From Desulfuromonadales bacterium (GTDB lineage: Bacteria; Desulfobacterota; Desulfuromonadia; Desulfuromonadales; BM103), in contig JAMONP010000061.1 of the NCBI GenBank assembly GCA_027065695.1, positions 1 to 64,000 on the forward strand: a stretch of DNA of 64,000 bases. Direction: 5' to 3'. This document shows, piece by piece, positions 1 through 64,000 of the stretch (positions within the stretch are counted from its first letter, which is position 1; each line of letters begins with the position of its first letter). The position numbers and the translations under genes are program-made. Below the pieces are notes generated by a model. That model searched no databases and was not told the origin of the DNA. It worked only from the letters and a program-made list of their open reading frames with translations.

Positions 1-153
1 CAAACAGCCCCACCGTTTGCGAACGCGGAACATGTTGTGCTTACCCCCCCCCTCAATCCTCTCTATAAACAGGGGGAGAGGAGCTGAACACGGAACGCCA
101 TGATTAGATACCCAGGTGGTTTTGTGATTTTTGACCGCGTGCGCATGGTGGGG

Positions 154-684
154 CTATGCGCACCCTACCGAGCTATAACAAACATAATGAAAGTCAGGGT
201 AGTCTTCCTCTGTGCGGATGTCCCATTCTGAAAAATTGAGGGGCGGGAAAAACCGATCTCCTTTGAAATCTCCTTTGATCCATGAAATATGTAACTCTGT
301 GGCGATTGGCAATGCTCTGCGATATACATATTCCCCGCCAAGGATAAAAATGGGCTGCCCATGTTGAGCCGCAGCAATCAGCCCCGATATGAAACTCTCG
401 CAGAGCTGTACACCGGGTAGTTCTGTCTGGCCAGGGAGTTCAGTCTGATTGCGACTCAGGACAATATTGTGTCTTCCCTGCAGCGGTCGGCCGATGCTCG
501 CATAGGTCTTGCGTCCCATGATGACCGTACAGTCCATGGTCAGCTCCTTGAAGAGTTGTAACTCCTCTGGCAGATGCCAGGGGATAGTGCCGCCAGATCC
601 AATGACCAGGTCATTGGTCATAGCGACAATAATAGCTACTTCAGGGATCTGCGATTGCCGTTTTGGGTCTGTTTTTATCAACAT
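154..684 (-). CDS. folA: Dihydrofolate reductase
   Basis: Reduces dihydrofolate to tetrahydrofolate with NADPH in the cytoplasm. The 176-residue protein has the family hallmarks: an IIVAMTNDLVIG-like first strand, the IPWHLPEE active-site loop with the W and acidic residue, VIMGRKTYASIG, and the C-terminal nucleotide-loop motif FILGGEYVYRRAL. It is slightly longer than typical bacterial enzymes because of about 15 extra N-terminal residues and a tandem duplication (QTELPGQTELPG, around residues 80-91). It lies 17 bp downstream of ntrC and is probably the last gene of dusB-ntrB-ntrC-folA. A perfect 8-bp hairpin (139-146 with 156-163) overlaps the stop codon but lacks a T-run, so I do not call it a terminator. 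The Shine-Dalgarno sequence is weak, so the exact start is less certain than the identity. Confidence 0.93.
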   Translation of the reverse strand: MLIKTDPKRQSQIPEVAIIVAMTNDLVIGSGGTIPWHLPEELQLFKELTMDCTVIMGRKTYASIGRPLQGRHNIVLSRNQTELPGQTELPGVQLCESFISGLIAAAQHGQPIFILGGEYVYRRALPIATELHISWIKGDFKGDRFFPPLNFSEWDIRTEEDYPDFHYVCYSSVGCA

Positions 685-701
685 TATTCAAGGGCAGAAG
701 G

Positions 702-2135
702 CTAGTTGCGCCTGGCAGTAATATTCAGAGTCTGGATCTTCTTCCGCAAAGTGTTACGGTTTATCCCCAGAACTTCTGCAGCCTTAACCTGGTTGCCGCG
801 AGTTTTTGCCAGCACAATATTGATCAGAGGGCGTTCCATCTGGTGAAGGACCATTTCATAAAGATTATTCATGTCCTGCAAGTCAATCTGAGCAAGAGAG
901 CTCTGTAACTTCTGGTTAATCAGACCCTCCAGCGAAGCACCATTGTTATCGTTATTATCACCCATGATCAGGCTGGGAAAATCTGCCGCATTAAGAAGTG
1001 CATCGGGAGAAAGCAGTGCTGCCCGCTGGATGATGTTCTCCAATTCGCGGACATTACCAGGCCATTCGTAATTGCATAACAGCTCCATTGCCTCTTTGGT
1101 GAGCCCGGAAGCCAGAGTTCCATATTCATTGCCAGCTTTGGTTAGGAAGTAATCGATCAGTTTCGGGATATCTTCACGACGTTCGCGCAGTGGCGGTAGA
1201 TCCAAGGGAACCACATTCAGACGATAGTATAAATCCTCGCGAAAGTCTTTTTTCTGAACTCTCTCCTTAAGATCCTGATTGGTCGCTGCAACGATGCGGG
1301 TGTTCACTTGAATGGTTGTACTGCCACCTGTTCGGGTTATTTCTTTCTCTTGCAGGACCCTCAGTAGCTTTGCCTGCAGTTCAAGAGGCATGTCGCCAAT
1401 TTCATCAAGGAAGAGGGTGCCGTCCTTGGCTTGTTCAAACTTGCCGATTTTTCTTTCCGTTGCTCCGGTAAAAGCTCCTTTTTCATGGCCGAACAATTCA
1501 CTTTCTAGCAGGTCCCTGGGGATCGCAGCGCAATTGAGAGCGATAAACGGTTTACCGAGACGTGAACTGTTGAAATGAATGGCTCGAGCGATCAGTTCCT
1601 TGCCGGTGCCGCTTTCACCATAAATCAGAACGGTGACATCGGAAGGAGCAATTTTGCCGAGCATCTTGTAAAGCTTCTGCATTGGCGGGCTCTGGCCAAT
1701 AATAGTGCGCTCCAGCTGGTAATTATCCTTGATCTCCTGCTTGAGAAGTGACACTTCAGCTGAGACATCTGCAGTCTTTTGAGCTTTGAAAATTATGGCA
1801 TCAAGGGCGTCCAGGTCAAACGGTTTGGTCAGGTAATCGTAGGCACCACGCTTCATTGCCTCAACAGCATTTTTCATAGATGATTCTGCTGTCATGATAA
1901 TGACCAGAGCTTGCGGACATTCCTCCTTGAACTTGCTGAGCAACTCCAGCCCGGAGAGCCCCGGCATTTTGATATCAAGAACTGCCAGGTCGTAAGTCTG
2001 CTTTCTGCTCAAAAGTAAAGCTTCCCGGCCGTTGCTGGCCAGGTCAACCTGATAGCCCTGTTTGGTCAGTGATTTGGAGAGTACCCAGCGCATACTTTCT
2101 TCATCATCCGCAACCAGAATCCGTTTTATCGACAT
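702..2135 (-). CDS. ntrC: Sigma54-dependent response regulator, NtrC family
   Basis: DNA-binding activator that uses ATP to open sigma54 promoters when phosphorylated. Three domains are visible in 477 residues: a receiver (1-120) with acidic pocket DDEE, phospho-acceptor D54 in AVLDIKMPG and the KPFD lysine; a central AAA+ domain with Walker A GESGTGKE, the sigma54-contacting GAFTGA loop and GTLFLDEIG Walker B; and a C-terminal Fis-type helix-turn-helix (KAAEVLGINRNTLRKKI). A clear GGAG lies about 10 bases before the ATG. It follows the histidine kinase by about 40 bp, so it is the likely partner. The pair is close to classical GlnG/GlnL; whether it senses nitrogen here is inferred from family. 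Confidence 0.93.
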   Translation of the reverse strand: MSIKRILVADDEESMRWVLSKSLTKQGYQVDLASNGREALLLSRKQTYDLAVLDIKMPGLSGLELLSKFKEECPQALVIIMTAESSMKNAVEAMKRGAYDYLTKPFDLDALDAIIFKAQKTADVSAEVSLLKQEIKDNYQLERTIIGQSPPMQKLYKMLGKIAPSDVTVLIYGESGTGKELIARAIHFNSSRLGKPFIALNCAAIPRDLLESELFGHEKGAFTGATERKIGKFEQAKDGTLFLDEIGDMPLELQAKLLRVLQEKEITRTGGSTTIQVNTRIVAATNQDLKERVQKKDFREDLYYRLNVVPLDLPPLRERREDIPKLIDYFLTKAGNEYGTLASGLTKEAMELLCNYEWPGNVRELENIIQRAALLSPDALLNAADFPSLIMGDNNDNNGASLEGLINQKLQSSLAQIDLQDMNNLYEMVLHQMERPLINIVLAKTRGNQVKAAEVLGINRNTLRKKIQTLNITARRN

Positions 2136-2176
2136 ATAAAAAACTCCTGGAAAAATATCTTATATTAACAGTTGCA

Positions 2177-3325
2177 TTAACAGTGCAGTGGCAATGAAAC
2201 AATTATGCTCGTTCCCTTTTTAGGGGAACTTTCAATCTTCAGTAAGCCATGGTGGTCTTCAACAATTTTCTGGGAGATTGCCAAACCAAGGCCACTCCCT
2301 TTGCTTTTGGTGGTGAAATAGGGAGTGAATATTCGATCCATTTCTTCCGGTGCAATACCGCAGCCTGTATCACTGATTGTGATGTCTACCATTGGTGATG
2401 GGCGTCCACCTGGACTGGTTATATGGTAATTGCTGGCAATCCTGGTTCCGACGGTTACCTCACCCGTATGGCTGTCGGTATGATTGTCAGTATTGCTAAT
2501 GGCCTCACCGGCATTCTTGATGAGATTGAGGAAAAGGCGGGTCAAAAGGTCCCCATCTGCCTGAATCGGCGGAATGCTTGGATCGAGTTTTAATGTGAAC
2601 TTAATATTTTGACTTCGTACTGCTTCTCTTTGCAGGAGGATGATATCACCCAGAATTTGGGATAGATCGACATTATCGATCTCCGGTGATCGTGGGTTGC
2701 CCAGGTCCATCAGTTCTTCGATGATGAAATTGATGCGTTCTACTTCCTTGATCATGATCTGCGTGTAGTCCTGTAAGCCACTTTCTTCGCCCAGTTCCAT
2801 GGAGAGTAGCTGTGCGGCTCCTTTGATCCCCCCCAAGGGGTTTTTGATCTCATGGGCCAATCCGGCGGCCAGGGTACCCAGTATAGACAGCTTGTCGGCA
2901 CGGCGCAGAGTCCCTTCGAGTTCTTTGATCTGGGAGAGGTCGCGAAGGATTATGACTGCTCCATCCTGATTGCCCACGTTGGCAAAAATTGGCGCAGCAT
3001 AAGCATTGACCGGTAATGGCGCAGCGTCTGATCTTTGTAGGTAAAGGCCTTCATCGTCGGTGATGGAGCGACCCTCTTCAAGGGCAACTTTAACTAGATA
3101 GAGCAGGGTCTTCTGGTCTTTGAACAGACCCTGATAGTGCTGATCAATCATCTGGCGTGATGATCGTTTCATCAGTGCTTCGGCGGCCGGGTTGAAGAGT
3201 GTAATTCGCCCTGCCTGATTAAAAGCTATCACTGCCCGGTCGATATTCTCCAGAATCATGGCATAGAGAGCCGAGCCGCTGTTGGTCGGCGCAGCGGGTT
3301 TTTGGTTGACAGCTTCAGGCGGCAT
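2177..3325 (-). CDS. ntrB: Nitrogen regulation-type sensor histidine kinase
   Basis: Cytoplasmic sensor kinase that phosphorylates the NtrC-type regulator downstream. No membrane segment is visible. An N-terminal PAS domain (about residues 20-130) is followed by a HisKA helix with phospho-acceptor H158 in AGLAHEIKNPLGG and an HATPase domain with the N box (NLIKNAGEA), DTGCGIAPEE and KSKGSGLGLAIS. I chose the ATG at 3325, with GAGGAG about 10 bases upstream; a TTG two codons earlier at 3331 is also open. With this start the gene overlaps the end of dusB by 11 bases, implying co-translation. The HEIKNPL motif and the neighbouring NtrC support assignment to the NtrB/GlnL group. Confidence 0.9.
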   Translation of the reverse strand: MPPEAVNQKPAAPTNSGSALYAMILENIDRAVIAFNQAGRITLFNPAAEALMKRSSRQMIDQHYQGLFKDQKTLLYLVKVALEEGRSITDDEGLYLQRSDAAPLPVNAYAAPIFANVGNQDGAVIILRDLSQIKELEGTLRRADKLSILGTLAAGLAHEIKNPLGGIKGAAQLLSMELGEESGLQDYTQIMIKEVERINFIIEELMDLGNPRSPEIDNVDLSQILGDIILLQREAVRSQNIKFTLKLDPSIPPIQADGDLLTRLFLNLIKNAGEAISNTDNHTDSHTGEVTVGTRIASNYHITSPGGRPSPMVDITISDTGCGIAPEEMDRIFTPYFTTKSKGSGLGLAISQKIVEDHHGLLKIESSPKKGTSIIVSLPLHC

Positions 3326-4274
3326 CAGCAAAGAACTCCTCGAGCTGGCTGCTCATTTCGGCAATCGTTTTGGTTTGATTAATCTGTGCGCGGAACCCCG
3401 CCGCGTTTTCCATGCCGCGTACATACCAGCTGAGATGCTTACGCATCTGGCCAAGGGTTTTCTGTGGCCCAAAGGTCTCCAGACTTAGTTTGAAATGATT
3501 TCGAACTACGGCCAGTCGCTCTGCAGAGGTTGGCTGGACGATTGGCCGACCTGCCAGTAGATCAAGGGCCTGGCTTATAATCCAGGGATTGCCATATCCA
3601 CCACGTCCAATCATGACAGCATCACAGCCGGTTTGTGCAAACATGGATTTAACGTCTTCGGCACAAAAGAGGTCGCCACTGCCGATAACTGGGATCGACA
3701 GGGCTTCTTTGAGCATTTTGATCTGTTGCCACTCTGCCTGCCCAGCGAACATCTGGGAACGCGTTCGTGGGTGCAAGGTGACGGCATCCACTCCTTCCTC
3801 AGCAGCGATGCGAGCAATCTCAAGAAAGTTGATCGAGTCGTGATCCCAGCCGGAGCGGAATTTGATTGTCAGAGGCAGAGTGGTTGCGCTGCGGACGGCA
3901 GCTATAATACGAGCAACCTTGTCTGGCTCGCGCAACAGGGCGCTGCCGGCTCCCGAGCGGATGACTTTGCGGACCGGGCAGCCGAAGTTGAGATCAATTA
4001 ACTCACCACAATCTTCAACCAACTTGGTTGCTTCTGCCAGACGCTTTGGAGATTCGCCGAAGAGTTGCACCCCTCGAGGCCGTTCTTCAGAATGGGTTTT
4101 CAACAATTCGCGAGTTGCCTTGCCATTAAAAAAAAGGCCATTGGCGCTGATCATTTCAGTGAAGACCAGCGCGGCACCATGACGCTTCATAATAAGACGA
4201 TAGGGCAGGTCTGAAATGCCCGCCATAGGTGCTGAAATAATTGGATTATCGAGTTTCAGTGTACCAATATTCAT
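3315..4274 (-). CDS. dusB: tRNA-dihydrouridine synthase B
   Basis: FMN- and NADPH-dependent enzyme that reduces uridine to dihydrouridine in the D loop of tRNAs. The 319-residue protein begins with the family signature ISAPMAGISDLPYR, contains the catalytic-cysteine motif DLNFGCPVRKV, the FMN-binding IGSGDLF and VMIGRGGYGNPW, and a C-terminal helical domain beginning near residue 250. Length is normal for DusB. It is the first gene of the minus-strand operon; ntrB begins inside its 3' end. A dus gene beside ntrBC recalls the dusB-fis and nifR3-ntrBC arrangements known from other proteobacteria. Confidence 0.93.
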   Translation of the reverse strand: MNIGTLKLDNPIISAPMAGISDLPYRLIMKRHGAALVFTEMISANGLFFNGKATRELLKTHSEERPRGVQLFGESPKRLAEATKLVEDCGELIDLNFGCPVRKVIRSGAGSALLREPDKVARIIAAVRSATTLPLTIKFRSGWDHDSINFLEIARIAAEEGVDAVTLHPRTRSQMFAGQAEWQQIKMLKEALSIPVIGSGDLFCAEDVKSMFAQTGCDAVMIGRGGYGNPWIISQALDLLAGRPIVQPTSAERLAVVRNHFKLSLETFGPQKTLGQMRKHLSWYVRGMENAAGFRAQINQTKTIAEMSSQLEEFFADAA

Positions 4275-4651
4275 GAATTATTTGCCTATTTTTTGTGCAT
4301 TTTAGCATGACAGGTCTTTTGTGCAAATAAAAATAACGACCGCTACAGAAAAAAGAAATCGCATACTGTATACAAAATACAAAATCGACTTGACACTTTA
4401 TGGGTGACTTGTTAGAAAGTAGTCTGGAATATGAGAAAAGGTAAAGAATCACAAAAGTGATTTGATTTGCTCCAATTTGATTTTTTCCTGCTGTGTCTGG
4501 TCTTCTGTTCTGGTATGGGTTCTACATATCTGGTCTGGGCTGTTGGCGGGTTGTTTTGTCATTTGACAGTTGTTTTACTAGCAAGGGACGAGTTTTACTC
4601 GTGGTGGGTATTCAGCCTGCCTCCATTTCATTCCACAAAAGGAGAGAGAGT
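4275..4651. other. Divergent intergenic region between dusB and citrate synthase
   Basis: AT-rich, non-coding 377-bp stretch that must hold the promoters for dusB (minus) and citrate synthase (plus). A possible sigma70 promoter pointing toward citrate synthase is TTGACA at 4390-4395, a 17-bp spacer and TAGAAA at 4413-4418 (4 of 6 matches in the -10). A second TTGACA at 4563-4568 has no acceptable -10. An open frame extends upstream of the true citrate synthase start, but its translation (residues rich in C, F, L, S and W) does not resemble citrate synthase, so I treat it as untranslated leader. Confidence 0.45.
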
Positions 4652-5962
4652 ATGTCAACACTGAAAGAAGTCCTACGTAAGAAGATTGAAGCGCATCGCC
4701 CCCGCATTACCAAGCTGGTCAAAGAGTGTGGTGATGTCAAATTGGGTGACGTTACCATTGCTCAGACTATTGGCGGCGCTCGTGGCATCAAGAGCCTGGT
4801 CACGGATATATCCTACCTTGATCCGATGGAAGGCATTCGTTTCCGCGGCATGACCATCCCTGAAACCTTTGATGCACTGCCAAAATTCCCGGGCAGCGAT
4901 TATCCCTACGTGGAAGGCTTCTGGTACCTGCTGCTGACCGGTGATGTGCCGACCATGGAGCAGACCCTGGAAGTTGTCGAAGCCTGGAAGGCAAAAGCTG
5001 AGCTTCCTCTGTATGTCATCGACGTGCTGCGTGCCATGCCTCGCGACTCTCATCCGATGACCATGTTCTCTGCTGGCATCCTGGCCATGCAGCGTGACTC
5101 GGTGTTCTCCAGCAACTATGCGGCTGGTAAGTTCAACAAGATGACCTGCTGGGAAGACATGTTCGAAGACTGTGATAACCTGATGGCCAAACTTGGTCCT
5201 CTCGGCGCTTACATCTACCGTATGAAGTACATGGGCGACACTCACATTGAAGCTGACCCCGATCTGGACATGGGTGGTAACTTCGCTCGCATGATGGGTA
5301 TCGATGCTCCTTATGATGACGTTGCACGTATGTACTTCATCCTGCATTCCGATCATGAGTCCGGTAACGTTTCCGCACACACCACTCACCTGGTTGCCTC
5401 GGCTCTGTCCGACGCTTACTATTCATACAGCGCTGGTATCAACGGCCTGGCTGGTCCTCTGCATGGACTGGCCAACGAGGAAGTTCTCCGCTGGACCCAG
5501 GCTTTCATGGAAAGACTCGGCGGCGAAGTTCCAACCGAAGAAGGTCTCAAGAAGGCTCTGTGGGATACTCTTAACAGCGGTCAGGTCATCCCTGGTTACG
5601 GTCATGCCGTTCTGCGCAAGACCGACCCGCGCTACGCTTCACAGCGTGAGTTCTGCATGAAGACCGAAGGCCTCAAAGATTATCCACTGTTCCAGTTGAT
5701 CAAGATGATCTTCGAAGTTGCTCCTGGCGTGCTCACTGAGCATGGTAAAGCCAAGAACCCCTGGCCAAATGTTGACGCACAGTCTGGCGTCATCCAGTGG
5801 TACTACGGTGTCACTCAGTACGAATTCTACACCGTGCTGTTCGGTGTTGGTCGTGCACTTGGTTGCCTCGCTAACATCACTTGGGACCGCGCTCTTGGTT
5901 ACGCTATCGAGCGTCCTAAGTCGGTTACCACGGCTATGCTGGAAGAAGCTGCCGGTATCTAA
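4652..5962 (+). CDS. gltA: Citrate synthase, eukaryote-like type
   Basis: Condenses acetyl-CoA and oxaloacetate to citrate, entering the TCA cycle. The 436-residue product resembles mitochondrial-type citrate synthase: MEGIRFRGMTIPE near the N-terminus, the active-site histidine regions HSDHESGNVSAHTTH and GPLHGLANEE, and GYGHAVLRKTDPR with the third catalytic region. The family is characteristic of Geobacter relatives that oxidise acetate completely. The ATG at 4652 is preceded by AAAGGAGAGAGAG, an excellent ribosome-binding site; an upstream in-frame extension has no similarity. Codon choice (many CTG, GGT, CGT and AAG) suggests high expression. The gene is monocistronic and followed by a strong terminator. 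Confidence 0.95.
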   Translation: MSTLKEVLRKKIEAHRPRITKLVKECGDVKLGDVTIAQTIGGARGIKSLVTDISYLDPMEGIRFRGMTIPETFDALPKFPGSDYPYVEGFWYLLLTGDVPTMEQTLEVVEAWKAKAELPLYVIDVLRAMPRDSHPMTMFSAGILAMQRDSVFSSNYAAGKFNKMTCWEDMFEDCDNLMAKLGPLGAYIYRMKYMGDTHIEADPDLDMGGNFARMMGIDAPYDDVARMYFILHSDHESGNVSAHTTHLVASALSDAYYSYSAGINGLAGPLHGLANEEVLRWTQAFMERLGGEVPTEEGLKKALWDTLNSGQVIPGYGHAVLRKTDPRYASQREFCMKTEGLKDYPLFQLIKMIFEVAPGVLTEHGKAKNPWPNVDAQSGVIQWYYGVTQYEFYTVLFGVGRALGCLANITWDRALGYAIERPKSVTTAMLEEAAGI

Positions 5963-5990
5963 GCTGACAGCGTCAAATGCAAAGGATAAA

Positions 5991-6019
5991 GGGGATGCCT
6001 CTTGGGGCATCCCCTTTTT
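5991..6019 (+). terminator. Rho-independent terminator of citrate synthase gene
   Basis: GC-rich perfect 9-bp stem (GGGGATGCC at 5991-5999 with GGCATCCCC at 6006-6014), a 6-base loop and a TTTTT run immediately after, 28 bp downstream of the stop codon. Confidence 0.92.
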
Positions 6020-6142
6020 ATGATTAAAGCAGAAAACCAGGGAATACGGGTCTCAGGTTGAATTTTTTTTTGTGGTGACTATATTGATAGGGTGTTTAAG
6101 GTCTCTCAGTGTTACTATTCTTTTAAAGGAGTTCCCCTAATT

Positions 6143-6733
6143 ATGTTGAAACGTTTTGCCATGTTGTTGCTTGTCGTGTTGATAATTCTGCCATCTCTGA
6201 GCGGTTGTGGCTATAATCAGATCCAGAAGAACGAAGAAGCTGTATTCTCTGCCTGGGCTGATGTCGAAGCGACTTACCAGAGACGTAGCGATCTGATTCC
6301 TAATCTGGTTGCAACTGTCAAGGCTTACGCAGCACATGAGAAGGAGACCTTACAGGCTGTTACCGAGGCCCGCGCTAGTGTCGGCAAGGCGCAAGTCAAT
6401 ACAGGTGATCTTGGCAATCCTGCTGCCTTGCAGAAGTTCCAACAGGCCCAGGGTGCCCTGTCCGGTGCACTTTCCCGGCTGTTGGTGACTGTTGAACGTT
6501 ATCCTGACCTGAAGGCCAACCAAAACTTTCGTGATTTGCAAAATCAGCTTGAAGGGACCGAAAATCGTATTAATGTTGCCCGTCAACGTTACAACAAGGC
6601 TGTACAAATCTTCAATAGTTCAATACGTACTTTTCCCAACAACTTGACCAACAACTTCCTGCTCAATCTTGAGCGTAAGGAACCTTTCAAGGCCGATGCT
6701 GGTGCTGAGAAAGCCCCTGCAGTGAAATTTTAA
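6143..6733 (+). CDS. lemA: LemA family lipoprotein
   Basis: The 196-residue protein starts with a hydrophobic signal and a lipobox (LPSLSGCGY), so it is probably a lipoprotein. The LemA core is unmistakable: [50 protein letters not shown] and [12 protein letters not shown]. LemA proteins form long helical bundles whose biochemical role is not established. The start at 6143 has AAGGAG about 11 bases upstream. TPM-domain genes follow within 3 bp and 84 bp, the usual LemA-TPM arrangement, suggesting one membrane-associated complex. Confidence 0.93.
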
Positions 6734-6736
6734 GCT

Positions 6737-7462
6737 ATGCGCATACGTCGATTTATCCTGCATATTCTGTTCTTTATGCTCCTGCCGTTAAATCTTGCGG
6801 CGCTTGAGGTACCGAAAGTTACCGGTTATGTCAATGACCATGCTGGCATGATTTCTTCGGCAACGGAGTTGAAAATAGAGAATTTTCTGCGTGGCTTCGA
6901 GAGTAGTGACTCGACTCAGTTGGTGCTGCTGACTATCGATTCTCTTGATGGTGAGTCTCTTGAAGAGTATAGCCTGAAGGTTGCCGAAAGCTGGAAACTC
7001 GGACAGAAAGACAAGGATAATGGCGCACTCTTGTTGATTGTCAAGAAAGACCGAAAGATCCGCATTGAGGTTGGCTATGGTCTTGAGGGTAGGCTTACTG
7101 ATCTGCTTACTGGACGGATCATCGACAATGAAATCGCCCCACGCTTCAAGGCTGGTGATTTCGAAGGCGGAATCGTTGCCGGAATAACAGCTATGGCCAA
7201 AGCTGTGCGTGGTGAATATCAAGGTACTGGCAATTCTGGCCAAAAGAAAAAACGTAACCCCTTGGGGGCTTTGGCTCTGCTTATATTTCTGGGGCCAGGC
7301 TTGATGCTTCTTGGTGGTGGTGGCCGACGAGGCCGACATCGCCGTAGTGGCTTTTGGATCGGCGGCTTCGGTGGCGGTGGCGGTGGCTTTGGCGGTGGTG
7401 GCGGTGGCTTTGGAGGAGGCGGTGGCGGCTTTGGCGGTGGCGGTTCTTCCGGTGGATGGTGA
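6737..7462 (+). CDS. TPM domain protein, YgcG-like, with glycine-rich tail
   Basis: A 241-residue protein with an N-terminal signal peptide (ends near LNLAALE), a TPM_phosphatase domain (about residues 25-155: VTGYVNDHAGMIS, QLVLLTIDSLDGESLEEYSLKVAESWKLG, NGALLLIVKKDRKIRIEVGYGLEG), one transmembrane helix (about 178-195) and a long Gly/Phe-rich C-terminal tail. This is the standard YgcG layout: TPM domain in the periplasm or outside, low-complexity tail in the cytoplasm. It starts 3 bp after lemA, so is co-transcribed. TPM domains have been linked to photosystem repair in plants and to acid phosphatase activity; the bacterial role is unresolved. Confidence 0.88.
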   Translation: MRIRRFILHILFFMLLPLNLAALEVPKVTGYVNDHAGMISSATELKIENFLRGFESSDSTQLVLLTIDSLDGESLEEYSLKVAESWKLGQKDKDNGALLLIVKKDRKIRIEVGYGLEGRLTDLLTGRIIDNEIAPRFKAGDFEGGIVAGITAMAKAVRGEYQGTGNSGQKKKRNPLGALALLIFLGPGLMLLGGGGRRGRHRRSGFWIGGFGGGGGGFGGGGGGFGGGGGGFGGGGSSGGW

Positions 7463-7546
7463 AAGCCTGTGGGTAACATGGTTGTCTTTGCGCCAGTCAC
7501 CAGTTCAACGATTCAACAGTTCAACATGGAAACGTAAAGGTTTCGT

Positions 7547-8176
7547 ATGACAACAGCAAAAAACTTTTTTACTGAAGAGGAAAAACAACGTATTGAGGCG
7601 GCGGTACGGAAGGCGGAGAAACGTACCAGTGGCGAGATAGTACCGATGGTGGTCGATGAGTCCTGTGATTATCCGCGGGCAGAAATCCTGGGTGCAGGAC
7701 TTTTTTCCCTGGCCAGTGCAGTGACTCTCAGTTGGGCCTTCTTTGGTGAATCTCTATGGCATTTTCTATGGCTTTTTGTGCTTGGCTATATCCCCTTTAA
7801 AATCCTTGTTCGTAGCCTACCTTCTCTGCGAAGACGTCTCATTCACCCGTTTGAGATCAGCGAGGAAGTTGAAGAGAAGGCAATGGTTGCTTTTCTTGAA
7901 CACGGCCTTCATCACACCCGTGATGAAACCGGAATACTCATTCTTATCTCTCTCTTCGAATGTCGGGTGCATGTTCTGGCCGACCGTGGTATTAACGCTG
8001 TCGTTCCTACCGATACCTGGGATGGAATTGTTCGTACCATTACCGAGGGCATCCATTGTGGCGAGACTTGCAATGCGCTCTGTACTGCTATCGACAACTG
8101 TGGCCAACTCCTCGAGGAAAATTTTCCGGTGAAAGCAGACGATACCGACGAACTGCCCAACCTTATCATTGGCTGA
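7547..8176 (+). CDS. TPM domain integral membrane protein
   Basis: A second TPM protein, 209 residues, without a signal peptide. It starts FFTEEEKQRIEAAVRKAEKRTSGEIVPMVV, the form typical of cytoplasmic-facing TPM proteins, has two hydrophobic helices (about residues 48-64 and 68-85), then a C-terminal half with RDETGILILISLFECRVHVLADRGIN, which carries the conserved core of the family. Together with the preceding lemA and YgcG-like genes it forms the common three-gene cluster. A palindromic repeat begins 37 bp after its stop codon. Confidence 0.85.
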   Translation: MTTAKNFFTEEEKQRIEAAVRKAEKRTSGEIVPMVVDESCDYPRAEILGAGLFSLASAVTLSWAFFGESLWHFLWLFVLGYIPFKILVRSLPSLRRRLIHPFEISEEVEEKAMVAFLEHGLHHTRDETGILILISLFECRVHVLADRGINAVVPTDTWDGIVRTITEGIHCGETCNALCTAIDNCGQLLEENFPVKADDTDELPNLIIG

Positions 8177-8212
8177 ACGGTATAGTAGCACTACCCTGGC
8201 TTGCGGCAGTCT

Positions 8213-8375
8213 AGGAGCTTGTCCGACAATAAGGGTCGCAGCGAAAACCCAGAAGTTTGAGAACAGATTTTGACTCGTTTGAGAGTAATAGCCCTAGCTA
8301 TTGGTCGAAAAGGAGCTGAAATATGGGCCAAACAACTGGGTTTGCAGCCGATCATGGATTGTCGGACAAGCTCCT
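8213..8375. repeat. Palindromic element, copy 1
   Basis: A 163-bp element between the second TPM gene and the M23 peptidase gene. Its ends are a perfect 18-bp inverted repeat (AGGAGCTTGTCCGACAAT and complement). The whole unit is an imperfect palindrome: the left arm aligns to the reverse complement of the right arm with shared blocks such as AAACCCAG and GTTTG, and a small hairpin (AATAGC/GCTATT, 8287-8302) lies exactly at the centre. Five related copies occur in this window. Flanking TA on each side hints at a CTAG-like target. No transposase is encoded. Confidence 0.9.
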
Positions 8376-8433
8376 AAGTAGACAATCCTTTATGTTTACT
8401 GAGATGTTTTGAGTTCATATAGGAGTTTACGAC

Positions 8434-9705
8434 ATGAAAAAAATGTTACTACTGATTATTGTTTTGGCGCTGATTGTCGGCGCGGCCTTCCTTGGGTTCT
8501 CCAGAGACTGGCAGACACCGGCTATCAAGATGGCAGAAGCAACATATGTCAATCAAAGTGTGGTTGCCATGGTGAGCGATAATCGCGGTCTTGGTGAGGT
8601 CTGTTCCTACCTGAACGGCAAGGTCGATGAAAAGTCCTGTGTCAACGCAGATGGTGCGACTTCATATAAGCTGGAAGTTGATCTGTCGACACTTGCCGAT
8701 GGTGAATATGAAGTCTGTGTTGAGGTCGCAGACGCGAACCTCTATTTTCCCAATCGCGTAAGTCAGTGCCAGAGTTACGTCCTCGACAAGGTCCCGCCCA
8801 AGGCTGTGCTGGAGTCGGCAACCCGCTACATGCGGCGGGGGGGTGGCGCAGCAGTGTTTGTTTCGACGCCGGAGCGCGAAGACAACATCCGTTTAAGCGT
8901 TGGTGAATATAAGTTTCGTTTCATCAGCAATGCGGAGGGTACTCGTCATTTTGCCATTTTTACCCATCCTTACGACGTTGAAGTGTCCGCTTTCAAACCA
9001 GTTGTCGAAATCGAAGATCGCGCCGGCAACATCCGTCGTCTGCTTGTCGACACCGTCACCAGAGATCGCCAATTCAAACAGGACACTCTGAACATTCCAC
9101 GTTCCTTTATCGAAAGAAAATCTCTGGAGATGCTCAACAAGGAGGGTTCAGGCAAGGAGACCTTTCTTGAGATGAACAGGACCATGCGTGTTGAAAGCCG
9201 AGCCAGAATCATAGCGGTGACATCGGCGTCCCTGAGTTCCGAGCCCTTATGGACCGGGGCCTTTTACCGCAACCCCGGCGCACCCAAGGCGCAATTTGCC
9301 GAACGTCGTACCTACCTGCTCGATAAGGAAGTGATCGATCACCAGACCCATTACGGTATCGATATCGCCGGTCTTGCGAAGATGCCGATCAAGGCCGCCA
9401 ACAACGGAGTGGTGATCTTTGCCGAGAATCTCGGGATTTATGGCAACTGTGTCATCATCGACCATGGTGGCCGTGTCTTTACCATGTATGCCCACTTATC
9501 GCAGATAGATGTCGCTCCGGGCACGACTGTTGCTAAGGGACAAGTTGTCGGCCGCTCCGGCAACACCGGTATGGCCGGAGGAGATCATCTCCATTTTACC
9601 ATTTATATCTCCGACGTCCCTGTCGAACCAGCGGAATGGTTCGATCCGGCCTGGCTGCAGACCAGAATCGATGACATTTACAACGATTTCAAAGCGGAAG
9701 AATAG
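8434..9705 (+). CDS. Secreted M23 family metallopeptidase
   Basis: A 423-residue protein with an N-terminal membrane segment (about residues 4-22), a middle beta-rich region with paired cysteines (about 25-200) that looks Ig-like, and a C-terminal LytM/M23 peptidase domain (about 300-400). Zinc-site motifs are intact: HYGIDIAG (HxxxD) and GGDHLHFTIY (HxH), with HGGRVFTMYAHLSQI between. Such enzymes cut peptidoglycan cross-links in the periplasm, or act as activators of amidases. The ATG at 8434 follows TAGGAG. It stands alone between a repeat and a TRAP operon. The target bond is not known. Confidence 0.88.
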   Translation: MKKMLLLIIVLALIVGAAFLGFSRDWQTPAIKMAEATYVNQSVVAMVSDNRGLGEVCSYLNGKVDEKSCVNADGATSYKLEVDLSTLADGEYEVCVEVADANLYFPNRVSQCQSYVLDKVPPKAVLESATRYMRRGGGAAVFVSTPEREDNIRLSVGEYKFRFISNAEGTRHFAIFTHPYDVEVSAFKPVVEIEDRAGNIRRLLVDTVTRDRQFKQDTLNIPRSFIERKSLEMLNKEGSGKETFLEMNRTMRVESRARIIAVTSASLSSEPLWTGAFYRNPGAPKAQFAERRTYLLDKEVIDHQTHYGIDIAGLAKMPIKAANNGVVIFAENLGIYGNCVIIDHGGRVFTMYAHLSQIDVAPGTTVAKGQVVGRSGNTGMAGGDHLHFTIYISDVPVEPAEWFDPAWLQTRIDDIYNDFKAEE

Positions 9706-10037
9706 AAGGCTGTGACCAAGAGGCTGTCACCTATATAGCCAGCCTCATGGCAGTACTTTATCGTCCTGCTCTGATCACTCTTGTAGGGTTTAAAGGTGCC
9801 CATTAGAGCACGCTCTTTCCTGGCCAGCTTCAACAGCGTTTTCTCTGCTGTGGGGTTAGTTAAACTCAATATAAAAATAAAACTGGTACCTTTTCTTGGG
9901 CACCGCTGGCTGTGGCGAGTTGATTAGTAGGAATATATGTTTGTTTGAATAAGTTATTGTTTGAATAAAATGAAATATTCGCTACAATAACACTGTTTCT
10001 TTCTATTCCTATTCCCTTTACCGACAGGAGGAGATTC
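9706..10037. other. Intergenic region upstream of TRAP operon
   Basis: 332 bp without a convincing gene. It contains the dctP promoter candidate near its right end. The first 200 bp hold no terminator with a T-run and no recognisable repeat. A 63-codon frame on the minus strand overlaps the peptidase gene and has no recognisable similarity; I do not call it. Confidence 0.5.
9961..9988 (+). promoter_or_regulatory. Candidate sigma70 promoter for dctP
   Basis: TTGAAT at 9961-9966 (4 of 6), a 16-bp spacer and TACAAT at 9983-9988 (5 of 6), in an AT-rich stretch about 50 bp before the dctP start codon. The dctP ribosome-binding site AGGAGGAG follows at about 10026-10033. Confidence 0.5.
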
Positions 10038-11129
10038 ATGGACAGAAGAGGGTTTATCAAGAACGCAGGTGTTGGAGCACTGGCCGCAGGAACAATCTTA
10101 GCAGGTGCTCCAGCGGTTCATGCCGCAAAAACAATCCGCTGGAAAATGGTCACAACCTGGCCGAAGAATTTTCCGGGATTAGGGACAGGTGCAAATAACT
10201 TAGCAAAATACATCACTGAGATGTCCGGGGGGCGGCTAACGGTTAAAGTCTACGGTGCCGGTGAACTGGTCCCAGCTTTTGAATCATTTGACGCTGTTTC
10301 CCGAGGAACGGCCCAAATGGGGCACGGTGCGGCCTACTATTGGAAGGGCAAGTCTGAAGCCACTCAGTTTTTTGCTGCCGTTCCTTTTGGGCTGAATGCA
10401 GATGAAATGGCTGGCTGGATAAATCATGGTGGTGGCCAGCAACTTTGGGATGAACTCTATGCTCAGTTTGGCCTCAAAGCTTTTGCTGCTGGAAATACCG
10501 GCGTTCAAATGGGCGGCTGGTTTAACAAAGAGATCAACACGATCAGTGATTATAAAGGCCTCAAAATGCGCATGCCCGGTCTGGGCGGCGAAGTGATCAA
10601 GCGGGCAGGGGCAACACCGGTATCTCTTCCCGGTGGTGAGATCTTTACCTCCTTGCAATCAGGCGCGATTGATGCGACTGAGTGGGTTGGTCCCTACAAC
10701 GATTTGGCGTTTGGTTTTTACAAGGCCGCCAAGTACTATTATTGGCCAGGTTGGCACGAGCCGGGAACAGTTTTGGAGTGCTTTGTGAACAAAAAAGCCT
10801 ATGAAGGACTGCCAGCTGATCTGCGTGCGATTGTCGACCATGCTATGAAGGCCGCTTACGTGGATATGTTATCCGAATTTACTACCAAAAATAACGCAGC
10901 CTTAATGCAACTGGTTGATAAGCATGGCGTGAAATTGAAGCGATTCTCCGATGATGTCTTGAAAAAAATGGGGCAATTGAGCCAGGAGGTTGTGGAAGAA
11001 GTTGCGGCCAAAGATAAGATGTCGGGCAAGGTCTACAAATCCTTTAATGCTTATAGAAAACAATCACTTAACTGGAATAGAATTGGAGAAGCAGGATACA
11101 GCCTGGCACGAAGCTTAACGTTTAAATAA
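10038..11129 (+). CDS. dctP: TRAP transporter solute-binding protein (Tat-exported)
   Basis: Periplasmic receptor of a tripartite ATP-independent transporter. The 363-residue precursor begins with a twin-arginine signal (DRRGFIKNAG, then a hydrophobic stretch ending AVHAA). The mature part follows the DctP/TakP pattern: KMVTTWPKNFPGLG, AVSRGTAQMGHGAAYYWKGK, and KGLKMRMPGLGGEVIKRAGATPVSLPGGEIFTSLQSGAIDATEWVGPYND, where the conserved arginine (in KMRMPG) and the Trp region bind the carboxylate. The extended WKMVTTWP start and WVGP motif point to the TakP-like subgroup, which binds 2-oxo acids, but the ligand is inferred. A strong hairpin separates it from the permease genes. Confidence 0.92.
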   Translation: MDRRGFIKNAGVGALAAGTILAGAPAVHAAKTIRWKMVTTWPKNFPGLGTGANNLAKYITEMSGGRLTVKVYGAGELVPAFESFDAVSRGTAQMGHGAAYYWKGKSEATQFFAAVPFGLNADEMAGWINHGGGQQLWDELYAQFGLKAFAAGNTGVQMGGWFNKEINTISDYKGLKMRMPGLGGEVIKRAGATPVSLPGGEIFTSLQSGAIDATEWVGPYNDLAFGFYKAAKYYYWPGWHEPGTVLECFVNKKAYEGLPADLRAIVDHAMKAAYVDMLSEFTTKNNAALMQLVDKHGVKLKRFSDDVLKKMGQLSQEVVEEVAAKDKMSGKVYKSFNAYRKQSLNWNRIGEAGYSLARSLTFK

Positions 11130-11178
11130 AAACCTAGATGATCAATCAGTTTAGTTGATTATCTGGCCACTTGATAGT

Positions 11179-11217
11179 AACAAGGGGACATGTAACTGTT
11201 ACATGTCCCCTTGTTTT
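11179..11217 (+). terminator. Strong terminator/attenuator between dctP and dctQ
   Basis: Perfect 17-bp stem (11179-11195 with 11199-11215), a 3-base loop, and TTTT at the 3' side. It lies 50 bp after dctP and 60 bp before dctQ on the same strand. It probably ends most transcripts after the binding protein, or protects the dctP 3' end, giving more receptor than permease. Confidence 0.85.
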
Positions 11218-11276
11218 GACATCCATTTTTAAAGCAGCGCTGAATGCTCGTTTATCATTTTTAAAGGATCGTTTTT

Positions 11277-11798
11277 ATGCTTCGCAAAATTGCCGATACG
11301 ATAGATGCCATGAATGAGTGGATCGGGAATAAAATTGCATGGTTATCGTTGGCGATGGCAGTGGTGATGTTTCTGACCGTCATCTTAAGGTACGTGTTTG
11401 ATATGGGCTGGATCTGGATGCAGGAATCCGTAATCTTTATGCATGGTGCACTCTTCATGATTGCCGGTGGCTTTACGCTTAAGCATGGGCAGCATGTAAG
11501 GATTGACGTATTTTATGATCCGATGTCACAACGAAAAAAAGCGATCGTAAACTTGCTGGGGACCATTTTTCTGCTTTTCCCAACCTGCTTTGTTATTTTT
11601 TATTTTGCCTTTCCTTACGTTCAAAATTCCTGGGCGGTTCTTGAAGGATCCATGGAAGCAGGTGGGCTTCCCGGCATTTACCTGCTGAAAACCATTATCC
11701 TGGTATTCCCGGTTCTGTTAGCACTACAAGGGCTCGCCAAATCGCTACGTTCCATCCTCATCTTAACCAATTCGGACAAATCGCAAACCACCACATAG
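11277..11798 (+). CDS. dctQ: TRAP transporter small permease subunit
   Basis: 173-residue membrane protein with four predicted helices (about 20-42, 52-72, 92-115, 135-155). Typical DctQ features are an amphipathic N-terminus, RYVFDMGWIWMQESVIFMHGALFMIAGGFTLKHGQHVRIDVFYDPMS, and GGLPGIYLLKTIILVFPVLLALQGLAK. In the TRAP complex it joins the large DctM subunit in the inner membrane and docks the loaded binding protein. The ATG is preceded by AAAGGATCG. It is nearly contiguous with dctM. Confidence 0.92.
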   Translation: MLRKIADTIDAMNEWIGNKIAWLSLAMAVVMFLTVILRYVFDMGWIWMQESVIFMHGALFMIAGGFTLKHGQHVRIDVFYDPMSQRKKAIVNLLGTIFLLFPTCFVIFYFAFPYVQNSWAVLEGSMEAGGLPGIYLLKTIILVFPVLLALQGLAKSLRSILILTNSDKSQTTT

Positions 11799-11808
11799 AT
11801 TGAATCTT

Positions 11809-13200
11809 ATGCCATACGAAATTTATCCATTGCTAATGTTTGGGCTCGCCGTCGCCATCTTGCTGATGGGGTATCCGGTCGCTTTCAGCTTGTCTGGGTC
11901 TGCCATCATATTTGCGCTGTTCGGCGTGTATATGGATGTGTTCGACCTTACTTTTCTAGGCGCCTTCCCCGAACGCATTTTTGGTGTCATGCGCAACCAG
12001 ACATTGATTGCCATTCCCCTGTTTGTCTTTATGGGAGTCATGCTGGAACGCGCAAAAATATCTGAAGAACTACTGGACACCATGGGGATGCTGTTTGGAA
12101 AAGTACGTGGTGGCCTGGGGATTTCCGTCTGTCTCGTTGGCGCACTTTTAGCGGCTTCGACAGGAATTGTCGGTGCAACGGTCGTTACCATGGGCCTGAT
12201 CTCATTGCCGGCAATGTTGAAATACAATTACTCTCCTTCGCTTGCGGCCGGGATCGTTACTGCTTCAGGAACTTTGGGCCAAATTATCCCCCCCAGTATT
12301 ATTTTGATCATCCTTGGAGATGTCATCAGCTCTGCCCATCAACAGGCACAATTGGAAATGGGGAACTTTTCACCTTCCTCGGTATCTGTTGGCGACCTGT
12401 TTGTCGGTGCGATCTTCCCCGGCTTAATTCTGGTTGGACTCTATATCGTCTATATTGGAATTATTGCCGCTCTGAAGCCTGAAGTGGCCCCGGCGATTCC
12501 ACCCGAACGTCTGAAAGAGCTGGCAAAAGGTGGCGTCTGGGTTAAAGTTTTTCAAGTCATGGTCCCACCGTTGGTCCTGATCATTGGTGTTTTGGGTTCA
12601 ATTTTAAGCGGGCTTGCAACACCAACGGAAGCTGCGTCTGTCGGTTGTATTGGTGGCATACTGCTCACCGCCTTGAAAAAGAAATTGAGCTTGAAGATAC
12701 TCAAGGAGGTGGTCGTCACCACCACGCATGTGAACTGCATGGTGTTCATCATTCTTCTGGGAGCAAGTTTGTTTTCCTTGGTCTTTCGGGGGTTTGAAGG
12801 TGACGAGGTTATTCATGAGCTGTTGAACAGCCTGCCGGGAGGGACGGCGGGGGCGTTTCTGGCAGTGATGATATTAATGTTTGTGATGGGTTTTTTTCTC
12901 GATTTCTTCGAGATCACCTTTGTTGTGGTGCCGATTGTCGGCCCGGTTTTATTGAAGATGGGCCTGGACCCGGTCTGGCTGGGTGTGATGATAGCGTTGA
13001 ACCTGCAGACTTCCTTCCTGACACCACCTTTTGGTTTTGCGCTCTTTTATCTTCGCGGCGTTGCCCCACCAGAGGTCACAACCATGCAGATTTACAAGGG
13101 AGTTATCCCTTTTATCGGTCTGCAGATGCTTATGTTGGTTATCTTGTGGTTCTGGCCTGCATTGGCGACCTGGTTGCCGGGGATAATCTACGGAAGATAA
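11809..13200 (+). CDS. dctM: TRAP transporter large permease subunit
   Basis: Sodium-coupled transport channel, about 463 residues with 12 or more hydrophobic helices. Family signatures include PLFVFMGVMLERAKISEELLDTMGMLFGKVRGGL, GATVVTMGLISLPAMLKYNYSPSLAAGIVTASGTLGQIIPPSIILIILGD, GLATPTEAASVGCIG and TSFLTPPFGFALFYLRGVAP. The protein has a long loop around residues 180-200 as in the TakM-like subgroup. I use the ATG at 11809; a TTG at 11800 is in frame and also possible, and neither has a clear ribosome-binding site, which suggests coupling to dctQ that ends at 11798. Confidence 0.92.
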   Translation: MPYEIYPLLMFGLAVAILLMGYPVAFSLSGSAIIFALFGVYMDVFDLTFLGAFPERIFGVMRNQTLIAIPLFVFMGVMLERAKISEELLDTMGMLFGKVRGGLGISVCLVGALLAASTGIVGATVVTMGLISLPAMLKYNYSPSLAAGIVTASGTLGQIIPPSIILIILGDVISSAHQQAQLEMGNFSPSSVSVGDLFVGAIFPGLILVGLYIVYIGIIAALKPEVAPAIPPERLKELAKGGVWVKVFQVMVPPLVLIIGVLGSILSGLATPTEAASVGCIGGILLTALKKKLSLKILKEVVVTTTHVNCMVFIILLGASLFSLVFRGFEGDEVIHELLNSLPGGTAGAFLAVMILMFVMGFFLDFFEITFVVVPIVGPVLLKMGLDPVWLGVMIALNLQTSFLTPPFGFALFYLRGVAPPEVTTMQIYKGVIPFIGLQMLMLVILWFWPALATWLPGIIYGR

Positions 13201-13283
13201 TATTCAGTAACAAGGTCACATCTGGAACATCAAAAAACGGCTTTTTAAACAACAATTTATGGCTACCCGAGTCAACTTCGGCT

Positions 13284-13447
13284 AGGAGGCTGTCGGACTA
13301 TCCATGAGCCAGCTGCAAATCCAGCTGATTGGCCCATATTTCAGCTCCTTTTCGACCAATAGCTACGGCTATTACTCTCAAACGAGCTAAAATCTGGTCT
13401 CAAACTTCCGAATTTTTGCTTCGGCCCGTATAGTCCGACAGCCTCCT
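13284..13447. repeat. Palindromic element, copy 2
   Basis: 164-bp member of the palindromic family in the gap between the convergent dctM and eamA genes, opposite in orientation to copy 1. Its ends form a perfect inverted repeat of a different sequence from copy 1 (AGGAGGCTGTCGGACTAT on the left, exact complement on the right). The central AATAGC...GCTATT hairpin is kept. It sits 6 bp from the eamA stop codon and is flanked by CT/AG, giving CTAGGAGG...CCTCCTAG. Confidence 0.9.
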
Positions 13448-13453
13448 AGCCAT

Positions 13454-14362
13454 TTATTGTTTGTCAGCAGCCAGTTTTACCGAAGTCGCAAGATAAATTC
13501 CAGCAGCTATTAGCCCGATTCCCGTCGCGTGGAACCACAGAAAGCTTTCGTTAAGAAAAATAATTGCCATCAGACTACCGAATACAGGCATCAAATGAAT
13601 AAAAAGACCGGCTCGATTGGCCCCAATCAGTTCAACTCCTCGATTGAAACAAAGATAGGCAAGGATTGACGGAAAAACAGCAACATAAGCGATGACAACA
13701 AAAACAGAAATCTCCAGGTTCATGACTCGGACGTTCAGGCTCTCCCAGAGATAGAGTGGGAAAATAATTATTGTTCCCAGCCAGAAGGTTACGGCAATGA
13801 AGGATAGCGGATGGATGTTAGGTCGTTTTCGCAACATGACTGAATAACCCGCATAACAGATGACAGCTGAGAAAACCAGTAGATCCCCACGATTGAATTG
13901 CAGAGACAAGATGTTACCAAAATCACCTCGGGATATAATTGCTGCCGCTCCGCTCAATGAGACCAATATACCGATAGCTTGAATAATACGAATCTTTTCG
14001 CTGAAAACGATAAAAGAAAGGACAACAATCAAGACCGGCATAAGTGATTGCACCAGAAGTGCATTAATGGCCTGCGTATACTGCAGGCCACTGTAGATCA
14101 ATGTGTTGAATGTGGCTATGCCCAGGATAGACAACAGGAGTACAGTGGGCCAATTTCGAAGAATTTCCGGCCAGTCACGGCGCAAATGTCTTAATGCCGG
14201 GCCAATGATCAATAGCGATGCACAGGCCCAACGCCAAAAAGCTAGTGCGACGGGGGGGATGTCACTCTGAAAGGCCCGGCCCAGGATAAAATTGCCAGCC
14301 CAGAAAAGCACAGCTAGAGTCAGCAGTATATATGGATGATTTTTTATCTCTATCATTGACAT
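13454..14362 (-). CDS. EamA/DMT family transporter
   Basis: Inner-membrane drug/metabolite-type exporter of 302 residues with ten hydrophobic helices arranged as two EamA repeats (about 8-140 and 150-290). Characteristic pieces are LFWAGNFILGRAF in helix 1, PPVALAFWRWACASLLI, YTQAINALLVQSLMPVLIVVLSFIVFSEKI and, in the second half, NRAGLFIHLMPVFGSLMAIIFLNE. Substrate cannot be predicted. A second ATG two codons in (14356) is possible. It is convergent with the TRAP operon and divergent from the DUF6178 gene. Confidence 0.88.
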   Translation of the reverse strand: MSMIEIKNHPYILLTLAVLFWAGNFILGRAFQSDIPPVALAFWRWACASLLIIGPALRHLRRDWPEILRNWPTVLLLSILGIATFNTLIYSGLQYTQAINALLVQSLMPVLIVVLSFIVFSEKIRIIQAIGILVSLSGAAAIISRGDFGNILSLQFNRGDLLVFSAVICYAGYSVMLRKRPNIHPLSFIAVTFWLGTIIIFPLYLWESLNVRVMNLEISVFVVIAYVAVFPSILAYLCFNRGVELIGANRAGLFIHLMPVFGSLMAIIFLNESFLWFHATGIGLIAAGIYLATSVKLAADKQ

Positions 14363-14548
14363 GATCGGCTATTCTACGACACAAACGCTAAAAGACAATC
14401 TAAATGTTCAAGGGTGAAGAAGACAGACAACGTAAGGGTACCTCTGTACCTGTACTCCTTTATGCTCATTTTTACAGCTTTGTTACCTTGACCCACACAA
14501 CAACATCGATTAACGTGTGCTCCCCATTAACGCGTGTGGAGTTTGAAA

Positions 14549-16210
14549 ATGCCCATTAAACCTGCGATGTCCAGAGTTAACTCAGATGATTTTTCCCGTC
14601 TGTCGCCTGCTGATCAACTTGATGTTCTGCGCTGTCAGGAGTCCCGGCAGAAGATCAGCTTGCTTATTGATGCCCCGAACGGTGCCGAACTCATGGCCCG
14701 GTTGTCGGCGCAGGAAGTTTATCTGCTTGCCATAGAGCAAGGACCTGAACATCTGCCGGAACTTCTGAGTCTGGCTACTCCTGAGCAGTGGAGCGGGTTC
14801 ATTGATCTTGATTGCTGGAATGGCGACCAATTTGCTTCCGCCAGGACGCATCGCTGGCTCATCGCTCTCCTGCAGGGAGAAGAAGAAGCGGTCTTTACTG
14901 CGCTCATAGAGATGAACTTCGAGCAGTTGATCCTGATCTTCAAGTCCGAAATGGAGATTCTGTCGGGGCCGGAGGCGGATGAGAACGATGACGCCCGTAT
15001 AGACGCAATCAAACGTGATGGTGGTTACGAGATTTCCTATCACAGTGAAAACGGTGCCAAGCTGTTTGGTAGACTCCTTGACGTTCTTCAAAGCTATAAA
15101 CCGGAATTTTTCGTCTACCTCCTGGAAGCTGTTCGGGCCGAAACCATGGGGATGATCGAGGAAAGCGTTTATCAACAACGCACCGGGCGCTTGCAGGATA
15201 TTGGTATCCCGGACTCTTTTTCTGCTCGTAAGGTTTACTCATGGATCGATCCGGAAGAGTATCGTCAAGAGCGCCCGCTTAAAATTGCTCCCGGCTCTTG
15301 CGGAGGTAGTGCACCCGGCTTTACTCTAACGCTGGTTCGACCAAAAGGGCTGCTGGCTGAGGTTTTGGCTGAGGGTCTGGATGAAAATCTGGCCTGGGAG
15401 ATGGCCAACGTGGTCAACAAGACGATGATGGCTGATCGCATCGACATGGGGAATCTCGAGCAAGTCGGTGGTGTGATCAGCAAGGTAGATTCTTATCTCA
15501 ATCTGGCGCTTGAATGGCTGGCCGGTGATGACGTTGCTGTCGCCCGGCAGTCACTTAACGATTGCTACGCTGAGGAGTTGTTTCGCCTCGGTTACAGCTT
15601 GACCCTGAGATTGCAGCGTCGGGCTGCTGTGGTCGGCAAGTCAACGGTTGCACCCTATCTCGACGCCAACGCTCAGGCATGTGTTGCGGCTTTGAACCAG
15701 AACCCACCACATTATTTCGAAGGCGTTGGCGAGTCAACTCGGGGCGGGACTCGACTCTTTGCGTGCCTCGCCGAAATCCATGCGGTTGAGCAATGGCTCG
15801 AGAGAATTGAGCTTCAGCAGCAACTTTTCGAAGAGGTGTTGCAATTCGTTCTGCCGGAGCCTGCAGAGCTTGATCTCAGCGGCTGTCAGCCGGATAGTGC
15901 GGATGAGGTCACTCTGGTGGAATTTTTTCTGACTTCTCTGGCCAACAAACTGCTGGGGCGGGATTTTCAACCTCTGCCAATTGCTGAGGAGGAGCTTGCC
16001 GGTCTGCATGGTATGGTCTCTCAGTCGGGTGAGATACACCCTCAACTCCGTGAAGAGACGCTTAAGTGGCTCGATGCACTCCTGCCGGACGGCGGCGTCT
16101 TTGCCGGTTATTGTCTGGATATCTGGGAAGAAGAGTTCTGTTCGGTTGGTTTCGAGGATATTGATCCACGCTTTGTCGGTGGACTGATCATCCGCCTGGC
16201 GGATTATTAA
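14549..16210 (+). CDS. DUF6178-type protein of unknown function
   Basis: A 553-residue soluble protein, no signal peptide or membrane helix. It matches my memory of the DUF6178 family found mainly in Desulfuromonadales and related deltaproteobacteria, with a start like FSRLSPADQLDVLRCQESRQKISLLIDAP and a long alpha-helical body rich in Leu and Glu. No catalytic motif is recognisable. The ATG at 14549 has GGAG seven bases upstream; an upstream GTG at 14534 is less likely. Its stop codon overlaps that of the convergent radical SAM gene by 4 bp. Function unknown. Confidence 0.75.
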   Translation: MPIKPAMSRVNSDDFSRLSPADQLDVLRCQESRQKISLLIDAPNGAELMARLSAQEVYLLAIEQGPEHLPELLSLATPEQWSGFIDLDCWNGDQFASARTHRWLIALLQGEEEAVFTALIEMNFEQLILIFKSEMEILSGPEADENDDARIDAIKRDGGYEISYHSENGAKLFGRLLDVLQSYKPEFFVYLLEAVRAETMGMIEESVYQQRTGRLQDIGIPDSFSARKVYSWIDPEEYRQERPLKIAPGSCGGSAPGFTLTLVRPKGLLAEVLAEGLDENLAWEMANVVNKTMMADRIDMGNLEQVGGVISKVDSYLNLALEWLAGDDVAVARQSLNDCYAEELFRLGYSLTLRLQRRAAVVGKSTVAPYLDANAQACVAALNQNPPHYFEGVGESTRGGTRLFACLAEIHAVEQWLERIELQQQLFEEVLQFVLPEPAELDLSGCQPDSADEVTLVEFFLTSLANKLLGRDFQPLPIAEEELAGLHGMVSQSGEIHPQLREETLKWLDALLPDGGVFAGYCLDIWEEEFCSVGFEDIDPRFVGGLIIRLADY

Positions 16211-17913
16211 TCTTCACCGATAAAATAATCTTCCACAACTCTCATTTTCTGCCCAGTTGCCGTGAGGTAACAGAAGAGGTAGACAGTCCTTTGTGTTGAG
16301 CTGTGCAGGGTTGTGAAAACGGTCGCAAAGTACTGCAACTTGATCCCATGTCCCTTGATCTCCTCGGTTTTGCTCTGAACAGCCTTTTGCACCCATTCTT
16401 GCTCAACTGAATCGAGCTCCGTATCGAAAAAGTCCGGGATGCGATTGATGACTATGCGTTCGCAGCGGGCATAATCGTAGGCAAGGCTCTCCAGCAGTTT
16501 TCTGTTTGATGAAGCGTTTTCACGCTCTTGAACAATGTTGATGATGTTCTGGAAGAGCGCCTGGCGGTTCATCGGGAAACGGAACAGGCCGCGTCTTCGC
16601 CATTCTCCGGCAAGCCATGCAAGCCCCTTTGCAAAAGAGCCGGTGGTCTTGCTTAATTCAGTAAGAAAACTTTGGAAGTTGCCACTATTGTATGTCAGGT
16701 CGATCAGTCGACTGATCTCCTGCAATCGCTGTATTTCGTCAAAGGAAAGTTCCTGGCTGGTCAGGATTGTATAGGGAGGATTTGGATCATAACGAAGTTG
16801 TCTTTCTGCCGCTTGATCGCGTAGTGGTGAACCCTTGAGCAGCTTGACAGGTTCAATCTGCAGGTGGTGGGGGAAGAGGGCTATCAATCGGTCAATTGAT
16901 TCGAGGAAGCTGTCAAAACTATCACCAGGCAAGCCAGCAACCAGATCTAGGTGCAGATGAATGTGACTGCTTTTACGAAGCCGTTGTATGTTCTTCTCGA
17001 GCTTTGCCAGGTTGACATTGCGGTCGATGGATTCGAGGGTGCTCTTCGATGTGGATTGTACACCGATTTCAAATTGGAAAGTGTCTTGCGGCACCCTGGT
17101 TAGCAGTTCCATGGTTGGCTCATCAAGGAGATGTCCGGCGATTTCAAAATGAAAATGAGTCGATTGGTTGTGCTCAAGAATGAAAAGGAAAATCGCCCTG
17201 GTCCGTTCAGCATTGTAGTTGAAGGTGCGATCGACCAGTTTGACCTTGGGGACCCTGTTCTCCATCAGGTAGAGCAGATCACTGTAGATACGTTCCATGG
17301 AATAGGAGCGCACATGGTTGTCGCGGGCACTGAGGCAAAAGCTACAGTGGAATGGACAGCCTCTGCTGGTTTCGTAGTAGACAAAACCACGGTCAAGATC
17401 CGTCAGGCCCATCCGTAATGGTGAAGGAACCTGATCCAGGTTGACAAGGGGATGGCTGTCCGGCCCGCTGATGAGCTTATCACCTTTACGTAACAGCACA
17501 CGTGGGATGATGTCTGGTTGTTGCCCCTGCTGCCAGGTCATCAACAGGGTGCGTAGAGGTTCTTCTCCTTCTCCCTGAATAAGCGCGGTAAGACCGGGGT
17601 GGTGATCGAAGAGTTCCGTGCTGTCAAAAGAAACCTCAGGTCCACCCAAGATTATGCGTAATTGCGGACGGGCAACCGCCAGAGCGTCTAGCAAATCCAG
17701 AGTCGTACATCGATTCCAGATATAGACTGAAAAGGCAATGACATCCGGATCTTCACCCAGCAGCATAGCCAGAATCGATTCGCGTGGTTCATGTACGGTG
17801 AACTCGCGGATCAGCACCTCACCGCAATGGTTGTCGCAGTAGGCGGCAAGACAAGGCAGGGCCAGGCTGTTGTGGATAAATTTGCTATGCAGTGTGGCAA
17901 GTGTGGTGCGCAT
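16207..17913 (-). CDS. B12-binding domain radical SAM protein (DUF4080-like)
   Basis: 568 residues in three parts: an N-terminal cobalamin-binding-like Rossmann domain (about 1-125; DVIAFSVYIWNRCTTLDLL and IILGGPEVSFD), a radical SAM barrel with the CxxxCxxC cluster motif CPFHCSFC at C186, C190 and C193, and a C-terminal region (about 390-568) that resembles DUF4080. The GGPE and GEGEEPL motifs are typical of BchE-like class B enzymes. The canonical DxHxxG B12 ligand is absent, as in DUF4080 members. Substrate unknown. It is convergent with the DUF6178 gene and follows the selenoprotein gene on the same strand after 89 bp, so they may be co-transcribed. Confidence 0.85.
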   Translation of the reverse strand: MRTTLATLHSKFIHNSLALPCLAAYCDNHCGEVLIREFTVHEPRESILAMLLGEDPDVIAFSVYIWNRCTTLDLLDALAVARPQLRIILGGPEVSFDSTELFDHHPGLTALIQGEGEEPLRTLLMTWQQGQQPDIIPRVLLRKGDKLISGPDSHPLVNLDQVPSPLRMGLTDLDRGFVYYETSRGCPFHCSFCLSARDNHVRSYSMERIYSDLLYLMENRVPKVKLVDRTFNYNAERTRAIFLFILEHNQSTHFHFEIAGHLLDEPTMELLTRVPQDTFQFEIGVQSTSKSTLESIDRNVNLAKLEKNIQRLRKSSHIHLHLDLVAGLPGDSFDSFLESIDRLIALFPHHLQIEPVKLLKGSPLRDQAAERQLRYDPNPPYTILTSQELSFDEIQRLQEISRLIDLTYNSGNFQSFLTELSKTTGSFAKGLAWLAGEWRRRGLFRFPMNRQALFQNIINIVQERENASSNRKLLESLAYDYARCERIVINRIPDFFDTELDSVEQEWVQKAVQSKTEEIKGHGIKLQYFATVFTTLHSSTQRTVYLFCYLTATGQKMRVVEDYFIGED

Positions 17914-18002
17914 GCAGCAAGCATAACCAAGGGCCGGTGCGAGATAAAGAAGAAATGTTGATTTCTTGTGATGTAGCTGTAAAAAATAACCGACCCTCAG
18001 CG

Positions 18003-18839
18003 TTAGCTCCTCGGTTCAAAGGGTCCCGGATCCTCGTAGGTACTATAGTCGTAGCGCCGCCACTTGAATGGCAGGTCGATGATTTCGCCCGGGGTGGTTA
18101 TCGTGTAAAGGGCCTTAAAGGCTTCCAGTACAACTGTGCGTTGTTGTCTCATATTTCCCGGTTCGCCGAGCGGGTGACCGAAAGGCCATTTCAGGTGAAC
18201 GCTGCGTGGCGGCTGTACCTTCTCCGTGTACTCACGCACGATTGTTACTCCCACGGTAGCGATTCCAGCTTTTTCGATCTCTCTTTGTATCAGTCCCACG
18301 GACTGATTGCAGATGCCTCAAGCCGGGGTGAGCAGGACGACGTCAACCTGGTCCTGCCTGAGTTTTTCCACGACTTGTTTTGCTGCTTGTCCAATCAGGG
18401 TGGCAATATGCCGGCCGTCGATATGGCCCATGAATGAGTAGTGGGTATCGGCCAGTTGGCCAATCACTCCTTCTTGCTGCAATTCCATGATTCTGTCGAG
18501 TGGGAATATAATATTGAGATCTTTTTCTGCATCACTGTGATCATAGTAGTCGTGTGTAATCTTGTAGCCGTTGGTGATGGTTGCACCATCTATAGTCCGG
18601 AAGGTCGGATCACCGTCACTGTCCTGCATATCGAAGGGTTCCTGTGCGGTGTGGTGGACACCAGAGGTGGTGACCAGTGCCAGCTTGCATTCGCTTAACG
18701 GCTTTTGTGGTGGTGCCCAGGGCACGGCCTCCCCCGATTCCCATGGCTCGTAAGCGGAGATAAAGCGTTGAGCAAGGCTCGGATAGCGGGTGATAACTTT
18801 GGCAATTAAGCGGTTCTTAAATCGGCTGGTTAACGACAT
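18003..18839 (-). CDS. GrdB/PrdB-family selenoprotein with in-frame UGA (Sec)
   Basis: A 278-residue protein if the TGA at 18318-18320 is read as selenocysteine (U174). A stop there would cut the protein in the middle, yet the same frame continues for 104 codons after it with clear family sequence. The N-terminal half has the glycine/sarcosine/betaine/D-proline reductase signature LVTTSGVHHTAQEPFD...GDPTFR; the UGA falls in LLTPA-U-GICNQSVG, aligning with the U-x-x-C redox centre of PrdB-type proteins, with C177 as partner. A perfect hairpin follows the UGA. No GrdA or GrdE-like partner is in the window, so the reaction is unknown; a redox or reductase role is inferred. The downstream same-strand neighbour is a B12 radical SAM protein. 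Confidence 0.9.
18289..18320 (-). promoter_or_regulatory. Bacterial SECIS-like hairpin after the UGA
   Basis: On the coding (minus) strand the UGA (18320-18318) is followed by 10 bases and then a perfect 8-bp stem, AUCAGUCC/GGACUGAU, with a GUG loop (18307-18289). Position and compactness match bacterial SECIS elements, which lie within the coding region just downstream of the UGA and bind SelB through a GU in the loop. Recognition by SelB is inferred, not shown. Confidence 0.75.
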
Positions 18840-18892
18840 GGCATTCTCCTGTGATATTGGATAGCTGTAGCTGTTCAGCTTTATAAAATACG

Positions 18893-18965
18893 GTCATTCC
18901 CGAGGGTGTAATCGGGCATCCAGCTTTTAAATCATGGATCCCCGATAAAATCATTCGGGGATGAC
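18893..18965. repeat. REP-like imperfect palindrome
   Basis: A 73-bp imperfect inverted repeat: GTCATTCCCGAG on the left against GTCATCCCCGAA read from the right, with an inner ATCGGG/CCCGAT pair and a TGGAT core. It resembles the GTCAT-CCCG intergenic repeats common in proteobacteria and is unrelated to the 163-bp family. It lies upstream of the selenoprotein gene and downstream of the rhodanese gene. Confidence 0.7.
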
Positions 18966-19044
18966 AGAATCTTTGGTAAATAAGTGAGATTGTACTGAAT
19001 AGCGAATAACTCAGTATAGTCATTTTTAGTGATAGATACTAGTA

Positions 19045-19070
19045 TCCCCATCTGGAACTTCAGATGGGGA
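19045..19070 (-). terminator. Possible weak terminator after rhodanese gene
   Basis: Perfect 10-bp stem TCCCCATCTG/CAGATGGGGA with a 6-base loop, 34 bp past the rhodanese stop codon. There is no clean T-run on the minus strand, so termination is uncertain. Confidence 0.4.
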
Positions 19071-19103
19071 CATAGGTTTCAAATTCAGGAGAACAGTGGT
19101 TGA

Positions 19104-20030
19104 TCAGTTACGCAGCGAAGCAATCTCTTCGTGTTGCGTAGCCTCTGCATTTTCAATAATCGGTAAACTCGGATTGTTGGCCCATTCTATCCAGGAGCCG
19201 TCGTAGTTTTTTACCTGTTTGTAACCTAATCCTTGCAGTACTAAAGTGGCGTAGGAGGAGCGGATACCGGTCTGGCAATGGGCTATGATCTCCTGGTCGG
19301 GCGTAATACCATAACTGATGAGCAAGGCACGGATTTCTGCTTCACTCTTTAACACTTTGACACCATCAACCTCCTGTTGCAGTTCTGTCCAGTTAAGATG
19401 GGTCGCACCGGGGATATGTCCACCGCGATCAGCGCGAACTTTGCTGCCATCATATTCTTCAGTGGTGCGGGTGTCCCAGATAACGACAGCAGGATTACCA
19501 AGTTGGGTCAGTACGTAGTCTGCTTCGGCGCGTGCTTTGCCGGGAACAGAGACACGATAGTTGCTTGGCACTGCTGCTGTTGTCGGAAATAACGATGTTG
19601 GGCGATCCTCCTGAGCCCATTTCTCGTAGCCGCCATCAAGAACCAGTGTCTTGTCGTGGCCGTGGTAGCGTAGAGTCCAGGCCAGGCGTGCGGCATAAGG
19701 ATTATCGTCTTCAGCGTAGGTAATGACGGTGGTTTCAGGGGTGATGCCAAACTTTTCCATCAAGGCCTCAAAGTCGGTGGTGGTTGGGACCAGGCTTTTG
19801 ACGCCATTGCGTTTGTCGAGAAATTCACTGCGTGGCAGATGATAAGCTCCCTTAATATGGCCCATCAGGAAGATCGGGGTTTGACGTGCGTCGAGTATCA
19901 CAACTTGCGAGCGATTCTCTGCGACCCACTCTGTTTGTACAAAGAAATCTCCCAAGGCGGCACTTGCCAGTGTTGGTAGCCCGGCTAGAAGCAAAAGGGT
20001 GAGCATAGTGAACTTTTTGAATGACTGCAT
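19104..20030 (-). CDS. Periplasmic two-domain rhodanese (sulfurtransferase)
   Basis: A 308-residue sulfurtransferase with an N-terminal signal peptide (about 1-23, ending LASA). Two rhodanese modules follow. The first (about 30-150) has the CH2A-like VVILDARQTPIFLMGHIKGA but a tyrosine-containing loop (YAEDDNPYAARLA) where the catalytic cysteine would be, so it is inactive. The second (about 180-295) has the active loop HCQTGIRSS with the catalytic Cys. This layout matches thiosulfate or 3-mercaptopyruvate sulfurtransferases. The ATG at 20030 has GGAG nearby; a longer upstream frame would bury the signal peptide. Periplasmic location and the selenium/sulfur neighbourhood suggest sulfane-sulfur handling. 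Confidence 0.88.
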   Translation of the reverse strand: MQSFKKFTMLTLLLLAGLPTLASAALGDFFVQTEWVAENRSQVVILDARQTPIFLMGHIKGAYHLPRSEFLDKRNGVKSLVPTTTDFEALMEKFGITPETTVITYAEDDNPYAARLAWTLRYHGHDKTLVLDGGYEKWAQEDRPTSLFPTTAAVPSNYRVSVPGKARAEADYVLTQLGNPAVVIWDTRTTEEYDGSKVRADRGGHIPGATHLNWTELQQEVDGVKVLKSEAEIRALLISYGITPDQEIIAHCQTGIRSSYATLVLQGLGYKQVKNYDGSWIEWANNPSLPIIENAEATQHEEIASLRN

Positions 20031-20279
20031 GGTTTTCTCCTGTAGTTGAAAGCTTGTTGACCATATAGCTAAGGAATAATATAAGTAAACAACAGTGTCA
20101 AGATATTTATGGTAAAAATAAAATACTGTAAGTAGTAGTAGAAAGCGGGATGGGTTGAAATACATTAAATCCAGGGTTTTAATAATAAGTAGAAATTGTT
20201 TCCAAACCTCATCCTGTGATAATCTTGTATAGGCTGACTTCTAAAATGTAACAGAAGCTTTAATGCAGAGGTGCAACAC

Positions 20280-21599
20280 GTGACAAAAAGCAAAACCATA
20301 CTGGCAGTGGTTGCCGATGAGAGTGGCGAGGTTTTTGAGCATCCGGATCTGTTGCTGGCGGGGATGAATGGTAGAGATGCGGTGCGGCCACTGCCGCAAG
20401 AGATGATTCCCATGCCTGAGGGCAGCCGTCTCTTCACCATACCGCAGACCCCACCCATTGGTTTCGACCGGCGCAGCAAAAAGCAAATAACAGCGGATAA
20501 CCTCCCCCGACAGTGGGGTGGTGGGGCTATTCAGGCGGTCTCCGCCTTTCTGACTCCAGGCTATACAAGAACTCTGTTGCCGGCGGCCGATTACCAGCGT
20601 AAAAAGCAGACTCTGCCACTCTGGTCTTATACTGCCGTTGGTTGGTGTGTTGAGGAAGAATGCTTTTATGTGGCAGCCGTCGAGGTAGATCGTAACAGTC
20701 AATGGCAGCCCGATCACTTCGATGATCGCAAACTTGATCCTCTGGTACGCAAGTCCCTGCAAGCCAATCCCGAGAATCGCCTGATCGAGCAACTCTCGCG
20801 TTGTGCTCTTGATTATCACTGCTTTGCCGCCAAGAACCTGTTCTTCCGGCGCTGGGAAGCACCTCTGCCGAGTTCACCCACCTGTAATTCCCGTTGTGTC
20901 GGTTGTATTTCCAAACAGGAGTCAGACTGTTGTCCCGCCAGCCAGGAGCGTTTGACATTTGTGCCGACAGTCAAGGAACTTTGTGAGGTGGCTGTGCCAC
21001 ATCTCAAGGAAGCGGAGAACGCAATCGTTTCTTTCGGACAGGGTTGTGAAGGTGATCCGATCCTGCAGGCTGATGTTATCAGTGAGGCGGTGCGTGAGAT
21101 GCGGCATCAGACTGATCGCGGCACGATCAATTTCAACAGTAATGCTTCTTTGCCTGACGCTATTGATAAGTTGGCTGCTGCTGGCGTTGAATCGATTCGT
21201 GTCTCTCTCAACTCAGCCCAGGAATCACTTTATAATGCTTACTATCGACCGTGTGGCTATCGTTTTGTCGATGTCGTCGAATCTATGAAACGGGCCAAAT
21301 CTGCCGGTCTTTACCTCATGCTCAACTATATGGTATTCCCTGGGGTGAGTGATCGAAGTGACGAAATTGAAGCTATGGCAGAGCTGATTGATCTGGTGGG
21401 AGTTGACATGATTCAGATGCGCAATCTGAGTATTGATCCGGTCCTTTACCTTGATTCTCTGCAGGTTGCCAGTAAGGGGGTAGGCATGTTGGAAATGCTT
21501 AAGCAGCACAAGGCGTGCTTTCCCAGGCTGCAATACGGGTATTTCAATCGGACCCGTGAGACCTTCTTCCCTCCAGGGTATGAATCCGAGTGGCCATGA
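20280..21599 (+). CDS. Radical SAM protein with long N-terminal extension
   Basis: 439 residues. The first 195 residues form an unrecognised domain with five cysteines (123, 128, 175, 181 and neighbours). The radical SAM part begins at C202 with a CxxxCxxC motif (CNSRCVGC: C202, C206, C209), followed by SFGQGCEGDPIL, INFNSNASLPDAIDKLAAAGVESIRVSLNS and YRPCGYRF, as in ligand-free AdoMet enzymes of the MoaA/PFL-activase style. The GTG at 20280 has AGAGG about nine bases upstream; a GTG at 20271 is less well placed. It starts divergently from the rhodanese gene. Substrate unknown. Confidence 0.82.
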   Translation: MTKSKTILAVVADESGEVFEHPDLLLAGMNGRDAVRPLPQEMIPMPEGSRLFTIPQTPPIGFDRRSKKQITADNLPRQWGGGAIQAVSAFLTPGYTRTLLPAADYQRKKQTLPLWSYTAVGWCVEEECFYVAAVEVDRNSQWQPDHFDDRKLDPLVRKSLQANPENRLIEQLSRCALDYHCFAAKNLFFRRWEAPLPSSPTCNSRCVGCISKQESDCCPASQERLTFVPTVKELCEVAVPHLKEAENAIVSFGQGCEGDPILQADVISEAVREMRHQTDRGTINFNSNASLPDAIDKLAAAGVESIRVSLNSAQESLYNAYYRPCGYRFVDVVESMKRAKSAGLYLMLNYMVFPGVSDRSDEIEAMAELIDLVGVDMIQMRNLSIDPVLYLDSLQVASKGVGMLEMLKQHKACFPRLQYGYFNRTRETFFPPGYESEWP

Positions 21600-21615
21600 T
21601 GTTTCCATATAATGA

Positions 21616-22932
21616 TTATTGTGAAGACCTGTTTTCGGTCGGTTGAGCTTTAGCTGTTTTGATAATTGTCTGGTCGGTTAGTTGGGCAATGAGGGCTTTC
21701 GCCTTGGTCTTGAAGTCTGCCATATTAGCTGTGGAAATGGGTTTGACAGCAGGAGCTTTTACTTTGGTGGGGTTAACAGGCGCGCCATTTTTTTTCATCC
21801 TGAAGCAGAGGTGTGGCCCGGTGGCCAGGCCGGTGCTACCGACGTAACCGATTGTTTGTCCCTGCGCAACCCGTTTGCCATTGCCGATCTTCTTGGCAAA
21901 ACCACTCATATGCAGGTAGATGGTTTCATAGCTGCCGTTATGACGGATCTTGATGTAATTCCCATTGGCTAGGGTGTAGCCTTTTTTGATGATGATGCCA
22001 TCGCCGACGCTTTTGATCGGAGTGCCGGTCGGGGCGGCGTAATCAATGGCCGGATGAGATTTCCACCTCTTGCTGATCGGGTGAAAACGACGGGTCGTGA
22101 ATCCAGATGAAATGCGTGAAAAGGCCAGAGGCGCTTTGAGAAAAGCCTTGCGCAGGCTCTGACCGTCGGCGTCGTAATAATCCGCACGGTGCTCGCCATC
22201 CTGATAGAAAAACGCCTGAAAAGTTGTCCCTCGATTGGTGAACTCAGCTGCCAGTATACGACCGTAACCAGCCGGCTGGCCTTCGCGATAACGTTTTTCC
22301 ACCAGGGCCTGGAAAGAATCTCCTTTGCGAATGTCGAGTATGAAATCGATGTCCCAGGCAAAAATATCTGCCAGATTCATTGCCAGAACATCGTTTTCAC
22401 CAGTGCTGGTAACCGCTTCAAAAAGACTGCTTTCAATTGTTCCCCGCACGCGTGCTGTTTCTATTGTGTACGGAATCGGCAGCCTCTCAATAGAGAAGAC
22501 ATCTGCTGCGTGGGTAATGATCAGCTGTTCGTTATGGTCAATATCGTATTCAAAGCGTTCGAAAGCCTCGTCGCTCAGGCTGAGTCGGTACGCTTGGCCG
22601 GCGCTGAGACGGGAAAGGGGAAAGACCGGTTTGCTCTGCCGGTTAAGTTCGTGAATCTCAGCGGCAGAGAAGAAGTCACCCAGCAGGCCGGTTATGGTGT
22701 CCCCCGGGGCAACGGTCCCTTTGATGGTTTTTTTATGGACCTCCGGAACAGGTGGTGGTTGCGGTGCCTCCAATGCTACAATGTTTGCCTCGGTACTGGT
22801 GACTGCTGAGCGTAGCAAGAGAGCGCCGAGCAACACAGTGATGGTAGCCAGACCTAACCAGATACGTAAACGCGAGGGTGATCTTCGCTGCTTGGTCATT
22901 GCATGTTTTGGGGGGTGAAAATCGAAATCCAA
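21616..22932 (-). CDS. M23 family peptidase, OapA/LysM-like and LytM domains
   Basis: A 438-residue envelope protein: a membrane anchor (about 25-42), an OapA/LysM-like domain with TVAPGDTITGLLGDFFSAAEIHEL, a middle beta domain, and a C-terminal M23 domain (about 285-385). The zinc site has HPAIDYAAPTGTPI (H and D) but the HxH motif reads GPHLCFRM: the third zinc ligand is Cys instead of His. Proline/threonine-rich linker and Ala-rich tail follow. Members with this layout act in cell-wall cleavage or as regulators. The TTG at 22932 has AGGA eight bases upstream; ATG at 22899 is an alternative. Convergent with the radical SAM gene. Confidence 0.85.
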   Translation of the reverse strand: MDFDFHPPKHAMTKQRRSPSRLRIWLGLATITVLLGALLLRSAVTSTEANIVALEAPQPPPVPEVHKKTIKGTVAPGDTITGLLGDFFSAAEIHELNRQSKPVFPLSRLSAGQAYRLSLSDEAFERFEYDIDHNEQLIITHAADVFSIERLPIPYTIETARVRGTIESSLFEAVTSTGENDVLAMNLADIFAWDIDFILDIRKGDSFQALVEKRYREGQPAGYGRILAAEFTNRGTTFQAFFYQDGEHRADYYDADGQSLRKAFLKAPLAFSRISSGFTTRRFHPISKRWKSHPAIDYAAPTGTPIKSVGDGIIIKKGYTLANGNYIKIRHNGSYETIYLHMSGFAKKIGNGKRVAQGQTIGYVGSTGLATGPHLCFRMKKNGAPVNPTKVKAPAVKPISTANMADFKTKAKALIAQLTDQTIIKTAKAQPTENRSSQ

Positions 22933-23143
22933 GGATTTTTTCCTGTTTGGGAGTAATCACTGACTTTGCGAAAAATAATATCCTTGAATAATAGCAAGAT
23001 CGCTCATGATTTGTCTACAAATCTGTGTAGGTTTATCGGCCGTAGGGTTCGGTTTTTGAGAGACTCTTGGCTGGTTTTACTTGCCACATACAGATTATCG
23101 AGCTATCAATAAACTCGGTGTATCCCATGTAGAGGAGATATAT

Positions 23144-24280
23144 ATGATTAACCAGCAGCGCCTCAGTGACGAATTTTCCCGTTTGGCATCTATCAACAGT
23201 CCCCCGTTGAAAGAGAGCACTATCGCTTTTTACCTGGCTGAACGTTTGCAACAGTTGGGCGCTAAAGTCCGTTTCGATGCTGCTGCTGAAGCGACTGGTG
23301 GGGAGGTTGGTAATCTTATAGCATACTTTGCAGGAGTGAATAAGGACACGGAACCAATACTTTTCTCGGTGCATATGGACACCGTTGAGCCTGGTGGGCA
23401 GGTAGAGCCGGTCTTGCGTGACGGGGTTTTTTACAGCGCTGGGGATACGGTGCTTGGCGCTGATGATAAAGCCGGAATCGCTGAGCTTATTGAAGCTTTA
23501 GAGGTGGTTCGCGAACAGAATATCCCACACGGGCCAATTGAAGTTGTGGTCACAATAGCTGAAGAGATAGGTCTGGTTGGGGCGAAACATTTTGACTACA
23601 GCCTGGTCGAAGCGCGGCGTGGCTATGCTCTGGATACAGAAGGCATCGATTGTATGGTTCTGCAGGCGCCGAGTGCGAATCATCTGCGAATCAAAATAAC
23701 CGGGCTTGCTGCACACGCCGGGATGGTACCTGAACTGGGGATGTCGGCTATTCAGACGGCAGCCTTGGCCATCAGCCAGATGCGTTTGGGCCGGATTGAT
23801 CACGAAACAACAGCCAATATAGGTTGCATCAAGGGTGGTGTGGCAAGCAATATCGTGCCGCAAAGCGTCTCTATTATTGGCGAGGCTCGCAGTCATGATG
23901 CGCAAAAATTGCAGGAGCAGACAGATCATATGCTTAACTGTTTCGAAGCTGCTGCCGAGCAGATGACGCGTAAAATCAACGGCAGTCTTATGCGTCCTCA
24001 GATCAGCGCAGATGTCCGCCTCGATTTTCCAAGTATGTCAGTTGCCGAGAATGCCCCGGTGGTGAAGCTGGCCAGAGCGGCTGCGGCTACTGTCGGCCAT
24101 GATCTTAAAGTGCGTTTGGGCGGTGGTGGTAGTGATGCCAACATTTTCAATGCCCATGGGACTGAAATGATAATTCTGGCTACCGGCATGACACGAGTCC
24201 ACACTCATGATGAGTTTGTTGTGGTTGCCGATATGGTGCATGTGGTTGAGCTACTTGTTGAAATTATCCGTCTGGCTTGA
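23144..24280 (+). CDS. M20 family metallopeptidase (PepT-like)
   Basis: 378-residue di-zinc aminopeptidase-type hydrolase acting on small peptides or acylated amino acids in the cytoplasm. Metal ligands are visible in the order expected: VHMDTVEPG, GADDKAGIAELIE, TIAEEIGLVGAKHFD (catalytic EE), ALDTEG and the C-terminal HTHDEF. The dimerisation lid (about 175-290) includes AAHAGMVPELGMSAI and GGVASNIVP. Closest recognisable group is the PepT-like branch. The ATG at 23144 is preceded by GAGGAG. It stands alone. Confidence 0.9.
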   Translation: MINQQRLSDEFSRLASINSPPLKESTIAFYLAERLQQLGAKVRFDAAAEATGGEVGNLIAYFAGVNKDTEPILFSVHMDTVEPGGQVEPVLRDGVFYSAGDTVLGADDKAGIAELIEALEVVREQNIPHGPIEVVVTIAEEIGLVGAKHFDYSLVEARRGYALDTEGIDCMVLQAPSANHLRIKITGLAAHAGMVPELGMSAIQTAALAISQMRLGRIDHETTANIGCIKGGVASNIVPQSVSIIGEARSHDAQKLQEQTDHMLNCFEAAAEQMTRKINGSLMRPQISADVRLDFPSMSVAENAPVVKLARAAAATVGHDLKVRLGGGGSDANIFNAHGTEMIILATGMTRVHTHDEFVVVADMVHVVELLVEIIRLA

Positions 24281-24451
24281 TTCTTTTTCAAAAGCCCTTC
24301 CTGGGGCAATTACTCGCTATGGTTTGTTGAATCAGACCGTCTCTTGTCACAAAATCCACATATAAGAATGTAAGAATAATCCCTTGTGCTATGCGATTTG
24401 ATTTGTAAATTTTAATAGACTTGCGTTAGTATTAAATTGTGGAGTGGAGTT

Positions 24452-25576
24452 GTGACCGTGGATTTCTCAGTGTGGGTCGTTATGGTAGCATTGTCGCTCA
24501 TCGGTTTAGCTGCCGGTTTCCTGATGCACCGCTCCGATTTTTGCATGGCCAGTGCATTTCGAGATGTCTTTCTGTTCAAGAGCTACAGACTCCTCCGTGC
24601 TCTTGTTCTGCTGATCACCCTGAGCGCGCTTTTGTTCGAACTCTGTCGTCTCACGGGTATTCTGCCGGCTTATCCCTTTCCGTGGTTTTCTCCGCCGGTC
24701 GGGGTTAACTTCTTTGGCGGTATGGTGTTCGGTCTCGGTATGGTGTTGGCTGGCGGTTGTGTTGTTGGAGTCCTTTACAAGATGGGTGGCGGCAGCCTGA
24801 TGGCACTTGTCGCCTTCGTTGGATTGTTGGCCGGGAGTGCACTATACGCAGAGTTCCATCCTTGGTGGATGGCGCTGGCAAAGCAGACGAGCTTTGCCAC
24901 AAAGGCCGTCACCTTGCCACAATGGATCGGTGTCTCACCAATTGCCCCGATCATTGTGCTCGTAGCTGTTGGTGGTTTCTTTTGTTGGCGTTGGTTACGA
25001 GCTGGAGACTGGATCGACACGAATGAAGCGGAAGGGTTCATCCCCTTGTGGCTTACGGTGGTTGGATTAGCCGTACTTGGTGTGTTGGTGGTTTTTCTGT
25101 GCGGCGTTCCCATGGGTGTGACGACGTCTTATGCCAAGGGTGCTGCTTTAGTAGAATCCTGGCTCATACCTGGTCATCTTGCCACCTTGCCATATTTTAC
25201 GGCAATATCGAGTTACAATGCACTACCGATTGACGGAGTGATGCGTAGCGGTGGTGCCGGGGCAACTTTCGATATTGTGGCAATAGTTCAGCTTCCGCTG
25301 ATTCTCGGTATTATTGGCGGCTCCTGGCTATCGGCACAATTGCTCGGTGAATTCCGGATTATCTGGAAACTTCCGATCAAGCAGGTTGCTATGGTTTTTA
25401 CGGGCGGTGTCATCATGGCTCTGGGGGCTCGCATGTCTTTTGGATGCAATGTCTGGCACCTATGGGGAGGATTGCCGTTATTGACCATGCAGAGCCTGTT
25501 GTTTGTCGCTGGGCTGTTCCCTGGAGCATGGTTTGGCGGAAAAGTTCTCCAGCAGGTTTTGGTTTCTGGAAAGTAG
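24452..25576 (+). CDS. yedE: YedE/YeeE family selenium/sulfur transporter
   Basis: 374-residue inner-membrane protein with about nine to ten hydrophobic helices. Conserved cysteines of the YeeE/YedE family stand in HRSDFCMASAFRD, VLAGGCVVGVLYKMGGG and MSFGCNVWHLWGG. YeeE homologues import thiosulfate; the YedE branch, next to yedF, is associated with selenium use. Here the adjacent YedF-like gene and the nearby selenoprotein gene favour selenium or selenite-derived compounds, an inference. Start is uncertain: GTG at 24452 or 24458 both lie after GGAGTGGAG. It is 15 bp upstream of yedF. Confidence 0.85.
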   Translation: MTVDFSVWVVMVALSLIGLAAGFLMHRSDFCMASAFRDVFLFKSYRLLRALVLLITLSALLFELCRLTGILPAYPFPWFSPPVGVNFFGGMVFGLGMVLAGGCVVGVLYKMGGGSLMALVAFVGLLAGSALYAEFHPWWMALAKQTSFATKAVTLPQWIGVSPIAPIIVLVAVGGFFCWRWLRAGDWIDTNEAEGFIPLWLTVVGLAVLGVLVVFLCGVPMGVTTSYAKGAALVESWLIPGHLATLPYFTAISSYNALPIDGVMRSGGAGATFDIVAIVQLPLILGIIGGSWLSAQLLGEFRIIWKLPIKQVAMVFTGGVIMALGARMSFGCNVWHLWGGLPLLTMQSLLFVAGLFPGAWFGGKVLQQVLVSGK

Positions 25577-25591
25577 TTAAAGAGGTTTTTT

Positions 25592-25849
25592 ATGAAAACT
25601 CTGGAAATGGATATCCGTGGCCAGGTTTGCCCCTCCAGCCTGCTACTGGTTCTACGTGAAATCAATCGGCATCATCAGGAGCTGATATCTGGTCAGCTGT
25701 GCATTGTGATTCTCACGGATAACCGCGCGGCGACCGGAACGGTTCCGGAGGCTGTTCGCAACATGGGCGTTGATGCTGTCGTTGAAAAGGTTGACAAATA
25801 TTATCGCATAACGACACAACAGCAGAATGTTAGAGGAAAACGGAACTAA
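25592..25849 (+). CDS. yedF: YedF/TusA-like sulfurtransferase
   Basis: 85-residue TusA-fold protein (DIRGQVCPSSLLLVLREIN with C13). The CPxP box common to the family is CPSS here. TusA proteins carry persulfide sulfur on this cysteine; YedF forms are linked to selenium metabolism. It lies 15 bp after yedE and its stop codon overlaps the start of the histidine kinase gene (TAATG), so the three genes are almost certainly one operon. The C-terminus is short, so the second YedF-specific domain is absent: it is TusA-sized. Confidence 0.85.
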   Translation: MKTLEMDIRGQVCPSSLLLVLREINRHHQELISGQLCIVILTDNRAATGTVPEAVRNMGVDAVVEKVDKYYRITTQQQNVRGKRN

Positions 25850-27255
25850 TGTTGCCGCAGGGTCAGGAAATTACCAGAAGGTTAGAGGGTCGCAGTGAGC
25901 TCGAGCTGTTGCGTGAAGAGAATGCACGCCTGGTCGAGATCAATCGTGAAGCTTTTAATTATATCCGTACTAAAGTTAATACTTTGCTTGAAATTATCGG
26001 TACTAAAAGTCTGCGTCCCGAGGCGTTAGATGATCGCAGCCTGATTGAGTTTGACCCGATCGGTATAGTTTCTGAAACCTTTCAACACATCCTGGAAAAT
26101 CTTCAGCAAACCAATCGGAAACTACATTTTGCCCACGATGAAATTCAGAATGCACAGAGTGCGTTGCTGCAATCACTCAGCGAGACCCAGGAGGCGAATG
26201 CCAAGATTTACGGTATCCTGAGCTCTGCCGCTGACGGTATTATAGTGACTGATGCCGCCAATAAGGTTGTTCTGATCAATCGCCGGGCCGAGGAGTTGAT
26301 CGGTTTCTCTCTGGATGAACAAGGCTCCGATATAAAAATCGATGTTATCCCTCATGAGGAATTGGTCAAACTGCTGCTCCAGGCTCCGCAAATGGATCAG
26401 GAGACATTCAGTGAGGATCTCACCTTCCAGCCATTGGGGCACTTGCCGTGTGTCTGCCAAGCCAGGATTACAGTTATTAACTCTTCTGAGAACGAATTCA
26501 ACGGTTGTATCACGCTCCTGCACGACGTGACCGAGCAGCGTGAGATTGATCGTATGAAAGACGAATTTGTTTCAACTGCGGCTCATGAATTGCGTACGCC
26601 ATTGGCAACGATTATCGGCTACGCTGATCTGCTGACAATGGACCATGACTTCAGCTCTGAACAACAGGCCGAATACCTTCAACACATTCTGAAGAAAGCG
26701 GAGCGCCTGGGAGATATCGTCAGCAATCTGCTCGATATCAGCCGGATCGAGTCAGGTGAGGGGCTGCAATTCAATCTGAAACCCCTCCGCCTTGACAGGC
26801 TTTGTGAGGATGTTGTCAGGAATTTTCGTTTGCAGACATCTGATCATACTCTCGCCCTCGACTTTGAACCATCCTCCATCGCCGATGTGAATGTTGATCG
26901 CTATGCAATGACGCAAATTCTGGAAAATCTGATCAGCAATGCCATAAAGTATTCTCCAGAGGGTGGTGAGATCAGAATCTCCAGTCGGCTTGAAAACGGT
27001 ATGTGTCTGCTCTCCATCAGTGATCAGGGCATCGGCATGACATTCGATCAAGTGCTGCGGATTTATGACAAGTTTTATCGGGCCGATGCAAGTAATACTG
27101 CAATCTCCGGAACCGGATTGGGCATGACGATTGTCAAGCACCTGGTGGAAGCCCAGGCCGGGAAGGTGAATCTAAAAAGCTCTCCAGGCAAAGGCACGAT
27201 TGTGACTATAGCGTTGCCGCTTGCTTCAGCTTCGTCTGTGTCCACAGACGAATAA
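25849..27255 (+). CDS. Cytoplasmic PAS-domain sensor histidine kinase
   Basis: 468 residues with no membrane helix. An N-terminal coiled-coil (about 8-30 and 85-120), a PAS domain (about 120-235; YGILSSAADGIIVTDAANKVVLINRRAEELIG), a HisKA helix with phospho-acceptor H246 in STAAHELRTPLATIIGYADLL, and an HATPase domain (NLISNAIKYSPEGG, DQGIGM, ISGTGLGMTIVKHLV). It is translationally coupled to yedF, which suggests it senses a redox or chalcogen-related state. No response regulator adjoins it, so the output is unknown. Confidence 0.88.
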   Translation: MLPQGQEITRRLEGRSELELLREENARLVEINREAFNYIRTKVNTLLEIIGTKSLRPEALDDRSLIEFDPIGIVSETFQHILENLQQTNRKLHFAHDEIQNAQSALLQSLSETQEANAKIYGILSSAADGIIVTDAANKVVLINRRAEELIGFSLDEQGSDIKIDVIPHEELVKLLLQAPQMDQETFSEDLTFQPLGHLPCVCQARITVINSSENEFNGCITLLHDVTEQREIDRMKDEFVSTAAHELRTPLATIIGYADLLTMDHDFSSEQQAEYLQHILKKAERLGDIVSNLLDISRIESGEGLQFNLKPLRLDRLCEDVVRNFRLQTSDHTLALDFEPSSIADVNVDRYAMTQILENLISNAIKYSPEGGEIRISSRLENGMCLLSISDQGIGMTFDQVLRIYDKFYRADASNTAISGTGLGMTIVKHLVEAQAGKVNLKSSPGKGTIVTIALPLASASSVSTDE

Positions 27256-27270
27256 AAACGGACATCCCAA

Positions 27271-27432
27271 GCAGCCTGTCGGACTATCAATGAGCTGGCT
27301 GCAAATTCACCTGTTTGGCCCATATCTCAGCTCATTTTCGACCAATAGCTATGGCTATTAATCTCAAACGAGCTAAAATCTGGTCTTAAACATCCAAATT
27401 TTCGCATCAGCCCTGATAGCCCGACAGGCTGC
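27271..27432. repeat. Palindromic element, copy 3
   Basis: 162-bp member in the gap between the convergent kinase and srkA genes. Left end GCAGCCTGTCGGACTAT; the right end is complementary with one mismatch. The central AATAGC...GCTATT hairpin and interior blocks are conserved. Its last base overlaps the TAG stop codon of srkA (27432-27434), so insertion or conversion at CTAG appears to have occurred at the very end of that gene. Confidence 0.9.
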
Positions 27433-28424
27433 TAGTTGATCTCCAGTGCAGGTTCCTGCAATGCCGCCATTTGTTCACGCAACTGCAGGATATGTTCTCC
27501 CCAGTAGTTCACACTATTAAACCACGGGAAGTGGTGTGGAAAGGCAGGGTCATCCCAACGCCTCGCCAGCCAGGCGCAATAGTGTAGAATACGCAGGGTG
27601 CGCAATGCTTCGATCAGGCGTAGTTCACTCGGTCTGAAATCATAAAACTCATTGTAGCCCTCAACTATCTCTGCCAGTTGTGCGGTTTGCCGTGGGCGGT
27701 CACCTGAGAGCATCATCCAGATATCCTGGATTGCCGGGGCTGTTCGAGCATCATCGAAATCGACAAAATGAGGTGCTTGTTCGCGCCACAGTACATTACC
27801 CGCATGGCAGTCGCCGTGGGTGCGGATGAATGGTGTGCTAGCAGCATCGGCAAGCAGTTCGTCGATTGTCTGTAGCAGGTCATGGGTCAGGGCGTCGTAA
27901 CTTGCCTTGTACTCAGGAATTATGAATTTTTCGCTGATCAGGGCGACAGATGCATGGCCGAAGGTTGCGCAATCGAGTCTCGGCCGATGTTCAAAGGGTT
28001 TAGTGGCGGCGATCGCGTGTATGCGCCCGAGGGTTCGGCCCATAATAAGCAGATTGTCAAGATTGTCGAATTCCGGAGCATGGCCACCCTGGCGTGGGTA
28101 GAGTGCAAAACGAAAACTACCAAAATGGAAGAGACTTTCGCCTCGATCATTGACACTTGGAGCGACCACCGGCAGTTCCTGTTCCGCCAGTTCAAAGCAG
28201 AACCGATGCTCTTCCAGAATCTGTGCATCGCTCCAGCGTCCTGGTCGGTAGAACTTGGCAATCAGTGGTTTATCCTCCTCAATGCCGACCTGATAGACTC
28301 GGTTTTCATAGCTGTTGAGGGCGAAGGTGCGGCAGTCGCAGAGGAAGCCACAACTCTCGACAGCATCCATAATGAAGCTGGGTGTCAAGGTTCCGAAGGG
28401 ATGTTTGCTCTCCGTCTCTGTCAC
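27432..28424 (-). CDS. srkA: SrkA/YihE-like stress response serine/threonine kinase
   Basis: 330-residue aminoglycoside-phosphotransferase-fold kinase of the SrkA (RdoA/YihE) family. Landmarks are the nucleotide-binding ENRVYQVGIEEDKPLIAKFYRPGRWSD, the catalytic loop RTHGDCHAGNVLW and metal-binding FVDFDDARTAPAIQDIWMML. Escherichia coli SrkA protects stressed cells, partly by countering toxin-triggered death. Start is GTG at 28424, which overlaps the TGA of the upstream small frame as GTGA. An identical region of family sequence (TPSFIMDAVES) begins by residue 14, supporting this start. Confidence 0.88.
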   Translation of the reverse strand: MTETESKHPFGTLTPSFIMDAVESCGFLCDCRTFALNSYENRVYQVGIEEDKPLIAKFYRPGRWSDAQILEEHRFCFELAEQELPVVAPSVNDRGESLFHFGSFRFALYPRQGGHAPEFDNLDNLLIMGRTLGRIHAIAATKPFEHRPRLDCATFGHASVALISEKFIIPEYKASYDALTHDLLQTIDELLADAASTPFIRTHGDCHAGNVLWREQAPHFVDFDDARTAPAIQDIWMMLSGDRPRQTAQLAEIVEGYNEFYDFRPSELRLIEALRTLRILHYCAWLARRWDDPAFPHHFPWFNSVNYWGEHILQLREQMAALQEPALEIN

Positions 28425-28558
28425 CCCACGATCTCCCGAATGTCGTCTGTCAGCAAGGCAATATCCGCCTCGCTGCTGTTGGTTTCCTGCAGTGTCTGCC
28501 AGGCTTCATGGCAGAGGCTAGCGTAATTGTCACTGGCAAACTGGTTTTTTATTATCAT
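28421..28558 (-). pseudogene. Threonine aldolase N-terminal remnant (45 codons)
   Basis: A short frame, too small for routine gene calls, between the M16 protease and srkA. Its product begins NQFASDNYASLCHEAWQTL, which closely resembles the N-terminus of low-specificity L-threonine aldolase (FASDN-x-A...C/H-x-EA). The PLP-binding body (about 300 residues) is missing; after about 30 residues the sequence no longer looks like aldolase. The TGA overlaps the srkA GTG start, so it could now serve as a leader peptide coupled to srkA. Decayed gene or a co-opted leader cannot be told apart from sequence alone. Confidence 0.5.
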
Positions 28559-28580
28559 GGTCGTTCTCGTTTTAAAAAAA

Positions 28581-31544
28581 CTATTGGCTGCCAAGGCGTT
28601 TCATCTGCATGTTTATCTTCGTCAGAGTCTCTTTCGCTTTACTGAACATCTCGTCACCGGCAAGAATCCCGACGGAACTGGAGGCAAATCCCTGCTCCAG
28701 ATAGGTCTGTGCCACATGAACCAGCTTCTTCTGGTCCATAGCGAGAATGGCGTTACGGAAAGCCTGCAGCATTTCGTGAGTTATCCCCTGTTGCTGATGG
28801 ACAAACTCACGGTAACCTCTGCCGCCTGGTGAGAGAGGGCGATCGAGCTCAGCAAAAGCGGTCAGGACCGATTGCTTAACCATCTCATCGCTGAATTCTC
28901 CCTGACACGTCCACTCAACAGCCTGACGGTAAACATCAAGAGTCCGTTCCAGATGAGGATCGCGGTAGGAGAGCATGGAAAGAAGGCCACCTTCGGCATT
29001 AAACCCAGCCATGCCGCCGTAAGCACCACCTTTTTCACGAATCTCGCGATGCAGGAAGTCAGCACGTAGCAGCTTGGCCAGAACCATTAAGGCCGGGGCG
29101 TCTGTATGGGTGTAAGCAACCGTGCGGAATATCCGTGAAACGTATGCCACCGGGAGATTATAATACCAGCCCGTTGAACTGGCATGGCTGGTGAACATGG
29201 TAGCTTGATTCTCTGATGTGCCGGAACTGCGTGGAAGAGCAGCAATCAACCCAGCTAAGGGTGCTGCTATGCCCTGATGAGAGGACTCTTCCGCAGTAAC
29301 TGCAAGGGTTGTTCGGTTTGCAATCAGGAGTTTTGCAGCGATCACTTTAAAAGTTTCTGCCAGCTCAATCAACCCTTGATCATCAAGATCACTGGCTTGC
29401 TGGATAATCTGTATCTGGGTCATGCCTCCCCATTCTTCGCGCAATGCAGCTGTTGGGGTCAGCGATGCGGCTGCGGCTCTTGCTGCAAAAGAATGGCCAG
29501 CACCGGGGATCGAATTCTCCATGGCCGTCCTGACCTGGCCGATGACCGTACGCAGACGGTTGAGGTCGGTAAAGTCCGGTGTGGTCAGCATATCGATTAA
29601 TATTTCGCAAAGCGTCCCCTGGTTACGATCAAGGGCTTTGCCTTTGAGCTCCAGGACCGGTCTCATACTGTCGAGATCAAGAGGACTCTCGAGCAGATTG
29701 GTGCCGAGGCGAATACCACCGGTAGCGGCTGTGATGCGGCGCGACATGGCCAGATAATCCATTCCGGCGGCGCCGATCTGTGGCAGCAGGGCACAAAAGA
29801 TCGGCAGGTAAGGCCGCAGAGAATCATCAAGGGCACCTATGTCGAACTGCATGGTCAAATAGGTGATGCCGTTGGTTGGTTGGTTGAACCAGAAGATGTT
29901 ACATCCCGAAATAGTTTCCGTACGAAATAGAGTCGTCTGCTCTTCCAAATCGATGTCGGCCAGTTCCAGGATCGGCAAACAGCTGGTATCTTCCGAAGCT
30001 TCCTGGCTGAGTTGTAACTCGGCCGCTTTTGCCTTGATCTCTGCAATAGCTGCATCATCGAGTTTCTGACGCGTCTTGAGCAGATGATCGGCAAAGGCCT
30101 GTTCTGCACGCTGACTGTGTTCGGGATCGGGCTTAAGTAACAGGGTGACTCTGTGTGGGTTATCAAGCAGATGACGACGAATCATCTGTGGGAAAAACTC
30201 CTGGTCGGCTGTGGCGGTTCTGAGTCGGCCAAGGTTCTGATTAATCATCAGCATGCTGATTGGATCCTCGGCGTGCAACCAGGGGCCGAACAGTCGCATC
30301 ATCAGGCCGAGGCCGTAGGGATACTGATCACCAGTCACTTCGCGATGTGCAAATTCGTATTGATGCAGGGCCGCATCAATACGCTCTTGTGGGAAACCCT
30401 CTTTGGCTACCTGGGTAAGGGTGTCGAGGATTACTTTTTCAATCTCCGGCAATTTCTCCGGATCTGTTCCCTGCAGGCCGGTCGCCAGAAAAGTGTCGCG
30501 ATAGTCATCGTGATAACCCGTCCCCGGAGAAAGATTACGCCCCAGGCCTGATTCAATCAGCGCCTGGTAGAGGGGGGCGGCCGGATTGCCAAGCAACAGG
30601 TTTGCCAGAATGCCGGTGGCTGCACGTTCAAAGGTGTCTTCAATCGGGCAGGTCAACCAGGCCATTTGTACCATGCTGCATTGCTGCAAATCGTCATCAG
30701 GGCCAACAGGGAAGGTCTGCGTGCTGTGTATTGGTTTAGTCAGGCGCTGTTCCAGGGGAATGGCGCTGGCAACGTCCTGGCGCTCAAAACGACTCAGGGC
30801 CAGTTTGTCGATATTATGCAGATGTTCCTTGAGAGGCAGGTTGCCGTAGGTAAAGATCCAGCTGTTGCTTGGATGATAGTAGCTCTTATGAAACGCGCGT
30901 AGCTGCTCCCAGGTCAGTTCAGGAATGGCAAGTGGTTCTCCGCCGGAGTTCTGGCCATAACAGGTGGTCGGAAAGAGCGCCGCATTGAGGCATCGCCCCA
31001 GCAATGATGACGGGTCGGCCATGGCCCCTTTCATTTCATTGAAGACCACCCCCTTGATCATCAGGCTTGCAGGGTCATCCGGGTTGGCAAGGTCGAGCCG
31101 ATGACCTTCCTGGAGGAAGTCCTGTTCGCGCAGCAAGGGAAAGAAGGTGGCATCAAGATAGATGCCCATCAGGTTGTAAAAATCCTTGCGATTCATGCTT
31201 GCGACAGGATAAAGAGTCCAGTCTGCAGCCGTCATGGCGTTCATGAAGGTGTTCAGGCTGCGTTTGAGCATGGCAAAAAAAGGATCACGGACCGGATATC
31301 TTTGCGAGCCGCAAAGGACGGTATGCTCCAGAATGTGCGCAACACCGGATGAGTCCGGTGGTGGAGTACGGAAACCTATGGCAAAAACGTTGTTTGGGTC
31401 GTCACAGGCGAGATGCAACAGGCGAGCACCGGTCGGTTCGTGTTGTAGAGTTACGGCGGTTAGGTTCAATTCCGGCACAGGTTGGTTGTTCTGAACAAGA
31501 AAACTGCCAAGCCGTATGCCTGGCAAAGGGGTGTCGTTATTCAT
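28581..31544 (-). CDS. M16C metalloprotease, presequence protease-like
   Basis: 987-residue peptidase similar to PreP, falcilysin and the insulinase family. The inverted zinc motif HxxEH is HILEH at H70, E73 and H74, with the distal Glu expected about 75 residues on. Four M16-type domains are spread over the length in two halves, with an M16C-associated linker in the middle (about 470-720). It degrades short unfolded peptides; here it lacks a signal peptide and is probably cytoplasmic. ATG at 31544 has GGAG eight bases before. The remnant and srkA genes follow after 22 bp and may be co-transcribed. Confidence 0.9.
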   Translation of the reverse strand: MNNDTPLPGIRLGSFLVQNNQPVPELNLTAVTLQHEPTGARLLHLACDDPNNVFAIGFRTPPPDSSGVAHILEHTVLCGSQRYPVRDPFFAMLKRSLNTFMNAMTAADWTLYPVASMNRKDFYNLMGIYLDATFFPLLREQDFLQEGHRLDLANPDDPASLMIKGVVFNEMKGAMADPSSLLGRCLNAALFPTTCYGQNSGGEPLAIPELTWEQLRAFHKSYYHPSNSWIFTYGNLPLKEHLHNIDKLALSRFERQDVASAIPLEQRLTKPIHSTQTFPVGPDDDLQQCSMVQMAWLTCPIEDTFERAATGILANLLLGNPAAPLYQALIESGLGRNLSPGTGYHDDYRDTFLATGLQGTDPEKLPEIEKVILDTLTQVAKEGFPQERIDAALHQYEFAHREVTGDQYPYGLGLMMRLFGPWLHAEDPISMLMINQNLGRLRTATADQEFFPQMIRRHLLDNPHRVTLLLKPDPEHSQRAEQAFADHLLKTRQKLDDAAIAEIKAKAAELQLSQEASEDTSCLPILELADIDLEEQTTLFRTETISGCNIFWFNQPTNGITYLTMQFDIGALDDSLRPYLPIFCALLPQIGAAGMDYLAMSRRITAATGGIRLGTNLLESPLDLDSMRPVLELKGKALDRNQGTLCEILIDMLTTPDFTDLNRLRTVIGQVRTAMENSIPGAGHSFAARAAAASLTPTAALREEWGGMTQIQIIQQASDLDDQGLIELAETFKVIAAKLLIANRTTLAVTAEESSHQGIAAPLAGLIAALPRSSGTSENQATMFTSHASSTGWYYNLPVAYVSRIFRTVAYTHTDAPALMVLAKLLRADFLHREIREKGGAYGGMAGFNAEGGLLSMLSYRDPHLERTLDVYRQAVEWTCQGEFSDEMVKQSVLTAFAELDRPLSPGGRGYREFVHQQQGITHEMLQAFRNAILAMDQKKLVHVAQTYLEQGFASSSVGILAGDEMFSKAKETLTKINMQMKRLGSQ

Positions 31545-31987
31545 CTGTTACTCCATGATATGGTTTCATTACGATGATTAATTGTAACGTACAGTCGTCT
31601 GATTCATAGCCGTCGCTGAAAATAATAAGTTGGGGCTGGATGGTGACACGATTCCTCTTGTATTACCATTGTAATCCTAGGAGTCTGTCCGACAATAAGG
31701 GTCGAAGCGAAAACTCAGAAGTTTACGAACAGATTTTGGCTCGTTTGAGAGTAACAGCCATAGCTATTGATCAAAAAGGAGCTGAAATATGGGCCAAACA
31801 GCTAGGTTTGCAGCCAATCATGGATTGCCAGGACAGATTCCTGGCTTTGTTGTCAGTGTTTCTACTGTGTGGAATAAACATCTCCGGTTTTTCTTTTAAT
31901 GCGAGTTCTTAGCTGATAAAATTACCGAGGTGTTTATCTCTGCCGGAATGTTTATCTCTGCAAGGCTCGGGGGGGGCCATATAATCC
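31545..31987. other. Divergent intergenic region with repeat copy 4
   Basis: 443-bp region between the divergent M16 protease and hybrid kinase genes. It contains palindromic element copy 4 (31679-31842). The remainder has no convincing open frame. A 90-codon frame (31640-31912) simply reads through the repeat. A G-run of eight just before the kinase start acts as its ribosome-binding site. Confidence 0.6.
31679..31842. repeat. Palindromic element, copy 4
   Basis: 164-bp member in the same orientation as copy 1, with about the same interior. Left end AGGAGTCTGTCCGACAAT; right end read back AGGAATCTGTCCTGGCAAT, so this is the copy with the worst-matched ends. It lies between the divergent M16 protease and hybrid kinase genes and may influence either promoter. 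Confidence 0.88.
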
Positions 31988-34018
31988 ATGTTGCATCGCA
32001 AAACACTTTCCGTTCAACAGAAAATGACGGCTATCATTTTTCTGGTCAGCATGCTGGTACTAGTTCTGACTTCCTTGCAGTTTGTTTTTTTCGAACTGCA
32101 GCGTATGCAGACGATCGCACAAGATGACGTGCGCTCCCTGGCCAAGTTGATTTCAACCAATGCTCGCTTCTCCCTGACGATCAAGGATTATACCGGTGCT
32201 GAGAGTGTTTTGGCCTCGCTGTCCGCTCGTACAGATGTTGTCTCCGCGTATCTACTTTTTCCGAATGGCCAGTCGATGGCCAGTTATTCCCATTCACAAA
32301 TTGGTCATGCTCGCAGAGATTCGGCTAAGGAGCTGAAATTTCTCAAGACTGAGGCTCGACAGATCGAAGAGGGCATACGCTCAGGGACAGAACAGGTCTG
32401 GCAAGATGGTGATCGACTCGCATATTTTATGCCTATCACCTTCGAGGGGAGTCATGTTGGATATAACTACCTCAGCATGGAACTCATTGACTTGCGAAAA
32501 CATCAACTACACCTAGCTCTTGGCTGGCTTCTGTCCATGGGGGCCGCTGTCCTTGTCATCTACTTATTAAGTGCACGTTTGCAGCGGCATATATCTCGTC
32601 CGATTGAAGAGCTTGTCTCACGAATGGGCCAAGTCTCCAGAGATAAACGTTTGATTGGTTTTGTGGTCCAAGAGACTGACGATGAGTTTAAGCAGCTCTT
32701 CCATGGTTTCGATGAAATGATGCGGGCCTTGAAGGATCGTGATCAGATGCTGGAGCGCCACCGCAAGAACCTTGAACTGGAAGTCCAGTTACGGACCCGT
32801 GCACTGGAGGCAGAAAAAGAAAAAGCTGAGCAGGCGACAGTTGCTAAGTCTCATTTCCTGGCAAACATGAGCCATGAGATTCGCACTCCTATGATTGGTG
32901 TGCTTGGTATGGCAGAACTTTTACGGCAAAAGAAACTAGAGGCACAAGATCAACAGCTGGTTGAAACAATTTATAGGTCGGGCGAAGCCCTTCTGACCAT
33001 TATTAATGATGTTCTCGATTTTTCGAAGATTGAAGCTGGTCGGCTTGAGCTTGAAGTTGTGCCTGTTAATCTTGCCAGCCTGGCTGGAGATGTGATCAGT
33101 CTGATGGAAGTAAATGCTCATGCTAAGGGCATCGAAGTTCTTCTCAAAGCGCCGGAGGATCTGCCTGTTGTCATGGGGGATCCAGTTCGTGTGCGGCAGA
33201 TTCTATTGAATCTGGTCGGTAATGCGATCAAGTTTACTGAGTCCGGGAGAGTCACTGTCACCCTATCTGCGACAAGCCACCCTGATAAAAATATATGTGA
33301 TTGTCTCTTTGTGGTTCAGGATACGGGCATTGGTATCCCGAAAGAAGTTCAGATGCAGATTTTTGACTCCTTTGATCAGGGTGACACTAGTACATCTAGA
33401 AAATCCAGCGGGACAGGGCTGGGACTGGCTATTGTCAAGCAACTGGTCCAGATGATGAAGGGACAGATTGTTGTCGACAGCAGACCAGGTGCGGGCAGCA
33501 CCTTTTCCGTTTACGTACCAATGGTGCTGGCCAAGCCGTCGGAGCTTCTCCTTATGGCTACTGAGCAATCCAGGCCTCAGGAGTCCTGTGTGTTGGCAGC
33601 CTCTGTTGCTGTACCTGTAGCATCAGACGGTCATTGGCATATCCTGCTTGCTGAGGACAACCCAACGACACAAACCTTGATTTCAATTCTGCTACAGCAG
33701 ATGGGTATTGAACTGACGATTGTCGATAATGGTCAGTCTGCACTTGATTTTCTTGCTAAGGAAACGGTTGATCTGATTCTTATGGATTGTCAGATGCCGC
33801 AACTGGATGGTTTTGCAGCAACCGCTAAATTGCGGGAGCAGGGGGTGTCAACGCCGATCATTGCTTTGACTGCTTATGCTCGTGCAGAAGATGAAGAGCA
33901 GTGCCTTGCGGCTGGCATGAGCGACTTTCTCAGCAAGCCGTTTCGTCAGTCCGAATTGAGAGGTATCCTCGCTCGATGGCTTGGTGAAGAGGTTTCAGAA
34001 CACCTCACTGATTTATGA
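31988..34018 (+). CDS. Hybrid sensor histidine kinase/response regulator
   Basis: 676 residues: transmembrane helix 1 (about 17-37), a periplasmic sensor domain resembling CHASE8 (about 38-170), helix 2 (about 175-195), HAMP (about 196-255), a coiled-coil linker, HisKA with H296 in NMSHEIRTPMIGVLGMAELL, an HATPase domain (NLVGNAIKFTESG, DTGIGIPKE, GTGLGLAIVKQL) and a C-terminal receiver (about 550-665) with D600 in LILMDCQMPQLDG. BarA/EvgS-type internal phosphorelay. No separate HPt or output regulator is nearby. The next gene overlaps its end by 4 bp (ATGA), so it is co-translated with the LVIVD proteins. Confidence 0.9.
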   Translation: MLHRKTLSVQQKMTAIIFLVSMLVLVLTSLQFVFFELQRMQTIAQDDVRSLAKLISTNARFSLTIKDYTGAESVLASLSARTDVVSAYLLFPNGQSMASYSHSQIGHARRDSAKELKFLKTEARQIEEGIRSGTEQVWQDGDRLAYFMPITFEGSHVGYNYLSMELIDLRKHQLHLALGWLLSMGAAVLVIYLLSARLQRHISRPIEELVSRMGQVSRDKRLIGFVVQETDDEFKQLFHGFDEMMRALKDRDQMLERHRKNLELEVQLRTRALEAEKEKAEQATVAKSHFLANMSHEIRTPMIGVLGMAELLRQKKLEAQDQQLVETIYRSGEALLTIINDVLDFSKIEAGRLELEVVPVNLASLAGDVISLMEVNAHAKGIEVLLKAPEDLPVVMGDPVRVRQILLNLVGNAIKFTESGRVTVTLSATSHPDKNICDCLFVVQDTGIGIPKEVQMQIFDSFDQGDTSTSRKSSGTGLGLAIVKQLVQMMKGQIVVDSRPGAGSTFSVYVPMVLAKPSELLLMATEQSRPQESCVLAASVAVPVASDGHWHILLAEDNPTTQTLISILLQQMGIELTIVDNGQSALDFLAKETVDLILMDCQMPQLDGFAATAKLREQGVSTPIIALTAYARAEDEEQCLAAGMSDFLSKPFRQSELRGILARWLGEEVSEHLTDL

Positions 34019-36225
34019 AAAAACGTCTTCGCAAAATCATTTTGTGGGGGAGCGGCCTGTTGATATATGGTTTGCTGCTTGCCGCTGTTGTTAGCAGGAT
34101 GCTTGTATTGGACACGGTTCAATTGGCCCCCTCTATGATTGAATCTCCGGCGGCCGCTTCTCGTGGTCGAGAGAGCGTTCAGTCGCTTATCAACCGGGTG
34201 ACTCCAGCCAACGGGATTTCAGGAATACTGTTGCCGTTAGGGCCTGACGATGGCCGATTGCCGGGCATCCCTGTCCTATGGGATGAATACCTAAAGGCAG
34301 GGAAAGCTGATCCATCAAGAAGGAATGTCGATGGTTTTGATGGGTTGCAGACCGTCAAAAACGTTGCTGATTTTTCCAGAGATTCAATAGCTGAGCTATT
34401 CCTCGCCGGGGTGCCTTTGGAAGTCTTTCGTCGCGGCGATGCGTTCCTGCTTTTGAATGCCCGGGGGAAGGTTCAGATTATTGACGTGCAAAATCCACGT
34501 CAGCCGAAAAATGCCGGGTTTTTGCCATATCAAGGGATCAAAGATATGGAGATGCAGGGGGATATAGCTTATCTGTTGCTCAGCCGCCCTGAAGCACGGA
34601 ATGACAAGCTGGTTATCGTTGACCTGGGGAGCCCCCAAGAGCCTCTGGAACTCGCCCGGATCAGCTTGCCGAAATGGACGATGTCCTTCTACCTTTCAGG
34701 CCGTCAGCTGGTTGTCTATACGACGACCAAAGATTACAAACAGGATTATTTCATCCATCTGTACAACTTGACAGCCGACTTTCAGCTTATTTCTCTTGGT
34801 CGCGCAGGGAGTTCGTTACTGAGAAACGGTTTTCTTAAACATAAAGGCTATCTACTGGTTCCTGACGATCATGCCGGAGTGCATGTCTGTGATTTTAGTG
34901 ATCCGCTTCAGCCTGTTGTGGTCGCATCTCTTGATTTTCCTGCCCATATCAGAAGTTTCACTCAACGTGGTGACATGGTGTTTGCCCTGGGCTCCCAGAA
35001 TCAGATCTACGTAATCGACCTGCATGACCCTCTGCATCCATTCTTGTCGACAGTTGTTGAAGAGGCGAATCATCCTGCATATTTCGTGGAATATGGTGCT
35101 TACTCATATTACTTTACCATGAATAGATACCTGCGAGTTTTTGATGTTAAGCCTTTTGATAGTATGGCTAAAAGTGAGAAGAGGGCAACCGGTTTTGCCG
35201 GTGAATTGGTATCGTTGCGAACTGGAGCGGGTTTCTTGCTGTTGGGCAAGCTTCAAGGCTCATTGACGACAGCTGTTACAGATGTCATGACTCTGACTGA
35301 CAAGATAAAAATCATCGATACACTTACTTGGAAAGGATTTCTGATTGTTCTTGATGACACTGGTTTGATCCAGTTCTTTCGGCAAGGGGAAAACTCCTCA
35401 CTGATGCTTCAGGAAAGCCTGCAGCTTCCCTCAGCGCAGCGTTGGCTGGCTGCAGCCAGTGAACGTCTCTATGTCGGTGGTGAATCAATGGTTAACATTG
35501 TTGCAAAAAGTGATGATGGACATTTTATCTTGTCGGATCAATTTGGACTTGCTGGGAAAGAATCCCTGGATGGCCTCGTGATTCAACAGACTCTATGCCT
35601 TGCTGCCGGCAAAGACGGGCTTTTGTGCTTTTCTCTTGAGCAACCGGATCGTCCAGAGCTAAGCCCTGCATGGATGCTTCCACAGCAACTCGAGTCCCTG
35701 GTAGATGTGCAACAATTAGCCTCTCCAGGAGGCAGTAGAGTGCTTATTGCTGCTGGCCAGGCAGGTCTGTTGAGTGGCAACCTGGATGACCATGGGCAGT
35801 TCCTGTTTGATGGGGTTTTTGATTTCCCCTTGCCCAGTCGTGCACTTGCTGTTGTCGGCGGACTCTGTCTAGTATCGACTGAAACGGGTGTTTATATTGT
35901 CGACATTCGAGATGGCGATTCTTTGCAAAACCTAGGTGAAATTGACTTCCCGGGAGTGGAGCGGTTTGCCGTGGCCGATCCTGATTTCTGGGCTGGCTAT
36001 GTGCCGGGCAAGGGTTGGTTCCCTTTGCCTTCTCCACGTCTTGTGCTGCCTGGAGAGTTCGAAACGCTGGAAATTGAAAGCAGTACAACGCGAACGCAAG
36101 CTTCACCGTATCGATATAGGCTTAACTTGTTCAACGATCATGGCGTGATAACTATCCCGGGAATCCTCTCTCTTCCACATATCTCTGGCCGCCGGGAGGC
36201 AGGAGCAACACATGGTAGCCATTAA
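34015..36225 (+). CDS. Membrane-anchored LVIVD-type beta-propeller protein 1
   Basis: 736 residues. A short basic start and one transmembrane helix (about 8-30) suggest an inner-membrane anchor with the rest in the periplasm. Then come at least ten beta-propeller-like blades with LVIVD-repeat features (KVQIIDVQNPRQPKNAGFL, KLVIVDLGSPQEPLELARI, QIYVIDLHDPLHPFLSTV, GVYIVDIRDGDSLQNLGEI). A distinct C-terminal beta domain (about 680-730) resembles an Ig-like fold. No enzyme motif. The gene overlaps the kinase upstream by 4 bp and its paralogue downstream by 14 bp. A scaffold or sensor role is inferred. Confidence 0.75.
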   Translation: MKKRLRKIILWGSGLLIYGLLLAAVVSRMLVLDTVQLAPSMIESPAAASRGRESVQSLINRVTPANGISGILLPLGPDDGRLPGIPVLWDEYLKAGKADPSRRNVDGFDGLQTVKNVADFSRDSIAELFLAGVPLEVFRRGDAFLLLNARGKVQIIDVQNPRQPKNAGFLPYQGIKDMEMQGDIAYLLLSRPEARNDKLVIVDLGSPQEPLELARISLPKWTMSFYLSGRQLVVYTTTKDYKQDYFIHLYNLTADFQLISLGRAGSSLLRNGFLKHKGYLLVPDDHAGVHVCDFSDPLQPVVVASLDFPAHIRSFTQRGDMVFALGSQNQIYVIDLHDPLHPFLSTVVEEANHPAYFVEYGAYSYYFTMNRYLRVFDVKPFDSMAKSEKRATGFAGELVSLRTGAGFLLLGKLQGSLTTAVTDVMTLTDKIKIIDTLTWKGFLIVLDDTGLIQFFRQGENSSLMLQESLQLPSAQRWLAAASERLYVGGESMVNIVAKSDDGHFILSDQFGLAGKESLDGLVIQQTLCLAAGKDGLLCFSLEQPDRPELSPAWMLPQQLESLVDVQQLASPGGSRVLIAAGQAGLLSGNLDDHGQFLFDGVFDFPLPSRALAVVGGLCLVSTETGVYIVDIRDGDSLQNLGEIDFPGVERFAVADPDFWAGYVPGKGWFPLPSPRLVLPGEFETLEIESSTTRTQASPYRYRLNLFNDHGVITIPGILSLPHISGRREAGATHGSH

Positions 36226-38323
36226 ACGAAAATTTTCGTTAAGGTACCTGCTTGTTCTGTGCTACCTCATCACGTTTGTGGTTCTGATGGTTCTGCTGGT
36301 TCGTGAAAATCAACGTGACCAACTTTTTTCCCTGTCGCATGCTTCCGTTGAGAAAAAAGAGGCCACAGTCGAGAAGCAAAAAGAATTTACTTCTTTATCC
36401 CTTTATGGTGATGATTTTCACTTCGGCATCAGAGGTGTTTTAACACAGAGACTGGTTAATGAAAATGCCTTGCAATGGCATCGGCTTGTCGATATTCCTG
36501 TAAGAGCAATCGATATTGAAGGTAAGCTTGCTCTGGTTTCTAGCCATAGAAACAAGCTTGTCAGTATTGATCTCCAGCAGGGAGCCGATCCGAAGTTCCT
36601 GGGCTCAATTGAACTGCCCAATACAATTAAACAGATCGAGATTGTCGGTGATCAGGCGCTGGTCGGAATGCGCCGTCATGCAGGTCTTTCACTCGTCGAT
36701 CTGAAAGATCCCAGAGCCTTAGAACTTGTTAGCCACTTTCCCGTGGATGGTTTGATTTCGAGTATGGTCGCTGATCAAGGTTCTGTTTATTTTACGGATG
36801 TCTACGAAGGTCTTTTCAGAATTGATCTCACTGTCAAAGATCCTGTTCCGGAAAAAATTATTTCACTGAAATCCTCCTGGCAAGTTGCTTTACAGGGTAA
36901 AAGGCTGGTTGTTGGCACCCTGAAAGGGCGTGTGTTTCTTTTTGATATCTCTCCAGGGGGGCAATTGGTTGCCGTCGGCAGTCTTGACTATCCGGTTGAT
37001 GTGAGGGGGCTAGGCTTTACTGAAGAGGCGCTCTCTGTCGTACTTTCCGATGGTTCCTTCGAGGGGTACAACTTATCTTCATGGCCGAAGTTGCATAAGC
37101 CCGCGCAATTGATGTTGCCTGGTCGTCCGTGGCAGCTTGAACCTATTGCGGGAAAAGCGCAAATTGCTGTCAGTATGTCTGCCGGTGGTTTGAGTGTGAT
37201 TGATGTCAGCCAGCCGGGAAAGCCGGTTTTTACCGGGCACCTTAAGTCACCCAGAACTTTCCTGGCACTAGCCTCGCAGTCAGGGGAAATTTACGGTGCA
37301 AGCTATCGTGGGCTTGAAGCCTTTTCTCTTGACGAGATTGAAAAAGGAGATTTGTCGAAGCTCGCAGTGGAAGCCATAATCGATCCGGTCTCTTACAAAC
37401 TGCAGAGATGGAATAGCCACGTATATGGTTACAACAACATGAACCTGGTTGATTTTGGCAAAGAGATCTCAGCAGGTCCTGACTTTGAAAGCCGGTTTAT
37501 GGCCATCACCGATAGAGATGGGAGCAGTCTCTTCGAGCAACGTGAAGATGGTTACGTGCAAAGAGTTGGTTCGTTGCTCTTCGCAGAAGGTGTCTTAGAG
37601 GTCATCTCTCGGGATGATTACTTGTATATAATCAATCAGGATGGATTGCAGGTTTTCTCCAAAACTAGATCTGGGAATCCAGTCAAAACCAGTGATCTGC
37701 AGCTCGCTGGTTCTCCCACACACTTTGAGATTTTGACTTCTGGATATTTACTTGTCACCACTCGTGAAAATGGGTTTTATGTCGTGGATGTCAATGATCC
37801 GCATAAGCTGATACAGGTCGCAAATCAGGGTGTTTCAGAACACCTGAAGAATACTGATATCGTCCAGGATGTACTGGCTTACGGCTCGCGTGTCTATATC
37901 TCGCAGGGTGCAGGAGGTGTGCAGGTTCTTGATGTTAGTGTTCCGTCTCAACCAGAATTATTGCAGATAATAGACACTCCTGGTTCTGCAAAAAACATGG
38001 TTATCTATGATAATCTTCTGCTGATTGCTGATGGAATTGAAGGTGTTTTTATGATCGACATCAAGAATCGCAATGACGCTTTGCCTATCGGTAGTTTGCC
38101 GACACCATTGCGTGTTGTAGAGATTGCTGTGACGGAGAAGGGCCTGATTGTCAGTGGTAAACCAGGGGGCACAATGACGTTGCCCTTGCCGCAGCGGTTA
38201 CAGAATCTGCATGTTATCAGCGAGAGTGAGATGCGCGTTAGTATAGAAAGCGTTGAAAAGGAACAATACGTCCATCTTTATGATGAGAGGACTTCGGCAC
38301 AAGTGAAAGTTACTGTTCAGTAA
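36212..38323 (+). CDS. Membrane-anchored LVIVD-type beta-propeller protein 2
   Basis: 703 residues, a paralogue of the preceding protein with the same plan: an N-terminal membrane helix (about 10-30), a short charged linker, a long array of blades (KLVSIDLQQGADPKFLGSIEL, GLSLVDLKDPRALELVSHF, GLSVIDVSQPGKPVFTGHL, GVQVLDVSVPSQPELLQII, GVFMIDIKNRNDALPIGSL) and a C-terminal domain starting LPLPQRLQNLHVIS that aligns roughly with the tail of protein 1. Its ATG has AGGAG nine bases upstream, inside the 3' end of gene 1. Convergent with the TonB-dependent receptor gene 32 bp beyond. Function unknown. Confidence 0.75.
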   Translation: MVAIKRKFSLRYLLVLCYLITFVVLMVLLVRENQRDQLFSLSHASVEKKEATVEKQKEFTSLSLYGDDFHFGIRGVLTQRLVNENALQWHRLVDIPVRAIDIEGKLALVSSHRNKLVSIDLQQGADPKFLGSIELPNTIKQIEIVGDQALVGMRRHAGLSLVDLKDPRALELVSHFPVDGLISSMVADQGSVYFTDVYEGLFRIDLTVKDPVPEKIISLKSSWQVALQGKRLVVGTLKGRVFLFDISPGGQLVAVGSLDYPVDVRGLGFTEEALSVVLSDGSFEGYNLSSWPKLHKPAQLMLPGRPWQLEPIAGKAQIAVSMSAGGLSVIDVSQPGKPVFTGHLKSPRTFLALASQSGEIYGASYRGLEAFSLDEIEKGDLSKLAVEAIIDPVSYKLQRWNSHVYGYNNMNLVDFGKEISAGPDFESRFMAITDRDGSSLFEQREDGYVQRVGSLLFAEGVLEVISRDDYLYIINQDGLQVFSKTRSGNPVKTSDLQLAGSPTHFEILTSGYLLVTTRENGFYVVDVNDPHKLIQVANQGVSEHLKNTDIVQDVLAYGSRVYISQGAGGVQVLDVSVPSQPELLQIIDTPGSAKNMVIYDNLLLIADGIEGVFMIDIKNRNDALPIGSLPTPLRVVEIAVTEKGLIVSGKPGGTMTLPLPQRLQNLHVISESEMRVSIESVEKEQYVHLYDERTSAQVKVTVQ

Positions 38324-38355
38324 ACGTGTGCAAAGTTAACCAAGAGTGCAGTCTG

Positions 38356-40863
38356 CTAAAAACTATAGTTCATGCCGAGCCAGAACTGGCGGCCAAGTTC
38401 GTAAGTGTCATCGGAGTCACCTGCTGGTGGCGTACGATCAAAGACGTTGTTAACTTCTAGAGAAAGGACAATGTTCTGGCCCTTATATGTTGCTTTCTCC
38501 CAGTCCAAACGCCAGTCAAAAACCCAGTAATCCGGGCGGGTCACTTCTTTGTATGCGGTTATGCTGGTTGGAATGTCCAGTTCTTTTTTTTCTGCAGTAC
38601 TCAGTCTGTCTCTGTCCTGATATTCGCCGAAGTAACTGGTGACATTCGTAAAGGTGAAATCCCAAGGGAGCCTGCCGACATAGATGATATTCAGCATATG
38701 TTCACGGATGTAATCGAGTCGCGGCAGGTCAGTCTTGGCGGTCAGACTACCCTGATACCAGACTTCCTCCTCCAAATCATCTTCATCGAAAATATCATCA
38801 TAAGACTCATTGCTCGATTCCTGGTCACTATAGGTGTAATTGATGTTCAGGTAGTGCTTAAACCATTGCCGTACCCAGGCCACCTTGACACTTTGATATT
38901 CACTTGAACCATTGTTGTTAAGTTCCCAACCACGCTGTGTGCTGCCATCAATGACGGTTGTGAACAACTCTTTGGAGAATTGGTCCTTGTTGTCACGTGC
39001 AAGATAGTTGATTTCCAGGGTTCCATCGAAGATTTGCTGCACGATACCAACATTCCATTCATCTGAGTACGGAGTATCAAGTTCTGAATATTTGTAGCTT
39101 AAAAACCGCTGATAGCTGCTCGGCTCCCATTCAGTTAATTCATTTGAACCATCGGTTTTCTTTACACGTGTTTGCTTCTGGTAAGGTGTCCTGGCTTCAC
39201 GCAGCGTATAAGTCAATAAAGGGTTTCCGTAGTAGCGGTTATAGCCCCCGACAAAGACAGTTTTGCCATTTCTGAAGAGATCCCAACTGCCGGCAAAACG
39301 ATATGCTAAGTTGGTGTTTTTCATGTAGTCGTCATGAGACAAGCGCACCCCTGGTCTGAAACTGAAAGGACCTATTTCAACCAAATCCTCCAGGTAAGCT
39401 GCATAGCTGTTGATGGTCGCTTCCTCTTTTTCAGCACTATAGATTCGTCTTTCGCGGAAGTAGACTTCATTGTCAATGCACGCGGAGTCGCCTGTTGCAC
39501 AATTAACCGTGTTGTCCTTGACGGTCCTGTTCAAGGCATGCTCGTAGGTTATTTGCTTGCGGTCGTATGTTCCCTTGTCATGGTTGGCTTCTAATCCGAT
39601 ATTGAAAGTGTTTGTAAGCCGATTGATTAATAAAGGTTTAAACAGCAGGTCGAGCCGGAACTGAAGACTTTCTTCCTCACTGTCTATATCGCCGTAGCCT
39701 CCTTCTGCGCTATATGGAAGGTCGTAAATTTCACCCCAGTTTTTGGAGGGAGTATCTCCTGGCCAGAAAAAATGGTTGGTTTGGGCCTCTCGTGAGTTAT
39801 CATTCGTGAGGTATACTGAGGAGACTTCAAGGGACCCAAACTGGAGATCTCCGGTCAACTTACCGCTGAAGCTGTAGCCACCTCGAGCTATTTCGATATC
39901 ACTGTCTCTTGTCTTGTCGATAAAGAACTCTTCCCTGGAGGGTGTATAGCTGGCGGTAAGTTCCACCGCATAGGGTGTCACAGGCAACCAGGCATATTTC
40001 AGAAAGTAGTTTTCGAGGGTCTTTTTGTTGTTTTTCCATTTATCTATATTGAAAATCTCCAAGTCAGATCGGATAATATTGTATGCAGCAAGCAATCCCA
40101 TTTCTTCGTTGAGAGGTACATCAAGTACAAGACCGGCATCATATTTGGTAAAACGAGGTTGTAAATCTTGTTCATTGGAGTTGTAAAATTCATCTCTTCT
40201 CTCAGAATCTATATGGAACTGCGTCCATGAATCCTGTGTTGTGCGGAAGCTGAACTGACCACCAAACTCATGATACGGCAGTCGAGTCTCAGCATCGACG
40301 ACACCACCAACAAAGGAACCATACTTGGCAGGAATGTTACTGTCATAGACGGTCACGCTGTCGATAAGATCCTGATGAATGAAACCACGTTGCGGGTGAC
40401 TTGGAATGCCTCTTATGCTTTCAGCAACGCTATTACTGGCCAATGGATCCAGGATGCTGTTCTGGTTGATCCCATCGATCGTGTAATTGTTTTCATAGGC
40501 ACGTCCGCCGGAGATAGAAATCAGTGGTGGCAGAATTTCACCGGCGTTTTCCGAGGTACGCTGCTGCTCACCGATCTGGACCCGGGGCAGGATAGTGATA
40601 GTTTCTGTAAGGCTGCTGTTCTTTTTGGGGAGTTGATGAAGGGTTTCGCCTGTGATTCCCGACTTTCCAGAGATTTGATCTTCGGTCTGCCCGACCACTG
40701 TCACCTGCTTCAGTGTGGGGATATCTGCAATAGTGTTTTCAGCAGACGTGGTTACTTGCTCGGTATCAGTTCCACCAGAAGAACTGGTGTCAGCGGCCAA
40801 CACCGGAGAGAACGGTGCTGCCAACATGACGAATAAGAAGGCTATTGTGATTCTGTAAGTCAT
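38356..40863 (-). CDS. TonB-dependent outer-membrane receptor
   Basis: 835-residue gated outer-membrane channel: signal peptide (about 4-24, ending VLAAD), a TonB-box-like stretch (TLKQVTVVGQT), an N-terminal plug domain (about 60-200; ISISGGRAYENNYTIDGINQNS) and a 22-strand type barrel ending in aromatic NYSF, the expected C-terminal Phe. No STN signalling extension, so no direct anti-sigma control. Start ATG at 40863; a TTG 13 codons earlier is less likely. The ligand cannot be inferred. It faces the two propeller genes and is divergent from a dedicated tonB gene, across a mini-repeat. Confidence 0.88.
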   Translation of the reverse strand: MTYRITIAFLFVMLAAPFSPVLAADTSSSGGTDTEQVTTSAENTIADIPTLKQVTVVGQTEDQISGKSGITGETLHQLPKKNSSLTETITILPRVQIGEQQRTSENAGEILPPLISISGGRAYENNYTIDGINQNSILDPLASNSVAESIRGIPSHPQRGFIHQDLIDSVTVYDSNIPAKYGSFVGGVVDAETRLPYHEFGGQFSFRTTQDSWTQFHIDSERRDEFYNSNEQDLQPRFTKYDAGLVLDVPLNEEMGLLAAYNIIRSDLEIFNIDKWKNNKKTLENYFLKYAWLPVTPYAVELTASYTPSREEFFIDKTRDSDIEIARGGYSFSGKLTGDLQFGSLEVSSVYLTNDNSREAQTNHFFWPGDTPSKNWGEIYDLPYSAEGGYGDIDSEEESLQFRLDLLFKPLLINRLTNTFNIGLEANHDKGTYDRKQITYEHALNRTVKDNTVNCATGDSACIDNEVYFRERRIYSAEKEEATINSYAAYLEDLVEIGPFSFRPGVRLSHDDYMKNTNLAYRFAGSWDLFRNGKTVFVGGYNRYYGNPLLTYTLREARTPYQKQTRVKKTDGSNELTEWEPSSYQRFLSYKYSELDTPYSDEWNVGIVQQIFDGTLEINYLARDNKDQFSKELFTTVIDGSTQRGWELNNNGSSEYQSVKVAWVRQWFKHYLNINYTYSDQESSNESYDDIFDEDDLEEEVWYQGSLTAKTDLPRLDYIREHMLNIIYVGRLPWDFTFTNVTSYFGEYQDRDRLSTAEKKELDIPTSITAYKEVTRPDYWVFDWRLDWEKATYKGQNIVLSLEVNNVFDRTPPAGDSDDTYELGRQFWLGMNYSF

Positions 40864-41023
40864 GGTATTTGCAGGTTTTTCTTGTGAATCATTGGTGGGC
40901 AATAAAAACTAAAGAGCACATTCTTGAATTTTTCGCAAAAGAGTGTCAACCTAAAAGCATTTAATTCTCTTTACCCTCGCATCAAATTTTTGTATTAATT
41001 GAAAAAATTCGCTGACGTAACAT

Positions 41024-41092
41024 GAGCTTGTCCGACAATATGGGCCAAACAGCTGGGGTTGCAGCCAAGCATGAATTGTCGGACAAGCTCCT
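41024..41092. repeat. Palindromic element, copy 5 (internal deletion)
   Basis: A 69-bp miniature in the divergent receptor/tonB promoter region. It has a perfect 16-bp inverted repeat (GAGCTTGTCCGACAAT and complement) and retains only part of one arm (ATGGGCCAAACAGCTGG...). Compared with copy 1, about 94 bp of one arm and the centre are missing. It lies 26 bp before the tonB start, so it may affect its expression. Confidence 0.88.
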
Positions 41093-41118
41093 AAATTAAA
41101 CTCTCTGGTGATTTAACG

Positions 41119-42018
41119 ATGTTCAACGGGCTGTCATCCATCCATAGATTGTTGCTTTGCTTGCTCCTTTCAGCCAGCGTGCATGGTGGTTTGGTGTTAT
41201 ATGATGGAGGGCTGTCACCTGCCGAGTCTCGACAGGTACGCGCACCTGTAAAAGTTTCATTGTTGCCAGCCGTTGACATTGCTGCACCTGCTTTGGAAGA
41301 GAAGTCTCAGGCTCCGCTGGAAACAGTAAACTCTGGTTCGATGCCCCGTGTTGTTGCAGCCAAGAAACCCAGAGTTGACCCACAAACTAAATCTTTGGCC
41401 TCCAAAGTTACGGCCACGAAAGCTTTACCAACGAAGCCGCTGCTTGTGCCAATGAGCCCTCTGCTTGCAATTGCAGCTGATGAACCACTAAAAGAGATAG
41501 TGCCGGTTGAGTTGGCATGTGTGGCACCGCAGAAAGTCATTGGCGAAAATCAGACCGAGTTATCGGAGTCCCTGGCTGAATTATTCGCAGACAGCCAACC
41601 TGATCCTGCCTTGCCCTGGTTTGATAATGCACTGACTGAGCCTGACACGGTAATAGATAATGTATCAACCGGGAAGCAGCAGGTGTCATCACAGGCTGTT
41701 GATAAAGGTGGTTTGCCGACTTCTATGACGCAGCCTTTAATCGAGGCTTTTCCCAATTATCGCAGTAACCCTTTGCCAAAGTACCCTCAAATGGCCAGAC
41801 AGAAACGTTGGCAGGGTGTAGTCTGGCTATTAGTTGATGTTTCTGCTGAAGGATTGGTGAAAGATCTGCAGGTTGAACAATCGTGCGGTTATCGAGTCTT
41901 GGACAAGGCTGCCAGCCAAGCTGTCCGTCGCTGGGAATTCTCTCCGGCCAGGCGCGCTGGATTGGTTGTTGAGAGTCAGGTGAGAATTCCGGTTCGCTTT
42001 CGTCTTGAGGGCAGCTGA
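41119..42018 (+). CDS. tonB: TonB-type energy transducer
   Basis: 299 residues. The transmembrane start has the S18/H22 pair (LSASVHGG) that matches the Ser-x3-His of Escherichia coli TonB, needed for contact with ExbB/ExbD. A long Pro/Lys/Ala-rich periplasmic linker follows, then a TonB C-terminal domain (about 205-297) with PKYPQMARQKRWQGVVWLLVDVSAEG, ASQAVRRWEFSPARRAG and IPVRF. exbB and exbD are not in the window, so it must use a set elsewhere. It is divergent from the receptor gene and so a dedicated partner is likely. Confidence 0.9.
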   Translation: MFNGLSSIHRLLLCLLLSASVHGGLVLYDGGLSPAESRQVRAPVKVSLLPAVDIAAPALEEKSQAPLETVNSGSMPRVVAAKKPRVDPQTKSLASKVTATKALPTKPLLVPMSPLLAIAADEPLKEIVPVELACVAPQKVIGENQTELSESLAELFADSQPDPALPWFDNALTEPDTVIDNVSTGKQQVSSQAVDKGGLPTSMTQPLIEAFPNYRSNPLPKYPQMARQKRWQGVVWLLVDVSAEGLVKDLQVEQSCGYRVLDKAASQAVRRWEFSPARRAGLVVESQVRIPVRFRLEGS

Positions 42019-42175
42019 GGCCTGAGGGATGACTGAAAGTCAGCCTGAACGCGTCAAAATCGGGTCTTACCGCTGCTTATGACTGACTCCAGAAATAACT
42101 TTTCTTCTCATCAATGATAATAAAGTGTGGTTTAGTCTTGCATTCTTGTCTTCGGCATGCTAGAAAATCGCCCTT

Positions 42176-42255
<80 letters not shown>

Positions 42256-42257
42256 TT

Positions 42258-42334
<77 letters not shown>

Positions 42335-42411
42335 CTTATACGGCATTAGAGGAGGCGAAGTTTCTTGTTGACAACGCTTTCCGGCCTTGGCTAAGATTTA
42401 CTTTTGTTTGT

Positions 42412-42488
42412 GGTGGGTGTAGCTCAGTTGGTAGAGCACTGGATTGTGGCTCCGGATGTCGCGGGTTCAAGCCCCGTCACTCACCCCA
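42412..42488 (+). tRNA. tRNA-His (anticodon GTG)
   Basis: Acceptor GTGGGTG/CACTCAC with one G-U pair, extra G at -1 opposite C73 (a tRNA-His hallmark), anticodon loop TTGTGGC, encoded CCA. Confidence 0.95.
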
Positions 42489-42619
42489 TAAATTTCCGGG
42501 CCTGCCTTTCCCCGTCAACCCCTCCGATAAGTGGCGGTTATTCTGGGAAAAGCGGGCCTTAATTGTTTGTGTCCTGGCTCTGTGATTAGATTGGTGAGCC
42601 AGGTTTAGTATGCATATTT

Positions 42620-42704
42620 GCGGGTGTGGTGGAACTGGTAGACACGCTAGATTTAGGATCTAGTGCCGTAAGGTGTGTGGGTTCGAGTCCCTCCACCCGC
42701 ACCA
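42620..42704 (+). tRNA. tRNA-Leu (anticodon TAG)
   Basis: 85-nt class II tRNA with long variable arm; acceptor GCGGGTG/CACCCGC, anticodon loop TTTAGGA, encoded CCA. It is 85 bp before the trigger factor start. Confidence 0.96.
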
Positions 42705-42789
42705 TTTGTCTAAAAAACAACCTGAAGATGTTGCCAGTTGCTGGGTTGTGTCTGTTTGGAACCGGGCGATTAAGCGAGGAGCAATCGAT

Positions 42790-44148
42790 ATGAGTGTCAA
42801 AATTGAAGATGTTAGCAGCATCAAGAAAAAACTGACTATTGAGGTTGCCTCGGAGCAGGTCAACAAGGCAATCACTAAAGCTTACAAGAAAATTGGCAAA
42901 ACAGCTAAAGTGAAGGGCTTCCGGGCCGGTAAGGTACCTGAATCAGTCCTGGAAAAATATTATGGTGCGCAGATGGAGCAGGATGTTCTGACCAGCCTGA
43001 TCAACGACACCTATTTCAAGGCCTTACAGGAGAATGACATCCTGGCTATAGGTGAACCGAGCATTGTCGAGAGCAGTGGCATTAATAAGGGCGAAGCTTT
43101 TACTTATGAGGCTGAGGTCGAGATTAAACCGGAAGTGACTGCCAAGGATTACACTAAGTTGTCACTGGAAAAAGAAAAGTTTGTTGCTGACCCCAAAGCG
43201 GTGTCAGGGCAACTCGAAGAAATGCGTACCTCCAAGGCGCAACTCGAGGTGACTACACGCAAAAAAGCCCGTAAAGGCGATTCGGTAGTGATCGATTTCG
43301 AAGGGTTTATTGGTGACGAAGCTTTTGACGGCGGCAAAGGGGAAGACCATGTCCTTGAACTCGGTTCAGGTTCTTTTATTCCCGGCTTCGAAGACCAGGT
43401 AGTTGGCATGAAGCGGGAAGAGAACAAGGCTGTCGAGGTTGCGTTCCCCGCAGATTATGGGCAGGCGGAACTGGCTGGTAAGCCAGCTGTTTTTAAGGTC
43501 CTTATGAAAGAAATCAAGGAAAAAGTTGTCCCTGAACTTGACGATGAGTTTGCCAAAGGTTTTGGGGCCGATACGCTTGATGAACTGAAAGAGCGGTTGC
43601 AGGACAGCTATGAAACCCAGGAGACCTCCCGGATAGAAAACGAACTGCGGGAGAAGCTGGTCGGTACTCTGATTGAACGTAACCCGATTGAGGTGCCTGA
43701 GGCGATGATCGCCAAACAGCTTGATTACATGTACGAGAACATCAGCAATCGCATGAAGTCACAGGGTATGTCACCGGAAATGCTGGGCATTACACCGGAA
43801 TCTTTCCGTGAAAACTATCGAACGACAGCTATTGAGCAGGTGAGTGGCAATCTTATTCTTGAGGCAATCGGTCGCCAGGAAAATATTGTTGCTGAAGAGT
43901 CAGAGATTGATGCCAAGCTGGAAGAAATTGCCACTATGGCCAACGCTCCCATCGATACGGTAAAAAAGTATTATGCTGGACCTGAGGCCCGCAGCGGGTT
44001 GATGGCACAGATTGCCGAAGAAAAAGTTGTTGGTTTTCTGCTGGAGAGTGCCAAAGTAAAAGAAGTCGCCCCGAAGAAGCCTGAAAAGACGACTGAAAAA
44101 AAAGTGGCAAAGAAGATTGCGAAAAAAACTGAGAAGGAGGACGTATGA
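42790..44148 (+). CDS. tig: Trigger factor chaperone (peptidyl-prolyl isomerase)
   Basis: Ribosome-bound chaperone of 452 residues. N-terminal ribosome-binding domain has the signature [12 protein letters not shown] (GFRxGKxP), then a FKBP-type PPIase domain (about 160-240, [19 protein letters not shown]) and a helical C-domain. The C-terminus has a lysine-rich tail, about 25 residues ([18 protein letters not shown]) beyond the family core. ATG at 42790 follows GAGGAG; upstream in-frame codons lie in the tRNA-Leu region. It overlaps clpP by 4 bp (ATGA). Confidence 0.96.
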
Positions 44149-44738
44149 ATCTAATCCCGATGGTCGTGGAGCAGACCGGTCGTGGTGAACGCTCCTACGA
44201 TATCTTTTCGCGTTTGCTTAAAGACCGGATTATTTTCCTCGGCGGTGGCATTGATGATCATGTCGCCAATCTGATCATTGCCCAGATGCTGTTCCTTGAA
44301 TCGGAAGATGCTGAAAAGGATATCCATCTGTACATTAATTCACCGGGTGGCATCGTTACTGCCGGTCTGGCGATCTACGATACCATGCAGTACCTCAAGG
44401 CCCCGGTGTCGACCATTTGTGTTGGTCAGGCTGCCAGTATGGGTGCGCTACTGCTGGCTTCGGGGACAGCTGGTAAACGCTATGCTTTACCACACTCACG
44501 AATCATGATTCATCAGCCTCTGGGTGGTTTCCAAGGGCAGGCAACTGATATCAGTATCCATGCTCAGGAAATCCTGAGACTCAAAGATACACTCAACCGC
44601 ATTATGGCCGCGCACTCAGGTCAGAAAATCAGCCAGTTGTCAGCCGACACGGAGCGTGATTTCTTCATGGGTAGCGAAGCAGCAAAAGAGTATGGTATCA
44701 TCGACGACATAGTAACCAGGAAACCATCAGACGATTAA
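44145..44738 (+). CDS. clpP: ATP-dependent Clp protease proteolytic subunit
   Basis: 197-residue serine protease forming the tetradecameric barrel. Catalytic triad visible as S98 in [12 protein letters not shown]123 in [13 protein letters not shown] and D172 in [40 protein letters not shown] is the processed N-terminus typical of ClpP. Its start overlaps the tig stop (ATGA) and clpX follows after 27 bp, giving the conserved tig-clpP-clpX operon. Confidence 0.97.
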
Positions 44739-44765
44739 GAACCGAGTTTCCCGGGAGGTGCGGTA

Positions 44766-46013
44766 GTGACACAAAAGAGTGGACATGGCGACCAGTTGAC
44801 TTGTTCTTTCTGCGGCAAAGAGCAGGAGGAAGTGAAAAAGCTTATTGCAGGTCCGGCGGTCTATATCTGCGACGAGTGTATTGAGCTTTGCAAGGATATT
44901 ATCGCCGAAGAGGCGCAACTCGAGGAGGCTCCTTTAGGCAGTCGCCTGTTGCCGAAGCCGGTCGAAGTCAAGGATGTCCTGGATGACTTTGTTGTTGGAC
45001 AGGAACGAGCCAAGAAGGTTCTGGCTGTTGCTGTCTACAACCATTATAAGCGTGTCGAGGTTGCAGAAAAGGCTGGAGATGTTGAAATCCAGAAGAGCAA
45101 TATTCTGCTGCTCGGTCCTACCGGTAGTGGCAAGACCCTGCTGGCTCAGACCCTGGCCAGGGTCTTGGATGTTCCCTTTGCTATCGCTGATGCAACCAAT
45201 CTGACCGAAGCCGGTTATGTTGGTGAAGATGTCGAAAATATTATCCTGAATCTCCTGCAGGCCGCAGATTATGATCTGGAGAAAGCCCAGAAAGGGATTA
45301 TTTACATCGACGAAGTCGACAAGATTGCCCGCAAGTCTGATTCACCATCGATTACCAGGGATGTCTCCGGTGAAGGTGTGCAGCAGGCCCTGCTCAAGAT
45401 TATCGAGGGTACAACAGCAAGTGTTCCGCCGAAGGGTGGTCGTAAACATCCGCAGCAGGAGTTTCTCAAAGTAGACACGACCAATATCCTCTTTATCTGT
45501 GGTGGTGCTTTTTCTGGTCTCGAAACAATTATCAATCAGCGGGTTGGTGCAAAAACCATGGGGTTTGGTGCCGAACCGGTACAGAATATTGATCAACAGA
45601 TAGGTGAGGTCCTCTGCCAGGTTGAGTCTGGCGATCTGCTCAAATACGGTTTGATCCCGGAATTCATTGGTCGTCTGCCAATTGTCTCCACCCTTGATGT
45701 GTTAGATGAAGATGCCTTGGTGAGAATCCTTTGTGAACCAAAGAATGCACTGGTCAAGCAGTATCAGAAACTTTTTGATATGGAAAATGTCAGCCTCAAG
45801 TTTACCGATGGCGCCCTGGTTGCTGTGGCCAAGGAGGCTCTCAAGCGTAAAACGGGTGCGCGTGGGCTGCGTTCTATTCTTGAGAATGCCATGCTTGACG
45901 TTATGTATGATATTCCATCCCAGGATCGCGTCAGAGAAGTTATTATCAACGAAGATGTGATTTTCAAGGGTGTCCACCCACTAGTTATCTACGATTGCGC
46001 TGAGTCGGCCTGA
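44766..46013 (+). CDS. clpX: ClpX AAA+ unfoldase
   Basis: 415-residue hexameric ATPase that feeds substrates to ClpP. N-terminal C4 zinc domain (CSFCGKEQ...CDECIELC), Walker [13 protein letters not shown], Walker [11 protein letters not shown], the GYVGEDVEN pore region, arginine finger, and the IGF-equivalent loop (LGF/FGAE region) for ClpP docking. Start is GTG at 44766 with GGGAGG upstream. 42 bp separate it from lon. Confidence 0.97.
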
Positions 46014-46055
46014 CAGAATCTTGGTCAGACTTCCGCTCAGCTGAAAGATATTAAT

Positions 46056-48470
46056 ATGACAGAACTCTCTGATGATTTCCTGCCTGAATCATTGAACTCT
46101 GAGACATTCCCGGTTCTGCCTTTGCGGGATATTGTGATTTTCCCGCACATGGTGACACCTCTCTTTGTGGGTCGGCCAAGGTCCATCCAGGCTTTGGAGT
46201 GGGCGATGGAGCATGATAAACAGGTGCTTCTCGTCACTCAGAAAGACCCCAAGACAGACGACCCATTGTCAGAAGACTTGTACAACATGGGTACGCTCGG
46301 GCAAGTTGTGCAAATGTTGAAGCTGCCAGATGGTACCGTCAAAGTGCTGGTCGAAGGCAAGGTCAGGGCACGGTTGATTGATTTGGAATATACCGACGAA
46401 TGCATTTTTACTTCTTTGCAACACTTACCTGATCAGGATAGTGAATCTCCTGAGCAAGAAGCCTTAATGCGTAGCGTTAGCAATATCTTTGAATCCTACG
46501 CCAATCTCAGTAAGAAAATTCCTGCAGAAATGGTCACCTCGATTGCCGGTGTGGAAGAGCCCGGTCGCTTCGCTGACACCATTGTCGCTCATTTGACAGT
46601 ACCGATTACTGACAAACAGGAGATTCTTGAGGAGATGGGTCCACTGCAGCGTCTGGAAAAACTGCTGGCACTCATGGAACGTGAGGTTGAGATACTGCAG
46701 ATCGAAAAAAAGATCCGCAATCGTGTCAAGAACCAGATGGAGCGCAGCCAGAAAGAGTACTATCTTAATGAACAGATGCGCGCAATTCAGAAGGAACTTG
46801 GTGAAAAAGACGAATTCAAGCAGGAACTGCGCGAACTGGAGGAAAAGATTACCAAGGCGCGCATGTCCAAAGAGGCATCTGAAAAAGCGGCTGCGGAACT
46901 ACGCAAACTTAAGATGATGTCACCCATGTCGGCCGAAGCCACGGTGGTACGTAACTATATTGACTGGCTGGTATCACTACCTTGGAAAAAAGGCACCAAA
47001 GATCAGATTGACCTTATCAAGGCAGAAGAAATTCTTGATGAGGATCATTACGGCCTCGAAAAGGTTAAAGAGCGAATTCTTGAATACCTGGCAGTGCAGG
47101 CGCTGGTAAAGAAAATCAAGGGACCGATCCTCTGTTTGGTTGGCCCTCCTGGCGTCGGTAAAACTTCGCTGGGACGTTCGGTAGCGCGGGCTATGGGCCG
47201 CAAGTTTATTCGTGTTTCACTTGGTGGTGTCCGTGATGAAGCAGAAATACGCGGTCATCGACGTACATACATCGGGGCCATGCCCGGTAAGGTTATCCAG
47301 GGGTTGCGCAAGGTCGGTATGCGTAATCCGGTTTTTTTGCTTGATGAAGTCGATAAAATGAGTACGGACTTCCGTGGTGATCCCTCGTCAGCCTTACTTG
47401 AGGTTCTGGATCCAGAGCAGAATAATACCTTCGCTGACCATTTTCTCGATGTTGATTATGATCTCTCTTCGGTGATGTTTATTGCCACGGCCAACACACT
47501 GCACTCTATTCCTGGTGCACTGCTTGATCGCATGGAAGTGATTCGTATTGAAGGTTATACCGAAGAAGAGAAAGTGCATATTGCCGAACGCTACCTGCTG
47601 CCGAAACAGTTGCAGTTGCATGGCCTCAAGGCAGCACAAATCAAGTTTTCAGGAGCTGCATTGCTTGAGGTTATCCGTCGCTATACTCGGGAAGCCGGAG
47701 TGCGTAATCTGGAGCGTGAAATTGCCAATGTTTTTCGCAAGATTGCCCGTGAGGTCGTTAAAGCCGGGCAGGCTGGACGGCGCTTCCAGGTTGGGTCTCT
47801 ACAGATTAAAAAGTATCTTGGTGTGCCGCGTTACAACTTTGGTGTCCGCGAGGAAGAACACAGGGTTGGTCTGGTCAATGGGCTGGCCTGGACTGAAGCT
47901 GGTGGTGAATTGTTAAATGTAGAAGTAACGGTTGTTCCTGGTAAAGGCAAGCTGACCGTCACTGGCAAGCTCGGTGAAGTTATGCGTGAATCTGCCCACG
48001 CTGCCCTTACTTATGTACGCTCTCGTTGGTTGGAGTTGGGCCTGGAGAAAGATTTTTACGATCATATCGACATCCACATTCATGTTCCTGAGGGGGCTAT
48101 ACCGAAAGACGGACCTTCCGCTGGGATTACCATGGCAACGGCTTTGGCCTCAGCACTGACCGGGCTTGCTGTGGATCAGGATTTGGCGATGACTGGTGAA
48201 ATTACTTTGCGTGGACGAGTGTTGGCAATTGGTGGCCTCAAAGAGAAATTACTTGCTGCCAAACGTGCTGGCATCCATCGGGTTCTGATCCCACAGGAAA
48301 ATGAAAAGAATATTGAGGAAGTCCCTGCAACTATTCGCCGATCTTTGAAAGTAATTCCTGTTGCTCATATGGACGAGGTCCTCGACGAAGCAATCTTAGG
48401 GAATTTGCCTGGGGCTAGTGTAGACAATGCCGATTATGCCTTAACCACGGGAAAATCGTTGCCTCATTGA
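46056..48470 (+). CDS. lon: ATP-dependent protease La (Lon)
   Basis: 804-residue AAA+ serine protease. LonN substrate domain (about 20-210), coiled-coil linker (about 215-310), Walker [12 protein letters not shown], Walker [11 protein letters not shown], then a proteolytic domain with S688 in [15 protein letters not shown] and the lysine in [12 protein letters not shown] (K731). Degrades misfolded and regulatory proteins. It closes the tig-clpP-clpX-lon block; a promoter for hup follows. Confidence 0.97.
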
Positions 48471-48490
48471 CCCTTTTGTCCACTTATTAC

Positions 48491-48520
48491 TTGACTCAAT
48501 TTTGAAGCGTCTGCTATAAA
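48491..48520 (+). promoter_or_regulatory. Sigma70 promoter of hup
   Basis: TTGACT at 48491-48496 (5 of 6), an 18-bp spacer and TATAAA at 48515-48520 (5 of 6), in the 100-bp gap between lon and hup, about 54 bp before the GTG start. Confidence 0.75.
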
Positions 48521-48573
48521 TAATTCCGTTTTCAGCAGGGCTTATATCATTCTTTTACGCGTGGAGGTGTACT

Positions 48574-48846
48574 GTGACAAAAGCCGATCTGGTTAATTCA
48601 ATTGCAGAAAAAGCTGGCCTGACCAAGGCCGAAGCAGAGAAGGCACTGAAGGCATTTACCGATGCTATTACCGATGCCATGAAAGCTGGCGAGAAGGTCT
48701 CTCTGGTTGGTTTTGGTACTTTCAGTGTGGGTGATCGTGCTGCACGTGTGGGACAAAATCCCCAGACTGGCGAAAAGATTAACATCCCTGCTGCTAAGGT
48801 TCCCAAGTTTAAGGCTGGCAAGGCTTTGAAAGACGCCATCAACTAA
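48574..48846 (+). CDS. hup: HU family DNA-binding protein
   Basis: 90-residue histone-like protein forming dimers that bend DNA. Standard features: [28 protein letters not shown] helix-turn, [29 protein letters not shown] beta arm and [11 protein letters not shown] end. Start is GTG at 48574 after GGAGGTG. Located directly after lon, a conserved neighbourhood. Confidence 0.96.
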
Positions 48847-48966
48847 TTGCTGTTTAAAAATACAGTTGCCTCAAGGTCATCCTGATGCAATTGTAGAAGA
48901 TATTGAAAATAGGAAACGTCAAAGAGGGTCTCCCTTGTTCCGCGTTTCCTGTTTTCTGTCTGTTAC

Positions 48967-49043
48967 GGGGCTGTAGTAGAGTTGGTTACAACGCCGGCCT
49001 GTCACGCCGGAGGTCGCGGGTTCAAGTCCCGTCAGCCCCGCCA
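48967..49043 (+). tRNA. tRNA-Asp (anticodon GTC), copy 1
   Basis: Acceptor GGGGCTG/CAGCCCC, anticodon loop CTGTCAC with GTC, T-arm GGTTCAAGTCC, encoded CCA. Identical to the second copy at 49146. Confidence 0.96.
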
Positions 49044-49053
49044 TTTAAAATTT

Positions 49054-49129
49054 GGGCGAATAGCTCAGCTGGGAGAGCATCGGCCTTACAAGCCGAGGGT
49101 CGCAGGTTCGAGCCCTGCTTCGCCCACCA
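49054..49129 (+). tRNA. tRNA-Val (anticodon TAC)
   Basis: Acceptor GGGCGAA/TTCGCCC, anticodon loop CTTACAA with TAC, T-arm GGTTCGAGCCC, encoded CCA. Lies between the two tRNA-Asp genes. Confidence 0.96.
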
Positions 49130-49145
49130 AATTACAATTTGTTCA

Positions 49146-49222
49146 GGGGCTGTAGTAGAGTTGGTTACAACGCCGGCCTGTCACGCCGGAGGTCGCGGGT
49201 TCAAGTCCCGTCAGCCCCGCCA
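49146..49222 (+). tRNA. tRNA-Asp (anticodon GTC), copy 2
   Basis: Identical over 77 nt to the tRNA-Asp at 48967, encoded CCA; last gene before a terminator. Confidence 0.96.
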
Positions 49223-49227
49223 GACTG

Positions 49228-49269
49228 AATTAAGGCGATTCCTGTTGTTAGGAGTCGCCTTAATTGTTT
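49228..49269 (+). terminator. Terminator of tRNA-Asp/Val/Asp cluster
   Basis: Imperfect 16-bp stem starting AATTAAGGCGA (49228-49243 with 49250-49265), a 6-base loop, then GTTTT. Six bp after the last tRNA. Confidence 0.85.
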
Positions 49270-49398
49270 TCTGCAAGATTCATTTTGGTCAGATTGACTT
49301 TGAGGCGGTTTTTTTATACATTCAAACATTAATCAACCTCTAAAGCCTGAAGTTGGCTCGCCCTAATGTCTCGGGGTGGAAGCCAGGGAGAAGTTTTG

Positions 49399-50364
49399 AT
49401 GCGTTTATTGAGTAGAGTCTTTTTTGTCGCTGTAGCTCTGATGTTTTCGTGGCCTCAGCCTGTCGTCATTGCTGGTCAAAACGCCCAAGTCGTGACCAGG
49501 ATAGCCAAGGTTGGGAATATGATTATCACGCAAACAGATATCGATCGTCGGGCGCAAAAGCTTCTGCCGATGCAGGTTAGTTTTCACGGTGGCATTGATA
49601 AGGAGAAAGTCGCCGAGATCAAACAAAATGCTCTTGATGAACTGATTAGTCGTGCCTACAAGGTACAGTATGCAATTGACGGTGAAATTTCCATTGATGC
49701 GACTGATTTTGAGAACGAATGGAAAAATAAGCTCAGTAAAAATTCACGTCTGGCAGACAATGTACATACCGCTCAGGCCAGCAAGATCAAAGCGGATCTT
49801 TATCTTGATATGCTTGCCAGTAAAGCAGAAATGGTAGCTGTAGAAGAAAAGATTACGGTTACTGATCAAGAGGTCGCTGCCTACTATGCGAAGAACAAGG
49901 AGAAGTATTTCCGTCCAAAGCTGTTCACGGCCAGTCATATCTTCGTTAAGGTTGATCCTTCTGACAATGCTGAAGAAAAGAAAGTAAAAAGGGCCAGAGC
50001 CGAAAAACTTATGAAAAGGGCTCAGGCTGGAGAGGACTTTTATAATCTTGCCTACTATGAGTCAGATGATCGTAGTAAATACGTGGGTGGAAGTTTGGGT
50101 TCTTTTCACGCAGGCCAGACGGTTCCAGAATTTGATGCGGCCATTCATGCCATGAAACCTGGGGATATCGTCGGTCCGGTTCGTACTATGTATGGTTTTC
50201 ACGTGATCAAGCTTGACGCAGTGGATGATGAGCGACAGTTAGCGCTTGACGAGGTTGCCGCAAAAATTCGTGTCGATCTTGAAAAGACCCAGCGTGAACA
50301 ACTCTATGAGCAATGGATGGCGAAACTCAAAGAAAAATATTCGCTTGAACGTTTTGACCAATAG
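49399..50364 (+). CDS. Periplasmic PpiC/SurA-type peptidyl-prolyl isomerase
   Basis: 321-residue exported folding factor. Signal peptide (about 1-25), a SurA-like helical N-domain (about 30-150, NMIITQTDIDRRAQKLLPMQ) and a parvulin domain (about 175-280, FTASHIFVKVD, GEDFYNLAYYESDD, GGSLGSFHAGQTVPEFDAA, YGFHVIKLD). The ATG at 49399 follows GGGAG; in-frame upstream codons are not supported. It heads an apparent operon with an NHL lipoprotein 11 bp later, and could help fold the exported cytochromes and secretion proteins that follow. Confidence 0.9.
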   Translation: MRLLSRVFFVAVALMFSWPQPVVIAGQNAQVVTRIAKVGNMIITQTDIDRRAQKLLPMQVSFHGGIDKEKVAEIKQNALDELISRAYKVQYAIDGEISIDATDFENEWKNKLSKNSRLADNVHTAQASKIKADLYLDMLASKAEMVAVEEKITVTDQEVAAYYAKNKEKYFRPKLFTASHIFVKVDPSDNAEEKKVKRARAEKLMKRAQAGEDFYNLAYYESDDRSKYVGGSLGSFHAGQTVPEFDAAIHAMKPGDIVGPVRTMYGFHVIKLDAVDDERQLALDEVAAKIRVDLEKTQREQLYEQWMAKLKEKYSLERFDQ

Positions 50365-50374
50365 TTGACCATAT

Positions 50375-51409
50375 ATGATCAGACTGTTAATCTTTATCTC
50401 TTGCTGTCTTATCCTGACCTTGCTTACAGGCTGTGCAGGGTCGATCTCACAACCGATTGCCCGGCAGGAAGAGACGATTGATCTCGTCTGGCCTGACCCA
50501 CCTGATCAACCGCGTATACGCTATCTTCGCAGTTTGTACGGTCCCGAAGATTTCAAAAAGAAGACTCGAACATCCAAAGTGTTGAGCTGGATGCTTGGCG
50601 ATCAGCAAGAAGGCCCCTCACTACTCAGCCCTTTCGCCGTTGCGGTAAGTCGATCCGGCTTGGTTTGGGTTGCCGACAATGGCGCGAGCATGCTCTATCG
50701 TCTGGATCTGAAGCGTCGAAAAATCGATTATTTTCAGGAGTTTTCTGGTCTGCGACTCGTATCGCCGATTGGAGTAGCTGTTGACGATGAACGCCAGCGG
50801 GTTTTCCTGGCCGATGCGGGACACCAGCAGATTTTTGTTCTTGATCAAAAAGGTAACTATGTCGACAGTTGGGGACCAGCAGGGGGGTTCAAACGACCTG
50901 CCGGTATGTCTCTGGATTCGAACGGTCGACTGCTGGTCGCAGATGCTATGGAGGGTGTTGCCTATATCTTTAATCCTGATGGTACTCTGGCGTCAAAGAT
51001 ACAAAGCAAAGTGAACCCGGACGGGCGTTTTAAGCGGCCGTTGAATGTTGCTTTCGGGCCGAATGGCGAGATCCTGGTACTCGATGCTTTTTCGTTCCGG
51101 GTTGAAGTCCAAAATGCCCAGGGTGAATTGCTGGGCACCATTGGTGAACTTGGTGACGCGGCTGGTTATATGGCGCGTCCCAAGGGTCTCGCAGTTGACA
51201 AGGAAGGCCATGTTTTCGTTTCGGACTCGGCATTTGACAATATCCAGGTCTTTGATTTGGCGGGAAATCTACTCATGTACTGGGGGAGTGCCGGCAGACG
51301 TCCAGGGCAATTCAACCTTCCTGCGGGTTTATTTGTCGATTCCGATGAGCGGCTTTTTGTTGCGGATTCCTACAATCACAGGGTCCAGGTCTTTCAGTTA
51401 CTGCCTTAA
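50375..51409 (+). CDS. NHL-repeat lipoprotein
   Basis: 344 residues with a lipobox (LLTGCAGSIS; Cys near residue 20), then six NHL beta-propeller repeats (ISPFAVAVSRSGLVWVADNGASMLYRLD, SPIGVAVDDERQRVFLADAGHQQIFVLD, RPKGLAVDKEGHVFVSDSAFDNIQVFD, NLPAGLFVDSDERLFVADSYNHRVQVF). Probably anchored to a membrane facing the periplasm or surface. NHL proteins often sit beside outer-membrane cytochrome genes in Geobacter relatives, possibly as assembly scaffolds. It follows ppiC by 11 bp. Confidence 0.88.
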   Translation: MIRLLIFISCCLILTLLTGCAGSISQPIARQEETIDLVWPDPPDQPRIRYLRSLYGPEDFKKKTRTSKVLSWMLGDQQEGPSLLSPFAVAVSRSGLVWVADNGASMLYRLDLKRRKIDYFQEFSGLRLVSPIGVAVDDERQRVFLADAGHQQIFVLDQKGNYVDSWGPAGGFKRPAGMSLDSNGRLLVADAMEGVAYIFNPDGTLASKIQSKVNPDGRFKRPLNVAFGPNGEILVLDAFSFRVEVQNAQGELLGTIGELGDAAGYMARPKGLAVDKEGHVFVSDSAFDNIQVFDLAGNLLMYWGSAGRRPGQFNLPAGLFVDSDERLFVADSYNHRVQVFQLLP

Positions 51410-51502
51410 GACAATCACCTGGCAGATGGTTAGCTCCAGTGGCGTGTTTTTTGCACCTTTTTTGTAGAATTGACTCCGAATTAATGGTTTAACCGATACT
51501 CT

Positions 51503-52240
51503 ATGAAACGAAACCTTATTATACTTCTGATTCTAACCTTGACTACGTTTTCGGTTTCTTACGCTGTGCCGATTGCCGATCCAAGTAACCCCCACAACAT
51601 GTCGAGTCTTTCGGATCCTGGTACTGTTCGAGCGTTGCCGCCAGCTTCCGGTGGTACAGATCAGATTTGTGTTTTCTGTCATACCCCGCATTCGGCGGCA
51701 CCGAAATCGCCACTCTGGAATCGGCCTGATCCAGACACTATGGGTGCTTTTCCCGTTTATGCAACATCTTTAGGGATAAATAAGGATGCGGCTGCCATCG
51801 CTCTTAGCGGTTATGATGCTGCCAACCCTGAGTATCCCAGCGGAGCTTCCCGCATGTGTCTCTCCTGCCATGATGGTGCAACTTCGGTTGGTGTCCTGCT
51901 TGGCAATCAGACTATTGCCATGGAGGGTGGTCTGACTAATCTCTTGACGAGTATTGATCTTGCCACTTCTCATCCAATCTCGTTCAACTACAACAATGAT
52001 GTGCTTGCGCTCCTGACCCCGGGTTCGTATACCCTGCCCGATGTTGCTCTAACGCCGCTTGACGGTGCTGGACAAATGCAGTGTACAACTTGTCATGATC
52101 CACATGAAGATACACGCGCAGAGACGGGTCTTGAATTGCTGCCATTCTGGCGTAGTACAGGGACTGGGGGGGGCTTGTACGATGCCGTCTGTAACTCTTG
52201 CCACGTTGGCACACCTGGAACCCCGCCGCATATACCTTGA
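51503..52240 (+). CDS. Tetrahaem c-type cytochrome (secreted)
   Basis: 245 residues with a signal peptide (about 1-20, SYA cut). Four CxxCH haem motifs: CVFCH, CLSCH, CTTCH and CNSCH. The spacing with DPHEDTRAETGLELLPF resembles the doubled CXXCH motif domains. It acts in electron transfer in the periplasm or outer surface. It lies between the NHL lipoprotein and a larger cytochrome; all on the plus strand with short gaps. Confidence 0.9.
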   Translation: MKRNLIILLILTLTTFSVSYAVPIADPSNPHNMSSLSDPGTVRALPPASGGTDQICVFCHTPHSAAPKSPLWNRPDPDTMGAFPVYATSLGINKDAAAIALSGYDAANPEYPSGASRMCLSCHDGATSVGVLLGNQTIAMEGGLTNLLTSIDLATSHPISFNYNNDVLALLTPGSYTLPDVALTPLDGAGQMQCTTCHDPHEDTRAETGLELLPFWRSTGTGGGLYDAVCNSCHVGTPGTPPHIP

Positions 52241-52290
52241 GAAGCTCTCATCGCTGGAGAATGGCTGTGTGGCTGATGGATGTGTAGATT

Positions 52291-53403
52291 ATGAAGATCC
52301 TTGCTTTGCCAAAAATATTAATCGTGTTGTTACTGATGGTCTCCTGTCTATTTGCAGTGACTTCTGTATCCGCCAGGCAGGAAGGCAAGTTGCAGGGAAG
52401 CCACGGTGACTCTTCAGTTATGTCGAAGAGTTGCCGCGCTTGCCACAAAGGGATGAACATGTCGGTCAACGGTGAGGAGGGAACCTGTCTGGCTTGTCAT
52501 GGCGACTCCACAGCCCGAGCTGGAATGATTGAAGCAGGGTTTCTCAAGGATACCGGCAATCTCAATCTGACCGATATTGCTTCAGAGTTAAGCAAACCAT
52601 ACAATCATCCTGTATTGACGATTCGGGGGGTTCACCGTCAGCGTGAGCGGCTTCCTGAAGATGTCGTTAATGCCGCACGCCATGCCGAGTGTGTTGATTG
52701 CCATGAGGTCCATGTCGTTGAGAAAGATAACCCCTATCGTGGCCTGAAAGGACGCAGGGTTGGTAACTTTATAACCGACATCGCTGAAGAATATGAGCTT
52801 TGTTATCGTTGCCATTCTGAAAGCGCCAATTTGCCAGGAAATTTCACCAATAAGCACGAGGAATTCAAGACGACCAACCCGTCTTTCCATCCGGTTGAAG
52901 GGGAAGGTAAAAATACCTTCGTTATCAGCCTCAAGGACCCATACGTTGCCCAAAAGCAGAAGCCGAAAGATATCTCCCAGATCAGCTGCAATGATTGTCA
53001 TGGCAGTGATGACCCGAATGGACCCAAAGGTCCTCATGGCTCGAATTATCCGGGGTTGCTGGTATTGAGCTACCAGATGGATGATGAGCGTTCAGAGAGT
53101 GCTCAGGCTTATGCGCTCTGTTATAAGTGTCATGATCGCGTCAGTATCTTGTCCAATGAAAGTTTCCAGTATCATTCATTGCACATCGAGGGACAATTGG
53201 GGGGACAGAATGGCACCTCCTGTTTTACCTGTCACGATGCTCACGGTAGTAGCCAGTATCCGTATCTGATCAAGTTTAACGAGGACGTGGTTTCCAAGAA
53301 TGCTGATGGTAAATTGAAATACGAGGCACAAGGATATTCAGCCCGGCATGGAGCCTGCTATCTAAACTGTCACGGTGTAGAACACAACCCCTTGAAATAT
53401 TAG
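52291..53403 (+). CDS. Octahaem-type c-type cytochrome
   Basis: 370 residues with a signal peptide (about 1-27, VSA). Seven CxxCH motifs (CRACH, CLACH, CVDCH, CYRCH, CNDCH, CYKCH, CFTCH) and an eighth with a longer spacing, CYLNCH (CxxxCH), near the C-terminus. HxxxH-like spaced histidines (HGDSSV, FHPVEG) could supply distal ligands. Redox conductor in the envelope. It ends 16 bp before palindromic copy 6. No beta-barrel porin gene is present, so a complete porin-cytochrome conduit is not shown. Confidence 0.9.
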   Translation: MKILALPKILIVLLLMVSCLFAVTSVSARQEGKLQGSHGDSSVMSKSCRACHKGMNMSVNGEEGTCLACHGDSTARAGMIEAGFLKDTGNLNLTDIASELSKPYNHPVLTIRGVHRQRERLPEDVVNAARHAECVDCHEVHVVEKDNPYRGLKGRRVGNFITDIAEEYELCYRCHSESANLPGNFTNKHEEFKTTNPSFHPVEGEGKNTFVISLKDPYVAQKQKPKDISQISCNDCHGSDDPNGPKGPHGSNYPGLLVLSYQMDDERSESAQAYALCYKCHDRVSILSNESFQYHSLHIEGQLGGQNGTSCFTCHDAHGSSQYPYLIKFNEDVVSKNADGKLKYEAQGYSARHGACYLNCHGVEHNPLKY

Positions 53404-53418
53404 CCAGATATTGATATC

Positions 53419-53581
53419 AGGAGTCTGTCCGACAATCCATGCTCGGCTGCAAACCCAGCTGTTTGGCCCATATTTCAGCTCCTTTTCTACCAATAGCTAT
53501 GGCTATTACTCTCAAACGAGCCAAAATCTGTTCTCAAACTTCTGGGTTTTCGCTTCGACCCTTATTGTCGGACAGGCTCCT
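53419..53581. repeat. Palindromic element, copy 6
   Basis: 163-bp member between the octahaem cytochrome and gspF, in the same orientation as copies 2 and 3. Left end AGGAGTCTGTCCGACAAT; right end reads back AGGAGCCTGTCCGACAAT, one difference (pairing as G-T). Central AATAGC...GCTATT hairpin kept. Followed 10 bp later by a conventional terminator. Confidence 0.9.
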
Positions 53582-53591
53582 GACATTGCAC

Positions 53592-53619
53592 GGCCGGTCT
53601 GAAAAGACCGGCCATTTTT
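53592..53619 (+). terminator. Terminator of ppiC-NHL-cytochrome operon
   Basis: Perfect 9-bp GC stem (GGCCGGTCT/AGACCGGCC), GAAA tetraloop and ATTTTT. Palindromic element copy 6 sits between it and the cytochrome stop codon. Confidence 0.92.
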
Positions 53620-53684
53620 GCATTGTCGGCAATTCTTTTAACTGGTTTTTCATTCAGTTTTTCGGGTGGATATGTTAGATAACA

Positions 53685-54896
53685 ATGCTAATGTCGACCT
53701 ATCGTTGTAAAATCGGTACCTCTGATGGCCGGGTCCTCGAGAAAGAGTTCGAGGCGGATAATCGTGAGGCCCTTCAGGAGAGTCTTGAGGAACAGGGTTT
53801 CTTTGTTTTCAAGGTGCGTAAATCTTCGCTGCAGTGGTTCTCAAAAGGCGTGGGTGGTGGCAGCCTAAGTGGCCGTCGCTTTCTTACCTTGAATCAGGAG
53901 ATGCAGGTCCTGATTCGTTCCGGTCTGCCGATTCTACAGGTCCTTGATACGCTGGTCGATCGCATGGAGGCGGGGGGGCTCCTCAATGCCCTTCAAGAGA
54001 TACGCACCGACGTGAAGGGTGGCAGTTCTCTTTCGGATGCCTTCGGGCGTTTTCCCAAGATGTTCCCGCAGCTTTATGTGGCCTCGTTGCGTGCCGGTGA
54101 ACAGTCGGGGGATTTACCGATCACCCTTAGTCGCTATATCGAATATCAGAAGCGTGTCGAAGCGATCAGGGCAAAGGTGCGCAGTGCAACCTTCTACCCG
54201 GCACTTTTGGCTGTGGCAGTTACGGTGGTGCTCGGTTTCCTTATGTTGTATGTGATCCCGAGTTTCACCCAGGTGTATGCTGACGCCAACATGCAGTTGC
54301 CTTTGCTGACTCGCATAGTGATAGCTGTGGCCGATGGCCTGGTGGCGTGGTTGCCGGTCTGGGTGCCGGTGTTGCTCATAGGTCTGTTTTTATTGCGCAT
54401 ATATGCGCGTACAGATAGTGGCGCTTTCACGATAGATCGTGTCAAACTGCGCCTGCCTTTTTTCGGTGTGTTGCTGAATGAATATGCGCTTTCGACGTTT
54501 TGCCGGACTTTTTCCATAACGCTGGCCAGTGGTATTCCGGTCGTGCAGGCAATGCAGATGTCGCGAGGAACTCTGAATAACCGGTTTCAGGAAAAGCGGC
54601 TTGCAGCTGCGGTTAAACGTATCGAGGAGGGGGCCAAGATCTCTGAGGCCCTCGAGCAGACCGGCAACTTCCCGACTATTGCTTTGCGCATGATTGGTGT
54701 CGGCGAGAGTAGCGGTTCACTGGTTGATATGTTGACCGATGTCTCCGATTATTATGAAGATGAAGTTGAACGCCGCCTTGACCGTCTGACCACAATGGTT
54801 GAGCCGTTGATGATGATGACGATGGGGCTGTTGATCGGTGGTATTGTGGTCGCTATGTATATTCCGATTTTTCAAATGGCGGGAACTGTAGGGTAG
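53685..54896 (+). CDS. gspF: Type II secretion inner-membrane platform protein GspF
   Basis: 403 residues with two GspF domains (about 65-190 and 270-395) each with a helix pair, and three transmembrane helices (about 170-195, 215-240, 375-397). Motifs include SLSDAFGRFPKMFPQLYVASLRAGEQSGDL and KISEALEQTGNFPTIALRMIGVGESSGSL. It is the inner-membrane core that transmits motion from the ATPase GspE. A second ATG at 53691 is possible. First gene of an eight-gene cluster. Confidence 0.93.
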   Translation: MLMSTYRCKIGTSDGRVLEKEFEADNREALQESLEEQGFFVFKVRKSSLQWFSKGVGGGSLSGRRFLTLNQEMQVLIRSGLPILQVLDTLVDRMEAGGLLNALQEIRTDVKGGSSLSDAFGRFPKMFPQLYVASLRAGEQSGDLPITLSRYIEYQKRVEAIRAKVRSATFYPALLAVAVTVVLGFLMLYVIPSFTQVYADANMQLPLLTRIVIAVADGLVAWLPVWVPVLLIGLFLLRIYARTDSGAFTIDRVKLRLPFFGVLLNEYALSTFCRTFSITLASGIPVVQAMQMSRGTLNNRFQEKRLAAAVKRIEEGAKISEALEQTGNFPTIALRMIGVGESSGSLVDMLTDVSDYYEDEVERRLDRLTTMVEPLMMMTMGLLIGGIVVAMYIPIFQMAGTVG

Positions 54897-54910
54897 TTTG
54901 GAGCTGGGGC

Positions 54911-56644
54911 ATGGCGTTTGAACATCGTAAAATTGGTGAGATTATGGTCAAGATGGGGGCAATTGCACCCGCTGAAGTGCGTCTTGTTCTGGATCAGCAG
55001 GATCAGTCAGGAAAACGTTTCGGGGAGACTGCTGTAGCCCGTGGTCTGTTCACTGATGAACTGGTCGCCCAGGCTCTGGCGCAGCAGTTTGGCCTGGAAT
55101 ATGTTGACCTTGATAATGTCGTGCCTGATCCTGAACTGGATGCGAGTTTGCCGCCTGAATTGCCGATTCGGTACAATTTTATCCCTTTGCAGAAAACCGA
55201 AGATGGGTTGGTGATTGCGGTCTCTGATCCGACCAACGTCGCTGATCTGGATGATCTTGAAATGCAACTCGATACTCCACTTGTTCACCGAATAGCCGCT
55301 AAGGGTAAGCTTGCTGCACTACTTGAACGGTCACAGGGGTCGAAACAGGTTCTGCAGGAAGTCTCTGAAGATTTTAAGCTGCAACTGGTCAAGGAGACCG
55401 ATCAGGGCGAAGAAGTTCTCTCCCTCGAAAAACTGACTGATGACAGTAGCCCGATTATTCGCCTGATTGATTCGACCCTTTTTGATGCACTCAATAAACG
55501 CGCCAGTGATATCCATATTGAAAGCAACCAGGATGGAGTACAGATCAAGTATCGCGTTGATGGTGTCTTGTTTCGTGCCACAGAGCCTTTGGATGGGCGC
55601 TTCCAGGGGCCGATCATCTCGCGTATCAAGGTCATGAGTGAACTTGATATCTCTGAACGGCGGATTCCACAGGATGGCCGTTTTAAAGTGCGTATGGGCA
55701 GTAAATCCATCGATTTTCGTGTCTCCATAATGCCGAGTATTCACGGTGAAGATGCCGTTATTCGTATTCTCGACAAAGAAAGCATCGCCAAGGATCTGCA
55801 CGGTTTAACTCTCGACGTCCTTGGCCTCGAGGGGCACGAACTGACGCGTTTCCGACGCATGATCCGCGAGCCCTATGGTATGGTCCTGGTCACCGGTCCT
55901 ACCGGCAGCGGTAAAACGACCACGCTCTATGCGGCACTATCGGAGATCTATAACGAGCAGGAAAAGATAATAACTATTGAAGACCCGGTTGAATATCAGC
56001 TCAAAGGCGTGGTGCAGATTCCGGTCAATGAGAAAAAAGGTCTGACCTTTGCACGAGGTCTGCGTTCCATCCTGCGTCATGATCCCGACAAGATTATGGT
56101 TGGCGAAATCAGAGACCCGGAAACGGCCCAGATTGCCGTGCAATCGGCTTTAACCGGGCACCTGGTTTTTACCACGGTGCATGCCAATAATGTGTTTGAT
56201 GTCTTGGGGCGTTTTCTGCACATGGGCATCGATGCTTATAATTTTGTCTCCTGTCTGAACTGTGTGGCAGCCCAACGCCTGGTGCGTAAGATATGCGTGC
56301 ACTGCAAGCAGCCCGTGACTTATGATCGTCAGGCTTTCGAAGAGTCAGGGCTCGACTACGAACAGCTCAAAGACCATACTTTCTATGCAGGAGCAGGTTG
56401 CCGTGAATGTAATGGCCAAGGCTATCATGGCCGTACGGCAATCCTGGAACTCCTTGACTTAGACGACGACATGCGTGACCTGATAATAAAAAAGGCTCCG
56501 GTCAGTCAACTCAAGGAAGCAGCACGTGTGGCAGGGACAAGTTTTCTGCGTGATGCCGCAATAGAGAAAATGCTTAATGGCATAACGACTCTTGAAGAAA
56601 TTAACCGGGTCACCTTTGCAGATAAGTCTGGAGGGAGCGCATGA
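54911..56644 (+). CDS. gspE: Type II secretion assembly ATPase GspE
   Basis: 577 residues with N-terminal GspE_N domain (about 10-140), a nucleotide-binding ATPase domain with Walker [12 protein letters not shown], Asp box (TIEDPVEYQ), Walker B (IMVGEIRDPETAQIAVQSALTGH) and a C4 zinc region (CVHCKQ...CRECNGQGYHGR). Supplies energy for pseudopilus growth. It is 14 bp after gspF and overlaps the pilM-like start (ATGA). Confidence 0.95.
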   Translation: MAFEHRKIGEIMVKMGAIAPAEVRLVLDQQDQSGKRFGETAVARGLFTDELVAQALAQQFGLEYVDLDNVVPDPELDASLPPELPIRYNFIPLQKTEDGLVIAVSDPTNVADLDDLEMQLDTPLVHRIAAKGKLAALLERSQGSKQVLQEVSEDFKLQLVKETDQGEEVLSLEKLTDDSSPIIRLIDSTLFDALNKRASDIHIESNQDGVQIKYRVDGVLFRATEPLDGRFQGPIISRIKVMSELDISERRIPQDGRFKVRMGSKSIDFRVSIMPSIHGEDAVIRILDKESIAKDLHGLTLDVLGLEGHELTRFRRMIREPYGMVLVTGPTGSGKTTTLYAALSEIYNEQEKIITIEDPVEYQLKGVVQIPVNEKKGLTFARGLRSILRHDPDKIMVGEIRDPETAQIAVQSALTGHLVFTTVHANNVFDVLGRFLHMGIDAYNFVSCLNCVAAQRLVRKICVHCKQPVTYDRQAFEESGLDYEQLKDHTFYAGAGCRECNGQGYHGRTAILELLDLDDDMRDLIIKKAPVSQLKEAARVAGTSFLRDAAIEKMLNGITTLEEINRVTFADKSGGSA

Positions 56645-57549
56645 GCAGGGTTTTTGTCGGTGTTGACATCCAGCCTGGCGGGCTTTACCTTGCAGCCTTG
56701 CAGCACAATCGACCACAAACGCGTTTGGTCGGTTTGCGCTTTGAAAGCCTGGAAGGAGTCATGGAGGTTTCCAGCCGTCAGCCGAATATTCGTGATGTTC
56801 GACGTTTCATAGATGGTTTGCGCCGTGGAGTCGATGCTCTAGCCGGGCAGGAAGAGCGTATTGCCCTAAGTCTTCCAGATCGTGCCGGTCGTATTTATCT
56901 GACAGATGTTGACACACCATTCAAAACACACGCTGAAGGGATCGATATTCTCAAGTGGCGCCTCAAATCAAGTCTGCCTGCACCTCCGGGACAGATCAAA
57001 CTTGATTTCCAGGTGATTGATAAACGTGACGATGGTCGTCAGCGTTGCGTTGTTGCTGTCATAGCCAAACCGGTTCTCGAACAGTATGAGGACCTGGCCA
57101 ATGAAGCTGGTCGTCACGCCGTGCAGATCGATTTCCATTCATTGAATCTCTACAATTACTACCTGCCGCGCCTTGATCTCGGTGATGAATTCATTTTGGT
57201 CGGGTTGGAACAAGGTGTTTTGAGTCTCCAGTATGTGCTTGGCAGCAGTCTTTGTTATCAACGCGTGAGAATGTTTAAAGTGAATCCTGAGCGGTCTTTT
57301 CAGGAAATCAACCGCACTCTTGTCGAAGCTTATGAGACGTTCCCGGCTATGAAGCGATGTGCTGTCTTTGCTCATGTTGACCCTGATATGGATGGAGATA
57401 TAGATAAGCTTCTGTTTGCCGCTTTTAAACGAGAGGTCAAGTGTCTGGATCCGGCCCTGAAACGGTTTAGCGGTGAGGGGAGAACCGGTGGATTGCAACC
57501 TGTCGGTTCTGTTATTGCCGCCCTTGGTGCGGCAGAACGCATAATGTAA
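56641..57549 (+). CDS. PilM/GspL-like actin-fold protein
   Basis: 302 residues, no membrane helix. An actin-like ATPase fold begins FVGVDIQPGGLYLAALQ (phosphate-loop region) and has RRFIDGLRRGVDAL, YLTDVDTPF and ILVGLEQGVLSLQYV. It plays the PilM role: a cytoplasmic ring member that recruits PilN. In a classical type II system this would be the N-terminal part of GspL. Start overlaps gspE by 4 bp. Confidence 0.82.
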   Translation: MSRVFVGVDIQPGGLYLAALQHNRPQTRLVGLRFESLEGVMEVSSRQPNIRDVRRFIDGLRRGVDALAGQEERIALSLPDRAGRIYLTDVDTPFKTHAEGIDILKWRLKSSLPAPPGQIKLDFQVIDKRDDGRQRCVVAVIAKPVLEQYEDLANEAGRHAVQIDFHSLNLYNYYLPRLDLGDEFILVGLEQGVLSLQYVLGSSLCYQRVRMFKVNPERSFQEINRTLVEAYETFPAMKRCAVFAHVDPDMDGDIDKLLFAAFKREVKCLDPALKRFSGEGRTGGLQPVGSVIAALGAAERIM

Positions 57550-57554
57550 AGCCA

Positions 57555-58109
57555 ATGAAAATTAAACTTAATCTCGCCAGCAAACCTTATCTGAACCGTC
57601 AGAGTATACGTCTCTGGCTGTCACTTGCATGCAGTTTTATGCTGCTCTTGCTGGTGATCAATGGTTACTATGGATACCAGGACTTTCGCCAGCTTCGTTT
57701 GTTGGAAAGTCGTTTTCTGGAGTTGGAAAGACAGGCCTCTACGGTGCAAGGTCTCCCGTCGGGTTACACTGCGGAAAAATACGCTGTCATCAAGGAAGAA
57801 ATTATTCAGGTAAATGAAATCATTGCTGAAGACCAGTTTCGTTGGACGGCGTTACTCAGCAGATTTGAGGAACTGGTTCCTGATGACGTTAGTATCCGTA
57901 CTATACAGCCGAGTTTTAAGGAGCGCTCTGTGCGGGTTGACGGTATCGCCCGTGATGTCTCCGCAATGACGCGGTTTGTCGACAATCTCCTGACTTCGGA
58001 GGATCTCAGCCAGACTTATCTTCAGCGCCATAGTGAGGTTAAATCAGCACCTGGCGGTCTAAGTCAGCCTCATATCGGCTTCTCTCTGGTTATAAGGGAG
58101 GCTTTCTGA
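57555..58109 (+). CDS. PilN-like inner-membrane assembly protein
   Basis: 184 residues: IKLNLASKPYLNRQ start, one transmembrane helix (about 22-42), then a coiled-coil and ferredoxin-like domain. The LNLA start fits the PilN peptide that binds PilM. In contrast to GspL, the cytoplasmic part is separate. It is 5 bp downstream of pilM and overlaps pilO by one base (TGATG). Confidence 0.82.
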   Translation: MKIKLNLASKPYLNRQSIRLWLSLACSFMLLLLVINGYYGYQDFRQLRLLESRFLELERQASTVQGLPSGYTAEKYAVIKEEIIQVNEIIAEDQFRWTALLSRFEELVPDDVSIRTIQPSFKERSVRVDGIARDVSAMTRFVDNLLTSEDLSQTYLQRHSEVKSAPGGLSQPHIGFSLVIREAF

Positions 58110-58681
58110 TGCGCTTGACAGAAATGCTCGAACAACTCTGGAAATCACATCGAAGCCAGTTGCTTCTACTAGGCACCCTGCTGGTTTTGAATCTGCTGTT
58201 TTTTACAGCGCTTGAGCAATTGCTTGATCCCCGAGTGGTCGAACAGGAAAGCCGCTTCCTGCAGAGACAGACTGAGGTTCGGAGGTTATTGCATAAACAG
58301 AGCGTTATAGCGAAAAGCCCGGCACAGCTTTATGTTTTGGCTAGTCAAGATCTCGCCAAGTTTCAGCAGGCAGTGCCAGACTACCAGGACTTTACTGGTC
58401 TGATCGAAGAGTTGTTGGTTCTTTCAAATCGTGCGGGTTTGAATATAAGCCAGATCAGTTACGGTTCAGAAGAGTTGCAAGAGAGTTCGCTGTTGCAATT
58501 CAGCCTGAATTTCAACGTGGTGGGAGATTATAAGAAAATTAAGAAATTTATTAACTCTTTAGAACAATCTGCTCGCCTGATTACGATTAGGCAAATCAGT
58601 CTGCAGAGTGCCGATAACAATGGTGTCAACCTGCGCTTGAACCTAGAAACATTTTTCCGGCAGGGTGGGAGTGAGTCATGA
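58109..58681 (+). CDS. PilO-like inner-membrane assembly protein
   Basis: 190 residues: a helix (about 18-36), coiled-coil (about 45-75), and a PilO-type ferredoxin-like domain ending with FNVVGDYKKIKKFINSLEQSARLITIRQI. It pairs with PilN in the periplasm (the GspM counterpart). Overlaps pilN by one base and the next gene by 4 (ATGA). Confidence 0.82.
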   Translation: MRLTEMLEQLWKSHRSQLLLLGTLLVLNLLFFTALEQLLDPRVVEQESRFLQRQTEVRRLLHKQSVIAKSPAQLYVLASQDLAKFQQAVPDYQDFTGLIEELLVLSNRAGLNISQISYGSEELQESSLLQFSLNFNVVGDYKKIKKFINSLEQSARLITIRQISLQSADNNGVNLRLNLETFFRQGGSES

Positions 58682-59484
58682 ATCGCAAACGCGTCATACT
58701 TGCGGTGCTGTTGGGGTTGTTGACACTCAGCCTTCTCTACGCGTATTTTGCTACACCAAGATTAAAGAAAGCTCCGCCCAGGATTGCAAGCCAGCGTGTC
58801 AGCACTGATGTCAAGGGGACAAGACCTCTGCAAACCAAAGGTGAACAGCAACGTATTAACTTTGCTTTCATGACTGTAGAACAAAAAGAATTCACCGGAG
58901 CAAAGCGTGATATCTTTCGTTTTGGCGGTCGACAAATGCTAGAAAAAGCCCCCCAGGCGTCGAGGACCCAGGTCAATGAGACCGTTGCAGTACCGGTATC
59001 GCTGCCGGTTCCGGTAGACGTGGTAAAAAAAGCTCTTTCGCAATTCACTTTCCTTGGTTTCCTGGAAAAGGCTGGCGAAAAGACGGTATTCCTTTCCAGT
59101 GGTGGGAATCTTTTTCTGGTCAAACGTGGTGCGCGCTTCGGTGATGAACAGGAATTCCTGGTTTCTGATATCGACGATAAACTTTTAAAAGTGCGTCATT
59201 CTGGCCGGGAGGGTCTGATTGAAATTCAGCTGATCGAGCAGCAGAAATTGAGTGCGTCGGTCAGTTCTCCTGCTCATATCGAACCGGTTGTGGGGAGAGT
59301 AGCCCATCCTGAAAAACGTGTTTTTATGCCGAAAAAGAGGCTGGTTCGTCTTGCAGTACCTCGGCAAGTTGAATCGCCTTTACGAGAAATGACTGAAGAG
59401 AATAACCCCGAAGAAGAGCAGGTACAGGAATCGCCTGCCGAAGGGGAAGTTATAGAGGGAGATGTCAATGGCACGAATCAATAA
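58678..59484 (+). CDS. PilP/GspC-like periplasmic protein
   Basis: 268 residues: an N-terminal helix (about 6-22), a linker, and a small beta domain (about 115-180) with FTFLGFLEKAGEKTVFLSSGGNLFLVKRGARFG, the homology-region pattern of PilP/GspC that contacts the secretin. The tail is rich in Glu and Pro. Ends inside the secretin gene. Position between pilO and the secretin matches pilP. Confidence 0.72.
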   Translation: MNRKRVILAVLLGLLTLSLLYAYFATPRLKKAPPRIASQRVSTDVKGTRPLQTKGEQQRINFAFMTVEQKEFTGAKRDIFRFGGRQMLEKAPQASRTQVNETVAVPVSLPVPVDVVKKALSQFTFLGFLEKAGEKTVFLSSGGNLFLVKRGARFGDEQEFLVSDIDDKLLKVRHSGREGLIEIQLIEQQKLSASVSSPAHIEPVVGRVAHPEKRVFMPKKRLVRLAVPRQVESPLREMTEENNPEEEQVQESPAEGEVIEGDVNGTNQ

Positions 59485-61990
59485 GACCCGTTTTGCCTGG
59501 TGGGCGGTCCTGCTCTTTACTGCCCTTTGGCTGGGTGGGTGTAGCACATCTATGCAGGCACGTTTGGTTTTTCAGGAAGCTGAGCAATTTGCTGACGAAG
59601 AAAATTTCGACCTGGCGATAGAAAAATATGCAGAAGCTATTGAGTTAGAACCTGGCAGCAAAACATATAAGTTGAAAATGGTTGCCGCAAAGACCAGGGC
59701 AGCGGCTACTCATATCAGGAAGGCTCGTGCTTTTGCTAGTGAGGGAAAGTTTGCTGAAGCGATAGGAGAGTATCGTATCGCGAAAGGTTTTGATCGGAGT
59801 GTGGAAGTTGCTGCCCAGGAAGAAAAAGAGATTCTTAAACTGCTTGATGCAGAGAAACTTGCAGACGAAGGTGCTAAGTTTTGGGGGATGGGAAATGCGG
59901 CCCTGGCTAAAAAAGCGATCGATGGTGCTTTGAAGTTTGATCCTCATAATGCGCGCGCTTTGGCCATTAAAGACCTCATCGATAATGACCAGAAGAAAAT
60001 CGCTATGGATGGCATTGAGCTGGACGTGGCCTCAGACGAACCGATCACTCTGAGTTTCAAGGATGCAAATATCAAGGAAGTCTTTGGCATCCTGTCACAA
60101 CTAAGTGGAATTAATTTTATCTATGATGAGGATATTCGCAGTCAGTCGATTTCTGTTCTGCTGGAAAAGGCCAGCTTTTCCCAGGCGATGGAACTGATCC
60201 TGCAGATGAACGGTCTGGACAAGAAAGTTCTGAACAGTAAGACAATCATCATTTATCCACAAACCAGAGAGAAGTCAAAACAGTACGATGACCAGATTAT
60301 TCAAACCTTCTTCCTTTCACATATTGATGCCAAGAAGGCTGTGAACCTGCTTCGTACCATGCTGCAACTGCGCAAGATTTATGTGCATGAGGAGCGTAAC
60401 GCTATTATCGTACGCGATAAACCCGAGGTTATTAAACTTGCCGAACAGATCCTGGCTGCTGCTGATCGTTCGGATTCTGAGGTGCTCTTTGATGTTGAAG
60501 TCCTCGCGGTCAGGGATACAGATCTCCTGGATTTTGGACCCGAGCTTAGTGAGTATTCGACAAAGCTTGGTTTTAGCGTAATTGACCTGAACACGGAAGC
60601 ATTGAGTCAGCTATCAGCGATTCCCGACAGAACTATCACACAGAGCCTCAGTGGCTTACAGACCTTCTATTCTATTCCCTCGGTTACTTTTGATTATGCG
60701 AAGACCTTGAGTTCTTCAGAGATTTTGGCTAGCCCTAAAATTCGCGTCAAGAACCACGAAAAAGCGAAAGTCCACATAGGTAAACGAGACCCGGTCGTGA
60801 CAACGTCCGGGAGTACGAGTGATTCGGGTTTTACGACTCAGAATGTCCAGTATGTGGATTCCGGTATCAAGCTTGATATCGAGCCTACGATCCAACTTGA
60901 CGGGACGGTCATGACGAAGATAAAGCTGGAAGTCAGCAATGCAGAAAGACTTGATTCTAACGATACAACAGGGGAATCACCGATTGCACTTACAACCACA
61001 AACGCTGAGACGACCCTGGTATTACTTGACGGTACACGCACCATCCTGGGAGGCTTGTACGAAAACAATAATTCCAACATCAAAAAGACGGTACCATTTC
61101 TCGGTGATATTCCCCTGATCGGAAGTTTGTTTACACATTACTCAGATAATAAAGAGAGGCGCGAAATAATTCTTTCGATCACGCCCTATATCATCAAGAA
61201 GGTTGAACTCCCCGATGCAGCTATTGCAACAATCTGGTCTGGTGGTGAAGACAATCTGAAGGTGGGTCCGAATTTCGGCTCCTTTGCTCAGGCTGTGCTG
61301 AGTGAAGTAGAGTCGACCAAACCACAGGTATCTCCCGCAGTCAACCCGGTACAGGCTGAAAGGTATGCTGCATGGGAGGGTCTGAAAGGGACCGGGCCTG
61401 TCGTCACAGAACCAGCAGCAAGCAGCGCTGAACCAGTCGTGGCTCCATCTGAAGAAACGACCGTTGAAGTGATGCCTCGACAAGAAATTCGACCGACTGA
61501 AGAAGTTGTGATGACAGAGGTGCTTGGCAGCAAAGAGGAGATCGGTGCTCCAATTGTTCTCGAGATGCCGAAAAAAGCCCCTGCTGCCATCAGTTTCTCC
61601 GCACCCGACCAAATTGACAATGGCGCAGAATTTACTGTTGCCGTGCAGGTTAAAAATGTTGATAAACTTTACAGCGCACCGCTCTTCGTTAAATATGATC
61701 CAGCGGTTCTCGAACTGCTGAGTATTAATGAAGGAGACTTTCTTAAACAAGGTGGCCAGACCACGGTCTTCTCCAGCAGCCCCAATCGCACTACGGGGCA
61801 GGTAATTGTCGGCTATAAACAGGGCACAGGTGGTAATGGTGCATCAGGCTCAGGGGCTTTGTTTAACCTGAACTTCAGGTCGCTTGCAGCTGGTGAAACT
61901 CAGCTTGAGGTTAATCGTGTTAACTTCCGTAACCCAGAAGGGGTCCGACTTCAGGTTGTTCCTGATGCGGTCATGATCGAAATCCGTTGA
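59468..61990 (+). CDS. gspD: Secretin with TPR-like N-terminus and C-terminal cohesin domain
   Basis: 840-residue outer-membrane secretin, lipoprotein (lipobox LWLGGCSTS). The N-terminus has TPR-like helices (FDLAIEKYAEAIELEPGSKTYKLK), then secretin N-domains (about 200-330), and the secretin core (about 390-590) with the VPFLGDIPLIGSLF motif. After a Pro/Thr/Glu linker (about 620-700) a cohesin-like domain occupies about 700-840 (FSAPDQIDNGAEFTVAVQVKNVDKLYSAPLFVKYDP). The ATG at 59468 has GAGGGAG six bases before. Cohesin-tailed secretins belong to atypical type II systems of Geobacter relatives; the role of the tail is unknown. Confidence 0.9.
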   Translation: MARINKTRFAWWAVLLFTALWLGGCSTSMQARLVFQEAEQFADEENFDLAIEKYAEAIELEPGSKTYKLKMVAAKTRAAATHIRKARAFASEGKFAEAIGEYRIAKGFDRSVEVAAQEEKEILKLLDAEKLADEGAKFWGMGNAALAKKAIDGALKFDPHNARALAIKDLIDNDQKKIAMDGIELDVASDEPITLSFKDANIKEVFGILSQLSGINFIYDEDIRSQSISVLLEKASFSQAMELILQMNGLDKKVLNSKTIIIYPQTREKSKQYDDQIIQTFFLSHIDAKKAVNLLRTMLQLRKIYVHEERNAIIVRDKPEVIKLAEQILAAADRSDSEVLFDVEVLAVRDTDLLDFGPELSEYSTKLGFSVIDLNTEALSQLSAIPDRTITQSLSGLQTFYSIPSVTFDYAKTLSSSEILASPKIRVKNHEKAKVHIGKRDPVVTTSGSTSDSGFTTQNVQYVDSGIKLDIEPTIQLDGTVMTKIKLEVSNAERLDSNDTTGESPIALTTTNAETTLVLLDGTRTILGGLYENNNSNIKKTVPFLGDIPLIGSLFTHYSDNKERREIILSITPYIIKKVELPDAAIATIWSGGEDNLKVGPNFGSFAQAVLSEVESTKPQVSPAVNPVQAERYAAWEGLKGTGPVVTEPAASSAEPVVAPSEETTVEVMPRQEIRPTEEVVMTEVLGSKEEIGAPIVLEMPKKAPAAISFSAPDQIDNGAEFTVAVQVKNVDKLYSAPLFVKYDPAVLELLSINEGDFLKQGGQTTVFSSSPNRTTGQVIVGYKQGTGGNGASGSGALFNLNFRSLAAGETQLEVNRVNFRNPEGVRLQVVPDAVMIEIR

Positions 61991-62484
61991 TTCTGTCTTG
62001 TTACATATCGAAGGCCAGGGGACAACGTGGCCTGACCCTGCTGGAAATGGTGCTGGCTATTGCTATCCTGGCTGTACTCGCCACAGTGATCGTGCCAATG
62101 ACTGAAGTGACAGCAATGCGCGGCAAAGAGTTGGAGCTGCGTAGCGCCCTGCGGGTAATTCGTACGGCGATCGATAACTACAAGGCTGATTTTGACAAAG
62201 CCGTTACAGAAAAGAAGATCATTGTCGCGATCAATGAAACCGGTTATCCGGAATCACTTGAAATTCTTATTGAGGGGAGTGACTGGGGTGGGCTTTACCC
62301 ATACAAACACAAGTACCTGAGGCGTTTGCCGCAAGACCCCTTTGATGAGTATGATGAAGGTTGGGGGTTACGCGCATATAAGGATGACCCGGACTCAACC
62401 TTCTATGGTGGTGACGACATCTATGATATTTACTCGCAGAGTACGCGCACTGCTCTGGATGGCACAGTTTACAATACCTGGTGA
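61987..62484 (+). CDS. Type II secretion pseudopilin (minor, GspG/H-like)
   Basis: 165 residues: a prepilin cleavage site RGLTLLEM (G before L, Glu at +5), helix LTLLEMVLAIAILAVLATVIVP, then a soluble domain with SDWGGLYPYKHKYLRRLPQDPFDE. No ATG is available, and the frame begins at TTG 61987, overlapping the secretin stop (TTGA). A pseudopilin of the GspG fold type, probably an accessory one. Confidence 0.85.
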   Translation: MILSCYISKARGQRGLTLLEMVLAIAILAVLATVIVPMTEVTAMRGKELELRSALRVIRTAIDNYKADFDKAVTEKKIIVAINETGYPESLEILIEGSDWGGLYPYKHKYLRRLPQDPFDEYDEGWGLRAYKDDPDSTFYGGDDIYDIYSQSTRTALDGTVYNTW

Positions 62485-62918
62485 AGCGCATGATTATGAA
62501 CCATAGAAAAACAAATTTGAAGCTCAGTAACAACTGGCAGCAGGGATTTACTCTGATCGAGCTGATGATTGTTATGAGCATTATCGGTATTCTGGCCAGC
62601 ATCGTGGTGCCGAATTATCAACGTAGCCTGATCAAGGCCAGAGAAGCAGTGTTGATGGAAGATCTCTACCAGATGCGCCGTGCAATCGACGCTTATTTTG
62701 CCGATAATATCAGCTATCCAGAATCCCTGGGTGATTTGGTCGCCAATAAGTATATACGCGATATCCCTCGGGACCCATTTACCAAGTCCACGAATACCTG
62801 GGAAGAGATTCCACCGACTCCGTCCGCTGAGGGCGAGCTTGCCGAAGGCGGCGTGGAGAACGTTCACAGTGGTAGCGACCTGGTCGGCCTGAACGGTATT
62901 CCTTACCGGGACTGGTAG
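62481..62918 (+). CDS. gspG: Type II secretion major pseudopilin GspG-like
   Basis: 145 residues: prepilin site QQGFTLIELMIVMSIIGILASIVVP, then RSLIKAREAVLMEDLYQMRRAIDAYFADNISYPESL and a loop ending NGIPYRDW. It is probably the major pseudopilus subunit. Start GTG at 62481 overlaps the stop of the previous pseudopilin (GTGA), or ATG at 62490. Adjacent to ftsE, 53 bp downstream. Confidence 0.88.
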   Translation: MKRMIMNHRKTNLKLSNNWQQGFTLIELMIVMSIIGILASIVVPNYQRSLIKAREAVLMEDLYQMRRAIDAYFADNISYPESLGDLVANKYIRDIPRDPFTKSTNTWEEIPPTPSAEGELAEGGVENVHSGSDLVGLNGIPYRDW

Positions 62919-62971
62919 AGAGACCAAGCACTTCACTCTTTAATCCATCCTTTACCCACAGATGCAGGTCT

Positions 62972-63658
62972 ATGATTCAGCTTTTTAATGTTTGCAAGGT
63001 TTACCAGCGTGACCAGTATGCTCTGAGAGATGTTACTCTCAAGGTAGAGAAGGGCGAGTTTGTTTACCTGACAGGTCCATCCGGTGCAGGTAAATCAACT
63101 CTGCTCAAGCTGCTCTACTGTGCAGAGCGTCCGAGCCGTGGCCAAATCCTGGTCAATGGCCGTAATATCACTCGTTTCGGCTCGGCACGTATACCTTATC
63201 TACGTCGTAACCTTGGCATCATCTTTCAGGATTTCAAGCTTCTTCACCGTCGCACCATTTACGAGAATGTTGCCTTTCCCCTTGAAGTCCAAGGTCGCAA
63301 GCGCTTTGAAATAAGCAAAAAAGTTTATCAGACTCTCAAGAATGTCGGGCTTGAGCATCGCCTGAAACACTATCCTTTGCAACTCTCTGGAGGAGAGCAG
63401 CAGCGTGTCGCTGTGGCCCGCGCCCTTGTGGTTGATCCTCTGATTCTGTTGGCTGATGAGCCGACAGGTAATCTCGACCCAGAGGTAACTATGGACATTA
63501 TGGGGCTTTTTAAAAGCGCCAATGCACGCGGTACCACGATTTTAATGGCAACCCATGATCGCAGCTTGATGCGCGAGTTCCCGAGACGCACGGTTTCCCT
63601 GCATGCTGGCAGCTTGGCTATGGATGATTTGCCCTTGTTCCGGGGAGCAGCGGAATGA
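62972..63658 (+). CDS. ftsE: Cell division ATP-binding protein FtsE
   Basis: 228-residue ABC-type ATPase partnering with FtsX to regulate peptidoglycan hydrolases at the septum. Walker A GPSGAGKST, ABC signature LSGGEQQRV, Walker B LILLADEPTG and H-loop ATHDR. IQLFNVCKVY and ALRDVTL are the FtsE-family start. ftsX follows with a gap of 13 bp. Confidence 0.93.
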   Translation: MIQLFNVCKVYQRDQYALRDVTLKVEKGEFVYLTGPSGAGKSTLLKLLYCAERPSRGQILVNGRNITRFGSARIPYLRRNLGIIFQDFKLLHRRTIYENVAFPLEVQGRKRFEISKKVYQTLKNVGLEHRLKHYPLQLSGGEQQRVAVARALVVDPLILLADEPTGNLDPEVTMDIMGLFKSANARGTTILMATHDRSLMREFPRRTVSLHAGSLAMDDLPLFRGAAE

Positions 63659-63671
63659 CAGGACAATGCCG

Positions 63672-64000
63672 ATGATTGTGCGTACTGGATATTTCCTGAG
63701 GCGTGCCTTGCGCAATATGCGTCAAAGCCCTGTACTGAGCCTGGCATCCATTGGCACTGTTGCCGTTGCTCTGGCTCTGCTCGCATTTTTTGCCATCGCT
63801 GTACTGAATGTTCAGCAATTGACCGCATCCTGGGGTGAAAATCTGGCAATAGTCGCATATCTCGACGATGTCCCGGACAAAAAGGTGATCAACAGTTGGG
63901 CCAAGGAGATTGAAAGCTACCCTGAAGTGGCGAGCGTTAACTACGTTTCCCGAAAAGAGGCTTTTGAAAGGTTTCGCAAACGCCTGGGCGAAGATGCCGA
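63672..64000 (+). CDS. ftsX: Cell division protein FtsX, 5' part only
   Basis: Runs off the right edge of the window. About 109 residues are visible: MIVRTGYFLRRALRNMRQ, a transmembrane helix (about 20-45), then an extracytoplasmic domain (VAYLDDVPDKKVINSWAKEIESYPEVASVNYVSRKEAFERF), which matches FtsX. The ATG at 63672 has AGGA nine bases upstream; ATG at 63666 is also in frame. Truncated by the window edge, not broken. Confidence 0.9.
   Translation, partial: MIVRTGYFLRRALRNMRQSPVLSLASIGTVAVALALLAFFAIAVLNVQQLTASWGENLAIVAYLDDVPDKKVINSWAKEIESYPEVASVNYVSRKEAFERFRKRLGEDA

Follow-up and report, generated by a model that had tools for sequence, protein, structure and literature searches.

A probable stand-alone selenoprotein related to PrdB and GrdB, with an in-frame UGA, in a Desulfuromonadales genome

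The stretch of DNA analysed here (hereafter the window: 64,000 nucleotides, positions 1 to 64,000 of contig JAMONP010000061.1 in the Desulfuromonadales assembly GCA_027065695.1) contains a reading frame with a TGA in its midst. Does this codon end the protein or is it read as selenocysteine (Sec), and, if the latter, what kind of protein results? The frame starts at an ATG preceded by an AGGAG with a spacer of six bases, and after the TGA it stays open up to a TAA (Table 1). Translated with U at the TGA, the product has 278 amino acids and U174 lies within LLTPA-U-G-I-C-NQSVG. Residues 1-173 alone match PF07355 (61.9 bits) and TIGR04483 (108 bits, model positions 20-145) and the C-terminal 104 amino acids alone match positions 149-235 of the TIGR04483 model (41.3 bits, E = 1.1e-10); scored separately, the two halves thus occupy consecutive model positions of one family. 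A preliminary description of the locus had reported two adjoining in-frame pieces of one family separated by a TGA in a U-G-I-C motif, which the sequence confirms exactly, and had named a lack of similarity of the downstream half to the family as an argument against read-through; this half is recognized on its own. UGA174 is very probably read as selenocysteine in this gene, giving the whole protein, and standard annotation would split the gene in two, as had been anticipated. The full explanation that we favor, with a probability of roughly 0.87, is a stand-alone Sec protein in which UGA174 is decoded with the help of a hairpin and U174 and C177 form a redox pair, and which is unlikely to be one of the known reductases.

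Table 1. Features of the locus and of its surroundings, in positions of the window
Feature	Position	Strand	Remark
Coding region of the 278-amino-acid selenoprotein	18003..18839	-	ATG at 18839; UGA174 taken as Sec; TAA stop at 18005-18003
In-frame TGA, codon 174, U of U-G-I-C	18318..18320	-	Very probably read as selenocysteine
SECIS-type hairpin, 8-bp stem, GUG loop	18289..18307	-	Loop begins after 18 nt from the UGA
Tandem rhodanese ORF, co-directional upstream	19104..20165	-	Its end lies 264 bases upstream of the selenoprotein gene, with which it may be functionally linked
B12-binding radical SAM protein (DUF4080), co-directional downstream	16207..17913	-	89 bases after the selenoprotein gene
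Dispersed repeat, about 80 bases	8293-8376, 13283-13365, 27270-27351, 31761-31842, 41039-41093, 53419-53499		78-88% identical to a copy on another contig

The codon at the Sec site was compared among homologues at several taxonomic depths. In the class, homologues were matched in 56 of 277 genomes and every match extending across residue 174 contains an in-frame TGA; the only stop-free row is a fragment that starts at position 183, and three rows have a second stop of another kind. The position of the TGA was checked in the 66 motif-bearing ORFs fetched, where it is the U codon of U-x-x-C. A search of named genomes with peptide patterns that omit residue 174, and consequently do not exclude Cys forms, brought up 363 relatives; the best 80 of them were examined and have TGA (79) or GGA (one), and none has Cys. 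The cultured Geothermobacter hydrogeniphilus and Pelovirga terrestris are among the relatives with TGA. In the phylum, the profile was matched by 101 of the 394 sampled genomes (full-length GrdB counted in, at most six candidates scored per genome), and the sole full-length row without a stop is the GGA relative. A gene that is normally truncated by annotation is thus intact and widespread. The preliminary description had held that a stop conserved in the homologues would speak against read-through; the homologues do keep the codon, as TGA. It had also raised the possibility that Cys replaces U174 in some homologues, which is the case in two distant ones, with CPVC in Roseomonas and CPIC in Haematobacter; the 80 best relatives include no Cys form. 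That close relatives keep Sec almost without exception, and do not switch to Cys, makes this family a good case for studying why Sec is needed.

Several variants were seen at this site. In the relative GWB2_55_19 (L176 6001-6783, L209), a GGA (Gly) stands where the others have UGA, and both hairpin and frame are intact; this would represent either a base error or a decayed copy. A distant GrdB-like frame in genome G307 (L282, 59.5 bits) spans the site and has Thr at the Sec position. On a Thermodesulfovibrionia contig, a second, divergent copy with U-V-I-C (L153 6723-7574) lies beside the U-G-I-C copy. Finally, some U-P-N-C forms of about 410-460 amino acids (L105, L107, L108) have about 150 additional C-terminal residues; a fused domain was sought in two of them (L107, L108), in which Pfam recovered the GrdB part alone and NCBIfam the GrdB/PrdB models together with two chance-level matches below the cut-off.

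The second piece of evidence is the hairpin that follows the UGA. As previously described, a perfect 8-bp stem starts 10 bases past the TGA and closes a GUG loop (AUCAGUCC-GUG-GGACUGAU). A fold energy of -14 kcal/mol (z = -2.27) is obtained for the UGA with the 45 bases after it, but since 8 of 200 shuffles fold as well, the fold energy alone is modest evidence; the SECIS case is decided by conservation, namely by the TGA present in every class match across residue 174 and by the covariation of the stem. The first stem alignment comprised 51 distinct 54-base sequences from the 66 motif rows, leaving out the 7 of 73 ORF matches that are devoid of the motif (three fragments and four full-length GrdB). 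In these 51 sequences, 96.3% of the pair cells are formed, any slid register of the stem drops to 53.4% paired or less, and double-change cells number 41 against 8.6 in shuffles, with none of 500 shuffles as high. RNAalifold recovers seven of the eight stem pairs unprompted. Four of the eight pairs are changed on both sides, a number that is reached by 85 of 500 shuffles and hence not beyond them, whereas the other four measures are. A stricter control permuted codons among the sequences sharing the amino acid in that column (500 permutations) in a set enlarged with 77 sequences from the named relatives to 99 distinct ones: 96.8% of the cells are paired, against a mean of 90.8% and a maximum of 91.9% in the permutations, and all 99 sequences form pair 18/28, compared with at most 81 in any permutation, the relatedness of the sequences being left uncorrected in shuffles and permutations alike. 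Even the host and its closest relatives differ in which of the two main pair types they have. The hairpin covaries beyond the constraint of the protein code: the RNA pairs change together and the protein stays the same. The G in a small SECIS loop is a criterion named in PMC1088965; the locus has a hairpin after the UGA, with a G in its small loop and conserved as a structure, as in bacterial Sec-decoded genes. The Rfam search of the window at gathering scores matched only tRNAs. Taken with the TGA kept in relatives, the covarying stem supports the earlier proposals of Sec read-through and of a SECIS, and on this comparative evidence the locus appears to be a true selenocysteine gene.

The decoding machinery of the host is less straightforward. 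The preliminary description had suggested searching the genome for selA, selB, selC and selD. Of these, selC stands: the host assembly contains a tRNA-Sec (71.7 bits, cut-off 47), adjoined by YedF (TIGR03527, 201 bits, cut-off 110). The other three are absent from the assembly: selA has no match at E = 1e-10, and all 12 selB and three selD matches fall below the cut-offs, those read by eye resembling EF-Tu, CysN, IF-2, EF-G, TypA and LepA for the former and ThiL, HypE and PurM for the latter. With these genes absent from the assembly and tRNA-Sec and YedF found, Sec decoding by the host itself is putative. In the 22 family genomes including the host, selA and selB are over the cut-off in 20 and selD in 19; the three genes adjoin one another, and the full-length selD rows themselves contain an in-frame TGA. 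A second Sec codon was looked for in formate dehydrogenase and gave an uninformative result, with an in-frame TGA in none of 24 matches from 11 genomes of the genus. In the window, a YeeE/YedE-family membrane protein (24437-25849) scores 106 bits to the thiosulfate transporter TsuA and, against two selenium YedE models, 85 and 50 bits, all below the respective cut-offs, and is followed by a small protein that looks TusA-like by eye and has no NCBIfam match.

Several scenarios may explain these observations. One possibility is that the host lost selA-selB-selD, in which case the gene, the hairpin and the tRNA-Sec would be recent leftovers and the UGA would end a 173-amino-acid product, the gene encoding a true selenoprotein in the relatives. 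The three genes are indeed missing from an assembly that is 99.95% complete by markers and that holds short contigs: the lengths of 77 of its 108 contigs were read, 14 of them are under 5 kb and the shortest has 1620 bp, so a simple size cut-off does not explain the absence and a short-contig filter was rejected as its cause. Moreover, the cassette of the relative G013 is near an operon reading like type II secretion, and the host keeps this operon, the one flank of the G013 surroundings that it has, with other genes following gaplessly in place of the cassette. Nevertheless, the flanks of the cassette differ within the genus among G012, G013 and G015/G017, so that its absence from one host site says little; a synteny attempt with the surroundings in G015 gave only two short matches in the host. 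selA and selB are present in 20 of the 21 other family genomes, the single miss being a 59%-complete genome. Contig size was read for 15 relatives, in 6 of which the cassette is on a contig smaller than 9 kb, and a repeat of about 80 bases beside selD in G012 has six matches in the window (that at 41039-41093 is partial). Given the varied flanks, the small contigs and this repeat, a loss in assembly or binning is likelier than a true loss, and the absence of selA-selB-selD in the host is likelier an assembly gap than a gene loss. The contig sizes mostly follow each other as if their ranks in a larger assembly had been sorted as text (at least two do not); judged by eye, this order weakly suggests that the host assembly is a metagenome bin. 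Furthermore, the tRNA-Sec, YedF, the TGA and the perfect hairpin are all intact.

Selection on the two halves bears on the same question. Relative to the nearest relative (91% identical), dN/dS is 0.091 before the UGA and 0.066 after it, and relative to seven others it ranges from 0.015 to 0.087 before and from 0.047 to 0.148 after, with synonymous sites saturated in the distances to the farther relatives; these ratios point to purifying selection on the half after the UGA. In the host's own branch, the codon changes after the UGA are 5 synonymous and 5 non-synonymous, compared with 8 and 1 in its sister (Fisher p = 0.14), and those before it 11 and 4, compared with 10 and 5; a stricter rule leaves 5 synonymous and 4 non-synonymous changes after the UGA and 5 and 0 before. 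The share of non-synonymous changes after the UGA, 5 of 10 or 4 of 9, would suit a gene recently released from its function, yet the contrasts tested all fall short of significance (p = 0.14, 0.40 and 0.22); some relaxation of selection in this branch may nevertheless have occurred. All in all, a loss of decoding in the host seems unlikely to us. That the TGA would be a sequencing error, or the gene a broken pseudogene, accounts for the interrupted frame and is refuted by the comparative data: the same TGA occurs in tens of other assemblies, selection is purifying on both sides of it and the hairpin covaries, which leaves this explanation with practically no probability.

If UGA174 is decoded, the next question is which protein is made. 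The best curated match of the 278-amino-acid protein is the PrdB model TIGR04483 (169 bits, E = 1e-49), the subfamily cut-off of TIGR01918 is passed (79 over 65.45) and so is the gathering score of PF07355 (60 bits over 22). Together with an identity of about 30-37% to annotated PrdB, these scores could indicate that the protein carries out the usual reaction of PrdB (D-proline reductase) or of GrdB (glycine/betaine/sarcosine reductase). However, the equivalog cut-off of TIGR04483 is 300 bits, and the match to PF07355 covers only profile positions 210-345 of 347, which is not that of a full-length GrdB. The partner family PF09338 (PrdA/GrdE) is a further obstacle, as neither partner was found in the host genome at E = 1e-10. 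PF09338 occurs in 4 of the 277 class genomes, exactly the four that have full-length GrdB, which are also the weakest class matches to the host protein, and it is absent from all the other 52 homologue-bearing class genomes. The annotated PrdB of Terrisporobacter, Ligilactobacillus and Enterococcus are one small gene away from prdA and form, with that of Peptoclostridium, a clade of their own (99/99 support); the four have TGA in U-G-T-C. In Peptoclostridium acidaminophilum (L213 4016-4729), prdA was not among the neighbours of the annotated PrdB. In the tree, the host protein groups with Desulfobacterota and Nitrospirota forms (87/84 support), the deeper branching being uncertain and accompanied by a program warning about long branches. 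The UGSC family (NF041046, PF24696) did not match the host protein at E = 0.01, short of its curated cut-off, and matched two of five relatives weakly, with 18.7 of 125 bits at best. Since no PrdA/GrdE partner was found in these genomes, a known role in glycine or D-proline reduction is unlikely, and a PrdB or GrdB proper appears very improbable. The preliminary description had proposed a Sec-dependent reductase, related to GrdB and PrdB, without its usual partners in sight. The kinship and the missing partners are supported, the reductase activity is putative, and homology makes the host protein, in our reading, a relative of both; membership in PrdB or GrdB proper does not hold, as the partner, the score or the length fails, and on these tests the protein would not belong functionally to the D-proline or glycine reductases.

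The predicted structure does not point to a more specific function. The AlphaFold2 model (mean pLDDT 89.7, pTM 0.89; first 30 residues near 63) has an alpha/beta core in which residue 174 is in the loop after strand 167-171 and C177 starts helix 177-190, suggestive of a Rossmann-like alpha/beta domain. Foldseek returned no relative among solved structures at E = 0.001 or better, and VIA-align found none with Z of 8 or more among the 1000 top Foldseek chains; these searches saw the common Rossmann-like arrangement and no specific relative. A match to a cytochrome c555 fusion, obtained with the single sequence against solved structures (E = 1.8e-5), is unseen with a profile at E = 1 and was rejected as spurious. 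The residues invariant in 44 rows include H96, H101, H139, R81, Q66, D103 and D107; such His, Arg, Gln and Asp residues would fit a substrate pocket.

Neighbouring genes were clustered at 114 loci, corresponding to 101 distinct genes, and did not reveal an operon shared by the entire family. The commonest neighbour is a rhodanese, co-directional and upstream of 21 of the 93 distinct genes for which 1.7 kb or more of preceding sequence was available. It ends within about 380 bases of the estimated selenoprotein start in 20 of these 21, which suggests sulfane-sulfur chemistry in those relatives. It may therefore be that the rhodanese makes persulfides and that the Sec174/Cys177 pair reduces them, a proposal that we consider rather improbable: a co-directional rhodanese was not found near the other 72 genes (a divergent one would be missed), and, by eye, the host rhodanese looks exported and the selenoprotein does not. 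The true start of the host rhodanese ORF seems to lie nearer 20030, followed by a stretch resembling a signal peptide. The cluster of the downstream DUF4080 radical SAM protein is near the gene in 11 of the 114 loci, and this protein is at most a putative partner. Heavy-metal P-type ATPases, read by eye, are near 11 of the 101 distinct genes. The intergenic element at 18874-19000, 5' of the selenoprotein gene, is about 80% identical to a segment of another host contig (L055:631-756), and this copy also matches in the other orientation.

The redox chemistry of the U-x-x-C centre in GrdB and PrdB is the basis for the cycle that we propose. The product would be a stand-alone 278-amino-acid selenoprotein whose core is a homologue of PrdB and of the GrdB C-terminal part. 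The UGA, the covarying hairpin and the tRNA-Sec are present; tRNA-Sec would decode UGA174, with SelB on the hairpin. Most likely, the selenolate of Sec174 would then attack an S-S, S-X or electrophilic bond of the substrate, and Cys177 would resolve the adduct through a selenenyl-sulfide that thioredoxin-type reductants or external thiols could reduce again. By analogy, the function would be that of a stand-alone selenol/thiol redox protein. More broadly, the Sec clade of Desulfobacterota, Nitrospirota and their neighbours could be a separate stand-alone family that never has a pyruvoyl partner and acts on sulfur compounds, such as persulfides supplied by rhodanese, in bacteria without amino-acid fermentation. 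We find this broader suggestion, which concerns proteins like those entered in surveys as proline reductase, rather doubtful.

This kind of protein is already known, since surveys and reviews list Sec-containing PrdB, GrdB or proline reductase: a Sec-containing "proline reductase" is reported in Anaeromyxobacter and Geobacter uraniumreducens (PMC1794560), marine surveys give 42 "PrdB" sequences (PMC1088965) and, in 2008, 235 Sec and 110 Cys forms of PrdB, given as pfam07355 (PMC2398784), and GrdB and D-proline reductase appear as families in the recent reviews PMC9312934 and PMC13188914. The literature searched yielded no description of the stand-alone clade as such. Two points are new here: a partner test that speaks against the name "proline reductase" for this clade, and a hairpin test controlled for codons. 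The label is doubtful for the stand-alone relatives, so that Stickland-type metabolism may have been overcounted in inventories of organisms other than fermenters.

Compared with known systems, the sequences surveyed as "PrdB" or "proline reductase" (PMC1088965, PMC2398784, PMC1794560) share the U-x-x-C motif with the host protein; the partner test argues against their name for the host clade, to which the survey sequences may or may not belong. The Alphaproteobacterial proteins of Roseomonas and Haematobacter annotated as "glycine/sarcosine/betaine reductase selenoprotein B family protein" are homologues, with no grd or prd genes in the 4 kb read on either side, but they are distant in the tree and have the Cys motifs given above instead of Sec. 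GrdB (PF07355, TIGR01918) has U-x-x-C at the same position and its two cut-offs are passed by the host protein, which, however, corresponds only to the C-terminal part (278 amino acids against models of 431-435 positions) and comes without GrdE. PrdB (TIGR04483) likewise has Sec encoded by TGA in U-x-x-C and is homologous over most of the host protein, whereas the latter has U-G-I-C, scores below the equivalog cut-off, is not accompanied by a PF09338 partner in its genome and belongs to a separate clade.
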